Shown here piece after piece: positions 1 to 48,392 of a stretch of 48,392 bases of DNA. The position numbers and the translations under genes are program-made. Below the pieces are notes generated by a model. It searched no databases. It was not told the DNA's origin and worked only from the letters and a program-made list of their open reading frames with translations. The DNA comes from an uncultured Bacteroidota bacterium (lineage in GTDB: Bacteria > Bacteroidota > Bacteroidia > Chitinophagales > Chitinophagaceae). Where the stretch lies: NCBI GenBank assembly GCA_903874055.1, contig CAIQQR010000024.1:1-48392 (forward strand), read 5' to 3'. The first letter of the stretch is position 1; each line of letters begins with the position of its first letter.

Positions 1-281
1 GCGATATTTTTGTAGGGGATGCATCATTAGTAGCATTAACAAATATCAAAACTAAAAACGAGCTTATCGGTGAAGTTCTTGGAGTGTTACAATCTCAAGC
101 TAAGCGCGTAATTGCAGCTTTATTAAACCACGCCGAAAACGGTTCTTCTGCAACTGAGACAGAAGTAGTAGCAGCAGCGGTTGAAGTAGCAGTAGCGGAA
201 ACTCCAGCAGAAGCTCCAGCAGCTGAAGAAGTTGCGCCAGCAGCTGAAGCAGCGGCTCCGGAAGCAGCTCCTGAAGCATAG
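1..281 (+). CDS. rplJ: 50S ribosomal protein L10, C-terminal part (5' end outside window)
   Basis: This is the C-terminal ~92 residues of ribosomal protein L10, which anchors the L7/L12 stalk dimers on the large subunit. The first complete codon starts at position 3, and the frame stays open to TAA at 279-281. The reading LIGEVLGVLQSQAKRVIAAL is the conserved end of L10. It is followed by a ~38-residue Ala/Glu/Pro-rich acidic tail, a low-complexity extension that Bacteroidota L10 proteins often carry. A GTG at 84 could be taken for a start, but the frame is clearly open upstream with L10-like sequence (DIFVGDASLVALTNIKTKNE), so it is internal. rplL follows 151 nt downstream on the same strand. 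Confidence 0.93.
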   Translation, partial: DIFVGDASLVALTNIKTKNELIGEVLGVLQSQAKRVIAALLNHAENGSSATETEVVAAAVEVAVAETPAEAPAAEEVAPAAEAAAPEAAPEA

Positions 282-387
282 TTGTAAACCTTGTGATGAG
301 AGAGGAAATTTTCATCAAAAACATCGTTAATTTCAGAAGACTCGAATGAGTTTCTGTTTTTATATTGTTACATAATTTTTTTAAACC

Positions 388-418
388 TTCCGCTGGAGCA
401 TATGCTTTGAAAGCGGAA
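388..418 (+). promoter_or_regulatory. Hairpin in rplJ-rplL spacer, 14 nt before rplL start
   Basis: TTCCGCT at 388-394 pairs with AGCGGAA at 412-418, and the intervening bases contain the palindrome AGCATATGCT. The stem ends 14 nt before the rplL ATG. It may affect translation or mRNA processing between the L10 and L12 cistrons, whose products are needed at different copy number. That role is inferred; only the inverted repeat is seen. Confidence 0.4.
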
Positions 419-432
419 AAAATTGAAACAAA

Positions 433-804
433 ATGGCAGACGTAAAAAAACTAGCTGAAGAATTAGTAAGCTTAACAGTAAAGCAAGTACAAGAATTAGC
501 AGACGTATTAAAAGCTGATTACGGTATCGAACCAGCAGCAGCAGCAGTAGTTGTAGCAGCAGGTGGCGGTGGCGCTGAAGCAGCAGCTGAGAAAACAGCA
601 TTTGATGTTATCTTAGTTAGCGGCGGTGCTAGCAAATTAAACGTAGTTAAAATCGTTAAAGATTTAACTGGTCTTGGTTTGAAAGAAGCTAAAGACTTAG
701 TAGATGGCGCTCCAAAAGCAATCAAAGAAGGTGTTTCTAAAGCAGAAGCTGACGAAATCGCTGGTAAATTGAAAGAAGCTGGTGCTGAAGTTGAAGTAAA
801 GTAA
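433..804 (+). CDS. rplL: 50S ribosomal protein L7/L12
   Basis: A 123-residue acidic ribosomal stalk protein that recruits and stimulates the GTPase factors EF-Tu, EF-G, IF2 and RF3. The layout is that of the family: an N-terminal helical dimerisation part (residues ~1-30, [18 protein letters not shown]), an Ala/Gly hinge (~36-52), and the compact C-terminal domain with the [36 protein letters not shown] region that contacts factors (split here only by my quotation limits: [19 protein letters not shown] then [14 protein letters not shown]). Length is normal. The ATG at 433 sits in an A-rich context without a Shine-Dalgarno sequence, as is usual in Bacteroidota. It is co-directional with rplJ and ended by a strong terminator. 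Confidence 0.97.
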
Positions 805-835
805 TTTACTCGACTTAGGTCATCCTTATATAATT

Positions 836-864
836 AGCCCTGGAATTTATTCTAGGGCTTTTTT
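836..864 (+). terminator. Rho-independent terminator after rplL
   Basis: A 10-bp stem with one G-T pair (836-845 with 850-859), beginning AGCCCT and ending AGGGCT, has a 4-nt loop and runs directly into six T residues. It lies 32 nt after the rplL stop. It should end or attenuate rplJL transcription before rpoB. Confidence 0.85.
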
Positions 865-901
865 ATGCCCCTAGGTGAAGCAGCCTCTTTAATTTTTTTA
901 T

Positions 902-1011
902 AAAAATGGAAAGTAAGTTTATTTCCGCTCAGGTCGCTATTACAATTGCCCGTGAGGTCCATTTACTTTACCTAAGCTCGAATGGACTTCAATAAACTTC
1001 TTTCCATTTTT
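902..1011. repeat. Long imperfect inverted repeat with nested stem
   Basis: The outer arms 902-923 and 991-1011 are complementary apart from one extra base: AAAAATGGAAAG plus AAGTTTATT on the left faces AATAAACTT plus CTTTCCATTTTT on the right. Nested inside, 954-963 pairs with 981-990 (GAGGTCCATT with AATGGACTTC, one G-T pair) around a 17-nt loop. A 30-nt stretch (924-953) stays unpaired on the left side. It could be a structured RNA, a short MITE-like element or a cruciform site; the sequence does not decide. Confidence 0.6.
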
Positions 1012-1114
1012 CTTCCATTCGCTCTATTGGCCAAGTTCACATAGGGTCATTTCATTTGGGGCCAAAGGGGGTAGCCATGACACATTATTTTAAGCTTCTC
1101 AATGAATTGACACC

Positions 1115-1128
1115 ATTCGTTAACGAAT
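1115..1128. promoter_or_regulatory. Perfect 14-nt palindrome upstream of rpoB
   Basis: ATTCGTTAACGAAT is its own reverse complement and lies about 200 nt before the TAACTTTG box of rpoB. Its symmetry suits a dimeric DNA-binding protein, but no binding protein can be named. Confidence 0.35.
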
Positions 1129-1330
1129 CCTTAAATTTTGACTAAATAGGTAAGGAGGGCATTATATATATTAAAAATTATCTACTTAATAAATATTATT
1201 AATCATTATAATACATTTTAAATAAAGTTATAATACGACAATATGTCTAAATTGTGCATTTTTCTAAAAAAAACTTTCAAAATCAAGGGTTTTGGTACAA
1301 AATTTGTTTTTATTTGTCCCTTCCTTTCCT

Positions 1331-1338
1331 TAACTTTG
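1331..1338 (+). promoter_or_regulatory. Candidate rpoB promoter -7 box (TAACTTTG)
   Basis: TAACTTTG matches the Bacteroidota primary-sigma -7 consensus TAnnTTTG. TTTG motifs at 1303-1306 and 1313-1316 are possible -33 elements, although their spacings (24 and 14 nt) are outside the usual range. It predicts a leader of roughly 120 nt for rpoBC, containing the hairpin 1362-1409 and the palindrome 1437-1452. Confidence 0.55.
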
Positions 1339-1361
1339 CAATCCTTTATTTTGGGCATATT

Positions 1362-1409
1362 GTCTATTGATCTATTACGGTGGCCACGTATCTGTATCAA
1401 TTGATAGAC
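1362..1409 (+). promoter_or_regulatory. Hairpin in the rpoB leader
   Basis: GTCTATTGAT (1362-1371) can pair with ATTGATAGAC (1400-1409) over 10 bp including two G-T pairs, with a 28-nt loop. It lies inside the predicted leader RNA of rpoBC. Its role is unknown. Confidence 0.35.
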
Positions 1410-1436
1410 TTTATTTGAGCACAATGCTACCAAATA

Positions 1437-1452
1437 TTTTATTGCAATAAAA
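1437..1452 (+). promoter_or_regulatory. Perfect 16-nt palindrome 15 nt before rpoB start
   Basis: TTTTATTGCAATAAAA is its own reverse complement. As RNA it can form a 6-bp stem with a TGCA loop ending 15 nt before the rpoB ATG. Hairpins also end 14-15 nt before the starts of rplL and rpoC. Confidence 0.4.
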
Positions 1453-1467
1453 CCTGGTTTATACCGT

Positions 1468-4400
1468 ATGTCTACAACAACATTGAACAACAGGCACAAC
1501 TTTGGTAAGATTAAACATATCGCCGAAGCACCAGACTTACTTGACATTCAGTTAGAATCTTTCAAAGAATTCTTTCAGTTAGAAACAACTCCCGACAGAA
1601 GAAACGTAGAAGGTTTGTTCCGTGTGTTTAAGGAAAATTTTCCTATCACGGATACGAGAAACATTTTCGTTTTAGAATTCTTGGATTATTTTATCGATCC
1701 ACCACGTTACACTATTGATGAGTGTATGGAGCGTGGATTAACATATGCTGTTCCGTTAAAAGCTAAATTAAGATTAAGCTGTAATGATGAAGAGCACGTT
1801 GATTTCCAAACCATCGTACAGGATGTATTCTTAGGAAACATTCCTTACATGACTCCAAGAGGAACCTTTGTGATTAATGGTGCTGAGCGCGTTGTCGTTT
1901 CTCAGTTACATCGTTCACCAGGTGTATTCTTTGGTCAATCAACACATCCTAACGGAACTAAGATTTATTCTGCTCGTGTAATTCCTTTTAAAGGTGCATG
2001 GATGGAATTTGCTACGGATATTAACAACGTGATGTATGCTTACATCGATCGTAAGAAAAAATTCCCAGTAACTACTTTATTACGTTCAATTGGTTTTGAA
2101 ACAGATAAAGATATCTTGGAATTATTTGGTATGGCTGATGAAGTAAAAGCAGACAAGAAAACTTTATCAAACCATATTGACAAAAAATTAGCAGCACGTG
2201 TTTTAAGAACATGGGTTGAAGATTTCGTTGATGAAGATACGGGTGAAGTAGTAAGCATCGAAAGAAACGAAATTGTTTTAGAGCGTGATACTGTTTTAGA
2301 TGAAGCAGCAGTTAATCTAATTGTTGAAATGGGCGTTAAGAGCGTATTCATTCAAAAAGAAGACGTTGGTGGTGACTATGCAATTATCTACAACACATTA
2401 AACAAGGACACTTCTAACTCTGAGTTAGAGGCGGTTCAACATATTTACAAGCAGTTACGTGGTGCAGACGCTCCAGATAACGAGACTGCTCGTGGTATCA
2501 TTGACAAATTATTCTTCTCTGACAAGCGTTATGATTTAGGTGAAGTTGGTCGTTACAAAATCAACAAAAAATTAGGTCATGACTTAACACAAGAAAAGAA
2601 AGTATTGACTAAAAATGATATCATTGAAATCATTAAGTACTTAGTACGTTTAACAAATGCGAAAGCAGAGATTGATGATATCGATCACTTAAGCAATCGT
2701 CGTATTCGTACAGTAGGAGAGCAATTATATGCTCAATTCGGTGTAGGTTTAGCGCGTATGGCGCGTACTATCCGTGAGCGTATGAACGTGCGTGATAACG
2801 AGGTATTCACTCCAGTTGATTTGATCAATGCGAGAACATTATCTTCTGTTATCAATTCATTCTTCGGAACTTCTCAGTTATCTCAATTCTTAGACCAAAC
2901 AAATCCATTGAGTGAAATCACGCATAAGCGTCGTGTTTCCGCATTAGGACCCGGCGGTTTAAGTCGTGAGCGTGCTGGTTTCGAAGTACGTGACGTACAC
3001 TATTCTCACTACGGTCGTCTTTGTACAATTGAAACACCAGAAGGACCAAACATTGGTTTGATTTCTACTTTGTGTGTACATGCAAAGATCAACGATATGG
3101 GCTTTATTGAAACTCCATACCGTAAAGTAGAGAATGGTAAAGTAAACTTAAAAACATTAACTTATTTAAGTGCTGAGGAAGAAGATAGTGCAAGAATTGC
3201 ACAGTCTAACTCTCCATTAAATGAGAAAGGCGAATTTGAATTGAACAAAGTAGTATCTCGTGAAACAGGTGACTTCCCAATTTTAGATAAAGCCGATGTT
3301 CAATATATGGACGTTGCTCCAAACCAAATTGTTGGATTGAGTGCGTCTTTAATTCCTTTCTTAGAGCATGATGATGCTAACCGTGCGTTGATGGGATCAA
3401 ACATGCAACGTCAAGCGGTTCCATTAATTCGTCCAGAAGTACCTATCGTAGGAACTGGATTGGAAGGAAAAGCTGCTCGTGATGCAAGAATTCAAATTCA
3501 TGCAGAAGGGGATGGTGTTATTGAATTCGTTGATGCAAACGAAATTCATGTTCGTTACAACCGTAATGAAATGGATCGTTTAGTAAGCTTTAACGAAGAC
3601 TTAATTGTTTACAAATTAACTAAGTTCATAAAAACCAACCAATCAACTTGTATCAACTTAACTCCTTCTGTGAAGAAAGGACAGAAAGTGAAAAAAGGTG
3701 ATTTCTTAACGGAAGGTTATGCAACTCAAGGTGGTGAAATTGCATTAGGACGTAACTTGCAAGTAGCGTTCATGCCATGGAAAGGATACAACTTTGAGGA
3801 TGCGATTGTAATTAGTGAAAGAGTAGTACGTGAAGATTTATTTACATCAATCCACATTGATGAATATGAATTAGAAGTACGTGATACAAAATTAGGAGAA
3901 GAAGAATTAACTTCTGACATTCCTAACGTATCGGAAGAAGCAACAAAAGATCTTGACGAACATGGTATCATCAGAATTGGTGCTGCTGTGAAAGAAGGAG
4001 ATATTTTGATTGGTAAAATCACGCCAAAAGGGGAATCAGATCCAACTCCAGAAGAAAAATTATTGCGCGCCATCTTTGGTGACAAAGCGGGTGATGCAAA
4101 AGATGCTTCATTGAAAGCTGCTAATGGAACAGAAGGTGTTGTAATTGACAAAAAATTATTTCAACGAGCTAAGAAAGATAAGAGTGGTAAGGTTCGTGAA
4201 AAAGCATTGTTAGATAAAGTAGAAAAGCAACACGAAGAAAATGAAACTTCATTAAAAGATTTGTTGATTGAAAAATTACAAACTTTATTAAAGGATCATA
4301 CTACTCCAGGTGTAGTGAACAATTTTGGTGAAACATTAATTTCTAAAGGAAGCAAATTCAATGCTAAAAACTTAGCAGCAATTGATTACCAAAATGTGAA

Positions 4401-5271
4401 TCCATTAGGATGGACTGGTGACAAGAAAACTGATGATTTAATCAATGTTTTATTACACAACTATAGCATTAAATACAACGAAGAATTAGGTCGTTACAAA
4501 CGTGAGAAATTCAATATTTCAATCGGTGATGAATTACCTGCAGGTGTATTGAAATTAGCTAAAGTATACTTAGCTGTTAAGCGTAAGTTGAAAGTGGGTG
4601 ATAAAATGGCGGGTCGTCACGGTAACAAAGGTATTGTTGCTAAAATAGTACGTCAAGAGGATATGCCATTTATGGAAGACGGTACTCCAGTAGATATCGT
4701 ATTAAACCCATTGGGTGTACCTTCTCGTATGAACTTAGGACAGATCTATGAAACTATCTTAGGATGGACAGGTAAGAAGTTAGGCGTGAAATTTGCTACA
4801 CCAATTTTTGATGGTGCAAGTACACAACAAATTGAAGATTTGTGTGACGAAGCAGGCATTCCAAATAACGGACATACTTACTTATATGATGGTGAAACAG
4901 GAGACAGATTTGACCAAAAAACATCAGTGGGTGTGATCTACATGATTAAATTACACCACATGGTGGATGATAAGATGCATGCACGTTCTATCGGACCATA
5001 CAGTTTGATTACTCAACAACCATTGGGCGGTAAAGCTCAGTTTGGTGGTCAACGTTTTGGTGAGATGGAGGTATGGGCATTGGAGGCATATGGTGCATCT
5101 AATATCTTACAAGAATTATTAACACTTAAATCAGATGATATCATTGGCCGTGCTAAAACGTACGAGGCAATTGTTAAAGGAGAAAATATTCCTAAAGCAG
5201 GTATCCCTGAATCTTTCAATGTATTAGTACATGAATTGAGAGGCTTAGGATTAGATTTAAAATTTGATTAA
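1468..5271 (+). CDS. rpoB: DNA-directed RNA polymerase subunit beta
   Basis: The 1267-residue beta subunit of RNA polymerase. Family landmarks appear in order. The rifampicin-pocket region (residues ~465-500) reads [20 protein letters not shown] followed by [13 protein letters not shown], then [12 protein letters not shown]. The catalytic-core segment is [12 protein letters not shown], and the C-terminal switch region is [20 protein letters not shown]. The Asp, His and Ser that most often mutate to resistance in other bacteria are the wild-type residues, so nothing suggests rifampicin resistance. The protein is shorter than the E. coli one (1342 aa), as expected for this phylum. The start at 1468 gives [15 protein letters not shown], a normal N-terminus. 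It is co-transcribed with rpoC 86 nt downstream, and is apparently driven by its own promoter, since rplL ends in a terminator. Confidence 0.98.
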
Positions 5272-5318
5272 TTTTTGTAACAGAAATAATCATCGACTAA
5301 CACCAAATTCTTAAATAA

Positions 5319-5342
5319 TGTTCCGGTGTAAAAGCCGGAACA
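5319..5342 (+). promoter_or_regulatory. Hairpin in rpoB-rpoC spacer, 15 nt before rpoC start
   Basis: TGTTCCGG (5319-5326) pairs perfectly with CCGGAACA (5335-5342) around an 8-nt loop. No T-run follows, so it is not a terminator. It ends 15 nt before the rpoC ATG, the same geometry as the inverted repeats before rplL and rpoB. Confidence 0.5.
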
Positions 5343-5357
5343 AAATGAATAAATAAT

Positions 5358-8300
5358 ATGGCATTCAAAAAAGAGAATAGACAACGTCCAGCTTTTTCGC
5401 AAATCACGATTAGTTTGGCATCTCCAGATAGTATTTTGGAGAGAAGCTTTGGAGAAGTGTTGAAACCAGAAACCATTAACTACCGTACTTATAAGCCGGA
5501 GCGTGATGGTCTTTTCTGTGAGCGTATTTTTGGTCCAGTAAAGGACTACGAGTGTGCTTGTGGAAAATATAAGCGTATCCGTTATAAGGGTATCGTTTGT
5601 GATCGTTGTGGTGTAGAAGTAACTGAGAAAAAAGTACGTCGTGAGCGTATGGGTCACATCAAATTGGTGGTGCCTGTAGTACACATTTGGTACTTTAAAT
5701 CTTTACCAAACAAGATTGGATATTTATTAGGGATGAGTTCTAAGAAATTAGAAACCATTATATATTACGAGCGTTATGTAGTAATCCAACCAGGTATCAA
5801 AGATGATATGAAAGTGGGTGACTTATTAACAGAGGAAGAGTACTTAGATTTATTAGATACTTTACCAAAAGACAATCAGTATTTACCTGATGATGATGCG
5901 CAAAAGTTTGTTGCTAAAATGGGAGCAGATGCGGTGCATGATTTATTAGGTTTATTAGATTTAGATGAATTAAGTTTCTCTTTACGTAACCAAGCAGCAA
6001 ACGAAACTTCTCAACAAAGAAAAGCAGATGCTTTAAAGCGTTTGAGTGTTGTTGAATCTTTCCGTGAAGCAAAAACACATATCACTAACCAACCAGAGTG
6101 GATGGTGATGAAGTATATTCCTGTTATTCCTCCTGAATTACGTCCATTGGTGCCATTAGATGGTGGCCGTTTTGCGTCTTCAGATTTGAATGACTTATAT
6201 CGTCGTGTTATTATCCGTAACAACCGTTTAAAGCGTTTGTTGGAAATTAAAGCACCTGAAGTAATCTTACGTAATGAAAAACGTATGTTACAAGAAGCGA
6301 TCGATTCATTATTCGATAACTCTCGTAAATCTAATGCCGTTAAAGCAGAAGGTGGACGTGCATTAAAATCTTTATCGGATGTATTGAAAGGTAAGCAAGG
6401 TCGTTTCCGTCAAAACTTATTAGGTAAGCGTGTGGATTATTCTGGACGTTCTGTAATCGTGGTAGGACCTGAATTAAAAATGCACGAGTGCGGATTACCA
6501 AAAGATATGGCTGCTGAATTATTTAAGCCATTTATTATTCGTAAATTAATTGAAAGAGGTATCGTTAAAACAGTGAAGTCTGCTAAGAAATTAGTGGATA
6601 AAAAAGAAGCTGTGATTTGGGATATCTTAGAAAATATTTTGAAAGGACATCCAGTAATGTTAAACCGTGCCCCAACATTGCACCGTTTATCAATACAAGC
6701 TTTCCAACCTAAATTGGTGGAAGGTAAAGCGATTCAATTACACCCATTAGTTACCTCTGCGTTCAACGCCGATTTCGATGGTGACCAAATGGCGGTGCAC
6801 GTTCCATTAAGCCACGCGGCTATCTTGGAGGCACAGTTATTGATGTTGTCTTCTCATAACATCTTGAACCCACAAAATGGTACGCCAATCACCCTTCCTT
6901 CTCAGGACATGGTGTTAGGTTTATACTATATTACAAAGGGTAAAAAATCAATGGGTGATTTAGTAGTAAGAGGTGAGGGTAAAGCGTTCTACAACTTAGA
7001 CGAGGTTATCATTGCTTACAACGAAAACATCATTGACTTACATGCAAACATTCGCGTTAAAACAAATGTGCGTGAAAACGGACAATTGGTAAATAAATTA
7101 ATCGAAACTACAGTGGGTCGCGTGTTGTTCAATCAACATACTCCAAAAGCAGTAGGTTTTGTAAATCAATTGTTAACTAAGAAATCTTTAAGAGATATCA
7201 TTGGTGACATTATTAAAATCACGGACGTTCCTACAACTGCTAAATTCTTGGATGATATTAAAACATTAGGATTTAGAATGGCGTTCCGTGGTGGTTTATC
7301 ATTTAACGTAAATGACTTAGTTGTTCCTGAAGCAAGACACCAATTATTGGAGAATGCAAAAGTAGAAGTAGAAGAAGTTTGGGAAAACTACAACATGGGT
7401 CTTATTACCAACAACGAGCGTTATAACCAAGTTATTGATATCTGGGGTCGTGTGGATACAAGAATCACAGATACTTTAATTCGTGAAATGGCTACTGATA
7501 AGCAAGGTTTCAACTCAGTTTACATGATGTTGGATTCTGGAGCGAGAGGTAGTAAAACACAGGTTAAGCAGTTGGTAGGTATTCGTGGATTGATGGCTAA
7601 ACCTCGTAAGAGTGGTAGTACAGGATCTGAAGTAATTGAGAATCCAATCTTATCTAACTTTAAAGGTGGATTAAACGTATTGGATTACTTTATCTCAACA
7701 CACGGTGCGCGTAAGGGTCTTGCGGATACAGCGTTAAAAACGGCAGATGCAGGTTACTTAACACGTCGTTTAGTAGACGTATCTCAAGACGTTGTGATTT
7801 CAGAAACAGATTGCGGAACATTACGTGGTATAGCAACAAGTGCATTAAAAGACAACGAAGATATCATTGAACCATTAGCAGATAGAATTGAAGGACGTAC
7901 TTCATTACATGACGTATTTAATCCAATTACCAACGAATTAATCGTAGCTGCTGGTGAGGAAATTACTATTGACGAAGCGCGTATTATTGAAGATGCTGGT
8001 ATCGAAACGGTTGAAATTCGTTCCGTATTAACATGTGAAAGCAAGCGTGGTGTTTGTGTTAAATGTTATGGTAGAAACTTAGCAACTGGATATATTACAC
8101 AAAAAGGAGATGCAGTAGGAATTATCGCTGCACAATCAATTGGTGAGCCAGGAACTCAGTTAACATTACGTACGTTCCACGTGGGTGGTGTTGCCGGTTC
8201 ATCTTCTGTTGAATCTAGCTTAAACGCTAAGTTTGATGGTACGATCCAATTTGATGGATTACGTACTGTTGAAACTTTAAATAACGAAGGCAACAAAGTT

Positions 8301-9644
8301 AAAGTGGTTATTGGCCGTACAGGTGAAGTAAGAATTATGGACGTTAAAAACGACCGATTAATGATTACTAATAACGTTCCTTATGGTGCAATACTAGCTG
8401 TTAAAGATGGTGCACAAGTTAAAAAAGGAGATGTGATTTGTACTTGGGATCCATTCAACAACGTTATCGTTGCTGAACAAAATGGTAAAATCAAGTTTGA
8501 AAATATTACCGAAGGATTTACCTATCGTGATGAAGCGGATGAACAAACAGGTCACCGTGAAAAAGTGGTTATTGAATCTAAGGATAAAACAAGAATCCCT
8601 ACTATTATCTTAGAAGGTGGAAAAGACAACAAGCACTATAACTTACCAGTAGGTTCACACATTGTTATCGAAGAAGGTGTGGAAGTGAAAGCAGGTCATG
8701 TGTTGGTTAAAATTCCAAGAGTATTAGGTAAGTTAAAGGATATCACGGGAGGTTTACCTCGTGTAACTGAATTATTCGAAGCAAGAAATCCAGGTAACCC
8801 TGCGATTGTTTGTGAGATTGATGGTATAGTTGCATTTGGTAACATTAAGCGTGGTAACAGAGAAATTATTGTTGAGTCTAAGGATGGTATGGTTAAGAAG
8901 TACTTAGTACCATTAACGCGTCAAATCTTGGTACAAGACAGCGATTTCGTAAAAGCAGGTTCTCCATTATCTGATGGTCAAATTGCACCAGCTGATATCT
9001 TAGCAATTAGAGGACCCTATGCAGTACAAGAATACGTTGTAAATGAAATTCAAGAGGTTTATCGTTTACAAGGGGTAAGAATCAATGACAAACACATTGA
9101 AGTTATTGTGCGTCAAATGATGAAGAAGGTAGAGATTGTAGATGCTGGTGATACTAAATTCTTAGAGGAGGACTTAGAAGATCGTTTTGACTTTATCGAA
9201 GAGAATGATAGAATATTTGATAAGAAAGTAGTTACAGAAGCTGGAGAAAGTACTTTATTAAAGCCAGGACAAATTGTAACAGTACGTGAATTAAGAGAAG
9301 AGAATTCTATCTTAAGACGTAATGACAAAAAATTAGTAGAGGTTCGTGATGCGAAACCAGCTACTGCACGTCCAGTGTTATTAGGTATTACAAAAGCTTC
9401 ATTGGGTGTACAAAGCTGGATCTCAGCTGCGTCATTCCAAGAGACTACAAAAGTATTAAGCCAAGCCGCAATTCAAGGTAAGGTAGATATGATGTTAGGC
9501 TTGAAAGAGAACGTAATTACAGGTCATTTAATCCCTGCAGGTACTGGTCAAAAAGAATTCGAGAAATTGATCGTAGGAAGCAAGGAAGAATATGAAGTAT
9601 TGGCTACATCTCGTGAAGCACTAAGCTTTGATGACGAAGATTAA
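5358..9644 (+). CDS. rpoC: DNA-directed RNA polymerase subunit beta'
   Basis: The 1428-residue beta' subunit of RNA polymerase, partner of RpoB. Visible landmarks: the N-terminal zinc ribbon (residues ~66-86, CACGKYKR then GIVCDRCG); the clamp/rudder region with [20 protein letters not shown]; the catalytic Mg-binding loop NADFDGDQM at ~470-476, whose three Asp residues chelate the active-site metal; and a second zinc site from CGTLRG (~819) and [13 protein letters not shown] (~893-903). The C-terminus ends ALSFDDED. Length is typical for Bacteroidota. The ATG at 5358 is preceded by a hairpin and by a three-codon ATG-AAT-AAA-TAA stretch (5345-5356) that ends one base before the start. A strong symmetric terminator follows. 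Confidence 0.98.
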
Positions 9645-9665
9645 TACTATTTAGTATAAAATGTT

Positions 9666-9701
9666 AAAAAGCAGGAAGTAGTAATATTTCCTGCTTTTTT
9701 T
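9666..9701 (+). terminator. Terminator after rpoC
   Basis: AAAAAGCAGGAA (9666-9677) is perfectly complementary to TTCCTGCTTTTT (9688-9699) with a 10-nt loop and continues into T residues. The 12-bp stem lies 21 nt after the rpoC stop. It is A-rich on the left and T-rich on the right, so it could work in both directions. Confidence 0.9.
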
Positions 9702-9795
9702 ATGTTGTTTTTAATTGTAAAATTTAGAATTTTACCTATTTTTATGTATCACTGAAATGATAGTAAGTGTACAATTTTTTATTTAATTAATTATA

Positions 9796-10371
9796 ATGAA
9801 ATCAATTTCTTGGATTGTAAATGGAGTGTTAGCAGTAGCTGTTATTGTTTTATTTGTTTTGCATTTTAGTACTAATAGCACACCAACTAAAGCGTCTATT
9901 AATGATAAAGGAGGTGTAAAAATTGCTTACTTCGAAATTGATTCTATTCAAAATAGTTATGAGTTTTTTAAAGAAGTAAAATCTTCATTGCAAGTGAAGG
10001 ATATGGAAAATACTAAGCAATTGACGAATTTGAAAAATGAATACATTGCTAAGTATCAAGAACTTCAAAAAAATGCACAATTTTTATCTCAAGCCGAAGT
10101 AGCAAGTCGTCAACAGGACTTAGTAAAGGCGGAGAAAAATTATACAGCTAAAGAGCAGCAATTGTCTCAAGAATTACAAGAGGAGAGTTTTAAAAGATTA
10201 CAGGAAGTTAAAAAGAAGATTGAAGTATTTTTAGCCAACTATAATAAAAATAAAGAGTTCGCATTTATACTTTCTAGCAATGCCGACTTAATGTACTACA
10301 AAGACACCACTTATGATATTACAGCTGATATTATAAAAGGGCTGAACGCAGATTACAAGTCAAAAAAATAA
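9796..10371 (+). CDS. OmpH/Skp-family periplasmic chaperone-like protein
   Basis: A 191-residue exported protein. One N-terminal hydrophobic segment (residues ~5-25) acts as signal anchor or signal peptide, followed by KIAYFEIDSIQNSYEFFKEV, the beta-strand motif that opens OmpH/Skp proteins. The middle (residues ~65-150) is a Gln/Lys/Glu-rich coiled coil, the two long helices that form the tentacles of the Skp trimer. The end FILSSNADLMYYKDTTYDIT followed by DIIKGLNADYKSKK closes the family fold. Skp holds unfolded outer-membrane proteins in the periplasm; that role is inferred from the family. It stands alone between two terminators, so it is probably monocistronic. I see no close TAnnTTTG box. 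Confidence 0.85.
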   Translation: MKSISWIVNGVLAVAVIVLFVLHFSTNSTPTKASINDKGGVKIAYFEIDSIQNSYEFFKEVKSSLQVKDMENTKQLTNLKNEYIAKYQELQKNAQFLSQAEVASRQQDLVKAEKNYTAKEQQLSQELQEESFKRLQEVKKKIEVFLANYNKNKEFAFILSSNADLMYYKDTTYDITADIIKGLNADYKSKK

Positions 10372-10379
10372 TATGAATG

Positions 10380-10408
10380 AATCCCGTTTTTATAACGGGA
10401 TTTTTTTT
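10380..10408 (+). terminator. Terminator after the OmpH-like gene
   Basis: AATCCCGTT (10380-10388) pairs perfectly with AACGGGATT (10394-10402) around a 5-nt loop, followed by a run of T residues. It lies 8 nt after the stop codon. Confidence 0.9.
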
Positions 10409-10440
10409 AACTTACTATTTCTATAAATATCAATACAACT

Positions 10441-11865
10441 ATGTCAACTACAGAAAATACAGGATTTAAACCCACTTTAGGGGCCTTTGATGCAACTATG
10501 ATTGTAGCCGGAAGTATGATTGGTTCTGGAATCTTTATTGTGAGTGCCGATATTACGCGAAATGTGGGCTCTGCTGGCTGGTTAGTTGCGGTATGGTTGT
10601 TAACGGGCTTTATGACGCTTACTGCTGCTTTAAGTTATGGTGAGCTAAGTGCGATGTTCCCTAAAGCAGGAGGACAGTATGTATATTTAAAAGAGTCTTA
10701 TAATCCACTCTTAGGTTTTTTATATGGCTGGAGCTTCTTTTCAGTAATTCAAACAGGAACCATTGCAGCGGTAGGGGTTGCTTTTAGTAAATTTGCAGGT
10801 TACTTTTTCCCCTCATTGGAAATGACGGATACTAATATTTTATTTCATCTTGGATTTTTAAAAGTATATCCTGCGCAGTTATTATCTATCGCTATCATTA
10901 TATTATTAACTTTTATTAATACCAAAGGAGTGCAAGGAGGAAAGTTAATTCAAACCACTTTTACTGTAACTAAATTGGCTTCCTTATTTGGACTTATTGG
11001 CTTTGGTTTTTTATTAGCATCAAAAGCAAGCATTTGGAATGCCAATTGGCAGGATGCATGGAGTATGAAAAATATTGCAGCAGATGGTGCAACAACTCCC
11101 ATTTTTGGAGTGGCCATTTTAGGTGCTATTGCTGCTAGTATGGTAGGGTCTATTTTTAGTAGCGATGCTTGGAACAATGTTACCTTTATAGCAGGGGAAA
11201 TTAAAAATCCCAAACGCAATATTGGATTAAGTTTATTCTTAGGTACATTAATTGTAACTGTGATTTATATTTCTGCTAATTTAATGTACTTAAGTGTTTT
11301 GCCTTTAAATCAAATTGCAAATGCACCTGCAGATAGAGTAGCCGTAGCAGCATCCAATGTAATTTTTGGAAACATTGGTACCTATGTAATTGCAGTGATG
11401 ATTATGATTTCAACTTTTGGATGTAACAATGGATTAATCCTTGCTGGCGCTAGGGTTTATTATACGATGGCACAGGATGGATTGTTCTTTAAAAAAGCAG
11501 GGACATTAAATAAAAATGCAGTACCTGCTTGGGCATTATGGGCACAATGCATTGTTGCCGGTTTATTGTGTTTAAGTGGAAAATATGGCGATTTATTAGA
11601 TATGGTTTCATTCATTGTAGTGATATTTTATATTTTAACCATTATTGGAATTTTTATTCTCCGTAAAAAGCGTCCAGAAATGGAACGTCCATATAAGGCT
11701 TTTGGATACCCAATTTTGCCCGCTATTTATATATTAATGGGAACCACTTTTTGTGTGTTATTGATTATTTACAAGCCTAATTTTACTTGGCCTGGTTTAA
11801 TTATCACGCTCATTGGTATACCTTTGTACTATATCGCATTGCGTAATCAAAAAACGGAAGGGTAG
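10441..11865 (+). CDS. APC-family amino acid permease
   Basis: A 474-residue integral membrane transporter of the amino acid-polyamine-organocation superfamily. The first membrane helix carries the hallmark GSMIGSGIFI (residues ~25-34), where the unwound glycine-rich segment binds the substrate backbone. About 12 hydrophobic segments follow, including GELSAMFPKAGGQYVYLKES in the first cytoplasmic loop region, a pattern close to the LAT-like/basic amino-acid members. The substrate cannot be read from the sequence. It begins 32 nt after a terminator and ends 2 nt before the next start, so it heads a three-gene run with rfaE1 and ispD. The grouping with envelope and isoprenoid genes may be only positional. 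Confidence 0.88.
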   Translation: MSTTENTGFKPTLGAFDATMIVAGSMIGSGIFIVSADITRNVGSAGWLVAVWLLTGFMTLTAALSYGELSAMFPKAGGQYVYLKESYNPLLGFLYGWSFFSVIQTGTIAAVGVAFSKFAGYFFPSLEMTDTNILFHLGFLKVYPAQLLSIAIIILLTFINTKGVQGGKLIQTTFTVTKLASLFGLIGFGFLLASKASIWNANWQDAWSMKNIAADGATTPIFGVAILGAIAASMVGSIFSSDAWNNVTFIAGEIKNPKRNIGLSLFLGTLIVTVIYISANLMYLSVLPLNQIANAPADRVAVAASNVIFGNIGTYVIAVMIMISTFGCNNGLILAGARVYYTMAQDGLFFKKAGTLNKNAVPAWALWAQCIVAGLLCLSGKYGDLLDMVSFIVVIFYILTIIGIFILRKKRPEMERPYKAFGYPILPAIYILMGTTFCVLLIIYKPNFTWPGLIITLIGIPLYYIALRNQKTEG

Positions 11866-11867
11866 TT

Positions 11868-12869
11868 ATGATGGATCAACAAGCTTTTGAAAAATTATTT
11901 GGATCATTTGACCATACTAAAATAGGGGTGGTAGGAGATATTATGTTGGATACTTATTGGTGGGGTTCTGTGGATAGAATTTCACCCGAAGCGCCAGTAC
12001 CCATTGTATCACTACAAAGAAAAGAAACGCGCGTAGGTGGCGCTGCAAATGTTGCTTTAAACCTACGTTCATTGGGAGCGCCAACTACTTTATTTGCAGT
12101 AATTGGAAAAGATGCCGAAGGGCAGGAGTTAAAAAAACTATTGAAAGAAGAAGGCATTAATACCAATTATATTCATGAGAGTTTAGCGCGTGTTACTACT
12201 AATAAGGTGCGCGTAATGGGACGCAATCAACAAATGATGCGCTTGGATCATGAGCACACCAATGACATTAGTGATATTGAGTCTGAGCAATTATTGGCTA
12301 ATTTTTATGCTTTTGTAAAAGCAGAAAAACCTTCCTTAATCATTTTAGAAGATTATAATAAAGGAGTGCTTACTCCTAAAGTAATTGCTGCAGTAATTGC
12401 ACATTGTAATGAGAACGGTATTCCAACAGCAGTGGATCCTAAACAAAAAAACTTTTTAGCTTATCAAGGCTGTACCATTTTTAAACCCAATTTAAAGGAG
12501 GTTAAAGAAGGATTAAAAATAGAAATTCCATCTATCGGTACGGCTAGCTTAACCAGTGTACACGAGGCTTTAAAAGCACATTTGCAACATGCCATTTCTT
12601 TTATTACTTTATCGGAACATGGAGTTTATTTTGGAAAAGAGTCCACCCATAAATTAATTCCTACACATATCCGAAATATTGCAGATGTGAGTGGAGCTGG
12701 GGATACAGTAATTGCGGTAGCTAGTTTAACTTATGCAAGTACTAAAGATATGGAGTTGGCTGCAGAGTTAGCTAATATAGCAGGAGGGTTGGTTTGTGAG
12801 TTAGTGGGCACTGCTCCAATAAATAAAGAAATTTTAGAGGCAGAAGTAAAAAAGGTATTAGTAAAATAG
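11868..12869 (+). CDS. rfaE1: D-glycero-beta-D-manno-heptose-7-phosphate kinase (PfkB family, single domain)
   Basis: A 333-residue PfkB-type sugar kinase that phosphorylates heptose 7-phosphate at C1 during ADP-heptose synthesis for the LPS inner core. Evidence: GVVGDIMLDTYWWGSVDRIS then PEAPVPIV near the N-terminus, which is specific to the HldE kinase domain; the RVGGAANVALNL glycine motif; NQQMMRLDHE; VDPKQKNF with a PNLKEV segment; and the PfkB signature DVSGAGDTV with the catalytic Asp. E. coli HldE has a fused adenylyltransferase domain; here the protein ends after the kinase domain, so that step must be encoded elsewhere. The start ATG at 11868 (two tandem ATGs) lies 2 nt after the permease stop; ispD follows after 6 nt. 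Confidence 0.9.
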   Translation: MMDQQAFEKLFGSFDHTKIGVVGDIMLDTYWWGSVDRISPEAPVPIVSLQRKETRVGGAANVALNLRSLGAPTTLFAVIGKDAEGQELKKLLKEEGINTNYIHESLARVTTNKVRVMGRNQQMMRLDHEHTNDISDIESEQLLANFYAFVKAEKPSLIILEDYNKGVLTPKVIAAVIAHCNENGIPTAVDPKQKNFLAYQGCTIFKPNLKEVKEGLKIEIPSIGTASLTSVHEALKAHLQHAISFITLSEHGVYFGKESTHKLIPTHIRNIADVSGAGDTVIAVASLTYASTKDMELAAELANIAGGLVCELVGTAPINKEILEAEVKKVLVK

Positions 12870-12875
12870 ATAAAC

Positions 12876-13556
12876 ATGTATTCAAAAAAAATAGCAATTA
12901 TAGTGGCCGGTGGCACTGGACAAAGAATGGGATCAGTTGTGCCTAAACAGTTTTTAGAAATTCAGGGCAAGCCTATTTTATTACATACCATAGATCAATT
13001 TGTTGTTGCATTTTCTGATATACAATTAGTAGTTGTTTTGCCTGAAGCGTACATTAATGAGGGCAAGGCCTTATTGACCAAAAATGGGTTTACAAAAAAT
13101 ATAGTATTTGTTGCCGGTGGAGAAACCCGCTTTCAATCAGTTAAAAATGGATTAGCGCAAGTAACCGAATCATCCATTGTTTTTGTGCATGATGCCGTAA
13201 GATGCTTATTGACACCCGCTTTAATTCAACGTTGTTATCAACAAGCTTTGGAAAATGGATCAGCTATTCCTGCAGTAAGTTCAACAGACACGGTGCGATT
13301 ATTAAAAGGGGATAAGAATGAGTTATTTGATAGAGAAAATGTAATGCTTATTCAAACTCCTCAAACCTTTCAGTCTGACTTATTATTAAGTGCATTTAAT
13401 CAAAATTTTGAGCCTTCCTTTACCGATGAAGCTAATGTTGTAGAAGCAAGTGGTACACCTGTGTATTTAGTAGATGGGGAATTTGAAAATATCAAAATTA
13501 CAAGACCATTAGATCTTGCCATTGCAGAATACATTTTAGCAAAAAGGTTTGCTTAA
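12876..13556 (+). CDS. ispD: 2-C-methyl-D-erythritol 4-phosphate cytidylyltransferase
   Basis: A 226-residue enzyme of the MEP isoprenoid pathway, which joins CTP and methylerythritol phosphate. The N-terminal nucleotide-binding loop IVAGGTGQRMGSVVPKQFL contains the conserved Arg and Lys that neutralise the triphosphate. FVHDAVR (residues ~104-110), STDTVRLL, QTPQTFQ and FTDEANVVEASG follow in family order, and ENIKITRPLDLAIAE closes it. One small oddity: family members usually have Pro after HDAAR/HDAVR, here it is Cys (VRCLL). It is the last gene of the permease-rfaE1-ispD run. A convergent gene begins 31 nt later, and the gap contains only a weak TAATAAT/ATTATTA inverted repeat. Confidence 0.93.
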   Translation: MYSKKIAIIVAGGTGQRMGSVVPKQFLEIQGKPILLHTIDQFVVAFSDIQLVVVLPEAYINEGKALLTKNGFTKNIVFVAGGETRFQSVKNGLAQVTESSIVFVHDAVRCLLTPALIQRCYQQALENGSAIPAVSSTDTVRLLKGDKNELFDRENVMLIQTPQTFQSDLLLSAFNQNFEPSFTDEANVVEASGTPVYLVDGEFENIKITRPLDLAIAEYILAKRFA

Positions 13557-13587
13557 ATGATTGTAATAATTAAAGATGGAGTCATTA

Positions 13588-14637
13588 TTAATCTTCATCA
13601 AAATCTAGAGCATACTCCGATCCGTCTTCTTTTGGTGGCTTAGCATCTTCTACAGGAGCTTGTCTTAACACAGAAGTGCTTTTATTTATTTTATCTAAAA
13701 TTTGATGAGCCACTTCCATAGCTAAAAAACCATCAATCTCACTTACCACTGTTTGCTCGTCTTTAATAATAGCATTTACAAAGCTGGTTAATTCCGCTTT
13801 AATAGCATTGCCATCTTCAATTACAGGAGTTGAAATAGAAATGGTTTTCTTTCCTTGATGTGTATCAATATCAAAAGAGAAGCTATCTTCCTCGTCGGGT
13901 TGTTTTAACTTGATAATTTCCGTTGTTTTCTCTAAAAAGTCAATACCTATATAAGCGTCTTTTTGGAAGAGGCGAATTTTACGCATTTTTTTCATGCTAA
14001 TTCTGCTGCTAGTTAAATTGGCAACACAACCATTGTTAAATTCAATTCGCACATTGGCAATATCTGGGGTATCTGTTAATACTGCTACACCACTTGCCGA
14101 TATACTTTTTACATCACTTTTAACGATACTTAAAATAATGTCAATGTCGTGAATCATTAAATCCAAAATAACACTCACTTCTGTACCTCTTGGATTAAAC
14201 TGAGCCAAACGATGAACTTCAATAAATAATGGGTTTAGAGAAGCATTTTTTAATGAGGTATACGCTGGATTAAATCTTTCAACATGTCCAACTTGTAATT
14301 TTACATTGGCTTCTTTTACCATTTCAACAATGGCTTTTCCTTCCTCGATGGTATTTGCCATTGGTTTTTCAACAAACACATGCTTGCCCGTCTTAATGGC
14401 CATTTCACAAACAGGAAAGTGTAAATGCGTAGGGGTGACAACATCAATAATATCGGATGCAGCAATTAAAGCTTCCTCGTCCATATAGCGAGGAATGCCA
14501 TATTTTTCTTCCACTTCTTTAGCATTATCATTACTTGGATCAAAAAAACCAATGACTTTAACCTCAGGAATCTCCATCCAGTTATTTAAATGGTATTTCC
14601 CAAGATGCCCCACACCAAACACCCCAACTTTAAGCAT
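13588..14637 (-). CDS. Gfo/Idh/MocA-family NAD(P)-dependent oxidoreductase
   Basis: A 349-residue dehydrogenase-like protein. The Rossmann fold begins right at the chosen start: MLKVGVFGVGHLGKYHLNNW, with the GxGxxG-type loop. EKPMANTIEEGKAIVEMV at residues ~93-110 is the family's conserved EKP motif, whose Lys sits at the active site. The C-terminal half is the substrate/oligomerisation domain with FNPAY and MIHDIDIILSIV (the DxxxH-like segment of the family). A ~25-residue acidic tail ends DFDED. A longer reading starting at 14691 is open, but a TAACTTTG promoter box lies inside it, so ATG 14637 is chosen. Members act on sugars, inositols or UDP-sugars; the substrate is not evident. Confidence 0.85.
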   Translation of the reverse strand: MLKVGVFGVGHLGKYHLNNWMEIPEVKVIGFFDPSNDNAKEVEEKYGIPRYMDEEALIAASDIIDVVTPTHLHFPVCEMAIKTGKHVFVEKPMANTIEEGKAIVEMVKEANVKLQVGHVERFNPAYTSLKNASLNPLFIEVHRLAQFNPRGTEVSVILDLMIHDIDIILSIVKSDVKSISASGVAVLTDTPDIANVRIEFNNGCVANLTSSRISMKKMRKIRLFQKDAYIGIDFLEKTTEIIKLKQPDEEDSFSFDIDTHQGKKTISISTPVIEDGNAIKAELTSFVNAIIKDEQTVVSEIDGFLAMEVAHQILDKINKSTSVLRQAPVEDAKPPKEDGSEYALDFDED

Positions 14638-14655
14638 AATCAAATATTTGTCCCC

Positions 14656-14663
14656 CAAAGTTA
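14656..14663 (-). promoter_or_regulatory. -7 box of the Gfo/Idh/MocA gene (TAACTTTG)
   Basis: On the minus strand 14663 to 14656 reads TAACTTTG, a full match to TAnnTTTG. Transcription would begin near 14650, giving a leader of only ~12 nt before ATG 14637. This excludes the upstream ATG at 14691 as the main start. No clear -33 TTG is visible. Confidence 0.6.
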
Positions 14664-14773
14664 CATGATAAGGCATTGAAATAGAGGTCATTTGAAAGGT
14701 TGTGGAAAATTGGCCAAATGCTGTTGATACGAGCCTATTTAGTACCTTTAAAGTATAATTAATACCATAATTA

Positions 14774-15982
14774 ATGCATCAGAATATCAAAAATTTATAT
14801 GCTATTGTGAATAAGCCCACTCGAAAGGTAATTGGCTTAATGAGTGGTACATCAATGGATGGCTTGGATATTGCATTATGTGAAATTTCGGGAGCAGGTA
14901 GTAGTTTACAATTAAAATTGATTCAAGCTGCAACGGTTAGTTATAAAGAGGATGCAAGACAAAATATACTTTCAATTTTTTCAAAAGAAACGGTTTCATT
15001 AGAAAAGCTTTGTTTAATTCATCCTTGGCTTGGGAAATTACATGCAAAAATGATTTTGGAAACATTGAAATCATGGGGTATTTCACCTACTGAAATTGAT
15101 TTAATAGCAAGCCATGGACAAACTATTTATCATGCTCCAAAATCATTGCATCCCAATGATTCATTTGGTTCAGCAACATTACAAATAGGGGAGGCAGATC
15201 ATATTGCTGTTGACACAGGCATCATTACTGTCAGCGACTTTAGACAAAAACATATTGCAGCAGGAGGCGAAGGCGCTCCTTTGTCAGTATATGGAGACTA
15301 TATGTTGTTTGCAAGTAAAACAGAAAATAGAATTTTATTAAATATTGGAGGCATTTCAAATTTCACTTATTTGCCTGCTGGTTCAAATTTAAATACGATC
15401 CTTTCCTCTGATACTGGGCCGGGCAATACTATAATGGATGCATATATGCGCGCGCATTTTAATCAGGCTTATGATAAAGATGCAGCAATTGCTAAAAAAG
15501 GAGTAGTACACCAAGAATTATTAAATGCTTTAAAAGCGAATGCATTTTTTAGCTTGCCTTTTCCAAAAACAGTAGGTCCTGAATTATTTAATTTGGAGTA
15601 TTTAAAACAAGCTCAAATACAATCTAATACCACTAACCTTGCTAAGGAAGTTATTGTAGCTACACTCAATTTATTTACAGCTGAAACCATTGCAGAAGCG
15701 ATAATGCAGGTAATTGGAAACCTTCAAGATGTAAGTAGTATGAATGTATTGTATATTAGTGGAGGCGGCATGCATAATCCAATATTATTAGCGCACTTAA
15801 GCAACTTATTAGCTGGTATCAAAGTATTGTCATTGGATGAATTGGGTTTTAATCCGGATGCGAAAGAAGCTATTTTATTTGCTTTATTAGCCAATGAGGC
15901 CGTTGCTGGGGAAGCGATGCAAATAGGAGGGAATGCTACTAAAAAACCTATCACTATGGGAAAGATAAGTTTCCCTGATTAA
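14774..15982 (+). CDS. anmK: Anhydro-N-acetylmuramic acid kinase
   Basis: A 402-residue cytoplasmic kinase that hydrolyses the 1,6-anhydro ring of anhydroMurNAc and phosphorylates it to MurNAc-6-phosphate, a step of cell-wall recycling. The N-terminal VIGLMSGTSMDGLDIALCEI (residues ~19-38) is the AnmK signature with the ATP-binding loop. SHGQTIYHAP, FRQKHIAAGGEGAPL, LLNIGGISNFTYLP and SSDTGPGNTIMDAYM follow, with the catalytic Asp in the last. ISGGGMHNPILLAHL lies near the C-terminus. The product is the substrate of MurQ, whose gene lies convergently 31 nt away. An extra ~18 residues precede the signature. A TACCTTTA sequence upstream is a near match to the -7 box. Confidence 0.93.
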   Translation: MHQNIKNLYAIVNKPTRKVIGLMSGTSMDGLDIALCEISGAGSSLQLKLIQAATVSYKEDARQNILSIFSKETVSLEKLCLIHPWLGKLHAKMILETLKSWGISPTEIDLIASHGQTIYHAPKSLHPNDSFGSATLQIGEADHIAVDTGIITVSDFRQKHIAAGGEGAPLSVYGDYMLFASKTENRILLNIGGISNFTYLPAGSNLNTILSSDTGPGNTIMDAYMRAHFNQAYDKDAAIAKKGVVHQELLNALKANAFFSLPFPKTVGPELFNLEYLKQAQIQSNTTNLAKEVIVATLNLFTAETIAEAIMQVIGNLQDVSSMNVLYISGGGMHNPILLAHLSNLLAGIKVLSLDELGFNPDAKEAILFALLANEAVAGEAMQIGGNATKKPITMGKISFPD

Positions 15983-16013
15983 AGTAAATAGGATTAAATA
16001 TTCGACATAAAAC

Positions 16014-16829
16014 TTATTTATAATTTTCTACCCCTTTTTTTACAGATCCATATTGTTTTAATAATGCTTCGGCTACAGTAGGGTCAACTATATTTGTTTG
16101 TTGCATAATCATTTGAATACCTCTTTCAATTAACTTTTTATTAGTTAACTGCATGTTCACCATTTTATTTCCTTCAATACGACCTAACTTAATCATCACT
16201 GAAGTAGAAATCATATTTAAAATTAATTTTTGAGCAGTACCACTTTTCATTCTTGTACTACCTGTAATAAATTCTGGTCCAAGATCTACCTCAATTGGAT
16301 AATTAGCATATTTTGAAATAGGGCTATCAAAATTGCAACTAATGCTTCCAGTAATTATGCCGTTTTCCTGACATGTTTTTAAGCCGGCTTCCACATAAGG
16401 AGTGGTGCCACTTGCAGCAATGCCAATCACCACATCTTGTTTACTTATTGCAAATGATTGTAAATCCAACCATGCTTGATGTGTATTGTCTTCGGCATTT
16501 TCTACTGCATGAAACATAGCTTGATTTCCTCCTGCAATAATTGCTATCACAAGGTCTTCGGGAACACCATAAGTTGGAGGGCATTCACTTGCATCCACAA
16601 TGGCTAATCTTCCACTAGTGCCTGCGCCAATATAAAATAATCTTCCACCATTAAGAAGTTGTTGAGCTGTAGCATTAATAAGGGGTTCAATTTGATGAAT
16701 ACTTTTTTGAACTGCTATAGCTACTTTTTGATCTTCGTTATTAATATTGGTAAGGATTTCCAATGTTGACATTTTATCAATGTCTTGGTACAATGAATCC
16801 GCCTCGGTTGTTCTTTTATCTTTAGACAT
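16014..16829 (-). CDS. murQ: N-acetylmuramic acid 6-phosphate etherase
   Basis: A 271-residue SIS-domain lyase that removes lactate from MurNAc-6-phosphate to give GlcNAc-6-phosphate, the step after AnmK. Visible: TTEADSLYQDIDKMSTLEIL at the N-terminus; FYIGAGTSGRLAIVDASECP followed by PTYG, containing the catalytic Glu; VVIGIAASGTTPYVEAGL, the second phosphosugar-binding loop; and TGSTRMKSGTAQKLILNMIS, the murQ signature. I start it at ATG 16829 (MSKDKRTTEAD) rather than at 16859, because that N-terminus fits the family. This start overlaps the stop of the upstream PLP-enzyme gene by 8 nt, which suggests translational coupling. The protein is slightly shorter than typical MurQ (~300 aa). Confidence 0.93.
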   Translation of the reverse strand: MSKDKRTTEADSLYQDIDKMSTLEILTNINNEDQKVAIAVQKSIHQIEPLINATAQQLLNGGRLFYIGAGTSGRLAIVDASECPPTYGVPEDLVIAIIAGGNQAMFHAVENAEDNTHQAWLDLQSFAISKQDVVIGIAASGTTPYVEAGLKTCQENGIITGSISCNFDSPISKYANYPIEVDLGPEFITGSTRMKSGTAQKLILNMISTSVMIKLGRIEGNKMVNMQLTNKKLIERGIQMIMQQTNIVDPTVAEALLKQYGSVKKGVENYK

Positions 16830-18090
16830 TTTTTGATAGTTGTTGTAATGCTTCCACAAGATGATCTAATTCCTTTGTAGTGGTATATAAATTTGGACAA
16901 ATTCTACAGCCTCTTACATTTGCATAATCAATTGCTACGGTGAATATTTGATGTTCTTTTAATAATCTTTTTGCTAAATCAGCAGGATCAATACCTTCTA
17001 CACCCACATTCGCTATGGCACAACTTCGTTTTGGATCAGCAGGGGTATTTACTACAATTTTAGGTAGGTTCCTTACTTTAGTTGTCCAATAATTTTGTAA
17101 GAAACGTAAGCGGGCTTCTTTTCTTTCAGCACCCATCATTTCATAGTAATCAATGGAATCATTAATCGTTAAATCGGTGTGTACTGGATGTGTTCCTGTG
17201 TGATTTAAACGTGTAATTTTATTTTTATCTTTCTCTCCATCAGCTAGTAATGGCCATACTTTAGCAGCATTGCCTTTGCGTACATAAAGCATGCCAGCAC
17301 CTAGAGGAGTGCTCAGCCATTTATGTAAAGCAGTAGCATAATAATCACATCCAAGTTCGTCAATGGTAAATTTAAAATGTGCAAATGCATGCGCCCCATC
17401 CACAATTACTTGAACTTTTTTTGCATGAGCCATTTCACATATTTTTTTAATAGGTAAAATTTGTCCCGAAATATTAATCATGTGACTAACTAATATGGCC
17501 TTTGTTTTTGAAGTAATTGCTTGCTCATATAATTGTACAATTTCTTCGTCATTTTTTGGATGATTTGGAACGGATAGCATTATTCTTTTCACACCATAAC
17601 GGTCCTGTACTTGTTCAAACATATCCAACATGGCACCATAATCCTGATAAGCCATAATCGCTTCGTCTCCTTGTTTCCAATCTAAGCCTCCAATCACTAG
17701 GTCTAACGCTTCGGTGGTATTTCTTGTAATAATTAATTCATCAGCCCCGCAGCCAGCAAGCTTTGCTAGTCTTTCCGTAATTTTTTTCTTGTTTTCAAAT
17801 TGCACAGTTCGCATGTAGTAGGAGCCTTGCAAATTCACTTCTTTTATATGTTCAATATATTTATTAAGAAGGGGTTGAGGCAAGAAATTATAATATCCGT
17901 TTTCTAAATTTATATAATCAGGTTTGAGTAAATATTGAGCCCTAATCTGCTCCCAAAAATCTTCATCGCTAGCAAGCTCATTTGCAGTTAAAGAAGCTTT
18001 ATTTTCAAAAGCCTTAGCAAATGCTTTAATGCCTAATGGGGCGCCTAAGCTGGTAAGCATAATGTTTTTTAAGAATTGTCTTTTATGCAT
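16822..18090 (-). CDS. Class V aminotransferase-fold PLP enzyme (isopenicillin-N-epimerase-like)
   Basis: A 422-residue PLP-dependent enzyme of the class V (CefD/NifS-like) group. ITRNTTEALDLVIGGL (residues ~121-136) is the phosphate-binding segment, VDGAHAFAH (Asp231, His234) binds the PLP ring, and TALHKWLSTPLGAGML carries the Schiff-base Lys257. The first ~30 residues look like a signal sequence: KRQFLKN, then a hydrophobic stretch, then AFAKAFENKA. It resembles a Tat leader with KR in place of RR, so the protein may act in or beyond the periplasm. The reaction is unknown; relatives are annotated as isopenicillin-N epimerases. Its stop overlaps the murQ start by 8 nt, tying it to peptidoglycan amino-sugar recycling by position only. 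Confidence 0.82.
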   Translation of the reverse strand: MHKRQFLKNIMLTSLGAPLGIKAFAKAFENKASLTANELASDEDFWEQIRAQYLLKPDYINLENGYYNFLPQPLLNKYIEHIKEVNLQGSYYMRTVQFENKKKITERLAKLAGCGADELIITRNTTEALDLVIGGLDWKQGDEAIMAYQDYGAMLDMFEQVQDRYGVKRIMLSVPNHPKNDEEIVQLYEQAITSKTKAILVSHMINISGQILPIKKICEMAHAKKVQVIVDGAHAFAHFKFTIDELGCDYYATALHKWLSTPLGAGMLYVRKGNAAKVWPLLADGEKDKNKITRLNHTGTHPVHTDLTINDSIDYYEMMGAERKEARLRFLQNYWTTKVRNLPKIVVNTPADPKRSCAIANVGVEGIDPADLAKRLLKEHQIFTVAIDYANVRGCRICPNLYTTTKELDHLVEALQQLSKNV

Positions 18091-18192
18091 AAGTCTTATA
18101 TATTGTACTAAGTTAATACATGTGCATTAAAAAAGGTATTTTGTATCCCTTTCATTTAAACTATTTGCTGTTTTAATTGTCTTATTTTTTGG

Positions 18193-18200
18193 TAAATTTG
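18193..18200 (+). promoter_or_regulatory. -7 box of the Omp85-like gene (TAAATTTG)
   Basis: TAAATTTG matches TAnnTTTG. Transcription would start near 18206, 8-17 nt before the ATA codons 18214 and 18223 that open the signal-peptide reading. Its TAA is also the in-frame stop that bounds the reading upstream. Confidence 0.5.
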
Positions 18201-18222
18201 CCCCAATCTAAAAATAAGTCTT

Positions 18223-19464
18223 ATAAAACAGTTCCTTTTAATATTATTATTCTTAGTCTTAGTCATTATTCAATTAGAATCAATAGGACAAGTAAATGAT
18301 ACGTCTTTTGAAAAGAAAATCGCCAAAAAGGAAGTGCATATTGAAGCATTAGTCGGCAAGGATTTAACGGATGTAGTGTCTCATTTGTTTCATAAAAACA
18401 AAGCCAATAAATTAGATACTTTACATAATCCTCGTAAATACAACTATTCGATTGTACCTGCTGCTGGATACACTTTACAAACAGGTTTCGCTGGCATAGT
18501 GAGTGCCAATTTAGGTTTTTATAATTATGAAGAAAATGATGCGAAACTTTCTAATATTGCTTCCAGTATAACTTACTCAGAATACAATCAAGTTATATTG
18601 CCCTTAAATGCTAACATTTGGTTTAATAAGGGCAATTATAATTTTGTTTCAGACAATAGGTATATTTCGTATCCATCCAGTATTTATGGATTGGGCGGAA
18701 GAACAGACCCAAATAAAGCAAGAACAATTAATTTTTCGGGATTAAAATTGCATAATAAATTAGTTAAAAGTTTTTCTACTAACTGGTTAGCAGGCCTTGG
18801 ATTATATTATGATCAGTTTTGGGACATTTCGGTATTAGATCCTACCACCAAAAAAATTAGTACTTTAATTCAAAAAGAGTTAGGAAAATCAGAGACGGCT
18901 GTAGGGCCGATTGCAGATATTTTATATGATTCTAGAACCAATCAAATAAATCCTGATAAAGGAACTTTCTTTACTCTTTTATATCGTTATAATGCCACAC
19001 AGTTAGGAAGTGATAATGATTGGCAGTCCTTAATTATTGATACCAGAAAGTATTTTAAATTTCCAGAAAACTCACAAAATATTTTAGCATTTTGGAATTT
19101 AGAATGGCTTACCTTAAGTGGTAAAATCCCTTATTTAATTATGCCTTCTACGGGTTGGGATGATCAATACAATTCGGGTAGGGGTTATATACAAAGTCGT
19201 TTTAGAGGCAGAAATATGTCTTATCTAGAATCCGAATATCGTTTTCAAATTTCAAGAAATGGTTTATTTGGAGGCGTTGTTTTTGCGAATGTGCAATCCT
19301 ATTCAGGAGATTTATCATCCACTTATGCTACATTATTGCCTGGTTATGGTGCCGGCCTTAGATTTAAAATTAACAAACATTCAAGAACAAATATTTGTCT
19401 TGATTATGGAATTGGAAAGAATGGTTCAGGTGGATTTTATGTAAATCTTGGAGAAGTATTTTAA
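18223..19464 (+). CDS. Omp85/BamA-type surface-antigen beta-barrel protein, non-canonical start
   Basis: An outer-membrane beta-barrel of the bacterial surface antigen (D15/Omp85) type. From codon 18223 the reading is IKQFLLILLFLVLVIIQLES then IGQVNDTSF, a textbook signal peptide. The barrel then runs to a C-terminal Phe. DSRTNQINPDKGTFFTLLY and GRGYIQSRFRGRNMSYLESE resemble the last barrel strands and the conserved loop-6 RGY/F motif of Omp85 proteins. No POTRA domain is present, so it is a short barrel-only member and not BamA itself. No ATG, GTG or TTG lies in frame between the stop at 18193 and GTG 18334; GTG 18334 would remove the signal peptide. ATA 18223 (or ATA 18214) is the best start, or an ATG was mutated or misread. 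Confidence 0.7.
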   Translation: MKQFLLILLFLVLVIIQLESIGQVNDTSFEKKIAKKEVHIEALVGKDLTDVVSHLFHKNKANKLDTLHNPRKYNYSIVPAAGYTLQTGFAGIVSANLGFYNYEENDAKLSNIASSITYSEYNQVILPLNANIWFNKGNYNFVSDNRYISYPSSIYGLGGRTDPNKARTINFSGLKLHNKLVKSFSTNWLAGLGLYYDQFWDISVLDPTTKKISTLIQKELGKSETAVGPIADILYDSRTNQINPDKGTFFTLLYRYNATQLGSDNDWQSLIIDTRKYFKFPENSQNILAFWNLEWLTLSGKIPYLIMPSTGWDDQYNSGRGYIQSRFRGRNMSYLESEYRFQISRNGLFGGVVFANVQSYSGDLSSTYATLLPGYGAGLRFKINKHSRTNICLDYGIGKNGSGGFYVNLGEVF

Positions 19465-19483
19465 TTTTCTTTTTTTAAACTTG

Positions 19484-20374
19484 TTATTCACTAGCTAGTT
19501 TAAATTGATACCAATTTATTATTTGTTTGCTCGCATTATAGCTGCCACCTCGGCTCATACCGCCACCACGCATTCCGCCACCACCCATTCCACCACCACC
19601 CATTCCGCCTCGACCACCGCCCATTCCACCGCCACCCATACCGCCACGACCACCACCCATTCCACCGCCTCTCATGCCTCCGCCCATTCCTTCGCCTCCG
19701 CTTCGGTAATTTCCGTTTTCTCCGCTACTATTAGGTCTAGCTCCACCCCCTGCAAAATTATTTATAATAATTCCAACACTAATACTTGGCGTTTTTTTGA
19801 AATTGATAGGGGTGGCAATTACATTTTTTATTGGAACAATTGCTTCAAAAACTAAATTATTGTATTTGTCAAAATTCATTCCAACTTTAAAATGACTGGT
19901 ATCTTTTAAATCATAAATTCTATTTTCCATATTCATAAAACCTATTGTGCTAAATATATCAGCATCAAGCATCATTTTCTGTTTTATTGAATTAGGGTCC
20001 GTATTCTTATTTTCATTTCTTACTCTTGGGCCAGCTTCCATTGGATCTTTATAGGGATATACTAATGCAATATCAGTTGATTTATTACCTTTTGGATCAA
20101 AACATATTTTTAATCCTGCCCTTAAAATACTCATTTGAGTTTGTTGATTATTGGTAGCAACACTTATATAGAAGTTTTCCTTGTCATTGGTAATTGAATA
20201 TTGTAAAGCGCCTTCTTCACTACCAAAACGCAAAGGTAATCCCCAGTCGCTCGCATCTCCGTCTGCAATGATAGTTTCATTTTGGTACTTACCAATTTCA
20301 TATTGTTTAGGGCTGCAATTTGAAAACAATAGTATAGTAAAGAATAGACTTGATAAATAAATTGAAATACGCAT
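19484..20374 (-). CDS. Lipoprotein with CBM9-like domain and Gly/Met/Arg-rich C-terminus
   Basis: A 296-residue predicted lipoprotein. The signal peptide MRISIYLSSLFFTILLFSNC ends at a lipobox-like Cys20. Residues ~30-200 resemble the CBM9/DOMON-like beta-sandwich seen on bacterial envelope proteins: ADGDASDWGLPLRFGSEEGA, ISVATNNQ and GLKICFDPKGNKSTDIALVY, the last like an uncharacterised periplasmic subgroup. Residues ~215-280 are a run of imperfect GGGMGGGRGG repeats, followed by IINWYQFKLASE, a final strand. A longer reading from TTG 20392 overlaps a TAATTTTG promoter box at 20390-20397, so ATG 20374 is chosen. The gene converges on the Omp85-like gene and is divergent from the membrane protein at 20540. 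Substrate and role are unknown. Confidence 0.72.
   Translation of the reverse strand: MRISIYLSSLFFTILLFSNCSPKQYEIGKYQNETIIADGDASDWGLPLRFGSEEGALQYSITNDKENFYISVATNNQQTQMSILRAGLKICFDPKGNKSTDIALVYPYKDPMEAGPRVRNENKNTDPNSIKQKMMLDADIFSTIGFMNMENRIYDLKDTSHFKVGMNFDKYNNLVFEAIVPIKNVIATPINFKKTPSISVGIIINNFAGGGARPNSSGENGNYRSGGEGMGGGMRGGGMGGGRGGMGGGGMGGGRGGMGGGGMGGGGMRGGGMSRGGSYNASKQIINWYQFKLASE
19552..19715 (-). repeat. Coding tandem repeat of GMGGG/GRGG codons
   Basis: On the minus strand this stretch encodes a degenerate tandem array of Met-Gly-Gly-Gly and Arg-Gly-Gly units. On the plus strand it appears as CCACC/CATTCC repeats. The units vary in length and codon use, so this is low-complexity coding sequence, prone to slippage, and not a CRISPR array. 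Confidence 0.8.
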
Positions 20375-20389
20375 TTTGTATATTTTGTA

Positions 20390-20397
20390 CAAAATTA
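20390..20397 (-). promoter_or_regulatory. -7 box of the Gly-rich lipoprotein gene (TAATTTTG)
   Basis: On the minus strand 20397 to 20390 reads TAATTTTG (TAnnTTTG). Transcription would begin near 20384, leaving a ~9-nt leader before ATG 20374. Confidence 0.55.
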
Positions 20398-20516
20398 GAC
20401 ATTGTTTTAATGGATAGGTTTAAATCAAATCATTTTTCACAAAACCTTATCAATATCAGCGCATATGTATGTCAGCAACTTAATATTTACTTAAAATTTT
20501 ATAATAAGAAAAAATG

Positions 20517-20524
20517 TATTTTTG
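20517..20524 (+). promoter_or_regulatory. -7 box of the GT-C-like membrane protein gene (TATTTTTG)
   Basis: TATTTTTG matches TAnnTTTG and overlaps the first possible TTG start at 20522. Transcription would begin near 20530, so translation must start further down, most simply at TTG 20540. Confidence 0.5.
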
Positions 20525-20539
20525 ACTAAATTATTTACT

Positions 20540-22042
20540 TTGAAATTGCTTAGGTCCAATATAGATGCTCTTTTGGCTGCTTTTGTTGGCGGCTTAATAG
20601 TAGTCCTATTATCAATACACAGTGGCTTGGGTATTTCACCTGACTCAATTTATTATTTAAGTACAGCGGATAGCATCATAGCGGGAAAGGGGTTCTATCA
20701 ATTTGATGGAAAACCATTTGTAATGTTTCCTGTTGGTTATCCCATTTTATTGTCCATTTTAAAAGGAATTTTCGGAAGTACTCTTTTAAAAATGATACCC
20801 TTTTTTAATGCAATGTTATTCGGGCTTACCATTTTTATAGCAGGTATTATTTTGGAAAAAACGAATCACTCAAAATGGTTAAAGTGGATAGTTTTATTTA
20901 TAATAGCATTAAGCCCTAGTTTATTAGAAATTTATACCATGCTATGGTCCGAAACTTTATTTATCACAGAGATTGTATTATTTATTTATTTCGGAAAAAT
21001 ATACTTTGAAAAATATACCTTAAAGTCTTTAGTTATTACCGCAGTTGTTTCTGCAATAGCAGCTGATACAAGGTTGGCGGGTGTTACAGTAATTGCTACA
21101 GGTGGTTTATTAATACTCATGTCTCCTGAATTAAAATGGGGAAAAAAGTTTCAGCATTCAATTATATATGGTACAATTTCAATTTCGCTTTTTGTAATTA
21201 ACTTAATTAGAAATGCTTTATTAACTCAAACTTTAACAGGGAATAGACAAAAAGGGGTCACCCCTTTTTTAGAAAATTTAAAATACTACGGATTGGTATT
21301 AACTAATTGGCTACCCTTCACAAAATGGGTAAGTGCGCTACCAACGGTTATTGCATTAATATTTTTATCCATTTTAATAGTTGTTTTTTTATACAGATTT
21401 TTTAAATCAAAAGAGCAACATCATTATGAAAAAATTGCGGTAGTTTTTACGTTAATATATTCCATTTTCATGTTGACGGTGGCTACTGTTTCCAGATTTG
21501 AAACCATCAACAATCGATTGCTAGCTCCTTTTTATATACCCTGTGTTTTAACCATTAGTTTTTATGTAGCAAGTTTTTTTAAAATTGTAAAATCGGGTAT
21601 TTCTAAAGTTGCTTTAATAAGCCTAACTGCATTAATTCTGGTCGTTTTAATTTTTCAATATAGCCAAGTTATACGAGCAAGCTATTTTGAAAATAAGGAA
21701 GGTGGAATTGGTGGCTACAGCGATGATGATTGGTTTATTAGTAGCGGGCTATTAAATTATTTAAAAGCCAATCCTTCTTTTTTCATAGTAGATAAGCCAA
21801 TATACTCCAATGCGGCCCATGCTGTTTATTTTAAAACAAATCAATCGGTACAAATTTTGCCCGAAAGGAAGTATACTCATTTGGTTACAGAGTTCAATAA
21901 TAAACCTGCTCAAATCCTAATTTGGTTCAACAATGAGGATAATCGGGAAGTATTGACATTACAGGAAGTGGCTGGTACTAAAAATTTGCAAATAATTGGC
22001 AAATTTAACGATGGGGTAATCTATCTATGTACATCAAAATAA
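20540..22042 (+). CDS. Polytopic membrane protein, GT-C (ArnT/PMT-like) glycosyltransferase candidate
   Basis: A ~500-residue protein with about 10-12 hydrophobic helices and a ~100-residue soluble C-terminal end. After the first helix the extracytoplasmic loop reads LGISPDSIYYLSTADSIIAG followed by KGFYQFDGKPFVMFPVGYP. The Asp in SPDS and the following aromatic/Gly pattern are where GT-C enzymes (PMT, ArnT, GT39/GT83) carry their catalytic acidic residue. Lipid-linked sugar donors are usual for this fold; the acceptor here is unknown. No ATG occurs near the start. TTG 20522 lies inside the predicted promoter box, so TTG 20540 (MKLLRSNIDALL) is preferred. The multidomain glycan synthase gene follows after 20 nt, suggesting a joint role in a surface polysaccharide. 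Confidence 0.68.
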   Translation: MKLLRSNIDALLAAFVGGLIVVLLSIHSGLGISPDSIYYLSTADSIIAGKGFYQFDGKPFVMFPVGYPILLSILKGIFGSTLLKMIPFFNAMLFGLTIFIAGIILEKTNHSKWLKWIVLFIIALSPSLLEIYTMLWSETLFITEIVLFIYFGKIYFEKYTLKSLVITAVVSAIAADTRLAGVTVIATGGLLILMSPELKWGKKFQHSIIYGTISISLFVINLIRNALLTQTLTGNRQKGVTPFLENLKYYGLVLTNWLPFTKWVSALPTVIALIFLSILIVVFLYRFFKSKEQHHYEKIAVVFTLIYSIFMLTVATVSRFETINNRLLAPFYIPCVLTISFYVASFFKIVKSGISKVALISLTALILVVLIFQYSQVIRASYFENKEGGIGGYSDDDWFISSGLLNYLKANPSFFIVDKPIYSNAAHAVYFKTNQSVQILPERKYTHLVTEFNNKPAQILIWFNNEDNREVLTLQEVAGTKNLQIIGKFNDGVIYLCTSK

Positions 22043-22045
22043 GCT

Positions 22046-22053
22046 TATTTTTG
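22046..22053 (+). promoter_or_regulatory. -7 box before the glycan synthase fusion (TATTTTTG)
   Basis: TATTTTTG (TAnnTTTG) sits 3 nt after the upstream stop codon and 9 nt before ATG 22063. It would give an almost leaderless transcript for the 1150-aa protein, in addition to any read-through from the gene before. No -33 TTG is obvious. Confidence 0.45.
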
Positions 22054-22062
22054 TACTAATCT

Positions 22063-25000
22063 ATGGATCAAAATCAGCAAATATTTCAGTCTCCGAATAA
22101 ATCAAGATGGCAAAGAACAAAATGGATATTACGTTCTTTATTATTCTTGTTACCCATATTTGGAATCATAGTATATGTTGGAATTTATCAGATGAATAAA
22201 AATCAGCCTGATATTCCATTAGAGGGTACGGCTATTAAAAAAGTGTTAACGGATACCTCGGATAATTATAGAGAAAGCAGATTGGAGCGAGAGTATAAAG
22301 GTTTTAAAAAAGCAATTGGAAATAAATGGGCAAAAGGGCAGGGTTGTGGCCAAGCAACTAATAAGCCCTTGGACTTATCTACCTCTAATTATTTTAGTGA
22401 TTCTTTAGGCATCAGAGCAGGCTTTTATGTAAACTGGGATGCTGCACAATCTTTTAGCTCTTTACAAAGGAATGTGAAACATTTAAATTTAATTATTCCA
22501 GAGTGGTTGTTTATTGATCCCAATACCGATCAGTTGTATAATACCATTGATCCTAAAGCATTAAAAATAATGCAAGATGCGGGAGTTAAGATCATGCCAT
22601 TGTTGACTAATAACTATAAAACTTTATTTAGAGGGGAGACGGTAAGAAGAATTTTAAGTAGTCCTGCGAAAAAACAAAAATTAATCAATGATATTATTGC
22701 AGTTTTAAAGCAATACAATTTTATTGGCGTCAATATTGACTTTGAGGAAATTATGATGGATTCGGATAAGCCATTGGTTGAATTTCAGAAACAATTATAT
22801 CAGCAATTGCATGCACAAAAGTTTTTAGTATCTCAGGACGTAATTCCATTTAATGATGAGTATAATTTTAAGGCACTAAGCAATTATAATGACTATCTAA
22901 TACTAATGGCTTACGACCAGCATCATGCTGAAACAAAGCCTGGACCAAATAGTTCTCAAAAATGGATTGAAGCCGCAGTTATTGATATGACAAGCAAGTT
23001 GCCTGCTAATAAAATTATTCTTGCCATTCCTGCATTCGGTCATGATTGGCAGTTAGATAAAAAAAATAAGGTTACAAAGTCCACTGATGTTACCTATCAG
23101 CAAGCTATTGCAAATGCTAAAAATAGTGACGCAACTATTGATTTTGATAATGACTCCTATAATTTAGATTATCAATATTATGATAGTGAAAATCAATTAC
23201 ATCAGGTTTATTTTGTAGATGCTGCTACTAATTTTAATTCAATTCGTTTTGCAACCGAAGTAAATTTAGCGGGGACTACATTATGGAGATTAGGTGGTGA
23301 GGATATAAGGCTTTGGTCTTTTTATGATAAGTCCATGACCAAAGCTGCATTAAAAAAGTTTGACTTTATTGGATTCAATACCATTAAAGCAGGAAGTGCT
23401 CCTGATTTTGTTGGAGAGGGCGAGGTGTTAGACATTATCGCTTCTCCTAAAGATGGATATATCCGGAGCGAAGTAGATACTTTATCCATGCTTATTAGTG
23501 AAGAGTATTACGATAAACTTCCTTCCACCTATGTTATTCGTAGGTTTGGTGCAACGCCAAAGAAAAAGTTGGTATTAACTTTTGACGATGGACCTGACCC
23601 GGTTTACACAAAACAAATTTTAGATACCCTTGCATTTTACCATGTACCTGCAACATTTTTTGTAGTGGGCTATCAGGCTGAAAACAATATTCCTCTTGTA
23701 AAAAGAATTTTTAGAGAAGGGCATGAAATAGGCAACCACACATTCACGCACCAGGACATGAGTATTATTAGTAAGCAGCGAGCAGGCCTTGAAATGGATG
23801 CTACTCGTTTATTAATTGAGTGTATTACAGGGCATAGTACCATATTATTTAGAGCACCTTATAATGCGGATAGTGAGCCAGGTAAATATGAGGAGCTTGC
23901 GCCCATTGCTTTAAGTAGACAAAAAAACTATATCACGGTTGGGGAAAGTATTGACCCAGAGGATTGGCAAATCCCAATTAATGAATATCGCAATGACACC
24001 ATTTTTGACAGAGTCGTTAAAATTTATCAAAATAAAATAAATACAGGAAACCCAGAGGACACATCCATTGCAGGAAGTATTATTTTATTACACGATGCAG
24101 GTGGAAATAGAGAAAACACTGTAAATGCTACAGGAAAAATTATTAGGTATTTTAGAGAACAAGGATATAGTTTCACAACAGTTGCAGATTTACTTGGCAA
24201 AAAACCGGAGGATGTAATGCCAACGATTCCAAAAGGGAAGGAATATTTTTGGTTACAGATTAATTATTTCTTGGCCGAGTCGGCTTATTTAGGAGGCACT
24301 TTCTTTTTTGCATTGTTCATGATTTTCTTAGGGCTTAGTACCATTCGAATTTTAATAATTGGTGTCATGTCCATTTTAGAACGAAAGAAAAAAGGAGAGT
24401 TGACTAAAATTGAGGATACATTATACAAACCTTTTGTTTCCGTTATTGTACCTGCATACAATGAGGAAGTAAATGCAGTTTCCTCTTTACATAATTTATT
24501 AAAATGTGATTATCCCGATTTTGAAATCATATTTGTAGATGATGGTAGTAAGGATAAAACATTTGAAATTGTAAAAGCTGCATTTGAAAACAATCCTTTA
24601 GTAAAAGTATTTACAAAACAAAATGGAGGAAAAGCATCTGCTTTACAATATGGTATTGGGCAATCTCATGCTGACTATGTTATATGTATTGATGCAGATA
24701 CTAAATTAGCTACTGATGCAGTTTCAAAATTGATGCGTAATTTCTTGAACCCAATTTACAATAATGGGCAAGAAGTAGGTGCAGTTGCAGGTTCTGTAAT
24801 TGTTGGTAATGAAGTAAACCTGTTAACTAAATGGCAAAGTATTGAATACATAACTAGCCAAAACTTTGATCGAAAAGGGTTTGCTTATTTAAATTCAATT
24901 ACAGTTATCCCTGGTGCTATTGGAGCATTCAAAAAGGATGCTTTAATAGCATCGGGAGGCTTTACTACGGATACTTTAGCTGAGGATTGCGATATAACCA

Positions 25001-25515
25001 TGCGTATTATTAAAGCAGGATATATTGTTGCAAATGAGCCAAAAGCGTATGCATATACCGAAGTGCCAGAGCATTTAAAACAATTCTTAAAACAAAGAGT
25101 AAGATGGAGTTTTGGTGTAATGCAAACTTTTTGGAAGCATAAGGATTTAATGTTTAGCAATAGAAGTAAATCATTAGGATGGGTTGCACTACCGGATATG
25201 TTGTTGTTTAAATACATCATACCATTTTTTTCTCCAATAGCAGACTTTTTAATGATTATTGCTTTAATTACTCATAATGGCGGAAAAATTGCTTTCTACT
25301 TCCTAATATATGTAGTAGTTGATGCCCTAATTGCTTCGATTGCCTTTGCATTTGAAAGAGAGAATCCTGCTAAATTAATATGGCTAATTCCACAACGACT
25401 TATTTATAGATGGCTAATGATGTATGTATTTTTTAAAGCCATCAAGCGTGCTATTAAAGGTGAATTGCAAGAGTGGGGTGTACTTAAGCGAACAGGTAAT
25501 GTAAAAGAAATATAA
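22063..25515 (+). CDS. GH18-like / NodB polysaccharide deacetylase / GT2 synthase fusion protein
   Basis: A 1150-residue membrane protein joining three carbohydrate domains. A TM helix lies at residues ~28-46. A GH18-like (beta/alpha)8 domain spans ~115-440; its active-site strand reads VNIDFEE at ~223-229, like the family DxxDxDxE motif with an Asn at an acidic position. The NodB deacetylase domain (~500-700) has TFDDGPDP with the metal-binding DD pair, GNHTFTHQDMS with the HxxxH metal ligands, FRAPYN, and the late LLHDAGG motif. After a TM region (~740-772), a GT2 processive synthase domain (~788-1020) has VSVIVPAYNEE, FVDDGSKD, IDADTKLA, TLAEDCDITMR and QRVRW, then C-terminal helices. The combination parallels PgaB (GH plus deacetylase) and PgaC (GT2) of poly-GlcNAc export in one chain. 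The glycan is inferred to be a beta-linked HexNAc polymer. Confidence 0.88.
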   Translation: MDQNQQIFQSPNKSRWQRTKWILRSLLFLLPIFGIIVYVGIYQMNKNQPDIPLEGTAIKKVLTDTSDNYRESRLEREYKGFKKAIGNKWAKGQGCGQATNKPLDLSTSNYFSDSLGIRAGFYVNWDAAQSFSSLQRNVKHLNLIIPEWLFIDPNTDQLYNTIDPKALKIMQDAGVKIMPLLTNNYKTLFRGETVRRILSSPAKKQKLINDIIAVLKQYNFIGVNIDFEEIMMDSDKPLVEFQKQLYQQLHAQKFLVSQDVIPFNDEYNFKALSNYNDYLILMAYDQHHAETKPGPNSSQKWIEAAVIDMTSKLPANKIILAIPAFGHDWQLDKKNKVTKSTDVTYQQAIANAKNSDATIDFDNDSYNLDYQYYDSENQLHQVYFVDAATNFNSIRFATEVNLAGTTLWRLGGEDIRLWSFYDKSMTKAALKKFDFIGFNTIKAGSAPDFVGEGEVLDIIASPKDGYIRSEVDTLSMLISEEYYDKLPSTYVIRRFGATPKKKLVLTFDDGPDPVYTKQILDTLAFYHVPATFFVVGYQAENNIPLVKRIFREGHEIGNHTFTHQDMSIISKQRAGLEMDATRLLIECITGHSTILFRAPYNADSEPGKYEELAPIALSRQKNYITVGESIDPEDWQIPINEYRNDTIFDRVVKIYQNKINTGNPEDTSIAGSIILLHDAGGNRENTVNATGKIIRYFREQGYSFTTVADLLGKKPEDVMPTIPKGKEYFWLQINYFLAESAYLGGTFFFALFMIFLGLSTIRILIIGVMSILERKKKGELTKIEDTLYKPFVSVIVPAYNEEVNAVSSLHNLLKCDYPDFEIIFVDDGSKDKTFEIVKAAFENNPLVKVFTKQNGGKASALQYGIGQSHADYVICIDADTKLATDAVSKLMRNFLNPIYNNGQEVGAVAGSVIVGNEVNLLTKWQSIEYITSQNFDRKGFAYLNSITVIPGAIGAFKKDALIASGGFTTDTLAEDCDITMRIIKAGYIVANEPKAYAYTEVPEHLKQFLKQRVRWSFGVMQTFWKHKDLMFSNRSKSLGWVALPDMLLFKYIIPFFSPIADFLMIIALITHNGGKIAFYFLIYVVVDALIASIAFAFERENPAKLIWLIPQRLIYRWLMMYVFFKAIKRAIKGELQEWGVLKRTGNVKEI

Positions 25516-25524
25516 TCTAGTATA

Positions 25525-27897
25525 TTATTTTACATCCATCTTAATTTGCTGGTAAACTGGGATTCCTTTATTGCTTATTCCTTGTATTGATATTAAAAAG
25601 TTCCCTTTTAAATCGGAAGTAAAAAAGCTAATTTGCTTTGTTTCGTTTCCTTTAATAGAAATTGTAGGATTCCAATATAAAAGGTGTCTAAAGTCGGGTA
25701 ATCTGTTTTCAATTTCATTTTGAGTATCATAAACTGGAGCAGCAAATATCCTATTGGCTTGAAGTCCTTTATAGTCCAAAACAATTGAACTAGGGTCTAA
25801 TTCATAGCCTTCCATTTTACCTTCATAAGTGGTGAAATTTATAATTCCATTGTATTTGTTATTTCCGTCATAATATAGCCTTGAAACTACTTCAAGTTTT
25901 CTGATTTTTAATGGGTCGTAAGTAAGAAATTTATTTACATCATTTATTTTAACACCATCTAAAAGTAATAAAGGCTTTTCTTTAAAAAACTGTTTAGTTG
26001 CTTCATCGTAAACTGATAATTTAAATTTACCATCTGATTTTGTTAAGGATAAAGGCGTCACATATTCCCTAATAACTTCTTCAAGGGTTGCAAATCTGGA
26101 ATAATTATCAAGTAAGTAAACTCTGTCTGCTTTACCATAAAATGCAGTACTATCCGCAATTATAGGATTGAATTGGTTTGTCAAACCAGCGTTATAATAA
26201 TTTTGAACTTGAATATCCCTGTAATTATTATTCAATTCAATTTTATTCAAATTTTCATTAAATAGGTTTGTATTTTTAGAATTATTACGCTCAACATAAA
26301 ATGGATTTTCTAAAGTGAATTTGGATTTATGATAAGGACTGTCTACTTGTAATATTATTTGCCCATCATTGTATATTTTTTTAAACTCAAATACACCAAC
26401 ACCATTTTGATTAATACTTGTTCCTTTGTTTTGAGTAAACTTACTTGGATAAGATATGGAAGCTGTTATTTCATTGTTTTTGTTACTGGTTAGTCCTTTA
26501 TCAAGTTTACCTATAATGATATTACCTGCGATTTCTGGAATATAATGAAATAGGGGTGGTTCATTTGCAAGCACTTGTTCCCAATTAAATTTCCTCCAAC
26601 CATTGGTAAGCATTAAATTATCCATTTCTAAGAAACGGGTAAGGCGAGTGGTGTCAAAATATTTGAAAGGCTGTTCAATTTTTTCGGACAAGTCGGATTG
26701 CAACCATACATAATTTTGAATATTTGTTTCGTTGATGCCTTGTAAAGAATCTATTTTATAAACTGACATCGATAAATTAAGTTGGTCGTTTAGTGCATTA
26801 TTTGATCCTTGTAATTTTAAATTCACTTTTTCTCTTGATCTAAGTTGGTTCACTTCGGTATTAGCTTGAATCAAATTGGTATTTTTAGGGAAATTGAATA
26901 CCAGTCGTTCACTCACGGGCCTTTTGCTGCTATCAAAAAGAGTAATGCTATTAATTCCTTCACCTAAATCTGCATTATTTATAACAATATCACTATTTTT
27001 TCTATTTATTGTAAAAGCCTTTTTTAGGATTCCTCTTGTATGTATTAATAAGAAGACATTTGCGTTTTCATTCATATTATTGAAGACTCCAATGTGAATT
27101 TGATTGTTAATTTTATCTTCAGTGATTGCTAGATGATAGCCTTTTTCTTGAATGCCTGTAATTTCTTTTACATTTTCAATACCATTGCTAGCTATTGTTT
27201 TTAAATTATATTGATGTCCCAATTTTGGAATGAAAATAAAACTTCCAATTCCATCATCACTGGAACTAAATGTGGTTAAAGTATCTTTTTTATCCTCAAT
27301 TAGCCATCCTTTACTTGCTAGTCCTTTCCCGTTTTCTTTAATCAGTTTTATTCCAACTTTATTTTCTATGCCGTTTATCAAACTGCCACTTTCAGGGTAT
27401 ATTGACAATAAATTTGTTTTATTATTAGGCTCAATATTTTTTAATGGAATTTGAGTATTGATAATTTTTATAGGTTTTGAAAAGAAAAATTGAGCATCAA
27501 AATTCTTCATCCAATTGGTGTAAGCCCTCATGGTATAATTTCCACTAGTTAAGTTATTGGGTATTGCTATTGATCCATTGCCCATCCCATTTACCATATT
27601 AACTTTTTCTTGAATCACAGGTTGGTATTGATCGTCCAGAATTTCTACATAACAAATAGTACTTATGTTTAGGGGTGTATTAAAAAGTCCTTCCAAACTA
27701 TAAATTTTAAACCAACACATTTCATTGTTCAAATAAGTATTCTTATCGGTATGTACATATATTTTTTCAAAAAGATGTTTTGAGGCGTAGGTTGTAAGTT
27801 TATTTTGCAGCTCAATATTTTGTACATCCTGAGCATATATTTTGCTTGAAGCAAATAATAAGCAAACTATGAATAAATATATTATCTGTTTTTTCAT
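25525..27897 (-). CDS. Large exported protein with MG2-like and TonB-plug-like segments
   Basis: A 790-residue exported protein. Signal peptide: MKKQIIYLFIVCLLFASSKI then YAQ. Residues ~35-150 contain KIYVHTDKNTYLNNEMCWFK and LTSGNYTMRAYTNWMKN, the first beta-sandwich typical of MG2-bearing (alpha-2-macroglobulin-like) Bacteroidota proteins. Further beta-rich segments follow. Residues ~635-700 (EKPLLLLDGVKIND, IRKLEVVSRLYYDGNNKYNG, IINFTTYEGK) read like the plug domain of a TonB-dependent receptor, but no barrel follows. An upstream TTG at 27921 overlaps the previous gene; ATG 27897, 14 nt past that stop, precedes the signal peptide and is chosen. It is the last gene of the five-gene operon and is convergent with the glycan synthase 9 nt away. 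Function is unknown; a receptor partner or protease-interacting role is possible. Confidence 0.7.
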   Translation of the reverse strand: MKKQIIYLFIVCLLFASSKIYAQDVQNIELQNKLTTYASKHLFEKIYVHTDKNTYLNNEMCWFKIYSLEGLFNTPLNISTICYVEILDDQYQPVIQEKVNMVNGMGNGSIAIPNNLTSGNYTMRAYTNWMKNFDAQFFFSKPIKIINTQIPLKNIEPNNKTNLLSIYPESGSLINGIENKVGIKLIKENGKGLASKGWLIEDKKDTLTTFSSSDDGIGSFIFIPKLGHQYNLKTIASNGIENVKEITGIQEKGYHLAITEDKINNQIHIGVFNNMNENANVFLLIHTRGILKKAFTINRKNSDIVINNADLGEGINSITLFDSSKRPVSERLVFNFPKNTNLIQANTEVNQLRSREKVNLKLQGSNNALNDQLNLSMSVYKIDSLQGINETNIQNYVWLQSDLSEKIEQPFKYFDTTRLTRFLEMDNLMLTNGWRKFNWEQVLANEPPLFHYIPEIAGNIIIGKLDKGLTSNKNNEITASISYPSKFTQNKGTSINQNGVGVFEFKKIYNDGQIILQVDSPYHKSKFTLENPFYVERNNSKNTNLFNENLNKIELNNNYRDIQVQNYYNAGLTNQFNPIIADSTAFYGKADRVYLLDNYSRFATLEEVIREYVTPLSLTKSDGKFKLSVYDEATKQFFKEKPLLLLDGVKINDVNKFLTYDPLKIRKLEVVSRLYYDGNNKYNGIINFTTYEGKMEGYELDPSSIVLDYKGLQANRIFAAPVYDTQNEIENRLPDFRHLLYWNPTISIKGNETKQISFFTSDLKGNFLISIQGISNKGIPVYQQIKMDVK

Positions 27898-27911
27898 TGA
27901 TTTTATCTTAT

Positions 27912-29075
27912 TTATGGCCAAAAGCTTGGTTTAATATTGGAACCCCTTAGTCGGCAATCCACACATTCAGGTGGAGCAGCAAAAAAGCTTATAATAGCAC
28001 CAGTCATTGGATTTGTTTCGGGATAGGTTGGTAATAAGTATAAACCATGTATTTGAATACTATCACTATTATTAGTAATTCTTATTTCATTGCATCCTTG
28101 ATAATAATTCCAATCAGGAACTTGGTTTCTATTTATGAAAATTCTTTTTTCTTGAACATTGCAAACATCAATATAACCAATAACAGGTTCGTTGGCATTG
28201 CTGACACAATGTATATTCCCATTTAAATCGGAAGGTTGTGCGTCAAAAATTGATCCTGTACCTTCGGTGTTCTTTTTCATTCTTTGAAGAAACTCGTATT
28301 TGCCTTTACTGATACTTAATTGTCTTGTGAAAAGGCTGTAGAGTACATTTAATTTCCAAGAATCTTGAGGGATATTTGCAATAGGTAAATTAATTACATT
28401 TTTGCTAAGCGCAACAGTGGTACCTGTCAAAATTTGTGAGGATGGAACTGTTTTCCAACAATAGTATTTACCATAATCAATAGACTTATTGATTGAATCA
28501 TTAAAGTCTACACTATACACAGTACCCTTTGCACTATAGCTTTGTTTATATTTAAGTGCACTTAAATACCCGCTATGAATTTCCCATGTTTCGGAAGTTT
28601 CCCATTGATAGTATTGTGTATTATTGGTGTCATCATGTGTATTTACATACATTTGGACTGCACCATTCTCTCTTTTCCAATTTACACTATCAATTGGAGG
28701 GTTGTAAATTACATTACTAAAATCGGATAGATACACCTTCCCATCTTTAGTTGTAATATTTAATCTATATCTTTTGTTTGCATTTAGATTGAGTCCATTA
28801 ACTGTATAATTTCCATCGCTAACTTCAGTTAATTGTTTACTGGTATTATCCTCGCCCTCCACTTTTATAATGGCACTTTTTTCGTAAACAATATTTTGAA
28901 TTTGCAATCCGGAAGTTCTTGATAAGGTAATATTGGTAGCACCTAGCCCACTATTAATTGCACCTTCAACTACTAAATATCCAGTGGTTGGGCTTGAAAC
29001 AGGGGATATGTATTTTTCTTTGCAAGCAACGAAAAAAAGCAATAATATCAATAAATATGGTATCGTTATTTTCAT
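27912..29075 (-). CDS. DUF4249-family outer-membrane lipoprotein
   Basis: A 387-residue lipoprotein. The signal peptide ends at a lipobox, LLFFVAC (Cys18). The N-terminal part TGYLVVEGAINSGLGATNIT followed by LSRTSGL and the NGLNLNANKRYRLNITTKDGK segment are typical of DUF4249, with Ig-like strands. The C-terminus contains a CVDCRLRG cysteine pair near the end, in the position where these proteins often end with a short Cys-containing tail. DUF4249 genes usually sit beside a TonB-dependent receptor, and the protein is thought to cap or assist the receptor in a way comparable to SusD; that role is inferred. It starts 5 nt after the receptor stop. Confidence 0.85.
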   Translation of the reverse strand: MKITIPYLLILLLFFVACKEKYISPVSSPTTGYLVVEGAINSGLGATNITLSRTSGLQIQNIVYEKSAIIKVEGEDNTSKQLTEVSDGNYTVNGLNLNANKRYRLNITTKDGKVYLSDFSNVIYNPPIDSVNWKRENGAVQMYVNTHDDTNNTQYYQWETSETWEIHSGYLSALKYKQSYSAKGTVYSVDFNDSINKSIDYGKYYCWKTVPSSQILTGTTVALSKNVINLPIANIPQDSWKLNVLYSLFTRQLSISKGKYEFLQRMKKNTEGTGSIFDAQPSDLNGNIHCVSNANEPVIGYIDVCNVQEKRIFINRNQVPDWNYYQGCNEIRITNNSDSIQIHGLYLLPTYPETNPMTGAIISFFAAPPECVDCRLRGSNIKPSFWP

Positions 29076-29080
29076 TGTAC

Positions 29081-31846
29081 TTATTTGAATGCAATATTTA
29101 AATTAATGTAAGGAATAGCATTTCCAAAAATGGAAAGTTTATATCCATTAACCGCTCCATTTTCAGATACATAATAAACTGAGTATGGATTTTTACGTCC
29201 AGTTAAATTGTAAACACCAATGGACCAGCTATTATGTGTTAACTGATGTACCTTATGATTACCTTCAATATTCATTGAAAAATCTGTTCTAAAATAATCA
29301 GGGATTCTATAGGCATTTCTATCTGCATACAATGTACGCATGGATCCTCCATAAGAAAATACCCCTATTGGCAAAGTGATGGGTCTGCCAGTACTATAAT
29401 TGCCATTCATTGAAATGCTAAATCGATGACTAAATTTATAATTGGCAACAATAGTTACATCATTGGGTTTGTCGTAATTAGAAGGGTAGTAATTGCCATG
29501 ATTTATGATGTCACCTGCTGTTGGGTCATCCATTTTAAGCAATACCCTAGACCATGTATAGCTAATCCATCCATTTAATTTCCCCGCAATTTTTTTTACT
29601 AGTAATTCAGCGCCATAAGCCTTCCCTTTGGTTTCAATCACATCGGTTTCAATATGATGATTCATTACAAGTACAGCTCCACTTTTATAGTCTAAATAAT
29701 TATTAATGTTTTTGTAATACACTTCTAAGGAAGTTTCAATCGTGTTTGATTTTAAGTTTTTATAAACCCCTAATGAAATTTGATCACCAGTTTGTGGCTT
29801 AATGTTTGGGTCACTCAATTTCCAAATATCAGTAGGAGCCATGGCAGTGGTATTGGATAGAGAATGTATAAATTGTTGCTGTGTATTATAACCTGCTTTT
29901 AAGGATAAGGTTTCATCAATTACATACCTTAAACCAAGTCTGTATTCAGGTCCGCCATAGGTCTTAACTATTTTTCCATCTGGATAACTTACTGTTTTTA
30001 AAATGCTTTCAGCTGTTCTCGGAACGTTGTTTGGATAGGTATTAACATTTTGAGCGCCTAAACTATTGAACATGGATAATCTTAATCCAGCGTCTAATTT
30101 TAATTTGCTTGAAATAGTATAATGATCGGTTAGGTATAAAGCAGATTCAGCCGCTTTTTCTGCATTAATTACATCTCTAACAACCAAAGATGTAGCACCT
30201 AAGGGCTCATAAGTGCCTGGGTGAAGTAAATAATAAAGGCTACTAAAACCATATTCAATGCTATGTTTATTATTATAGTTATAATTAAAATTTGCTCTTA
30301 AATAGGACTGATTGATGTCAAATCCAACCTGGTAGGCAGAAATTGGAAGATGTTGACTATTTATTTCATATGCGTATTGATCGTTACCAATGGCAAAAGT
30401 AGCGTTTAATTTATTATTGAATATATGTCTCCATTTTACCGAAATATTTTTATTACTATATCCATAAGCAGTGTCACTGTTTAAATTAAAATGATCCTTG
30501 CTTAAATAAGTTGTTAGATAAAGAGTATTGTTTTTATCAATTTGGTGATTCACAATTAAATTGACATCATAAAAATCTGCTTTACTATTTTTATATTGAT
30601 CGGGTAATAAATTAAACAACCAATTGGAATAAGTGCTTCTTCCTCCTAAAATAAATGAAGATTTGTCTTTAATAATGGGACCTTCTAAATTCACTCTACT
30701 TGTTAATAGCCCAATGCCTGCTGATCCTGTATATTCTTTTTTATTTCCTTCTCTACTATTAATATCTAATACCGATGAAAGTCTTCCTCCAAAATTTGCT
30801 GGGATACTACTTTTGTAGAGTTCAATATTGTTGATTAATTCAGGATTGAATGCCGAGAACATTCCAAAAAAGTGGGTTGGATTAAATATGGTAGCTTCAT
30901 TAAATAAAATTAAATTTTGATCTGAAGCGCCGCCTCGAATATTTAAACCTGTACTTGCTTCGCCTACTGTTTTAACGCCAGGTAAAGTAGTAACAGCTCT
31001 CAAAACATCAGCCTCTCCAAATACAACGGGTACTTGTTTCACCGATTTTATATCCAATTTTTGAACCCCCATAATAGTGCCTCTAACATTGCTCATTTTT
31101 TGGGAAGATATCACTACTTTTTTCAAGGACATGATGCTGTTTATTGCTTCCATGTTCATTTTGCCGTCACTGTATAAATTAACCTGCCTTTTTATGTCAC
31201 GCATCCCTAAACTTTGCACATTTAAAATATGTTTCCCTTTGGGAAGTGAAATTGAATAGTAACCATTTTGATCACTTGTAACCCCAATTCTTGGTTGATC
31301 AATATAAATTGATGCACCAGCAACAGGTTCACCCGTTTTCACATCTTTTATATAACCAGCAATGGTAACAATAGGGTGCTGTCCTGCTTGAGCTCTATCG
31401 CCAATTTCATACATCTTTTTGTCTGTTAATGTAGCCTGAGTATTTATTTCTTCATTGGAAAGAAAGCCAGTATCCGTTGCTATTACCAAAACGGAATTTA
31501 TTTTTCCGGTAAAATAATCATTGGGTATTTGTGTGACTAAATTAACTCCATAAGATAAAAAAATATGTGCTTGTTGGTCAATGCTAAAGAATAGATTTTT
31601 TGGAATGAAGATGGTATTTAAAATCTTTCCAATGCTTATTTTATTTTGTGTGTAGTTAATAGATTCTTTCGTCAATTGATTTGCATCAAAGAAAAATCGA
31701 AATTCAGATTGTTTTTCAATTTGTTGAATTATATCATAAATACTTCCATTTTGAACATTGATATCTACTTTGGCACTAGTATCTGATTGGGCTTTAGCTG
31801 TTATTACAATTAAGAATAGCGATAAGAATACAATTAGTTGTTTCAT
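29081..31846 (-). CDS. TonB-dependent outer-membrane receptor with STN and CarboxypepD_reg domains
   Basis: A 921-residue TonB-dependent transporter. Signal peptide: MKQLIVFLSLFLIVITAKAQ. Residues ~25-100 form a secretin/TonB short N-terminal (STN) domain (VDINVQNGSIYDIIQQIEKQ, FRFFFDANQL). Residues ~160-235 are a carboxypeptidase-regulatory-like Ig domain (IAGYIKDVKTGEPVAGASIY). The plug follows (~255-370: VVFGEADVLRAVTTLPGV, GLNIRGGASDQNLILFNEA, FGGRLSSVLDINSREGNKKE), then a 22-strand-type barrel ending in AFK. It imports large ligands using proton-motive force. An STN domain in Bacteroidota often goes with signalling to an anti-sigma factor, but no sigma/anti-sigma pair is seen in this window. 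The substrate is unknown. Gaps to neighbours are 2 nt upstream and 5 nt downstream. Confidence 0.92.
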   Translation of the reverse strand: MKQLIVFLSLFLIVITAKAQSDTSAKVDINVQNGSIYDIIQQIEKQSEFRFFFDANQLTKESINYTQNKISIGKILNTIFIPKNLFFSIDQQAHIFLSYGVNLVTQIPNDYFTGKINSVLVIATDTGFLSNEEINTQATLTDKKMYEIGDRAQAGQHPIVTIAGYIKDVKTGEPVAGASIYIDQPRIGVTSDQNGYYSISLPKGKHILNVQSLGMRDIKRQVNLYSDGKMNMEAINSIMSLKKVVISSQKMSNVRGTIMGVQKLDIKSVKQVPVVFGEADVLRAVTTLPGVKTVGEASTGLNIRGGASDQNLILFNEATIFNPTHFFGMFSAFNPELINNIELYKSSIPANFGGRLSSVLDINSREGNKKEYTGSAGIGLLTSRVNLEGPIIKDKSSFILGGRSTYSNWLFNLLPDQYKNSKADFYDVNLIVNHQIDKNNTLYLTTYLSKDHFNLNSDTAYGYSNKNISVKWRHIFNNKLNATFAIGNDQYAYEINSQHLPISAYQVGFDINQSYLRANFNYNYNNKHSIEYGFSSLYYLLHPGTYEPLGATSLVVRDVINAEKAAESALYLTDHYTISSKLKLDAGLRLSMFNSLGAQNVNTYPNNVPRTAESILKTVSYPDGKIVKTYGGPEYRLGLRYVIDETLSLKAGYNTQQQFIHSLSNTTAMAPTDIWKLSDPNIKPQTGDQISLGVYKNLKSNTIETSLEVYYKNINNYLDYKSGAVLVMNHHIETDVIETKGKAYGAELLVKKIAGKLNGWISYTWSRVLLKMDDPTAGDIINHGNYYPSNYDKPNDVTIVANYKFSHRFSISMNGNYSTGRPITLPIGVFSYGGSMRTLYADRNAYRIPDYFRTDFSMNIEGNHKVHQLTHNSWSIGVYNLTGRKNPYSVYYVSENGAVNGYKLSIFGNAIPYINLNIAFK

Positions 31847-31848
31847 TT

Positions 31849-32580
31849 TTATTGCGCTATTTTATTGTAATGGCTAACTAAAGAAGTTAACATAAAATCT
31901 TTATCTCTATTATAATTGAGTTTTTCTTTTTTTGCAAATTGATTTAACTCTTTTGAATAAGGCTCAAGAATAGTATAAACAGATTTCTTGTTATTGATTT
32001 CAAAAAATTGACCTTCTTTTTTTATAAAATAGTTAGTTGTTATTTCAAATAAGGTAGACAACTCATTGTTATTGGTATATTTTTCTTTGATTTGCTTAGT
32101 TTCTTTCTTATACAGGGTTGCTTTTCCCTCACTTAATATTTGATAAAATCCAGTTGCGATATTTACTTTCTTCAATTCATTTTTTTCAATTCTTTCGAAT
32201 TGATCTTCTAAAATGGTAAATGATTTTAGTTTTTCATTTATCAATTGAATTCTGTGCGTACTATCCTGAAGTACTATGCAATCTGCAACTTCATCATAAA
32301 GCAAGTCCACGTCTTTAAATAAGACACCGTCGTAAAGTATACTTCCTTTGTTAAGTGCATTTATTTTAAAGTAGGGGTGGCCATCCGCAAAAGAAACAGT
32401 ATAGCCAGGATATTGAACCCCATTGAATTTGGCAGCCTGCTCACCAATATTATTATAGTAAACCTGTAAAGTATTTTCAATGGCTGCCTTTAATAAAATA
32501 CTGTCCTTGTTACTATTTTGAGCATGGGATAATGTGCTAAAAAAGATAATAATGAAAACAATTGAAAATATTTTATTCAT
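31849..32580 (-). CDS. Exported protein of unknown function in TonB operon
   Basis: I do not recognise a named family. The 243-residue protein has a clear signal peptide (MNKIFSIVFIIIFFSTLSHA, then QNSN), so it is periplasmic or surface-located. The mature part is Lys/Glu-rich with mixed alpha/beta pattern: YPGYTVSFADGHPYFKINAL and LYDGVLFKDVDLLYDEVADC look like short beta repeats, and the C-terminal half (EITTNYFIKKEGQFFEINNK, ILEPYSKELNQFAKKEKLNY) is more helical. It lies 2 nt after the amidohydrolase stop and 2 nt before the TonB-receptor start, so it belongs to the operon. Its place before the receptor suggests an accessory exported component. Confidence 0.72.
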   Translation of the reverse strand: MNKIFSIVFIIIFFSTLSHAQNSNKDSILLKAAIENTLQVYYNNIGEQAAKFNGVQYPGYTVSFADGHPYFKINALNKGSILYDGVLFKDVDLLYDEVADCIVLQDSTHRIQLINEKLKSFTILEDQFERIEKNELKKVNIATGFYQILSEGKATLYKKETKQIKEKYTNNNELSTLFEITTNYFIKKEGQFFEINNKKSVYTILEPYSKELNQFAKKEKLNYNRDKDFMLTSLVSHYNKIAQ

Positions 32581-32582
32581 TA

Positions 32583-33866
32583 CTAGTTGTTTTTATAAAC
32601 CACTCCGTTTTTCATTACAAATTGTACTTGTTCCAATGTGCTAATTTCGTCAATAGGATTGTTAGCAACAGCAATGATGTCTGCTTTTTTACCAGCTTTA
32701 ATGGATCCAGTTTTTTCTTTAATCCCAATTAAATCTGCTGCATTAATAGTAGCTGCTTGAATGGCACCCATTGGGGATAGTCCAAAACGGGTCATCCATT
32801 TAAATTGTCTTGCGTTCCAACCATGTGGGTAAACACCAGCATCTGTTCCAAAAGCAATTTTAACGCCTGCTTCCACTGCTTTTTGGAAATTCTCTCTTTG
32901 TAATTTACCAACCATTTTTTCCTTGTTAATAATTTTATCAGGGTATCCAAGTTTTGAATATTCAGACAAAATATATTCATCATCATACACATCAGATACT
33001 AAATAAGTTCCTTTTGCTTTCATTAATTGTATTCCTTCTGCATCTACCAAACTTCCATGTTCAATGGAGGCTACGCCTGCTTTTACCGCCATTTTAATTG
33101 CTTCTGCTCCGTGCGCATGTGCAGCTGCTTTTTTACCCCACATTTTTGCCTCGCTTACAATGGCATCCATTTCTTCTTGTGAATACTGAGGACCACCCAC
33201 ACTTTCCTCTTCACTCAAAACACCAGCACTTGCTCCAAACTTAATGACATCTGCGCCATTCTTTACATTAAAACGAACCTGCGCTCTCACTGCATCCACG
33301 CCATTGGCAACTCCTGACATACCTTTGGGTGCATTGAATTCTAAATAAGGAGAGAATCCATTTAAGTCACCATGACTACCAGTTGATCCAATAAACATAG
33401 TAGCTGCATACATATTGGGTCCAACAATATCACCATTGTTAATTGCATTTCTTAATGCAATATCCACAAGGCCAGCCGAACCTAAATCTCTTACCGAAGT
33501 AAAACCGGCTTCTAAAGTTTTCTTTGCATAAATGTGCGCAATAATAGCAACGTCAACAGGTGTTTTTCTAAAAATGTCTGCATAATAATCACCACCTGGT
33601 TGACTGGTAATATGCGTGTGACAGTCAATTAAACCAGGCAACACAGTATATTTTGATAGATCAATAATAGTGGCTTCTTTAGGAATATTTATTTTATTAG
33701 CGACTTGAATAATACTATCATTTCTAACCCAAATCATTTGATTTAATAAAACGGTTCCGTTTTCTACATCAATTAATTTTCCAGCTTTAATTATGGTGGA
33801 TTTATTTTGGCAAAAACCAATAGTTGCAAATAATAATAGTATACTAGTTGTTATAAATTTTCTCAT
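32583..33866 (-). CDS. Exported amidohydrolase (imidazolonepropionase/Xaa-Pro-dipeptidase-like)
   Basis: A 427-residue metal-dependent hydrolase with a signal peptide (MRKFITTSILLLFATIGFCQ), so it acts outside the cytoplasm. The full binuclear amidohydrolase metal set is visible: HTH at His83/His85 after LPGLIDC, a carboxylatable Lys209 in VIKFGAS, His250/His252 in AAHAHG, His270 in SIEHGS, and Asp342 in FGTDAGV. The C-terminal ADIIAVANNPIDEISTLEQV closes the small beta-sandwich of the superfamily. Relatives hydrolyse dipeptides, cyclic imides or imidazolones; the substrate cannot be read. It is the first gene of the five-gene operon, so the operon probably handles an amide-bonded nutrient taken up by the receptor. 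I see no clear TAnnTTTG box upstream. Confidence 0.9.
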   Translation of the reverse strand: MRKFITTSILLLFATIGFCQNKSTIIKAGKLIDVENGTVLLNQMIWVRNDSIIQVANKINIPKEATIIDLSKYTVLPGLIDCHTHITSQPGGDYYADIFRKTPVDVAIIAHIYAKKTLEAGFTSVRDLGSAGLVDIALRNAINNGDIVGPNMYAATMFIGSTGSHGDLNGFSPYLEFNAPKGMSGVANGVDAVRAQVRFNVKNGADVIKFGASAGVLSEEESVGGPQYSQEEMDAIVSEAKMWGKKAAAHAHGAEAIKMAVKAGVASIEHGSLVDAEGIQLMKAKGTYLVSDVYDDEYILSEYSKLGYPDKIINKEKMVGKLQRENFQKAVEAGVKIAFGTDAGVYPHGWNARQFKWMTRFGLSPMGAIQAATINAADLIGIKEKTGSIKAGKKADIIAVANNPIDEISTLEQVQFVMKNGVVYKNN

Positions 33867-33952
33867 TTTTAATTTGTTATGAACTTCCTAAGCTATTTAA
33901 TTTTATTGATATTTTTAACCTAAATACATAAGCATTCATTTATTGTTAATGA

Positions 33953-33982
33953 TTTGTGTATATCAAATGCAGCTTATCTTTG
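33953..33982 (+). promoter_or_regulatory. Promoter of the SDR gene (TTTG-N18-TATCTTTG)
   Basis: TTTG at 33953-33956 and TATCTTTG at 33975-33982 are separated by 18 nt, the most complete Bacteroidota primary-sigma promoter in the window. Transcription would start near 33988, about 20 nt before ATG 34009. Confidence 0.7.
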
Positions 33983-34008
33983 TAGTTCATTACATTAAAT
34001 AATTTTTT

Positions 34009-34848
34009 ATGAATAAAGTATGGTTTATTACAGGTTGTTCAACAGGTTTTGGACGTTACCTTGCAATAGAGGCATTGGCGAAGGGTTATTTAGTAATAGT
34101 GGCTGCGCGTAACCCCAATGATGTGAAGGATATTGTTGCTAACTATGCAAATACTTCATTGGTGGTAAAGTTGGATGTAACTGTACCAGCACAAATCACT
34201 TCATCGGTTAACGAAGCAATTGAAAAGTTTGGTAAAATTGATGTTTTAGTCAATAATGCGGGCATTGGATATTTTGGAGCTATTGAAGAAAGTGAAGAGG
34301 CCGAAGTACGCCGTATGTTTGAAATAAATGTTTTTGGATTAGCGCATATGACACAAGCAGTTTTACCAATTATGCGTAAACAAAGAAGTGGTCATATTTT
34401 AAATATTGCATCCATTGGTGGATTGCGTTCATTCCCAGGTGTTGGTTTTTACAATGCCACAAAATACGCAGTTGACGGTTTAAGTGAGTCATTGAGTAAA
34501 GAAGTGGCGCCTTTGGGAATTAAAGTGACTATTGTTGCACCGAGTGGATTTAGAACAGATTGGGCGGGTCGTTCGGCAAATGATAGCAAAATTGTTATTG
34601 ATGATTATGCTACCACTGCAGGAAAAAATAAAGGAGATATAAGGGGGTATAGTGGAAATCAGCCAGGCGACCCAGTTCGTGCAGCAAAGGCTATGATTCA
34701 AGTAGTAGAAACTGAAAATCCCCCATTGCGTTTATTATTAGGGGCAGCTGCCTTAAAAGGAGCAAGAATAAAGATAGAAGAACTTAAGCATGATTTTGAT
34801 ACCTGGGCAGCCGTAAGTGAGGGTGCAGATTTTCCTAAGGAATCGTAA
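34009..34848 (+). CDS. Short-chain dehydrogenase/reductase (classical SDR)
   Basis: A 279-residue NAD(P)-dependent oxidoreductase. The cofactor loop TGCSTGFG is at residues 8-15, LDVTVP is the adenine-pocket segment, and VLVNNAGIG with NVFG follows. The catalytic Ser-Tyr-Lys set reads NIASIGG plus GFYNATKYAVDGLSESLS (YxxxK). Basic AARN after the second strand hints at NADP(H). It matches the large oxidoreductase/DUF-type subgroup often found alone in Bacteroidota; the substrate is unknown. It has its own promoter and is convergent with the DUF2752 gene, whose 3' end it overlaps by 14 nt. Confidence 0.9.
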   Translation: MNKVWFITGCSTGFGRYLAIEALAKGYLVIVAARNPNDVKDIVANYANTSLVVKLDVTVPAQITSSVNEAIEKFGKIDVLVNNAGIGYFGAIEESEEAEVRRMFEINVFGLAHMTQAVLPIMRKQRSGHILNIASIGGLRSFPGVGFYNATKYAVDGLSESLSKEVAPLGIKVTIVAPSGFRTDWAGRSANDSKIVIDDYATTAGKNKGDIRGYSGNQPGDPVRAAKAMIQVVETENPPLRLLLGAAALKGARIKIEELKHDFDTWAAVSEGADFPKES

Positions 34849-35146
34849 TTTTACTTGAACTATCTTTTATAAAAAATACCACTACTTGCTTAATGTATAA
34901 ATAGGCGAGTAGTGGTATTGTAAAAATATTGAGCTTGTTGAGCTTGTACATTTTTTGAAAGTCAAGGTGTAAAACCGCTGACATACCTCGGGTAAGTCCA
35001 CAACCGTAGCATTTGATTCCAAAAATGTTTTTAAAAACACAAAAGGAAAAATCATTGTCACTTGAGTTGTAATTCACAAACCAAATGACAATGGGTATTG
35101 CTAAAAATAAGATTTTATATAATCTAGTTTTTTCTGTAAAGTTCAT
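34835..35146 (-). CDS. DUF2752-family membrane protein
   Basis: A 103-residue membrane protein with two hydrophobic helices. Between them lies CYGCGLTRGMSAVLHLDF (Cys46, Cys49), the DUF2752 signature CxxCGxTR. A longer reading reaches 35173, but the N-terminus MNFTEKTRLYKILFLAIP from ATG 35146 puts the first helix in the normal place. The start lies inside the 3' end of the TM2 gene (23-nt overlap), so translation is probably coupled. DUF2752 proteins are of unknown function and commonly sit beside TM2-domain proteins, as here. The 3' end overlaps the convergent SDR gene by 14 nt. Confidence 0.82.
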   Translation of the reverse strand: MNFTEKTRLYKILFLAIPIVIWFVNYNSSDNDFSFCVFKNIFGIKCYGCGLTRGMSAVLHLDFQKMYKLNKLNIFTIPLLAYLYIKQVVVFFIKDSSSKITIP

Positions 35147-35453
35147 TACCATTTCCGTCTCTATAGCTTCCAATTAAGATCATGATGAAATCAATTAAAG
35201 TCCAAATTCCACATCCACCTAAAGTTAATAATTGAGCAACACCTGTTCCAGTCTTTTTTGTATAAAAGCTATGAATTCCAAAGTGTCCAAGAAAAAAGCA
35301 TAATAAAAGTGTTGTTAACCAATCAAATTTACCTGCTGGAGTAGGTTGAGAAAATGAGGAGCTTGTTTGATTTGAATTATTCGTAGGAACGCCACATTTC
35401 ACGCAGATTACTGCCTTATCATCAATTTCGGCACCGCAATTAGAACAAAACAT
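35124..35453 (-). CDS. Zinc-ribbon TM2-domain membrane protein
   Basis: A 109-residue protein. The N-terminus MFCSNCGAEIDDKAVICVKC gives a four-Cys zinc ribbon (Cys3, Cys6, Cys17, Cys20). A Ser/Thr/Asn-rich linker follows. The TM2 domain starts at ~43 with two helices: LTTLLLCFFLGHFGIHSFYT, then GVAQLLTLGGCGIWTLIDFI, then GSYRDGNGN. TM2 proteins are widespread small membrane proteins without a settled bacterial function. The zinc ribbon faces the cytoplasm by inference. It forms a two-gene unit with the DUF2752 gene. Confidence 0.87.
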   Translation of the reverse strand: MFCSNCGAEIDDKAVICVKCGVPTNNSNQTSSSFSQPTPAGKFDWLTTLLLCFFLGHFGIHSFYTKKTGTGVAQLLTLGGCGIWTLIDFIMILIGSYRDGNGNELYRKN

Positions 35454-35542
35454 AAAATTTAGTTTTAGAGTTATCTGATAAGATAAATATATGTCAATTA
35501 TTTTATATTAAAGACTAAATTAGCTTACAAAACAGCCCAACC

Positions 35543-35947
35543 ATGCATAATCGGACTATATTATTGGTAATTATTATCATTTTTTCTTGTATCCAGGCAA
35601 AATCACAAATGGTAAAAACAAAGGATGGTTTTGCTTTAGGGGATAGAAGCATATTTATGAAAAGTTGTATTGATGGCGCAAAAGAAAGTACAATCAATAT
35701 CAATGGCTTGCAATTTGAGGCCAAAAAATATTGTAGTTGTTTGTGTGATAATTTATTACCTACACTTACCATGAAAGAGATCACATATGCCTATCAAAAT
35801 AATAAGATGATTGATTTAATGATGAAGGGCAATAATTTTGAAATTTTAAAACAATGTGTACAGTCAAGTTCAAAAATAGATGATGACTTTGAATTCGGCA
35901 GTGGTGGAAATAAAGATTTACAGTTAAAAGTTGGCGTGAAATTATGA
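35543..35947 (+). CDS. Small exported Cys-containing protein, possibly truncated by an in-frame TGA
   Basis: A 134-residue protein with a signal peptide (MHNRTILLVIIIIFSCIQAK, then SQ). The mature part has FMKSCIDGAKES, KKYCSCLCDNLLPTLTMKEI and EILKQCVQSS, a Cys pattern I associate with a family of small secreted Bacteroidota proteins that usually continue with a second Cys-containing repeat; that memory is not checked. The reading stops at TGA 35945-35947. The same frame then stays open for 33 codons (VDEALKSQGQNKI...) to TAA 36047-36049. A single change TGA to TGC/TGT would put Cys there and extend the protein. Otherwise it is simply a short protein of unknown function. Confidence 0.62.
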   Translation: MHNRTILLVIIIIFSCIQAKSQMVKTKDGFALGDRSIFMKSCIDGAKESTININGLQFEAKKYCSCLCDNLLPTLTMKEITYAYQNNKMIDLMMKGNNFEILKQCVQSSSKIDDDFEFGSGGNKDLQLKVGVKL

Positions 35948-36053
35948 GTTGATGAAGCACTAAAAAGCCAAGGGCAAAATAAAATTTTGACTAGCATTTC
36001 AAAACCCTTAATTAATGTTTTTTCATTAGTTAATGATCCATTTTACTAACTAC

Positions 36054-36173
36054 TTGATTTTCAATCCATGTAAATGTTCCATTGCGCTATTTTGGAACAT
36101 ATTTGGTAGTAGATGTGGGAAGTTTATAATTGTATAGAGATAACTTGTAGATTCAAAATCAAAACCCAAACAA
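36054..36173 (+). promoter_or_regulatory. Duplicated promoter/operator module, copy 1
   Basis: The 120 nt directly before ATG 36174 align without gaps to 47020-47139 before ATG 47140 (80 of 120 identical by hand count). Conserved blocks at identical spacing are TTGATTTTCA (36054), TAAATGTTCC, TTTTGGAACAT (to 36100), TAATTGT, GATAACTTG (36139-36147) and TTCAAAATCAAAA (36152). ATGTTCC 36074-36080 and GGAACAT 36094-36100 form a perfect dyad with a 13-nt spacer, a likely binding site for a dimeric regulator. GATAACTTG or TAATTGT may serve as the -7 element; neither is a perfect TAnnTTTG. Confidence 0.7.
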
Positions 36174-36698
36174 ATGAAAAAAACAATTTTAGTAGCATTA
36201 ATGGCTACTACTTTATTTGCTTGTCAGCAAAATGTAACAAAGACTGAAACTGCAACAACAGTAGCAGCAACAGGCACAGTAACTACCACTGGACCAGAAG
36301 TAGATTTAATTAAAAAAGCAGTTGATGCATTTGCAAGTGGGGATTGGGCAGGCTATGCTGCATGTTATGCGGATACTGCAAAAGCATATCATAATATTTG
36401 GCCTTTAGCAGGGGATTCAACTTTAGCTTTAGGAATGCCTAAACTTATTGAAAGATTTAAAGTACAAAGAGCATTAATGGATGGTAATCCTACCGTTGAT
36501 GGAACTATTTATGAAGTTGTCACAATGCCAAATGGTAGTAAATATGGACATGCTTGGATTAGTTTTTCTTGGAAATCTAAGAAAGGGGGTACAGGTAAAA
36601 TGGCATTATTTAATTCATATGGTTTTAACAAAGACGGAAAAATTTCTTACGAGTGGCCAATTTATGATACAAAAGAAATTTCAAAACTTGGTCAATAA
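36174..36698 (+). CDS. NTF2/SnoaL-like lipoprotein
   Basis: A 174-residue predicted lipoprotein: MKKTILVALMATTLFAC with lipobox LFAC (Cys17), then a Thr/Ala-rich linker (residues ~18-42). Residues ~45-170 have the cone-shaped NTF2-like pattern: an opening helix VDLIKKAVDAFASGDWAGYA, then ACYADTAKAYHNIW, a VDGTIYEVVTMPNGSKYGHA strand pair, and final strands with GKISYEWPIYDT. NTF2-like exported proteins may bind small ligands or act as enzymes or inhibitors; no catalytic set can be assigned. It shares its 120-nt upstream region with the gene at 47140, so the two are probably co-regulated. A terminator follows. Confidence 0.75.
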   Translation: MKKTILVALMATTLFACQQNVTKTETATTVAATGTVTTTGPEVDLIKKAVDAFASGDWAGYAACYADTAKAYHNIWPLAGDSTLALGMPKLIERFKVQRALMDGNPTVDGTIYEVVTMPNGSKYGHAWISFSWKSKKGGTGKMALFNSYGFNKDGKISYEWPIYDTKEISKLGQ

Positions 36699-36729
36699 TT
36701 AATAGGTTTTAAGTTTGGATATAAAAATC

Positions 36730-36762
36730 AAGGGTCGCTTAGCAATAAGTGATCCTTTTTTT
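36730..36762 (+). terminator. Terminator after the NTF2-like gene
   Basis: AAGGGTCGCTTA (36730-36741) pairs with TAAGTGATCCTT (36746-36757) over 12 bp including two G-T pairs, with a GCAA tetraloop and a following T-run. It lies about 30 nt after the stop. Confidence 0.88.
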
Positions 36763-36841
36763 ATGGTTACATTACATAAAAAATGCTTTATTTGCATCAA
36801 TTTATTTTGCAATTATTCAATTATTTCAATCACTTTAATTT

Positions 36842-37462
36842 ATGCAATTAACAAGTTTACTGGGGGATGCGGATGCACTATTTAATGTCACTGAGCTTTC
36901 TGGGAGTTTGGGATTAATTGCGACTGTTATTTTAACTATCAATATGGTGCTTGGGATGATGTTAAGTACCTCTTTTAAAAAAACAAATTGGGGCATAAAA
37001 TTGCCTGCTAAAATAAAAGCAGTGGATGTAAATAATTTGCATAATTACACTGCCTATGTTGCTTTATTTTTTGTGTTTGCACATGTATTATTGATTCCGT
37101 TTGATGCAGCCAATAAATTCACTTTTTTAGATATACTTTGGCCTGTCAATGCCCCGCACCAATCTAATATTGTATTATTAGGAACCTTTTCGTTGTTGGC
37201 CTTATTAACGGTAATCATTACTACACAAAAAGGGGTTAAAAGAAAGTTGGGGTATGGTTTATGGAAAAAAATCCACCTAATTTCCTACCTAACCTGTATT
37301 TTATTTGTTGTTCACGGACTATTGATGGATCCTGAATTAAAAGACAGGCCCACAGATTGGGTTGATGCCGAAAAATTGTTGTCTGAAATCTGCGGATTTG
37401 TGCTATTGCTCGCTTTTTTTCTTAGGTATAAGTATTATATTTATAGCACTAGAAATAACTAA
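36842..37462 (+). CDS. Ferric-reductase-like heme-b membrane protein
   Basis: A 206-residue integral membrane protein with about five or six hydrophobic helices. Two pairs of His are spaced for two stacked b-hemes: His67 and His81 in NLHNYTAYVALFFVFAHVLL, and His145 and His158 in WKKIHLISYLTCILFVVHGL. This is the pattern of the ferric reductase-like transmembrane domain (FRE/NOX/MsrQ type). No FAD or NAD(P)H-binding domain is attached, so an electron donor must be separate, as for MsrQ; an MsrP partner is not in the window. The start ATG 36842 gives a short amphipathic N-terminus. It lies 72 nt upstream of the Asp-box genes, and a link to them is not shown. Confidence 0.78.
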   Translation: MQLTSLLGDADALFNVTELSGSLGLIATVILTINMVLGMMLSTSFKKTNWGIKLPAKIKAVDVNNLHNYTAYVALFFVFAHVLLIPFDAANKFTFLDILWPVNAPHQSNIVLLGTFSLLALLTVIITTQKGVKRKLGYGLWKKIHLISYLTCILFVVHGLLMDPELKDRPTDWVDAEKLLSEICGFVLLLAFFLRYKYYIYSTRNN

Positions 37463-37533
37463 ATCCTGCCCTAAACGTAGGGGTATTGTCATTTTTATAT
37501 TCTAGATATTTATTGTAATCTAACAGCGTAAAA

Positions 37534-40437
37534 ATGAAAAAGCACCTAAGGATTCTATTTGTCATTGCATTTAGCTTTATTCAATTAATGGGTATTGCCC
37601 AAATAAGTAGCAATCATTTTAATGCTATTCAATGGAGAATGATTGGCCCGCATAGAGGAGGTAGGACCGTTGGTGCTGTTGGTGTTCCTCAGGAGCCAAA
37701 TGTTTTTTATATAGGTGTAAATAACGGTGGTGTTTGGAAAACCACCGATTATGGAAGAACCTGGTTCCCTATTTTTGATGATCAATCTACGGGGTCCATT
37801 GGGGATGTTGCAGTGGCGCCCTCTAATCCAAATGTAGTTTATGTAGGAAGTGGGGAAGGTATTCAAAGACCCGATTTATCGGTGGGAAATGGGATGTATA
37901 AATCTACTGATGCAGGAAAAACATGGGCGCATTTAGGCTTAGAAGATGCACAGCAAATTGGAGGTCTTGCGGTAGATCCTAATGATGAAAACAGGGTTTT
38001 TGTTGCGGTTTTAGGTCATCCATATGGCCCAAATACTACAAGAGGGGTGTATCGTTCCTTAAATGGTGGTAAAACCTGGGAAAGAGTATTGTATAAAGAT
38101 GAAAATACTGGTGCCGTTCAAGTTGCCATTGATCCAAAAAATCCAAATATTATTTACGCTGATATGTGGGCGGGTCGCCAAGGTCCTTGGGAAAATGGAG
38201 CATGGAATGGACCGGAAAGTGGATTGTATAAATCAACAGATGGCGGAACAACATGGAAAAAATTAACTACAGGATTGCCAACGGTACAACAAGGTTTAGG
38301 AAGAATAGGATTTTGTATTGCACCATCGGATCCTAATCGTTTATATGCAACAGTGGATGCAGGAAATGAAGGGGGCATGTATCGTAGTGATGATGGGGGT
38401 GAAACTTGGAAGAGTATGAGTAATGACGGAAGATATTGGGGAAGAGGAAGTGATTTTGCAGAAGTAAAAGTAGACCCCAAAAACAAAGACATTGTATACA
38501 CCGCGAATGTGGTGGTTTGGAAATCGGAGGATGGTGGAAATACATGGAAAGATTTTAGAGGTGCTCCAGGTGGAGATGACTATCATCGCATTTGGATCAA
38601 TCCCAATAATTCAAATATCATTTTAATTGCAGCTGATCAAGGAGCCATCATTACCGTAAATAATGGAGCCACTTTTTCATCTTGGTACAACCAACCTACT
38701 GCACAATTTTATCATGTAAGCACAGATAATGCATTTCCTTATAATGTGTATGGTGGTCAACAAGAAAGTGGTTCAGTTGGCATTGCTTCAAGAGGGAATG
38801 ATGGACAAATTACTTATAGAGAATGGCATCCAGTTGGTGTGGAAGAGTATGGTTATGTTGCAGCCGATCCCTTAGATCCTAATATTATTTATGGTGGTAA
38901 AATAACTAAGTATGATAAACGAACTGGTCAGGTTCAAAATATTGCACCAGCTTCATTAAGAAAAGGCGATTATAGATTTGTAAGAACCGCGCCAGTTTTA
39001 TTTTCACCTATCGATCCAAAGACTTTATACTTTGCAGGAAATGTTTTATTTAAAACAAACAATGGTGGACATTCATGGCAGGAAATTAGTCCAGACTTAA
39101 CCAGACCTACTTGGGATATTCCTGCTAGCGTAGGTATTTATAAAGAGGAAGCTTCAAAAACAAAACGTCAAAGAGGGGTTATTTATACAGTAGCTCCGTC
39201 ACCAAAAGATATTAATACAATATGGTGTGGCACGGATGATGGATATATTCAATTAACTAGTGATGGTGGAAAGCATTGGAATAATGTTACACCAAGTGCT
39301 ATCACAGCATGGAGCAAGGTTTCCATAATGGAAGCAAGTCATTTTGATATAAAAACTGCATATGCTGCTGTAAATAGAATTCGCTGTGATGATATGAAGC
39401 CACATATTTACAAAACAAATGATGCAGGAGTGAGTTGGAAAGAAATTGTAAATGGATTGCCCGAAGATCCAATCAATTCAGTGAAAGAGGATCCATTAAC
39501 TAAAGGTTTATTGTTTGCAGGATCGGAAAGAGCAGTGTATGTTTCATTTGATGATGGCGATCATTGGCAAACATTGCAATTGAATATGCCACCTACATCT
39601 ATTCGTGATTTAGTAATTAAAGAGGATGATTTAGTAATAGGAACACATGGACGTTCATTTTGGATTTTAGATAATATTACTCCACTACGTCAATTGGCAA
39701 AGTCAACACAAAAGACAGAAGTAATTTTGTATAAGCCTCAAACAGCAATGCGCATAAGATGGAATACTTATACGGATTCTCCAGTACCACAGGAAGAACC
39801 AGCAGGACAAAATCCTCCAGATGGTGCTATGATTGATTATTACTTAAATGCAAACGCAAATGAGGTGGTTACCTTGCAAATTAAAGATGATAAAAATAAT
39901 ATTATCAGAACATTTCGTAGTGATGACAAACCTTATGAAATTCCTCCTGTAAATATTCCTTTGTATTGGATTCGTCCACAACAAATTTTATCTGCGACTG
40001 CAGGTTCACATCGTTTTTTATGGGACCTACATTATACACCCATAAAATCGGCACCTAATTATCCAATTGCTGCGGTGTACGGGAATACTGCACCTGAACC
40101 AACCTCTCCTTGGGTAATGCCTGGTAATTATACTGCGGTGTTAACTGTTAATGGAAAAATCTATACGCAATCATTAAAAGTAACTATGGACCCACGCGTA
40201 AAAACTTCCATTACTGATTTACAATTACAACACGACTATTCAATGACATGTTATAAAAATAGTATTATAGCAGCAAGCTACAAGGATCCAAAATTTGCAG
40301 CAGTGGTGGCAGATTATACTCGTTTGATGCAAATATTGCAGTCGAACGATATGACACCAACGCTACAAGCAATAAATGCAATCAATGCTACTAATGTCAA
40401 TTTTGAAAATCTTGAAAAAGCTAAAAAGCAAAATTAA
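37534..40437 (+). CDS. Secreted sortilin/VPS10-like Asp-box beta-propeller protein, paralog 1
   Basis: A 967-residue exported protein with a signal peptide (MKKHLRILFVIAFSFIQLMG, then IAQ). The bulk (residues ~30-700) consists of about ten Asp-box/BNR hairpins of form SxDxGxTW, for example STDAGKTW, STDGGTTW, SDDGGETW, SEDGGNTW and TSDGGKHW, which build one or two beta-propellers like the VPS10/sortilin fold. The opening WRMIGPHRGGRTVGAVGVP and the closing THGRSFWILD are shared with the two following paralogs. A C-terminal Ig-like domain follows (PPDGAMIDYYLNANANEVVT, FLWDLHYT), then a short helix. Such proteins are often labelled glycosyl hydrolases, but Asp-boxes are structural and no sialidase Arg triad is visible. 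The shortest of the three; it lacks the long C-terminal helical region of the others. Confidence 0.85.
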   Translation: MKKHLRILFVIAFSFIQLMGIAQISSNHFNAIQWRMIGPHRGGRTVGAVGVPQEPNVFYIGVNNGGVWKTTDYGRTWFPIFDDQSTGSIGDVAVAPSNPNVVYVGSGEGIQRPDLSVGNGMYKSTDAGKTWAHLGLEDAQQIGGLAVDPNDENRVFVAVLGHPYGPNTTRGVYRSLNGGKTWERVLYKDENTGAVQVAIDPKNPNIIYADMWAGRQGPWENGAWNGPESGLYKSTDGGTTWKKLTTGLPTVQQGLGRIGFCIAPSDPNRLYATVDAGNEGGMYRSDDGGETWKSMSNDGRYWGRGSDFAEVKVDPKNKDIVYTANVVVWKSEDGGNTWKDFRGAPGGDDYHRIWINPNNSNIILIAADQGAIITVNNGATFSSWYNQPTAQFYHVSTDNAFPYNVYGGQQESGSVGIASRGNDGQITYREWHPVGVEEYGYVAADPLDPNIIYGGKITKYDKRTGQVQNIAPASLRKGDYRFVRTAPVLFSPIDPKTLYFAGNVLFKTNNGGHSWQEISPDLTRPTWDIPASVGIYKEEASKTKRQRGVIYTVAPSPKDINTIWCGTDDGYIQLTSDGGKHWNNVTPSAITAWSKVSIMEASHFDIKTAYAAVNRIRCDDMKPHIYKTNDAGVSWKEIVNGLPEDPINSVKEDPLTKGLLFAGSERAVYVSFDDGDHWQTLQLNMPPTSIRDLVIKEDDLVIGTHGRSFWILDNITPLRQLAKSTQKTEVILYKPQTAMRIRWNTYTDSPVPQEEPAGQNPPDGAMIDYYLNANANEVVTLQIKDDKNNIIRTFRSDDKPYEIPPVNIPLYWIRPQQILSATAGSHRFLWDLHYTPIKSAPNYPIAAVYGNTAPEPTSPWVMPGNYTAVLTVNGKIYTQSLKVTMDPRVKTSITDLQLQHDYSMTCYKNSIIAASYKDPKFAAVVADYTRLMQILQSNDMTPTLQAINAINATNVNFENLEKAKKQN

Positions 40438-40480
40438 ATAATTTAAAAAAAAGTCAAAACGCAATAAATACAAATACAAA

Positions 40481-43400
40481 ATGATGAAACATAAAATCAT
40501 GCTGACGCCTTTGTTGTTGATAACAATGGTTTCATTTGCGCAAAAAAAGAACGGCAAGGTAAATCCAACGCCTATATCTATTAATTATGATTCTATTCTT
40601 TTTTCAAAAGTAAGTTATCGTGAAGTAGGCCCTTTTAGAGGAGGTCGAAGCTCGGCAGTTGCTGGTAGTTATAAAAATAAAAATGTATTTTATTTTGGTG
40701 CAGCAAATGGAGGCGTTTGGAAAACAATGGACGGGGGTAGTAATTGGAAAAATATTTCAGATAAATTTTTTGGAGGAAGTATTGGTGCTGTAACTGTTGC
40801 CCCTAGTGACGAAAGTGTATTGTATGTTGGAGAGGGTGAGCAAACCATGAGAGGTAATGTTACCGAAGGGTTAGGAGGAATTTGGCGTAGTGATGATGCA
40901 GGTAGAACCTGGAAAAATATTGGATTAAAAAATACAAGACATATTGTTAAAATAATTGTGCATCCAAGCAATCCTAATATTGCATGGGTAGCCGCAATGG
41001 GTCATTTATTTGGACCCAATGAGGATAGAGGTATTTATAAAACAATTGATGGGGGTAAAACTTGGAATAAAGTTTTATATGTGAATGAGCAAACAGGTTG
41101 TTCAGATATTATGATGGAACCTAATAATCCATCTACTTTATATGCAGGTACATGGCATGTAATAAGAACTCCATATAGCATGGAAAGTGGTGGCGTAGGA
41201 AGTGGGTTATGGAAAAGTACTGATGGTGGTGAAACATGGACTAATATTTCAACTAAAAAAGGATTGCCAACAGGCGTATGGGGTATTGCAACTATTACAG
41301 TTGCACCAAGCAACACCGATAAATTGTATGCAATGGTGGAAAATGCAAAAGGTGGTTTATTTGTAAGTAATGATGCTGGAGAAACTTGGGAATTGCAATC
41401 AAGTGATAACAATGTTCGTCAAAGAGCATGGTATTATTCAAGAGTATTTGTAGATCCTAAAAATGAAAATATTGTATACTGTCCTAACGTAAACTTTATG
41501 CGCAGTAAAGATGGTGGTAAAACCTTTCAAGCAGTAAATACTACACCACACGGCGATCATCATGATGTATGGATTGATCCGGAAGACCCTAGTAGAATGA
41601 TAGTTGCAGATGATGGTGGTGCACAAGTAAGTTTTGATGGGGCTGCAAATTTTAGTAGTTATTTTAATCAACCTACTGCACAATTTTATCGCGTATCCAC
41701 TGACAATTCTTTCCCTTATAGAATTTTAGGAGCACAACAAGACAATTCTACAGTAAGAATTAAAAGTAGATCTTATGGTGCAGCAATTACACAGGATGAT
41801 TGGCAACAAACAGCAGGTGCTGAGAGTGGTTATGTAGTTGCTAGTCCATTAAATCCGGATATTGTTTATGGTGGAAATTACGGCGGCTTTTTATCAAGAT
41901 TAGATCATAAGACAGGAGAGAATAGAGCCATCAATGTGTGGCCTGATAATCCAATGGGCGCAGGAGCTGATGTGCAAAAATTTCGTTTTCAGTGGAACTT
42001 TCCAATTTTTGTTTCTCCACACAATCCAAATCGTTTATATGCAGGAGGGAATCATTTATTCGTTACCGAAAATGATGGACAATCATGGGAAACTATTAGC
42101 CCAGATTTAACAACCAATGATAAATTAAAGCAAGCTTCAAGTGGAGGTCCAATTACAAAGGACAATACTTCGGTAGAATATTATTGTACCATTTTTACAG
42201 CAACAGAATCTGCTTTAGAAAAAGATTTATTATGGACTGGAAGTGATGATGGATTAGTAAATGTAAGTAAGGATGCAGGTAAACATTGGGAAAATGTAAC
42301 TCCAAAAGATGCACCAAAATGGATGATGTGGAATGCAATTGAAACAGATCCATTTGTTAAAGGAAAGGCAATTATTGTTGGTACTAGATATAAATTAGAT
42401 GATTACGCTCCTTATATATACGTAACAGAAAATTATGGTCAAAGCTGGAAGTTAATTACCAATGGAATTCCAAATGGTCATTTTGCGAGAGTGGTAAGAG
42501 CAGACAAAAAAAGAGCAGGCTTATTATATGCTGGTACTGAATATGGCATGTACATTAGTTATGATGATGGCGCAAATTGGAGAAAATTCCAATTAAATTT
42601 ACCAATTGTTCAAATTGCAGATTTAACCATTAAAGAAAATGATTTAATTGTAGCAACACATGGAAGAGCATTTTGGGTGATTGATGATTTAACACCTGTG
42701 CAAGCGTATGATAAAAATGTTGTGGACAAAAAATTATTTGTTTACAACGTGAATGATAGCTACCGAATGGAAGGTGGCGGTGGACGCAGAAGACGTAGTG
42801 CAAAGCCTGCAAATGCGGGAGCGAACCCACCTAACGGAGTGGTTATTAATTACTGGTTAAAAGAGGTTACTGATTCTTCAAAAGTGTCTATCAGCATTTA
42901 TGATAAAAACAATGCATTGATTAAAACATTTTCGAAAAATGCAAAAGAGGAAGGAAATAAATTAGAGTTTAATGCAGGAATGAATCAATTTGTTTGGGAT
43001 ATGATGTATCCTCCTGCTGAAAAAATTGATGGTTTAATTTTATGGAATGGCAATGTGGAAGGGCCAAAGGTTGCTCCAGGCAAATACACTGCTAAAATTA
43101 AATTTGATAATGATTCAGTGAATTTCTCGTTTGTAATTAAAGGGGATCCTAATTATAAAATGACTGAAAAGGACTATGATGATCAAGTTGGCATGTTGTT
43201 GAAAATTAGAGATAAGTTTAGTGATGTTCAAAAAGCAATTAAGCAAATTAGAGCAATCCGTACGCAGATTAATGATTTTACTTCAAGAGTTAATTTAAAA
43301 AACAATAAGGAAGTAAAACAAGCAGCAGATACCATCAATAAACAAATCACAGTAATTGAGGAAGCATTGTACCAAACCAAATCAAAAAGCGGTCAGGATG

Positions 43401-43642
43401 TATTAAATTTCCCAATTCGTTTGAATGATAAAATTGCGGGCTTATACGATGTTGCTGCAAGTGGGTACAATCCACCATCAAAGCAAGTAATTGAAACCTA
43501 TGCCGATTTATCTGCGCAGGCAGATACCCAATTAGCAAAGCTTAAGAAAATCTTGAGCGATGATTTAGTGGCATTCAATAAGCTGATTCATGAAAAGCAA
43601 TTGCCAATTATTGGATTAGTTAATGAAAAAGCAGAACAATAA
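40481..43642 (+). CDS. Secreted sortilin/VPS10-like Asp-box beta-propeller protein, paralog 2
   Basis: A 1053-residue paralog of its neighbours, 43 nt after paralog 1. Signal peptide: MMKHKIMLTPLLLITMVSFA (a second ATG at 40484 is equally possible). The propeller part begins YREVGPFRGGRSSAVAG and holds about ten Asp-boxes (SDDAGRTW, TIDGGKTW, STDGGETW, SNDAGETW, SKDAGKHW and others), ending with THGRAFWVIDDLTPVQA. A Gly/Arg stretch GGGGRRRRSAKPAN precedes the Ig-like domain (PPNGVVINYWL, QFVWDMMYP). The last ~180 residues are helical and probably coiled-coil (SDVQKAIKQIRAIRTQINDF, TQLAKLKKILSDDLVAFNKL). The binding target is unknown; a protein- or peptide-binding propeller is a reasonable guess from sortilin. 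Confidence 0.85.
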   Translation: MMKHKIMLTPLLLITMVSFAQKKNGKVNPTPISINYDSILFSKVSYREVGPFRGGRSSAVAGSYKNKNVFYFGAANGGVWKTMDGGSNWKNISDKFFGGSIGAVTVAPSDESVLYVGEGEQTMRGNVTEGLGGIWRSDDAGRTWKNIGLKNTRHIVKIIVHPSNPNIAWVAAMGHLFGPNEDRGIYKTIDGGKTWNKVLYVNEQTGCSDIMMEPNNPSTLYAGTWHVIRTPYSMESGGVGSGLWKSTDGGETWTNISTKKGLPTGVWGIATITVAPSNTDKLYAMVENAKGGLFVSNDAGETWELQSSDNNVRQRAWYYSRVFVDPKNENIVYCPNVNFMRSKDGGKTFQAVNTTPHGDHHDVWIDPEDPSRMIVADDGGAQVSFDGAANFSSYFNQPTAQFYRVSTDNSFPYRILGAQQDNSTVRIKSRSYGAAITQDDWQQTAGAESGYVVASPLNPDIVYGGNYGGFLSRLDHKTGENRAINVWPDNPMGAGADVQKFRFQWNFPIFVSPHNPNRLYAGGNHLFVTENDGQSWETISPDLTTNDKLKQASSGGPITKDNTSVEYYCTIFTATESALEKDLLWTGSDDGLVNVSKDAGKHWENVTPKDAPKWMMWNAIETDPFVKGKAIIVGTRYKLDDYAPYIYVTENYGQSWKLITNGIPNGHFARVVRADKKRAGLLYAGTEYGMYISYDDGANWRKFQLNLPIVQIADLTIKENDLIVATHGRAFWVIDDLTPVQAYDKNVVDKKLFVYNVNDSYRMEGGGGRRRRSAKPANAGANPPNGVVINYWLKEVTDSSKVSISIYDKNNALIKTFSKNAKEEGNKLEFNAGMNQFVWDMMYPPAEKIDGLILWNGNVEGPKVAPGKYTAKIKFDNDSVNFSFVIKGDPNYKMTEKDYDDQVGMLLKIRDKFSDVQKAIKQIRAIRTQINDFTSRVNLKNNKEVKQAADTINKQITVIEEALYQTKSKSGQDVLNFPIRLNDKIAGLYDVAASGYNPPSKQVIETYADLSAQADTQLAKLKKILSDDLVAFNKLIHEKQLPIIGLVNEKAEQ

Positions 43643-43670
43643 ACCATTTAAAATAAACAAATTTCCAACA

Positions 43671-46600
43671 ATGCGTAAAATTACCGTAAGCATGCTGTTA
43701 TTGAGTTTAACAGTATCTGTGTCTCCACTTGCTGCACAAAAAGCCAAAAAAGCTGCCGCAGTAGTGACTCCCACAGAAAGTAAAGTAGACATTAATAAAG
43801 TGTTTAAAAATTGGAAACCACGTAATGTGGGACCCGCTTCCATGAGTGGTCGTATCACTACAATTGATGCAGAGGTATCGAATCCAAATAATATCTGGAT
43901 AGGTGCGGCATCGGGTGGTGTTTGGAAAACAAATAATAGTGGTGTGAGCTGGACGCCTGTGTTTGATGAACAACCAATTTTAAATATTGGTGCATTGGCA
44001 ATACAACAATCTAATCCAAGTGTAGTTTGGGTAGGAACAGGGGAAGGGAATCCAAGAAACTCAGTAAGTATAGGAGAAGGCATTTATAAAACATTGGATG
44101 CAGGTAAAACATGGAAGCGCATGGGTTTGGAGCAAACCAGAAATATCCACAGAGTAATAATTGATCCAACCAATCCAAATACCGTATATGCAGGGGCTAT
44201 TGGTAATCCTTATGGCCAAAGCAAAAACAGAGGGGTGTACAAAACAACGGATGGTGGGGAAACTTGGAATCAAATTTTATATACCAATGACACTTCGGGT
44301 GTTGGTGATATGATTATGGATCCAAAAAATCCTAATAAATTATTTGTTGCTATGTGGCATCATTATCGTAATCCTTATCATTTGGAAAGTGGTGGAAAGG
44401 GTAGTGGAATTTACATGACCATTGATGGTGGTAAATCATTCACCAAATTGGGTAAAGAAAATGGATTGCCGGATGGTAACCTAGGTCGTGTAGGTATTAC
44501 TATTAGCAAGTCTAATCCAAATAGAGTGTATGCTTTAGTAGAATCTACAAAAAGTGGATTGTATAAAAGTGATGATGGTGGATATAATTTTACGTTAGTG
44601 AATGCACAAAAATCAATTGTTGATAATCGTCCGTTCTATTTCCAAGACATCATTTGCGATCCTTTAAATGAAAATACACTTTGGTATATTAGTCAAACGG
44701 TAGTTAAGAGTATTGATGCGGGAAAAAGTTTTGAAACGGTAATTCCTTATAGCGGTATTCACCCGGATCACCATGCGTTTTGGATTCATCCAACGGATAA
44801 TAAATTTATGTTAGATGGAAATGATGGTGGTATTGGATTAACAAGAGATGGTGGAAAAACATGGATGTTTGATGAAAAAATTCCTGTCGGTCAATTTTAT
44901 CATGTGAATGTGGACAATGAAATTCCATATCATATTATGGGTGGAATGCAAGACAATGGTTCATGGAGAGGACCAGCATATACCTTTATTCAAGGCGGCA
45001 TTAAAAACTTTTATTGGGATAATTTATGGGGTGGTGATGGCTTTGATGTAGTACCAGATGCCGAAGATGCTAATTGGGTATATGCAATGAGCCAAGGTGG
45101 TTCAGTAGGTAGATACAATACAGCAACTGGGGAAAGTTCATTTATTCAACCACCAGCACCAGATGCAAAAACTTTATTACGTTTTAACTGGAACGCTGCC
45201 ATTGCGCAAGACCCATTCGATAAAAAAACAGTTTATTTTGGTTCTCAGTTTTTACATAAAAGTGTAAATAAAGGAGCTGCTTGGAAAGTTATTTCTCCAG
45301 ATTTAACTACAAACGATAGTGCTCAAATTGATCAAAGAAATAATGGTGGATTAAGCTTAGATATCACAGGTGCAGAAAATCATTGTACGATTATCACCAT
45401 TGCTCCATCAAGTGTTCAAAAGGATTTAATTTACGTAGGTACTGACGATGGTAATGTGCAAGTAACAACCAATGGTGGCGCTACTTGGAGCAATATCACT
45501 GCCAATATCACAGGCTTGCCTAAGGGTGCATGGATTCCTCAAATAAGAACTTCTACTTATAATGCAAATGAAGTTTTTGTAGTAGCAAATAATTACAGAC
45601 AAGGTGATTTTGCTCCTTATATTTTTAGAACAACGGACGGTGGAAAAACTTGGACTAATATTTTAAGTACAGCAAAAGTTACAGGTTATGCATTGTCTAT
45701 TATACAAGATCCTACGGAGCCTAATTTATTTTTTGTAGGGACAGAGCAAGGCATGTATGTGAGCTTAGATAATGGGGATAGTTTCCAACAATGGAAAAAT
45801 GGTTATCCTTCTGTTTCAACTTATGATTTTGCAATTCAAGAAAGAGAAGCCGATTTAGCGATTGCAACTTTTGGTCGTGCTTTGTGGGTATTAGATGATA
45901 TTAAGCCATTGCGTAAGTTGGCACATAATAAAGGAGCTGCTTCCACATTTTTTGTTGCTGCTCCAAATGCAGTAACCAATGCAAGTTATAAAAATGCAAC
46001 TTATGAGTGGAGTACTTGGGGTATGTATGATGGAACCAATCGCCCAGCAGGATATCCTTTGACAGTTTATTTGGTGGACAGTCTTAAAAAAGTAAAAGTG
46101 CAAATTAAAGATGCGCAAGATTCTGTCATTAGAAATTTAACTTTCAAAGTGGATTCTGGATTTAACAGACAATATTGGGGCTTTGAACAAAAAGGAAGTC
46201 GTGGTGCTGGTATGCCTAAAACAGCTGCTGGCGGAGGTCGTAGAAGAATGGCCGAAGGCGCAAGCAATGAAGCTTCTGATGATGAAATGGAGTACAGAGG
46301 TCGCAGCGTATTAGCAGGAAAATTCAAGGTGGTAGTGACTGCTAATAAATTAAAAGACTCTATTTGGATTGAAGTTAAGAATGACGAAAGAAATGGCGAT
46401 AAAACAAGTATTGTTAAAAAGCAAGACGAATTATTGGCGAAGCTTCAACCAAGTGTAGACAAGTTTAATAATGTTTTAGATCAATTAGATGAAGTAGATT
46501 CTGTGTTAGCAGAATTAAAGGCAGATTGGAGATCTAAAAAAGATAAAGGCATCGATACTTTAAATAAAACACATAAATCGATTGTTGCAAAATCAAAAGC

Positions 46601-46883
46601 TTTACGTGAATATTTAATTGGGAAGAAGCAAGAAAAACAAGGATATGGAACAGTACCAGAAATCACACCGCTTTCTGTTATTCGTGATGCAAACATGTTA
46701 ATTACTGGCAAGAATACCATGCCAGGGGAGCAAGAGGAAGTAAAAGTGCAAGCAGCTATTACAGCAGTACAAGCAGCACTTGTTAAAGGAAATGAGTTCT
46801 TCCTTAAAGATTGGGCAAGTTTTAGAAAATTAGTCGAAACTACTCCAGTAGCAAAGTTTAAGGACTATGATACAATAAAGTAG
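43671..46883 (+). CDS. Secreted sortilin/VPS10-like Asp-box beta-propeller protein, paralog 3
   Basis: A 1070-residue third paralog. ATG 43671 is chosen because it directly precedes the signal peptide MRKITVSMLLLSLTVSVSPL (AAQ); a longer reading from ATG 43623 would overlap paralog 2 and bury it. The propeller opens WKPRNVGPASMSGRITTI and has about eleven Asp-boxes (TLDAGKTW, TTDGGETW, TIDGGKSF, SDDGGYNF, TRDGGKTW, TTNGGATW, TTDGGKTW), closing TFGRALWVLDDIKPLRKL. The Ig-like domain has a basic/acidic insert (GGGRRRMAEGASNE). A helical C-terminal region (KLQPSVDKFNNVLDQLDEVD onward) matches paralog 2. It is last in the cluster, followed by a strong terminator. The three may form one operon. 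Confidence 0.85.
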   Translation: MRKITVSMLLLSLTVSVSPLAAQKAKKAAAVVTPTESKVDINKVFKNWKPRNVGPASMSGRITTIDAEVSNPNNIWIGAASGGVWKTNNSGVSWTPVFDEQPILNIGALAIQQSNPSVVWVGTGEGNPRNSVSIGEGIYKTLDAGKTWKRMGLEQTRNIHRVIIDPTNPNTVYAGAIGNPYGQSKNRGVYKTTDGGETWNQILYTNDTSGVGDMIMDPKNPNKLFVAMWHHYRNPYHLESGGKGSGIYMTIDGGKSFTKLGKENGLPDGNLGRVGITISKSNPNRVYALVESTKSGLYKSDDGGYNFTLVNAQKSIVDNRPFYFQDIICDPLNENTLWYISQTVVKSIDAGKSFETVIPYSGIHPDHHAFWIHPTDNKFMLDGNDGGIGLTRDGGKTWMFDEKIPVGQFYHVNVDNEIPYHIMGGMQDNGSWRGPAYTFIQGGIKNFYWDNLWGGDGFDVVPDAEDANWVYAMSQGGSVGRYNTATGESSFIQPPAPDAKTLLRFNWNAAIAQDPFDKKTVYFGSQFLHKSVNKGAAWKVISPDLTTNDSAQIDQRNNGGLSLDITGAENHCTIITIAPSSVQKDLIYVGTDDGNVQVTTNGGATWSNITANITGLPKGAWIPQIRTSTYNANEVFVVANNYRQGDFAPYIFRTTDGGKTWTNILSTAKVTGYALSIIQDPTEPNLFFVGTEQGMYVSLDNGDSFQQWKNGYPSVSTYDFAIQEREADLAIATFGRALWVLDDIKPLRKLAHNKGAASTFFVAAPNAVTNASYKNATYEWSTWGMYDGTNRPAGYPLTVYLVDSLKKVKVQIKDAQDSVIRNLTFKVDSGFNRQYWGFEQKGSRGAGMPKTAAGGGRRRMAEGASNEASDDEMEYRGRSVLAGKFKVVVTANKLKDSIWIEVKNDERNGDKTSIVKKQDELLAKLQPSVDKFNNVLDQLDEVDSVLAELKADWRSKKDKGIDTLNKTHKSIVAKSKALREYLIGKKQEKQGYGTVPEITPLSVIRDANMLITGKNTMPGEQEEVKVQAAITAVQAALVKGNEFFLKDWASFRKLVETTPVAKFKDYDTIK

Positions 46884-46924
46884 TAGCTTTTTTTCAGTAA
46901 ATTATACTGGACTAGTTAAATAAT

Positions 46925-46974
46925 AAAAAGGGGCGATTAAAATGATTTACATTTTAATCGCCCCTTTTTTAATT
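46925..46974 (+). terminator. Very strong terminator closing the Asp-box cluster
   Basis: The arms 46925-46943 and 46951-46969 are perfectly complementary over 19 bp with a 7-nt loop (GATTTAC). The core is GGGGCGATTAAAAT facing ATTTTAATCGCCCC, followed by a T-run. The longest perfect hairpin in the window. Confidence 0.93.
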
Positions 46975-47019
46975 ATCGGGATCTATTTTCCATCAATTTT
47001 GAATCTTTTATATAACATG

Positions 47020-47139
47020 TTGATTTTCAGTGGGTATAAATGTTCCTTTTTGGGGTTTTGGAACATTTTTGTCATGTAATTAGAATACAAACTAATTGTT
47101 TGATGATAACTTGAACTTTCAAAATCAAAATTAAAATAC
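47020..47139 (+). promoter_or_regulatory. Duplicated promoter/operator module, copy 2
   Basis: An ungapped counterpart of 36054-36173, ending directly at ATG 47140. The dyad is ATGTTCC 47040-47046 and GGAACAT 47060-47066 with a 13-nt spacer of different sequence. GATAACTTG is at 47105-47113 and TTCAAAATCAAAA at 47118-47130. All blocks are at the same distance from the start codon as in copy 1. The terminator of the Asp-box cluster lies just upstream, so this region is an independent promoter. Confidence 0.7.
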
Positions 47140-47571
47140 ATGAAAAAGACATTCTTTCTTGCAATTATTGCATGGAAACTTTTTCAATCTGACTTATCCA
47201 AAATTACAAAGGGAGTAAGCGCTGCAGAAGGGGAGAGAATGTTAGGATTTGGTGATACAAGCAACGTGGTCTACCCAATTCAGGATGTTTATTATATAAT
47301 AGTTAAAGATGAAAATCTTTTTATGTCAAAATTTGAAGCATTTTGGAGTAAAAATACCCCTAAAAATGTGAGAGCATCTTTTGGAAGTATCAATACAAAA
47401 GGTGCAAACGGAGTAACTCATTATGTGGTGAGAAGTTATAAAAATTTCACAGATAAATTTAAAGATAATTATTTGAGCAGTATTAAAGGGTATGCAGAAT
47501 ATATCAATTCAATGAAAGATATCAGAACTATTCATACTTCAAGCACAAGAATTCTTTTAGGGAAATGGTAA
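47140..47571 (+). CDS. Small protein of unknown function with damaged-looking signal peptide
   Basis: I do not recognise the family. The 143-residue protein begins MKKTFFLAIIAW, like an export signal, but the hydrophobic core breaks after about seven residues at WKLFQSDLSKITKGV, so the signal peptide appears incomplete. The rest is alpha/beta with aromatic residues: NVVYPIQDVYYIIVKDENLF, FEAFWSKNTPKNVRASFGSI, NGVTHYVVRSYKNFTDKFKD. The phrase FWSKN recalls LWSKN in the next gene's product, and both may belong to one family. An internal deletion between the signal and the mature part would explain the N-terminus. It uses promoter module copy 2. The next gene starts 53 nt downstream. Confidence 0.55.
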   Translation: MKKTFFLAIIAWKLFQSDLSKITKGVSAAEGERMLGFGDTSNVVYPIQDVYYIIVKDENLFMSKFEAFWSKNTPKNVRASFGSINTKGANGVTHYVVRSYKNFTDKFKDNYLSSIKGYAEYINSMKDIRTIHTSSTRILLGKW

Positions 47572-47624
47572 ATTAAAGCTAGTCGCTGGTATTAATTCTT
47601 ATAAAATAAATAAAACCAAATCAA

Positions 47625-48392
47625 ATGAAAAAAACAATCTTTTTGTTATTCGTTTCTTTTTGTTCTTTGCAATTAATGGCACAGGATAAAGAGTATGTAG
47701 AGTTCTTTTTTGGCACTGTAAAAAATGCTAATGTCGAAAGTCACATTAAAAATGAGAAAGCAACTTTTGCTAAAATTCACGCAGACAGAATTAAAAGAGG
47801 GGAGATTACTGGTTGGGACATGTGGCAGCTAGTTAGCCCTGGAGATACCAAAGGGGAGACTACTTTTATGTATGCAACTGTGTACAAGGATATAGACATG
47901 GCAAATTTATGGAGTAAAAATTCGGCGGATTATATAAAAAGAGTGGCAGGTGATAATGTTGCTTCTTTCACAAAAACTGTGAATACTGTACTAGCAGATT
48001 ACACCACCATGAATGATATAATTACTGTAGTTAAAGCAGAGGATGCTGCAAATGGTAAATTTGACCAAAAAGGCTACAATGATAAAATAAAATATACGGT
48101 AATGAATGAGATGTTGGTAGATGGATACCGCGCAGGAGATTATGAAAAAATGGAAGGGGTTACATTTAAAGCATACAGAAAAGAAAATCCAAAATTACAA
48201 GGATGGGACTTACATAAAGTATTAAATGTATATGGTGAAAATAAAATAAATTATTATACTTCTGACTTCTATTCAAGTTTGAAAGATATTTATGATGCAA
48301 GAGAAAATACAACTGGTTATTCAGATGAAACTATCAAGTCGTTAAAAGAAATTGATAAGGTGAGAGTATTGAAAAATTCAAATATTTTTGAA
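47625..48392 (+). CDS. Exported protein with internal repeat, unknown function (3' end outside window)
   Basis: The frame is open from ATG 47625 through the window end (256 codons, no stop). It starts with a clear signal peptide, MKKTIFLLFVSFCSLQLMAQ. The mature part seems to hold two related units. The first has FAKIHADRIKRGEITGWDMW then QLVSPGDTKGETTFMYATVY. The second has FKAYRKENPKLQGWDLHKVL then NVYGENKINYYTSDFYSSLK. Both show a charged helix, GWD, then a beta pair, as expected from a duplicated small alpha/beta-barrel-like domain. No family name can be given. It may be co-transcribed with the gene at 47140 from promoter module copy 2. Confidence 0.75.
   Translation, partial: MKKTIFLLFVSFCSLQLMAQDKEYVEFFFGTVKNANVESHIKNEKATFAKIHADRIKRGEITGWDMWQLVSPGDTKGETTFMYATVYKDIDMANLWSKNSADYIKRVAGDNVASFTKTVNTVLADYTTMNDIITVVKAEDAANGKFDQKGYNDKIKYTVMNEMLVDGYRAGDYEKMEGVTFKAYRKENPKLQGWDLHKVLNVYGENKINYYTSDFYSSLKDIYDARENTTGYSDETIKSLKEIDKVRVLKNSNIFE

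Follow-up and report, generated by a model that had tools for sequence, protein, structure and literature searches.

A perfect dyad, ATGTTCC-N13-GGAACAT, stands ahead of two genes in the 48,392-nt stretch of DNA analysed here (hereafter the window), and its recurrence among related genomes indicates that it is very probably the operator of a regulon. We predict with good confidence that each dyad would be the operator of a seven-helix membrane regulator of the AraC/XylS type. The element is conserved, keeps a preferred distance to the -7 promoter box, co-occurs with the gene of this regulator and is frequently adjacent to it. A regulon under a dimeric DNA-binding factor, as the first-pass annotation of the window had proposed, gains support from the genus-wide data and from loci of other families, and a strong candidate for the factor can now be named.

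Two related promoters in one contig

Positions 36054-36173 and 47020-47139 of the window align without a gap, are identical at 80 of 120 bases and are each followed directly by an ATG. This recount agrees with the first-pass annotation, and the similarity is far above chance level: nearly 200,000 random ungapped pairs of 120-mers from the same window gave a mean of 32.9 identities (sd 5.2) and a maximum of 56. The exact dyad occurs at two places in the window, the predicted operators at 36074..36100 and 47040..47066 (neither assigned to a strand). The other shared blocks all lie on the plus strand. At the upstream end, the alignment of the pair reveals the TTGATTTTCA block (36054..36063 and 47020..47029), common to both window copies and the G033 homologue. 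In both copies, the GATAACTTG block contains the predicted -7 promoter box TAACTTG (36141..36147 and 47107..47113) at the 41st base after the dyad, with predicted transcription starts at about 36153 and 47119. Finally, TTCAAAATCAAAA (36152..36164 and 47118..47130), recognised by the alignment and by TTCAA at dyad+52, would hold the transcript start and the leader, A-rich in the first copy.

The conserved blocks had been read as protein-binding sites throughout. This stands for the dyad, and some of the other blocks are better explained as core promoter and leader. By eye, neither TTGATTTTCA nor TAATTGT recurs generally among the regulon promoters, and TTGATTTTCA was rejected as a second operator on account of its absence from most of them. 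Nor is TTGANNNTCA supported as a separate site, with 19 occurrences in the window against 12.2 expected, a count reached by 9 of 100 shuffles.

Ranked by similarity, the window pair comes 9th of 2080 promoter pairs, and each of the eight pairs above it consists of promoters of the same gene in different genomes. The two copies are thus closer than regulon membership alone explains, and a real duplication of the promoter, as first suggested, is likely. This unusual similarity could also suit a functionless remnant of such a duplication. We regard a mere remnant as contradicted and highly unlikely: in other genomes many unrelated genes have the element ahead of them, equally far from a -7 box, and among eight homologues only 0.52 of the spacer and 0.38 and 0.44 of the flanks are identical (the half-sites are identical by choice, since these homologues were picked for having the dyad).

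The gene behind the first operator (36174..36698, plus strand) encodes a lipoprotein of 174 aa, earlier described as NTF2-like, and the fold search bears this description out. Its AlphaFold model (pLDDT 78) matches IdmH, SnoaL2, KSI and limonene epoxide hydrolase (E 1e-6 to 1e-5), the first three being nearest at E about 1e-6, in line with a SnoaL / ketosteroid isomerase fold. The Pfam match is weak (SnoaL_2, 17.5 bits, below the cut-off of 27), and some related products at other loci exceed the SnoaL cut-off. Three genes in tandem between the two operators (37534-46883) encode proteins of 967-1086 aa that contain sortilin/BNR repeats.

Behind the second operator, the gene at 47140..47571 (plus strand) encodes a protein of 143 aa, initially taken for an unrelated small protein of unknown nature. 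It proves to be a shortened copy rather than an ordinary unknown: its residues 11-143 align at 65% identity with positions 96-227 of a secreted protein of 227 aa in genome G142, and about 85 codons, roughly residues 11-95 of the homologues, are missing. Nine genomes of the genus, G142 included, have this family at full or nearly full length. Its promoter is identical to that of gene 36174 at 80 of 120 positions, against 40 of 120 for the promoter of the G142 homologue, compared at an equal distance from the start codon, and five homologues in four other regulator-positive genomes (as defined below) have no dyad. The likeliest history of this locus combines copying of the promoter with a large deletion in the gene that follows. 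For the first codons, an internal deletion and a copied lipoprotein gene fit equally, the first 30 nt matching the G142 homologue and a lipoprotein gene of G129 at 24 of 30 positions each. The gene that follows (47625..48392, plus strand) encodes a secreted protein with no Pfam family above cut-off, runs off the contig and is possibly co-transcribed with 47140.

In the whole genome of the window (2,126,673 bases), a search with up to two mismatches returned 14 places: the window pair without mismatch, twelve at two mismatches and none at one. At zero or one mismatch the dyad is found at these two places only. The 12-base core TGTTCC-N13-GGAACA at one mismatch adds nine places (two for the reversed control), all within open frames of 382-968 codons, and the single N14 match with W at both ends lies inside an open frame of 596 codons. 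The two window dyads, unlike these ten places, fall outside long open frames. The predicted strict regulon of this genome is these two sites only.

Recurrence and promoter geometry in the genus

The exact dyad was found in eight of 60 genomes, the window's own included, all eight belonging to one genus, probably Sediminibacterium. It was absent from all 23 non-genus genomes of this set, and the reversed control gave 0 over the 60 genomes. By inspection the outer base is A or T, and the resulting pattern WTGTTCC-N13-GGAACAW matched 45 of the 147 genus genomes searched (128 matches against 7 for the reversed control, by hand tally). While the strict regulon of the window's own genome comprises two sites, relatives of about 2 Mb have up to seven dyads, many of them grouped tens of kilobases apart or less. 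A symmetrised logo, built from 49 dyads in 37 clusters, lengthens the motif to AATW-TGTTCC and shows A or T at positions 2-5 of the spacer, whose centre is mostly G or C; these extra positions played no part in choosing the sites.

An ORF starts 50-130 nt downstream of 74 of the 136 oriented sites, and 53 of these 74 sit 65-76 nt ahead of the start. Most products behind the sites open with a signal peptide or lipoprotein signal, as judged by eye, and the window lipoprotein falls into the largest BLAST cluster of these products (41 entries, in a comparison that includes the window's own copy). The fetched loci of regulator-positive genomes have 58 distinct sites, 56 of them intergenic. A start codon lies 55-95 nt away on one side of 30 of these sites, on both sides of 18 and on neither side of 10. 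Among the N13 matches examined in regulator-negative genomes, three of nine are intergenic and six lie inside reading frames.

Downstream of the dyad, 34 of 65 promoters have a TANNTT that starts at the 41st base, as do 17 of 42 when only the first member of each promoter cluster is counted; among the clusters the runner-up offsets are 40 (five cases) and 34 (four), most others having 0-2. The longer TANNTTG occurs at dyad+41 in 19 of the 65 promoters, the full TANNTTTG in only three, and TTCAA at dyad+52 in 13. No comparable peak was found in the 65 promoters for TTG in the -33 region.

The Bacteroidota sigma-A -7 box TAnnTTTG is reported to span -12 to -5, and its SM5 variant TAnnTTGY to be one base shorter (PMC6847099, PMC9723704). 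Combined with a -7 box at dyad+41, this published placement gives a predicted transcription start some 53 nt beyond the dyad, whose centre would lie near -66, a position as for an activator. Compared with the sigma-A promoters described for Flavobacterium, the promoters studied here are like them in the TA and TT(G) of the box and in the A-rich leader, and unlike them in their commoner full form, the SM5-like TAnnTTG, one base shorter than TAnnTTTG, and in an inconspicuous -33 motif (PMC9723704, PMC6847099). The distance to the promoter box is sharper than that to the start codon, from which we infer a protein touching RNA polymerase. The same predicted operator stands before several genes at a preferred fixed distance from the promoter, as would be expected of the regulon of a single factor. 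On another aspect, the regulon promoters have a weak A/T-rich recurrence at symmetrised positions -16, -27 and -36; this period of roughly 10 bp, counted outward from the dyad, might reflect bent DNA.

The perfect 7-bp stem of the dyad could also fold as RNA and act as a leader hairpin, riboswitch or terminator. The geometry contradicts such a role, which we consider extremely improbable. Since the predicted -7 box follows the dyad, the dyad would be outside the transcript that starts there; the 18 sites with a start codon on both sides fit poorly with a leader, the loop sequence is free except for its A/T content and centre, and Rfam has no match in 35500-48392.

A membrane-bound AraC-type protein and its link to the dyad

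The candidate regulator is a seven-helix AraC-type protein found by orthologue search outside the window, on another contig of the same genome (G000, contig C80, 4726-5904, minus strand). A genome was counted as regulator-positive when it had a match of at least 59% identity, which gave 40 genus genomes, some with fragments; paralogues reach 35% or less. The N13 dyad occurs in 35 of these 40 genomes (118 matches against 0 for the reversed control, by hand tally) and in 10 of the 107 regulator-negative ones (10 matches against 7). All 30 genomes with at least two N13 matches have the regulator. The five regulator-positive genomes free of N13 (G016, G025, G085, G121 and G134) each have an exact N14 match. 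With N14 allowed, a choice made only after these exceptions had appeared, the dyad is found in 40 of 40 positive and 13 of 107 negative genomes. Over the 147 genomes the Fisher p values, which ignore phylogeny, are 2e-19 for N13 and 5e-25 for N13 or N14. Across the genus N14 shows no excess (18 matches, reversed control 19); when split, it gives 14 matches against 1 for the control in regulator-positive genomes and 4 against 18 in negative ones. One genome, G009, has a good-looking promoter site without a regulator orthologue at 59% or more. This site precedes a gene of the lipoprotein/SnoaL cluster whose frame stops at the very end of its contig. Since the regulator lies just beyond such a gene in several genomes, its gene may be missing from the G009 assembly.

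The association extends to the window lipoprotein gene. Its homologues are present in 39 genus genomes, and among the 29 upstream regions read, 12 of the 15 from regulator-positive genomes contain a dyad and none of the 14 from negative genomes does (Fisher p 1e-5), the homologues of G024, G161 and G169 being the positive ones without a dyad. Six regulator-negative homologues, at 60-66% identity, are nearer to the window gene than most positive ones. Relatedness weakens these counts: in a gene tree of 28 sequences the window gene clusters with six homologues that have the dyad (support 89/81), and the tree offers only four independent pairs, of which about three go in the expected direction and none in the opposite one (p 0.25).

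In its own genome the regulator gives Pfam matches of 56.2 bits to HTH_18 (cut-off 33.6) and 42 bits to HTH_AraC (cut-off 26.6). Profile matches of the C-terminal domain include 3oou, 6swi, 3lsg, 2k9s and 3gbg (E 3e-5 to 1e-3), and by sequence or fold this HTH matches the domains of AraC, YesN, ToxT and Rns. The AlphaFold model (pLDDT 66) has long N-terminal helices, a low-confidence segment at 252-282 and a helical C-terminal domain; the best Foldseek hits of this model are AraC-type DNA-binding domains at E about 0.01, none reaching 0.001. Eleven overlapping hydrophobic windows cover residues 2-252 and were merged by eye to seven. Pfam recognises HTH families only and no receiver or kinase domain, with the membrane segments in the same chain, and neither Pfam nor NCBIfam has a family for the membrane part. 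Foldseek matches to animal heptahelical receptors are weak and non-significant. The predicted protein would thus be a membrane-bound one-component member of the AraC/XylS family.

A gene for this protein of about 398 aa lies near the sites in nine of 20 fetched stretches (9 of 12 genomes), and is lacking in the fetched islands of the three other genomes (G033, G131 and G142). In many genomes a dyad stands upstream of the regulator gene itself, with 43 to 112 nt or more between it and the start codon, and in one subgroup it overlaps the expected -33 region. At five loci (L092, L095, L097, L099 and L103) it lies 43-44 nt before the start with a -7-like box right behind, a placement that would suit autorepression rather than activation. 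In the window's own genome, the 400 nt upstream of the regulator gene have no dyad at up to three mismatches. Considering this lack, the position of the gene on another contig than the sites and its absence from three islands, adjacency and autoregulation are not general.

Some islands contain other genes of interest. Propeller-SpoIIE, HATPase and STAS genes form a partner-switching set with a dyad upstream in the regulator islands of L074 (4346-10481), where an adenylate cyclase gene is also present, and L078 (6530-10560), assigned by resemblance without a domain scan. Tandem membrane proteins of about 240-265 aa starting with MEVHHPHH or MEVHHH are encoded in L072 (1535-5260) and L075 (282-1738 and 15756-18033); some copies of this family have a dyad upstream, and in the one scanned no Pfam family passes its cut-off. 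The islands of G022 and G119 carry a GerE-type response regulator of the LuxR family beside a HisKA_2 kinase. That this response regulator is the factor seems to us barely credible and is contradicted by its distribution: it has no match at E 1e-20 in five genomes with at least two sites each (G014, G065, G066, G067 and G075), and its closest copies, at 72% identity or more, are found in four genomes only.

A broader alternative, which we hold to be rather unlikely, is that some other DNA-binding protein co-inherited with the seven-helix AraC gene binds the dyad, the AraC protein being a neighbour or a member of the regulon. Presence and adjacency do not prove binding, the islands include other regulatory genes (SpoIIE/Reg_prop, HATPase, STAS and cyclase), and in the window's own genome the AraC gene is not beside the sites. 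Against this stand loci from outside the genus, where both the link and the dyad spacings persist, in Cytophagaceae as well as in Flavobacterium, and where the four loci compared gene by gene (L182, L189, L192 and L203) have the AraC gene and secreted SnoaL/NTF2-like genes as their shared neighbours.

From an alignment of 15 orthologues, 72 loci with the regulator or its relatives were collected (578,211 bases, partly contigs of the genus survey). They come from Sediminibacterium, Chitinophagaceae, Bacteroidetes, Cytophagaceae (Aquirufa and Sandaracinomonas included) and Flavobacterium. Inverted TGTTCC/GGAACA pairs number 51 at N13 and 22 at N14 in these loci, against zero at the ten spacings N8-12 and N15-19; everted pairs number one and direct pairs two. 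The other-family subset comprises the 34 loci titled Cytophagaceae, Cytophagales, Spirosoma, Aquirufa, Sandaracinomonas or Flavobacterium, from 25 assemblies by accession. An exact N13 or N14 dyad lies within 2 kb in 21 of these 34 loci (19 of 25 assemblies), eight at N13, 13 at N14 and none at other spacings; the remaining 13 loci have no exact dyad within 2 kb. These sites stand ahead of the regulator gene or of secreted proteins, some with a SnoaL match at the loci scanned with Pfam. Among 22 oriented other-family N14 promoters, TANNTT begins at +40, +41 and +42 in four, seven and four places, and among the N13 promoters at +41 in three of 15.

The Flavobacterium regulators of L202 and L203 (49% identity) have an N13 dyad at -117. 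In L203, the regulator gene diverges from a row of genes for five secreted proteins, which include a full SnoaL match, and one N13 dyad lies in the gap between gene and row. Two regulator relatives per genome, one with an upstream N13 dyad, are found in Aquirufa antheringensis (L182 and L189) and in the pair L186 and L175; the neighbour of the second relative of A. antheringensis has an N14 site ahead. Spacer length might separate the targets of such paired regulators.

The proposed switch and its known relatives

The preferred reading remains the AraC-type protein itself as the factor. It would be a one-component AraC/XylS-type regulator with about seven N-terminal membrane helices and a C-terminal AraC-type HTH, whose dimer, held at the membrane, would present two DNA-binding domains, one for each TGTTCC half-site. 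The half-site centres are 19-20 bp apart, about two turns, which would place both domains on the same face of the helix. Centred near -66, the dimer would touch RNA polymerase on promoters that have a Bacteroidota -7 box but lack a clear -33 box, and would switch on secreted NTF2/SnoaL-like lipoproteins together with a few other secreted proteins. In this scheme we infer that the protein binds the dyad directly and as a dimer, that it activates rather than represses, and that it senses through its membrane domain.

AraC/XylS regulators such as AraC, RhaS/RhaR, MelR, ToxT and Rns resemble the candidate in having a C-terminal HTH of about 100 residues and sites ahead of the core promoter, a position typical of activators. 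The classic sensor of the family is a soluble cupin-like domain, and many members use direct repeats, inverted sites as in RhaS/RhaR being less usual. The candidate regulator differs in both respects: its sensor would consist of about seven membrane helices without a Pfam family instead of a soluble domain, and its site is a perfect inverted repeat with half-sites of 6-7 bp, 13 or 14 nt apart.

Membrane-bound relatives are known. In Saccharophagus degradans, 16 of 31 AraC-type regulators are described as membrane-bound, and several membrane-bound transcription factors lie near genes of cellulose-degrading enzymes (PMC2386152). These proteins likewise join an AraC-type HTH to membrane segments; the part of the source available to us proposes polysaccharide sensing, names no operator and gives an example with two membrane segments, unlike the approximately seven segments and the NTF2/SnoaL-like lipoprotein targets of the present system (PMC2386152). 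Our search of the open-access literature found no description of this operator or regulon. The type of control, an AraC-type one-component system, is known, and the predicted pair of regulator and operator would be new within that literature.

Going further, and more tentatively, with less than even confidence, the fusion of a heptahelical receptor with an AraC domain may be a complete switch from sensor to promoter for a signal from outside or within the membrane. Such a switch would grip dispersed two-turn operators while held at the membrane and control an expanding set of secreted lipoproteins of the NTF2/SnoaL fold, possible binders of the same ligand. Chitinophagales, Cytophagales and Flavobacteriales would then have a sensing-and-scavenging module in common.

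A motif of unknown meaning is now tied to one gene family, so that what a membrane AraC regulator does can be tested directly. The operator and the promoter geometry are defined well enough for targets to be predicted from sequence only. The bacteria concerned are mostly metagenome-assembled records, with at least one named strain, Aquirufa antheringensis 30S-ANTBAC. The findings also suggest that the secreted NTF2/SnoaL-like lipoproteins share a role.
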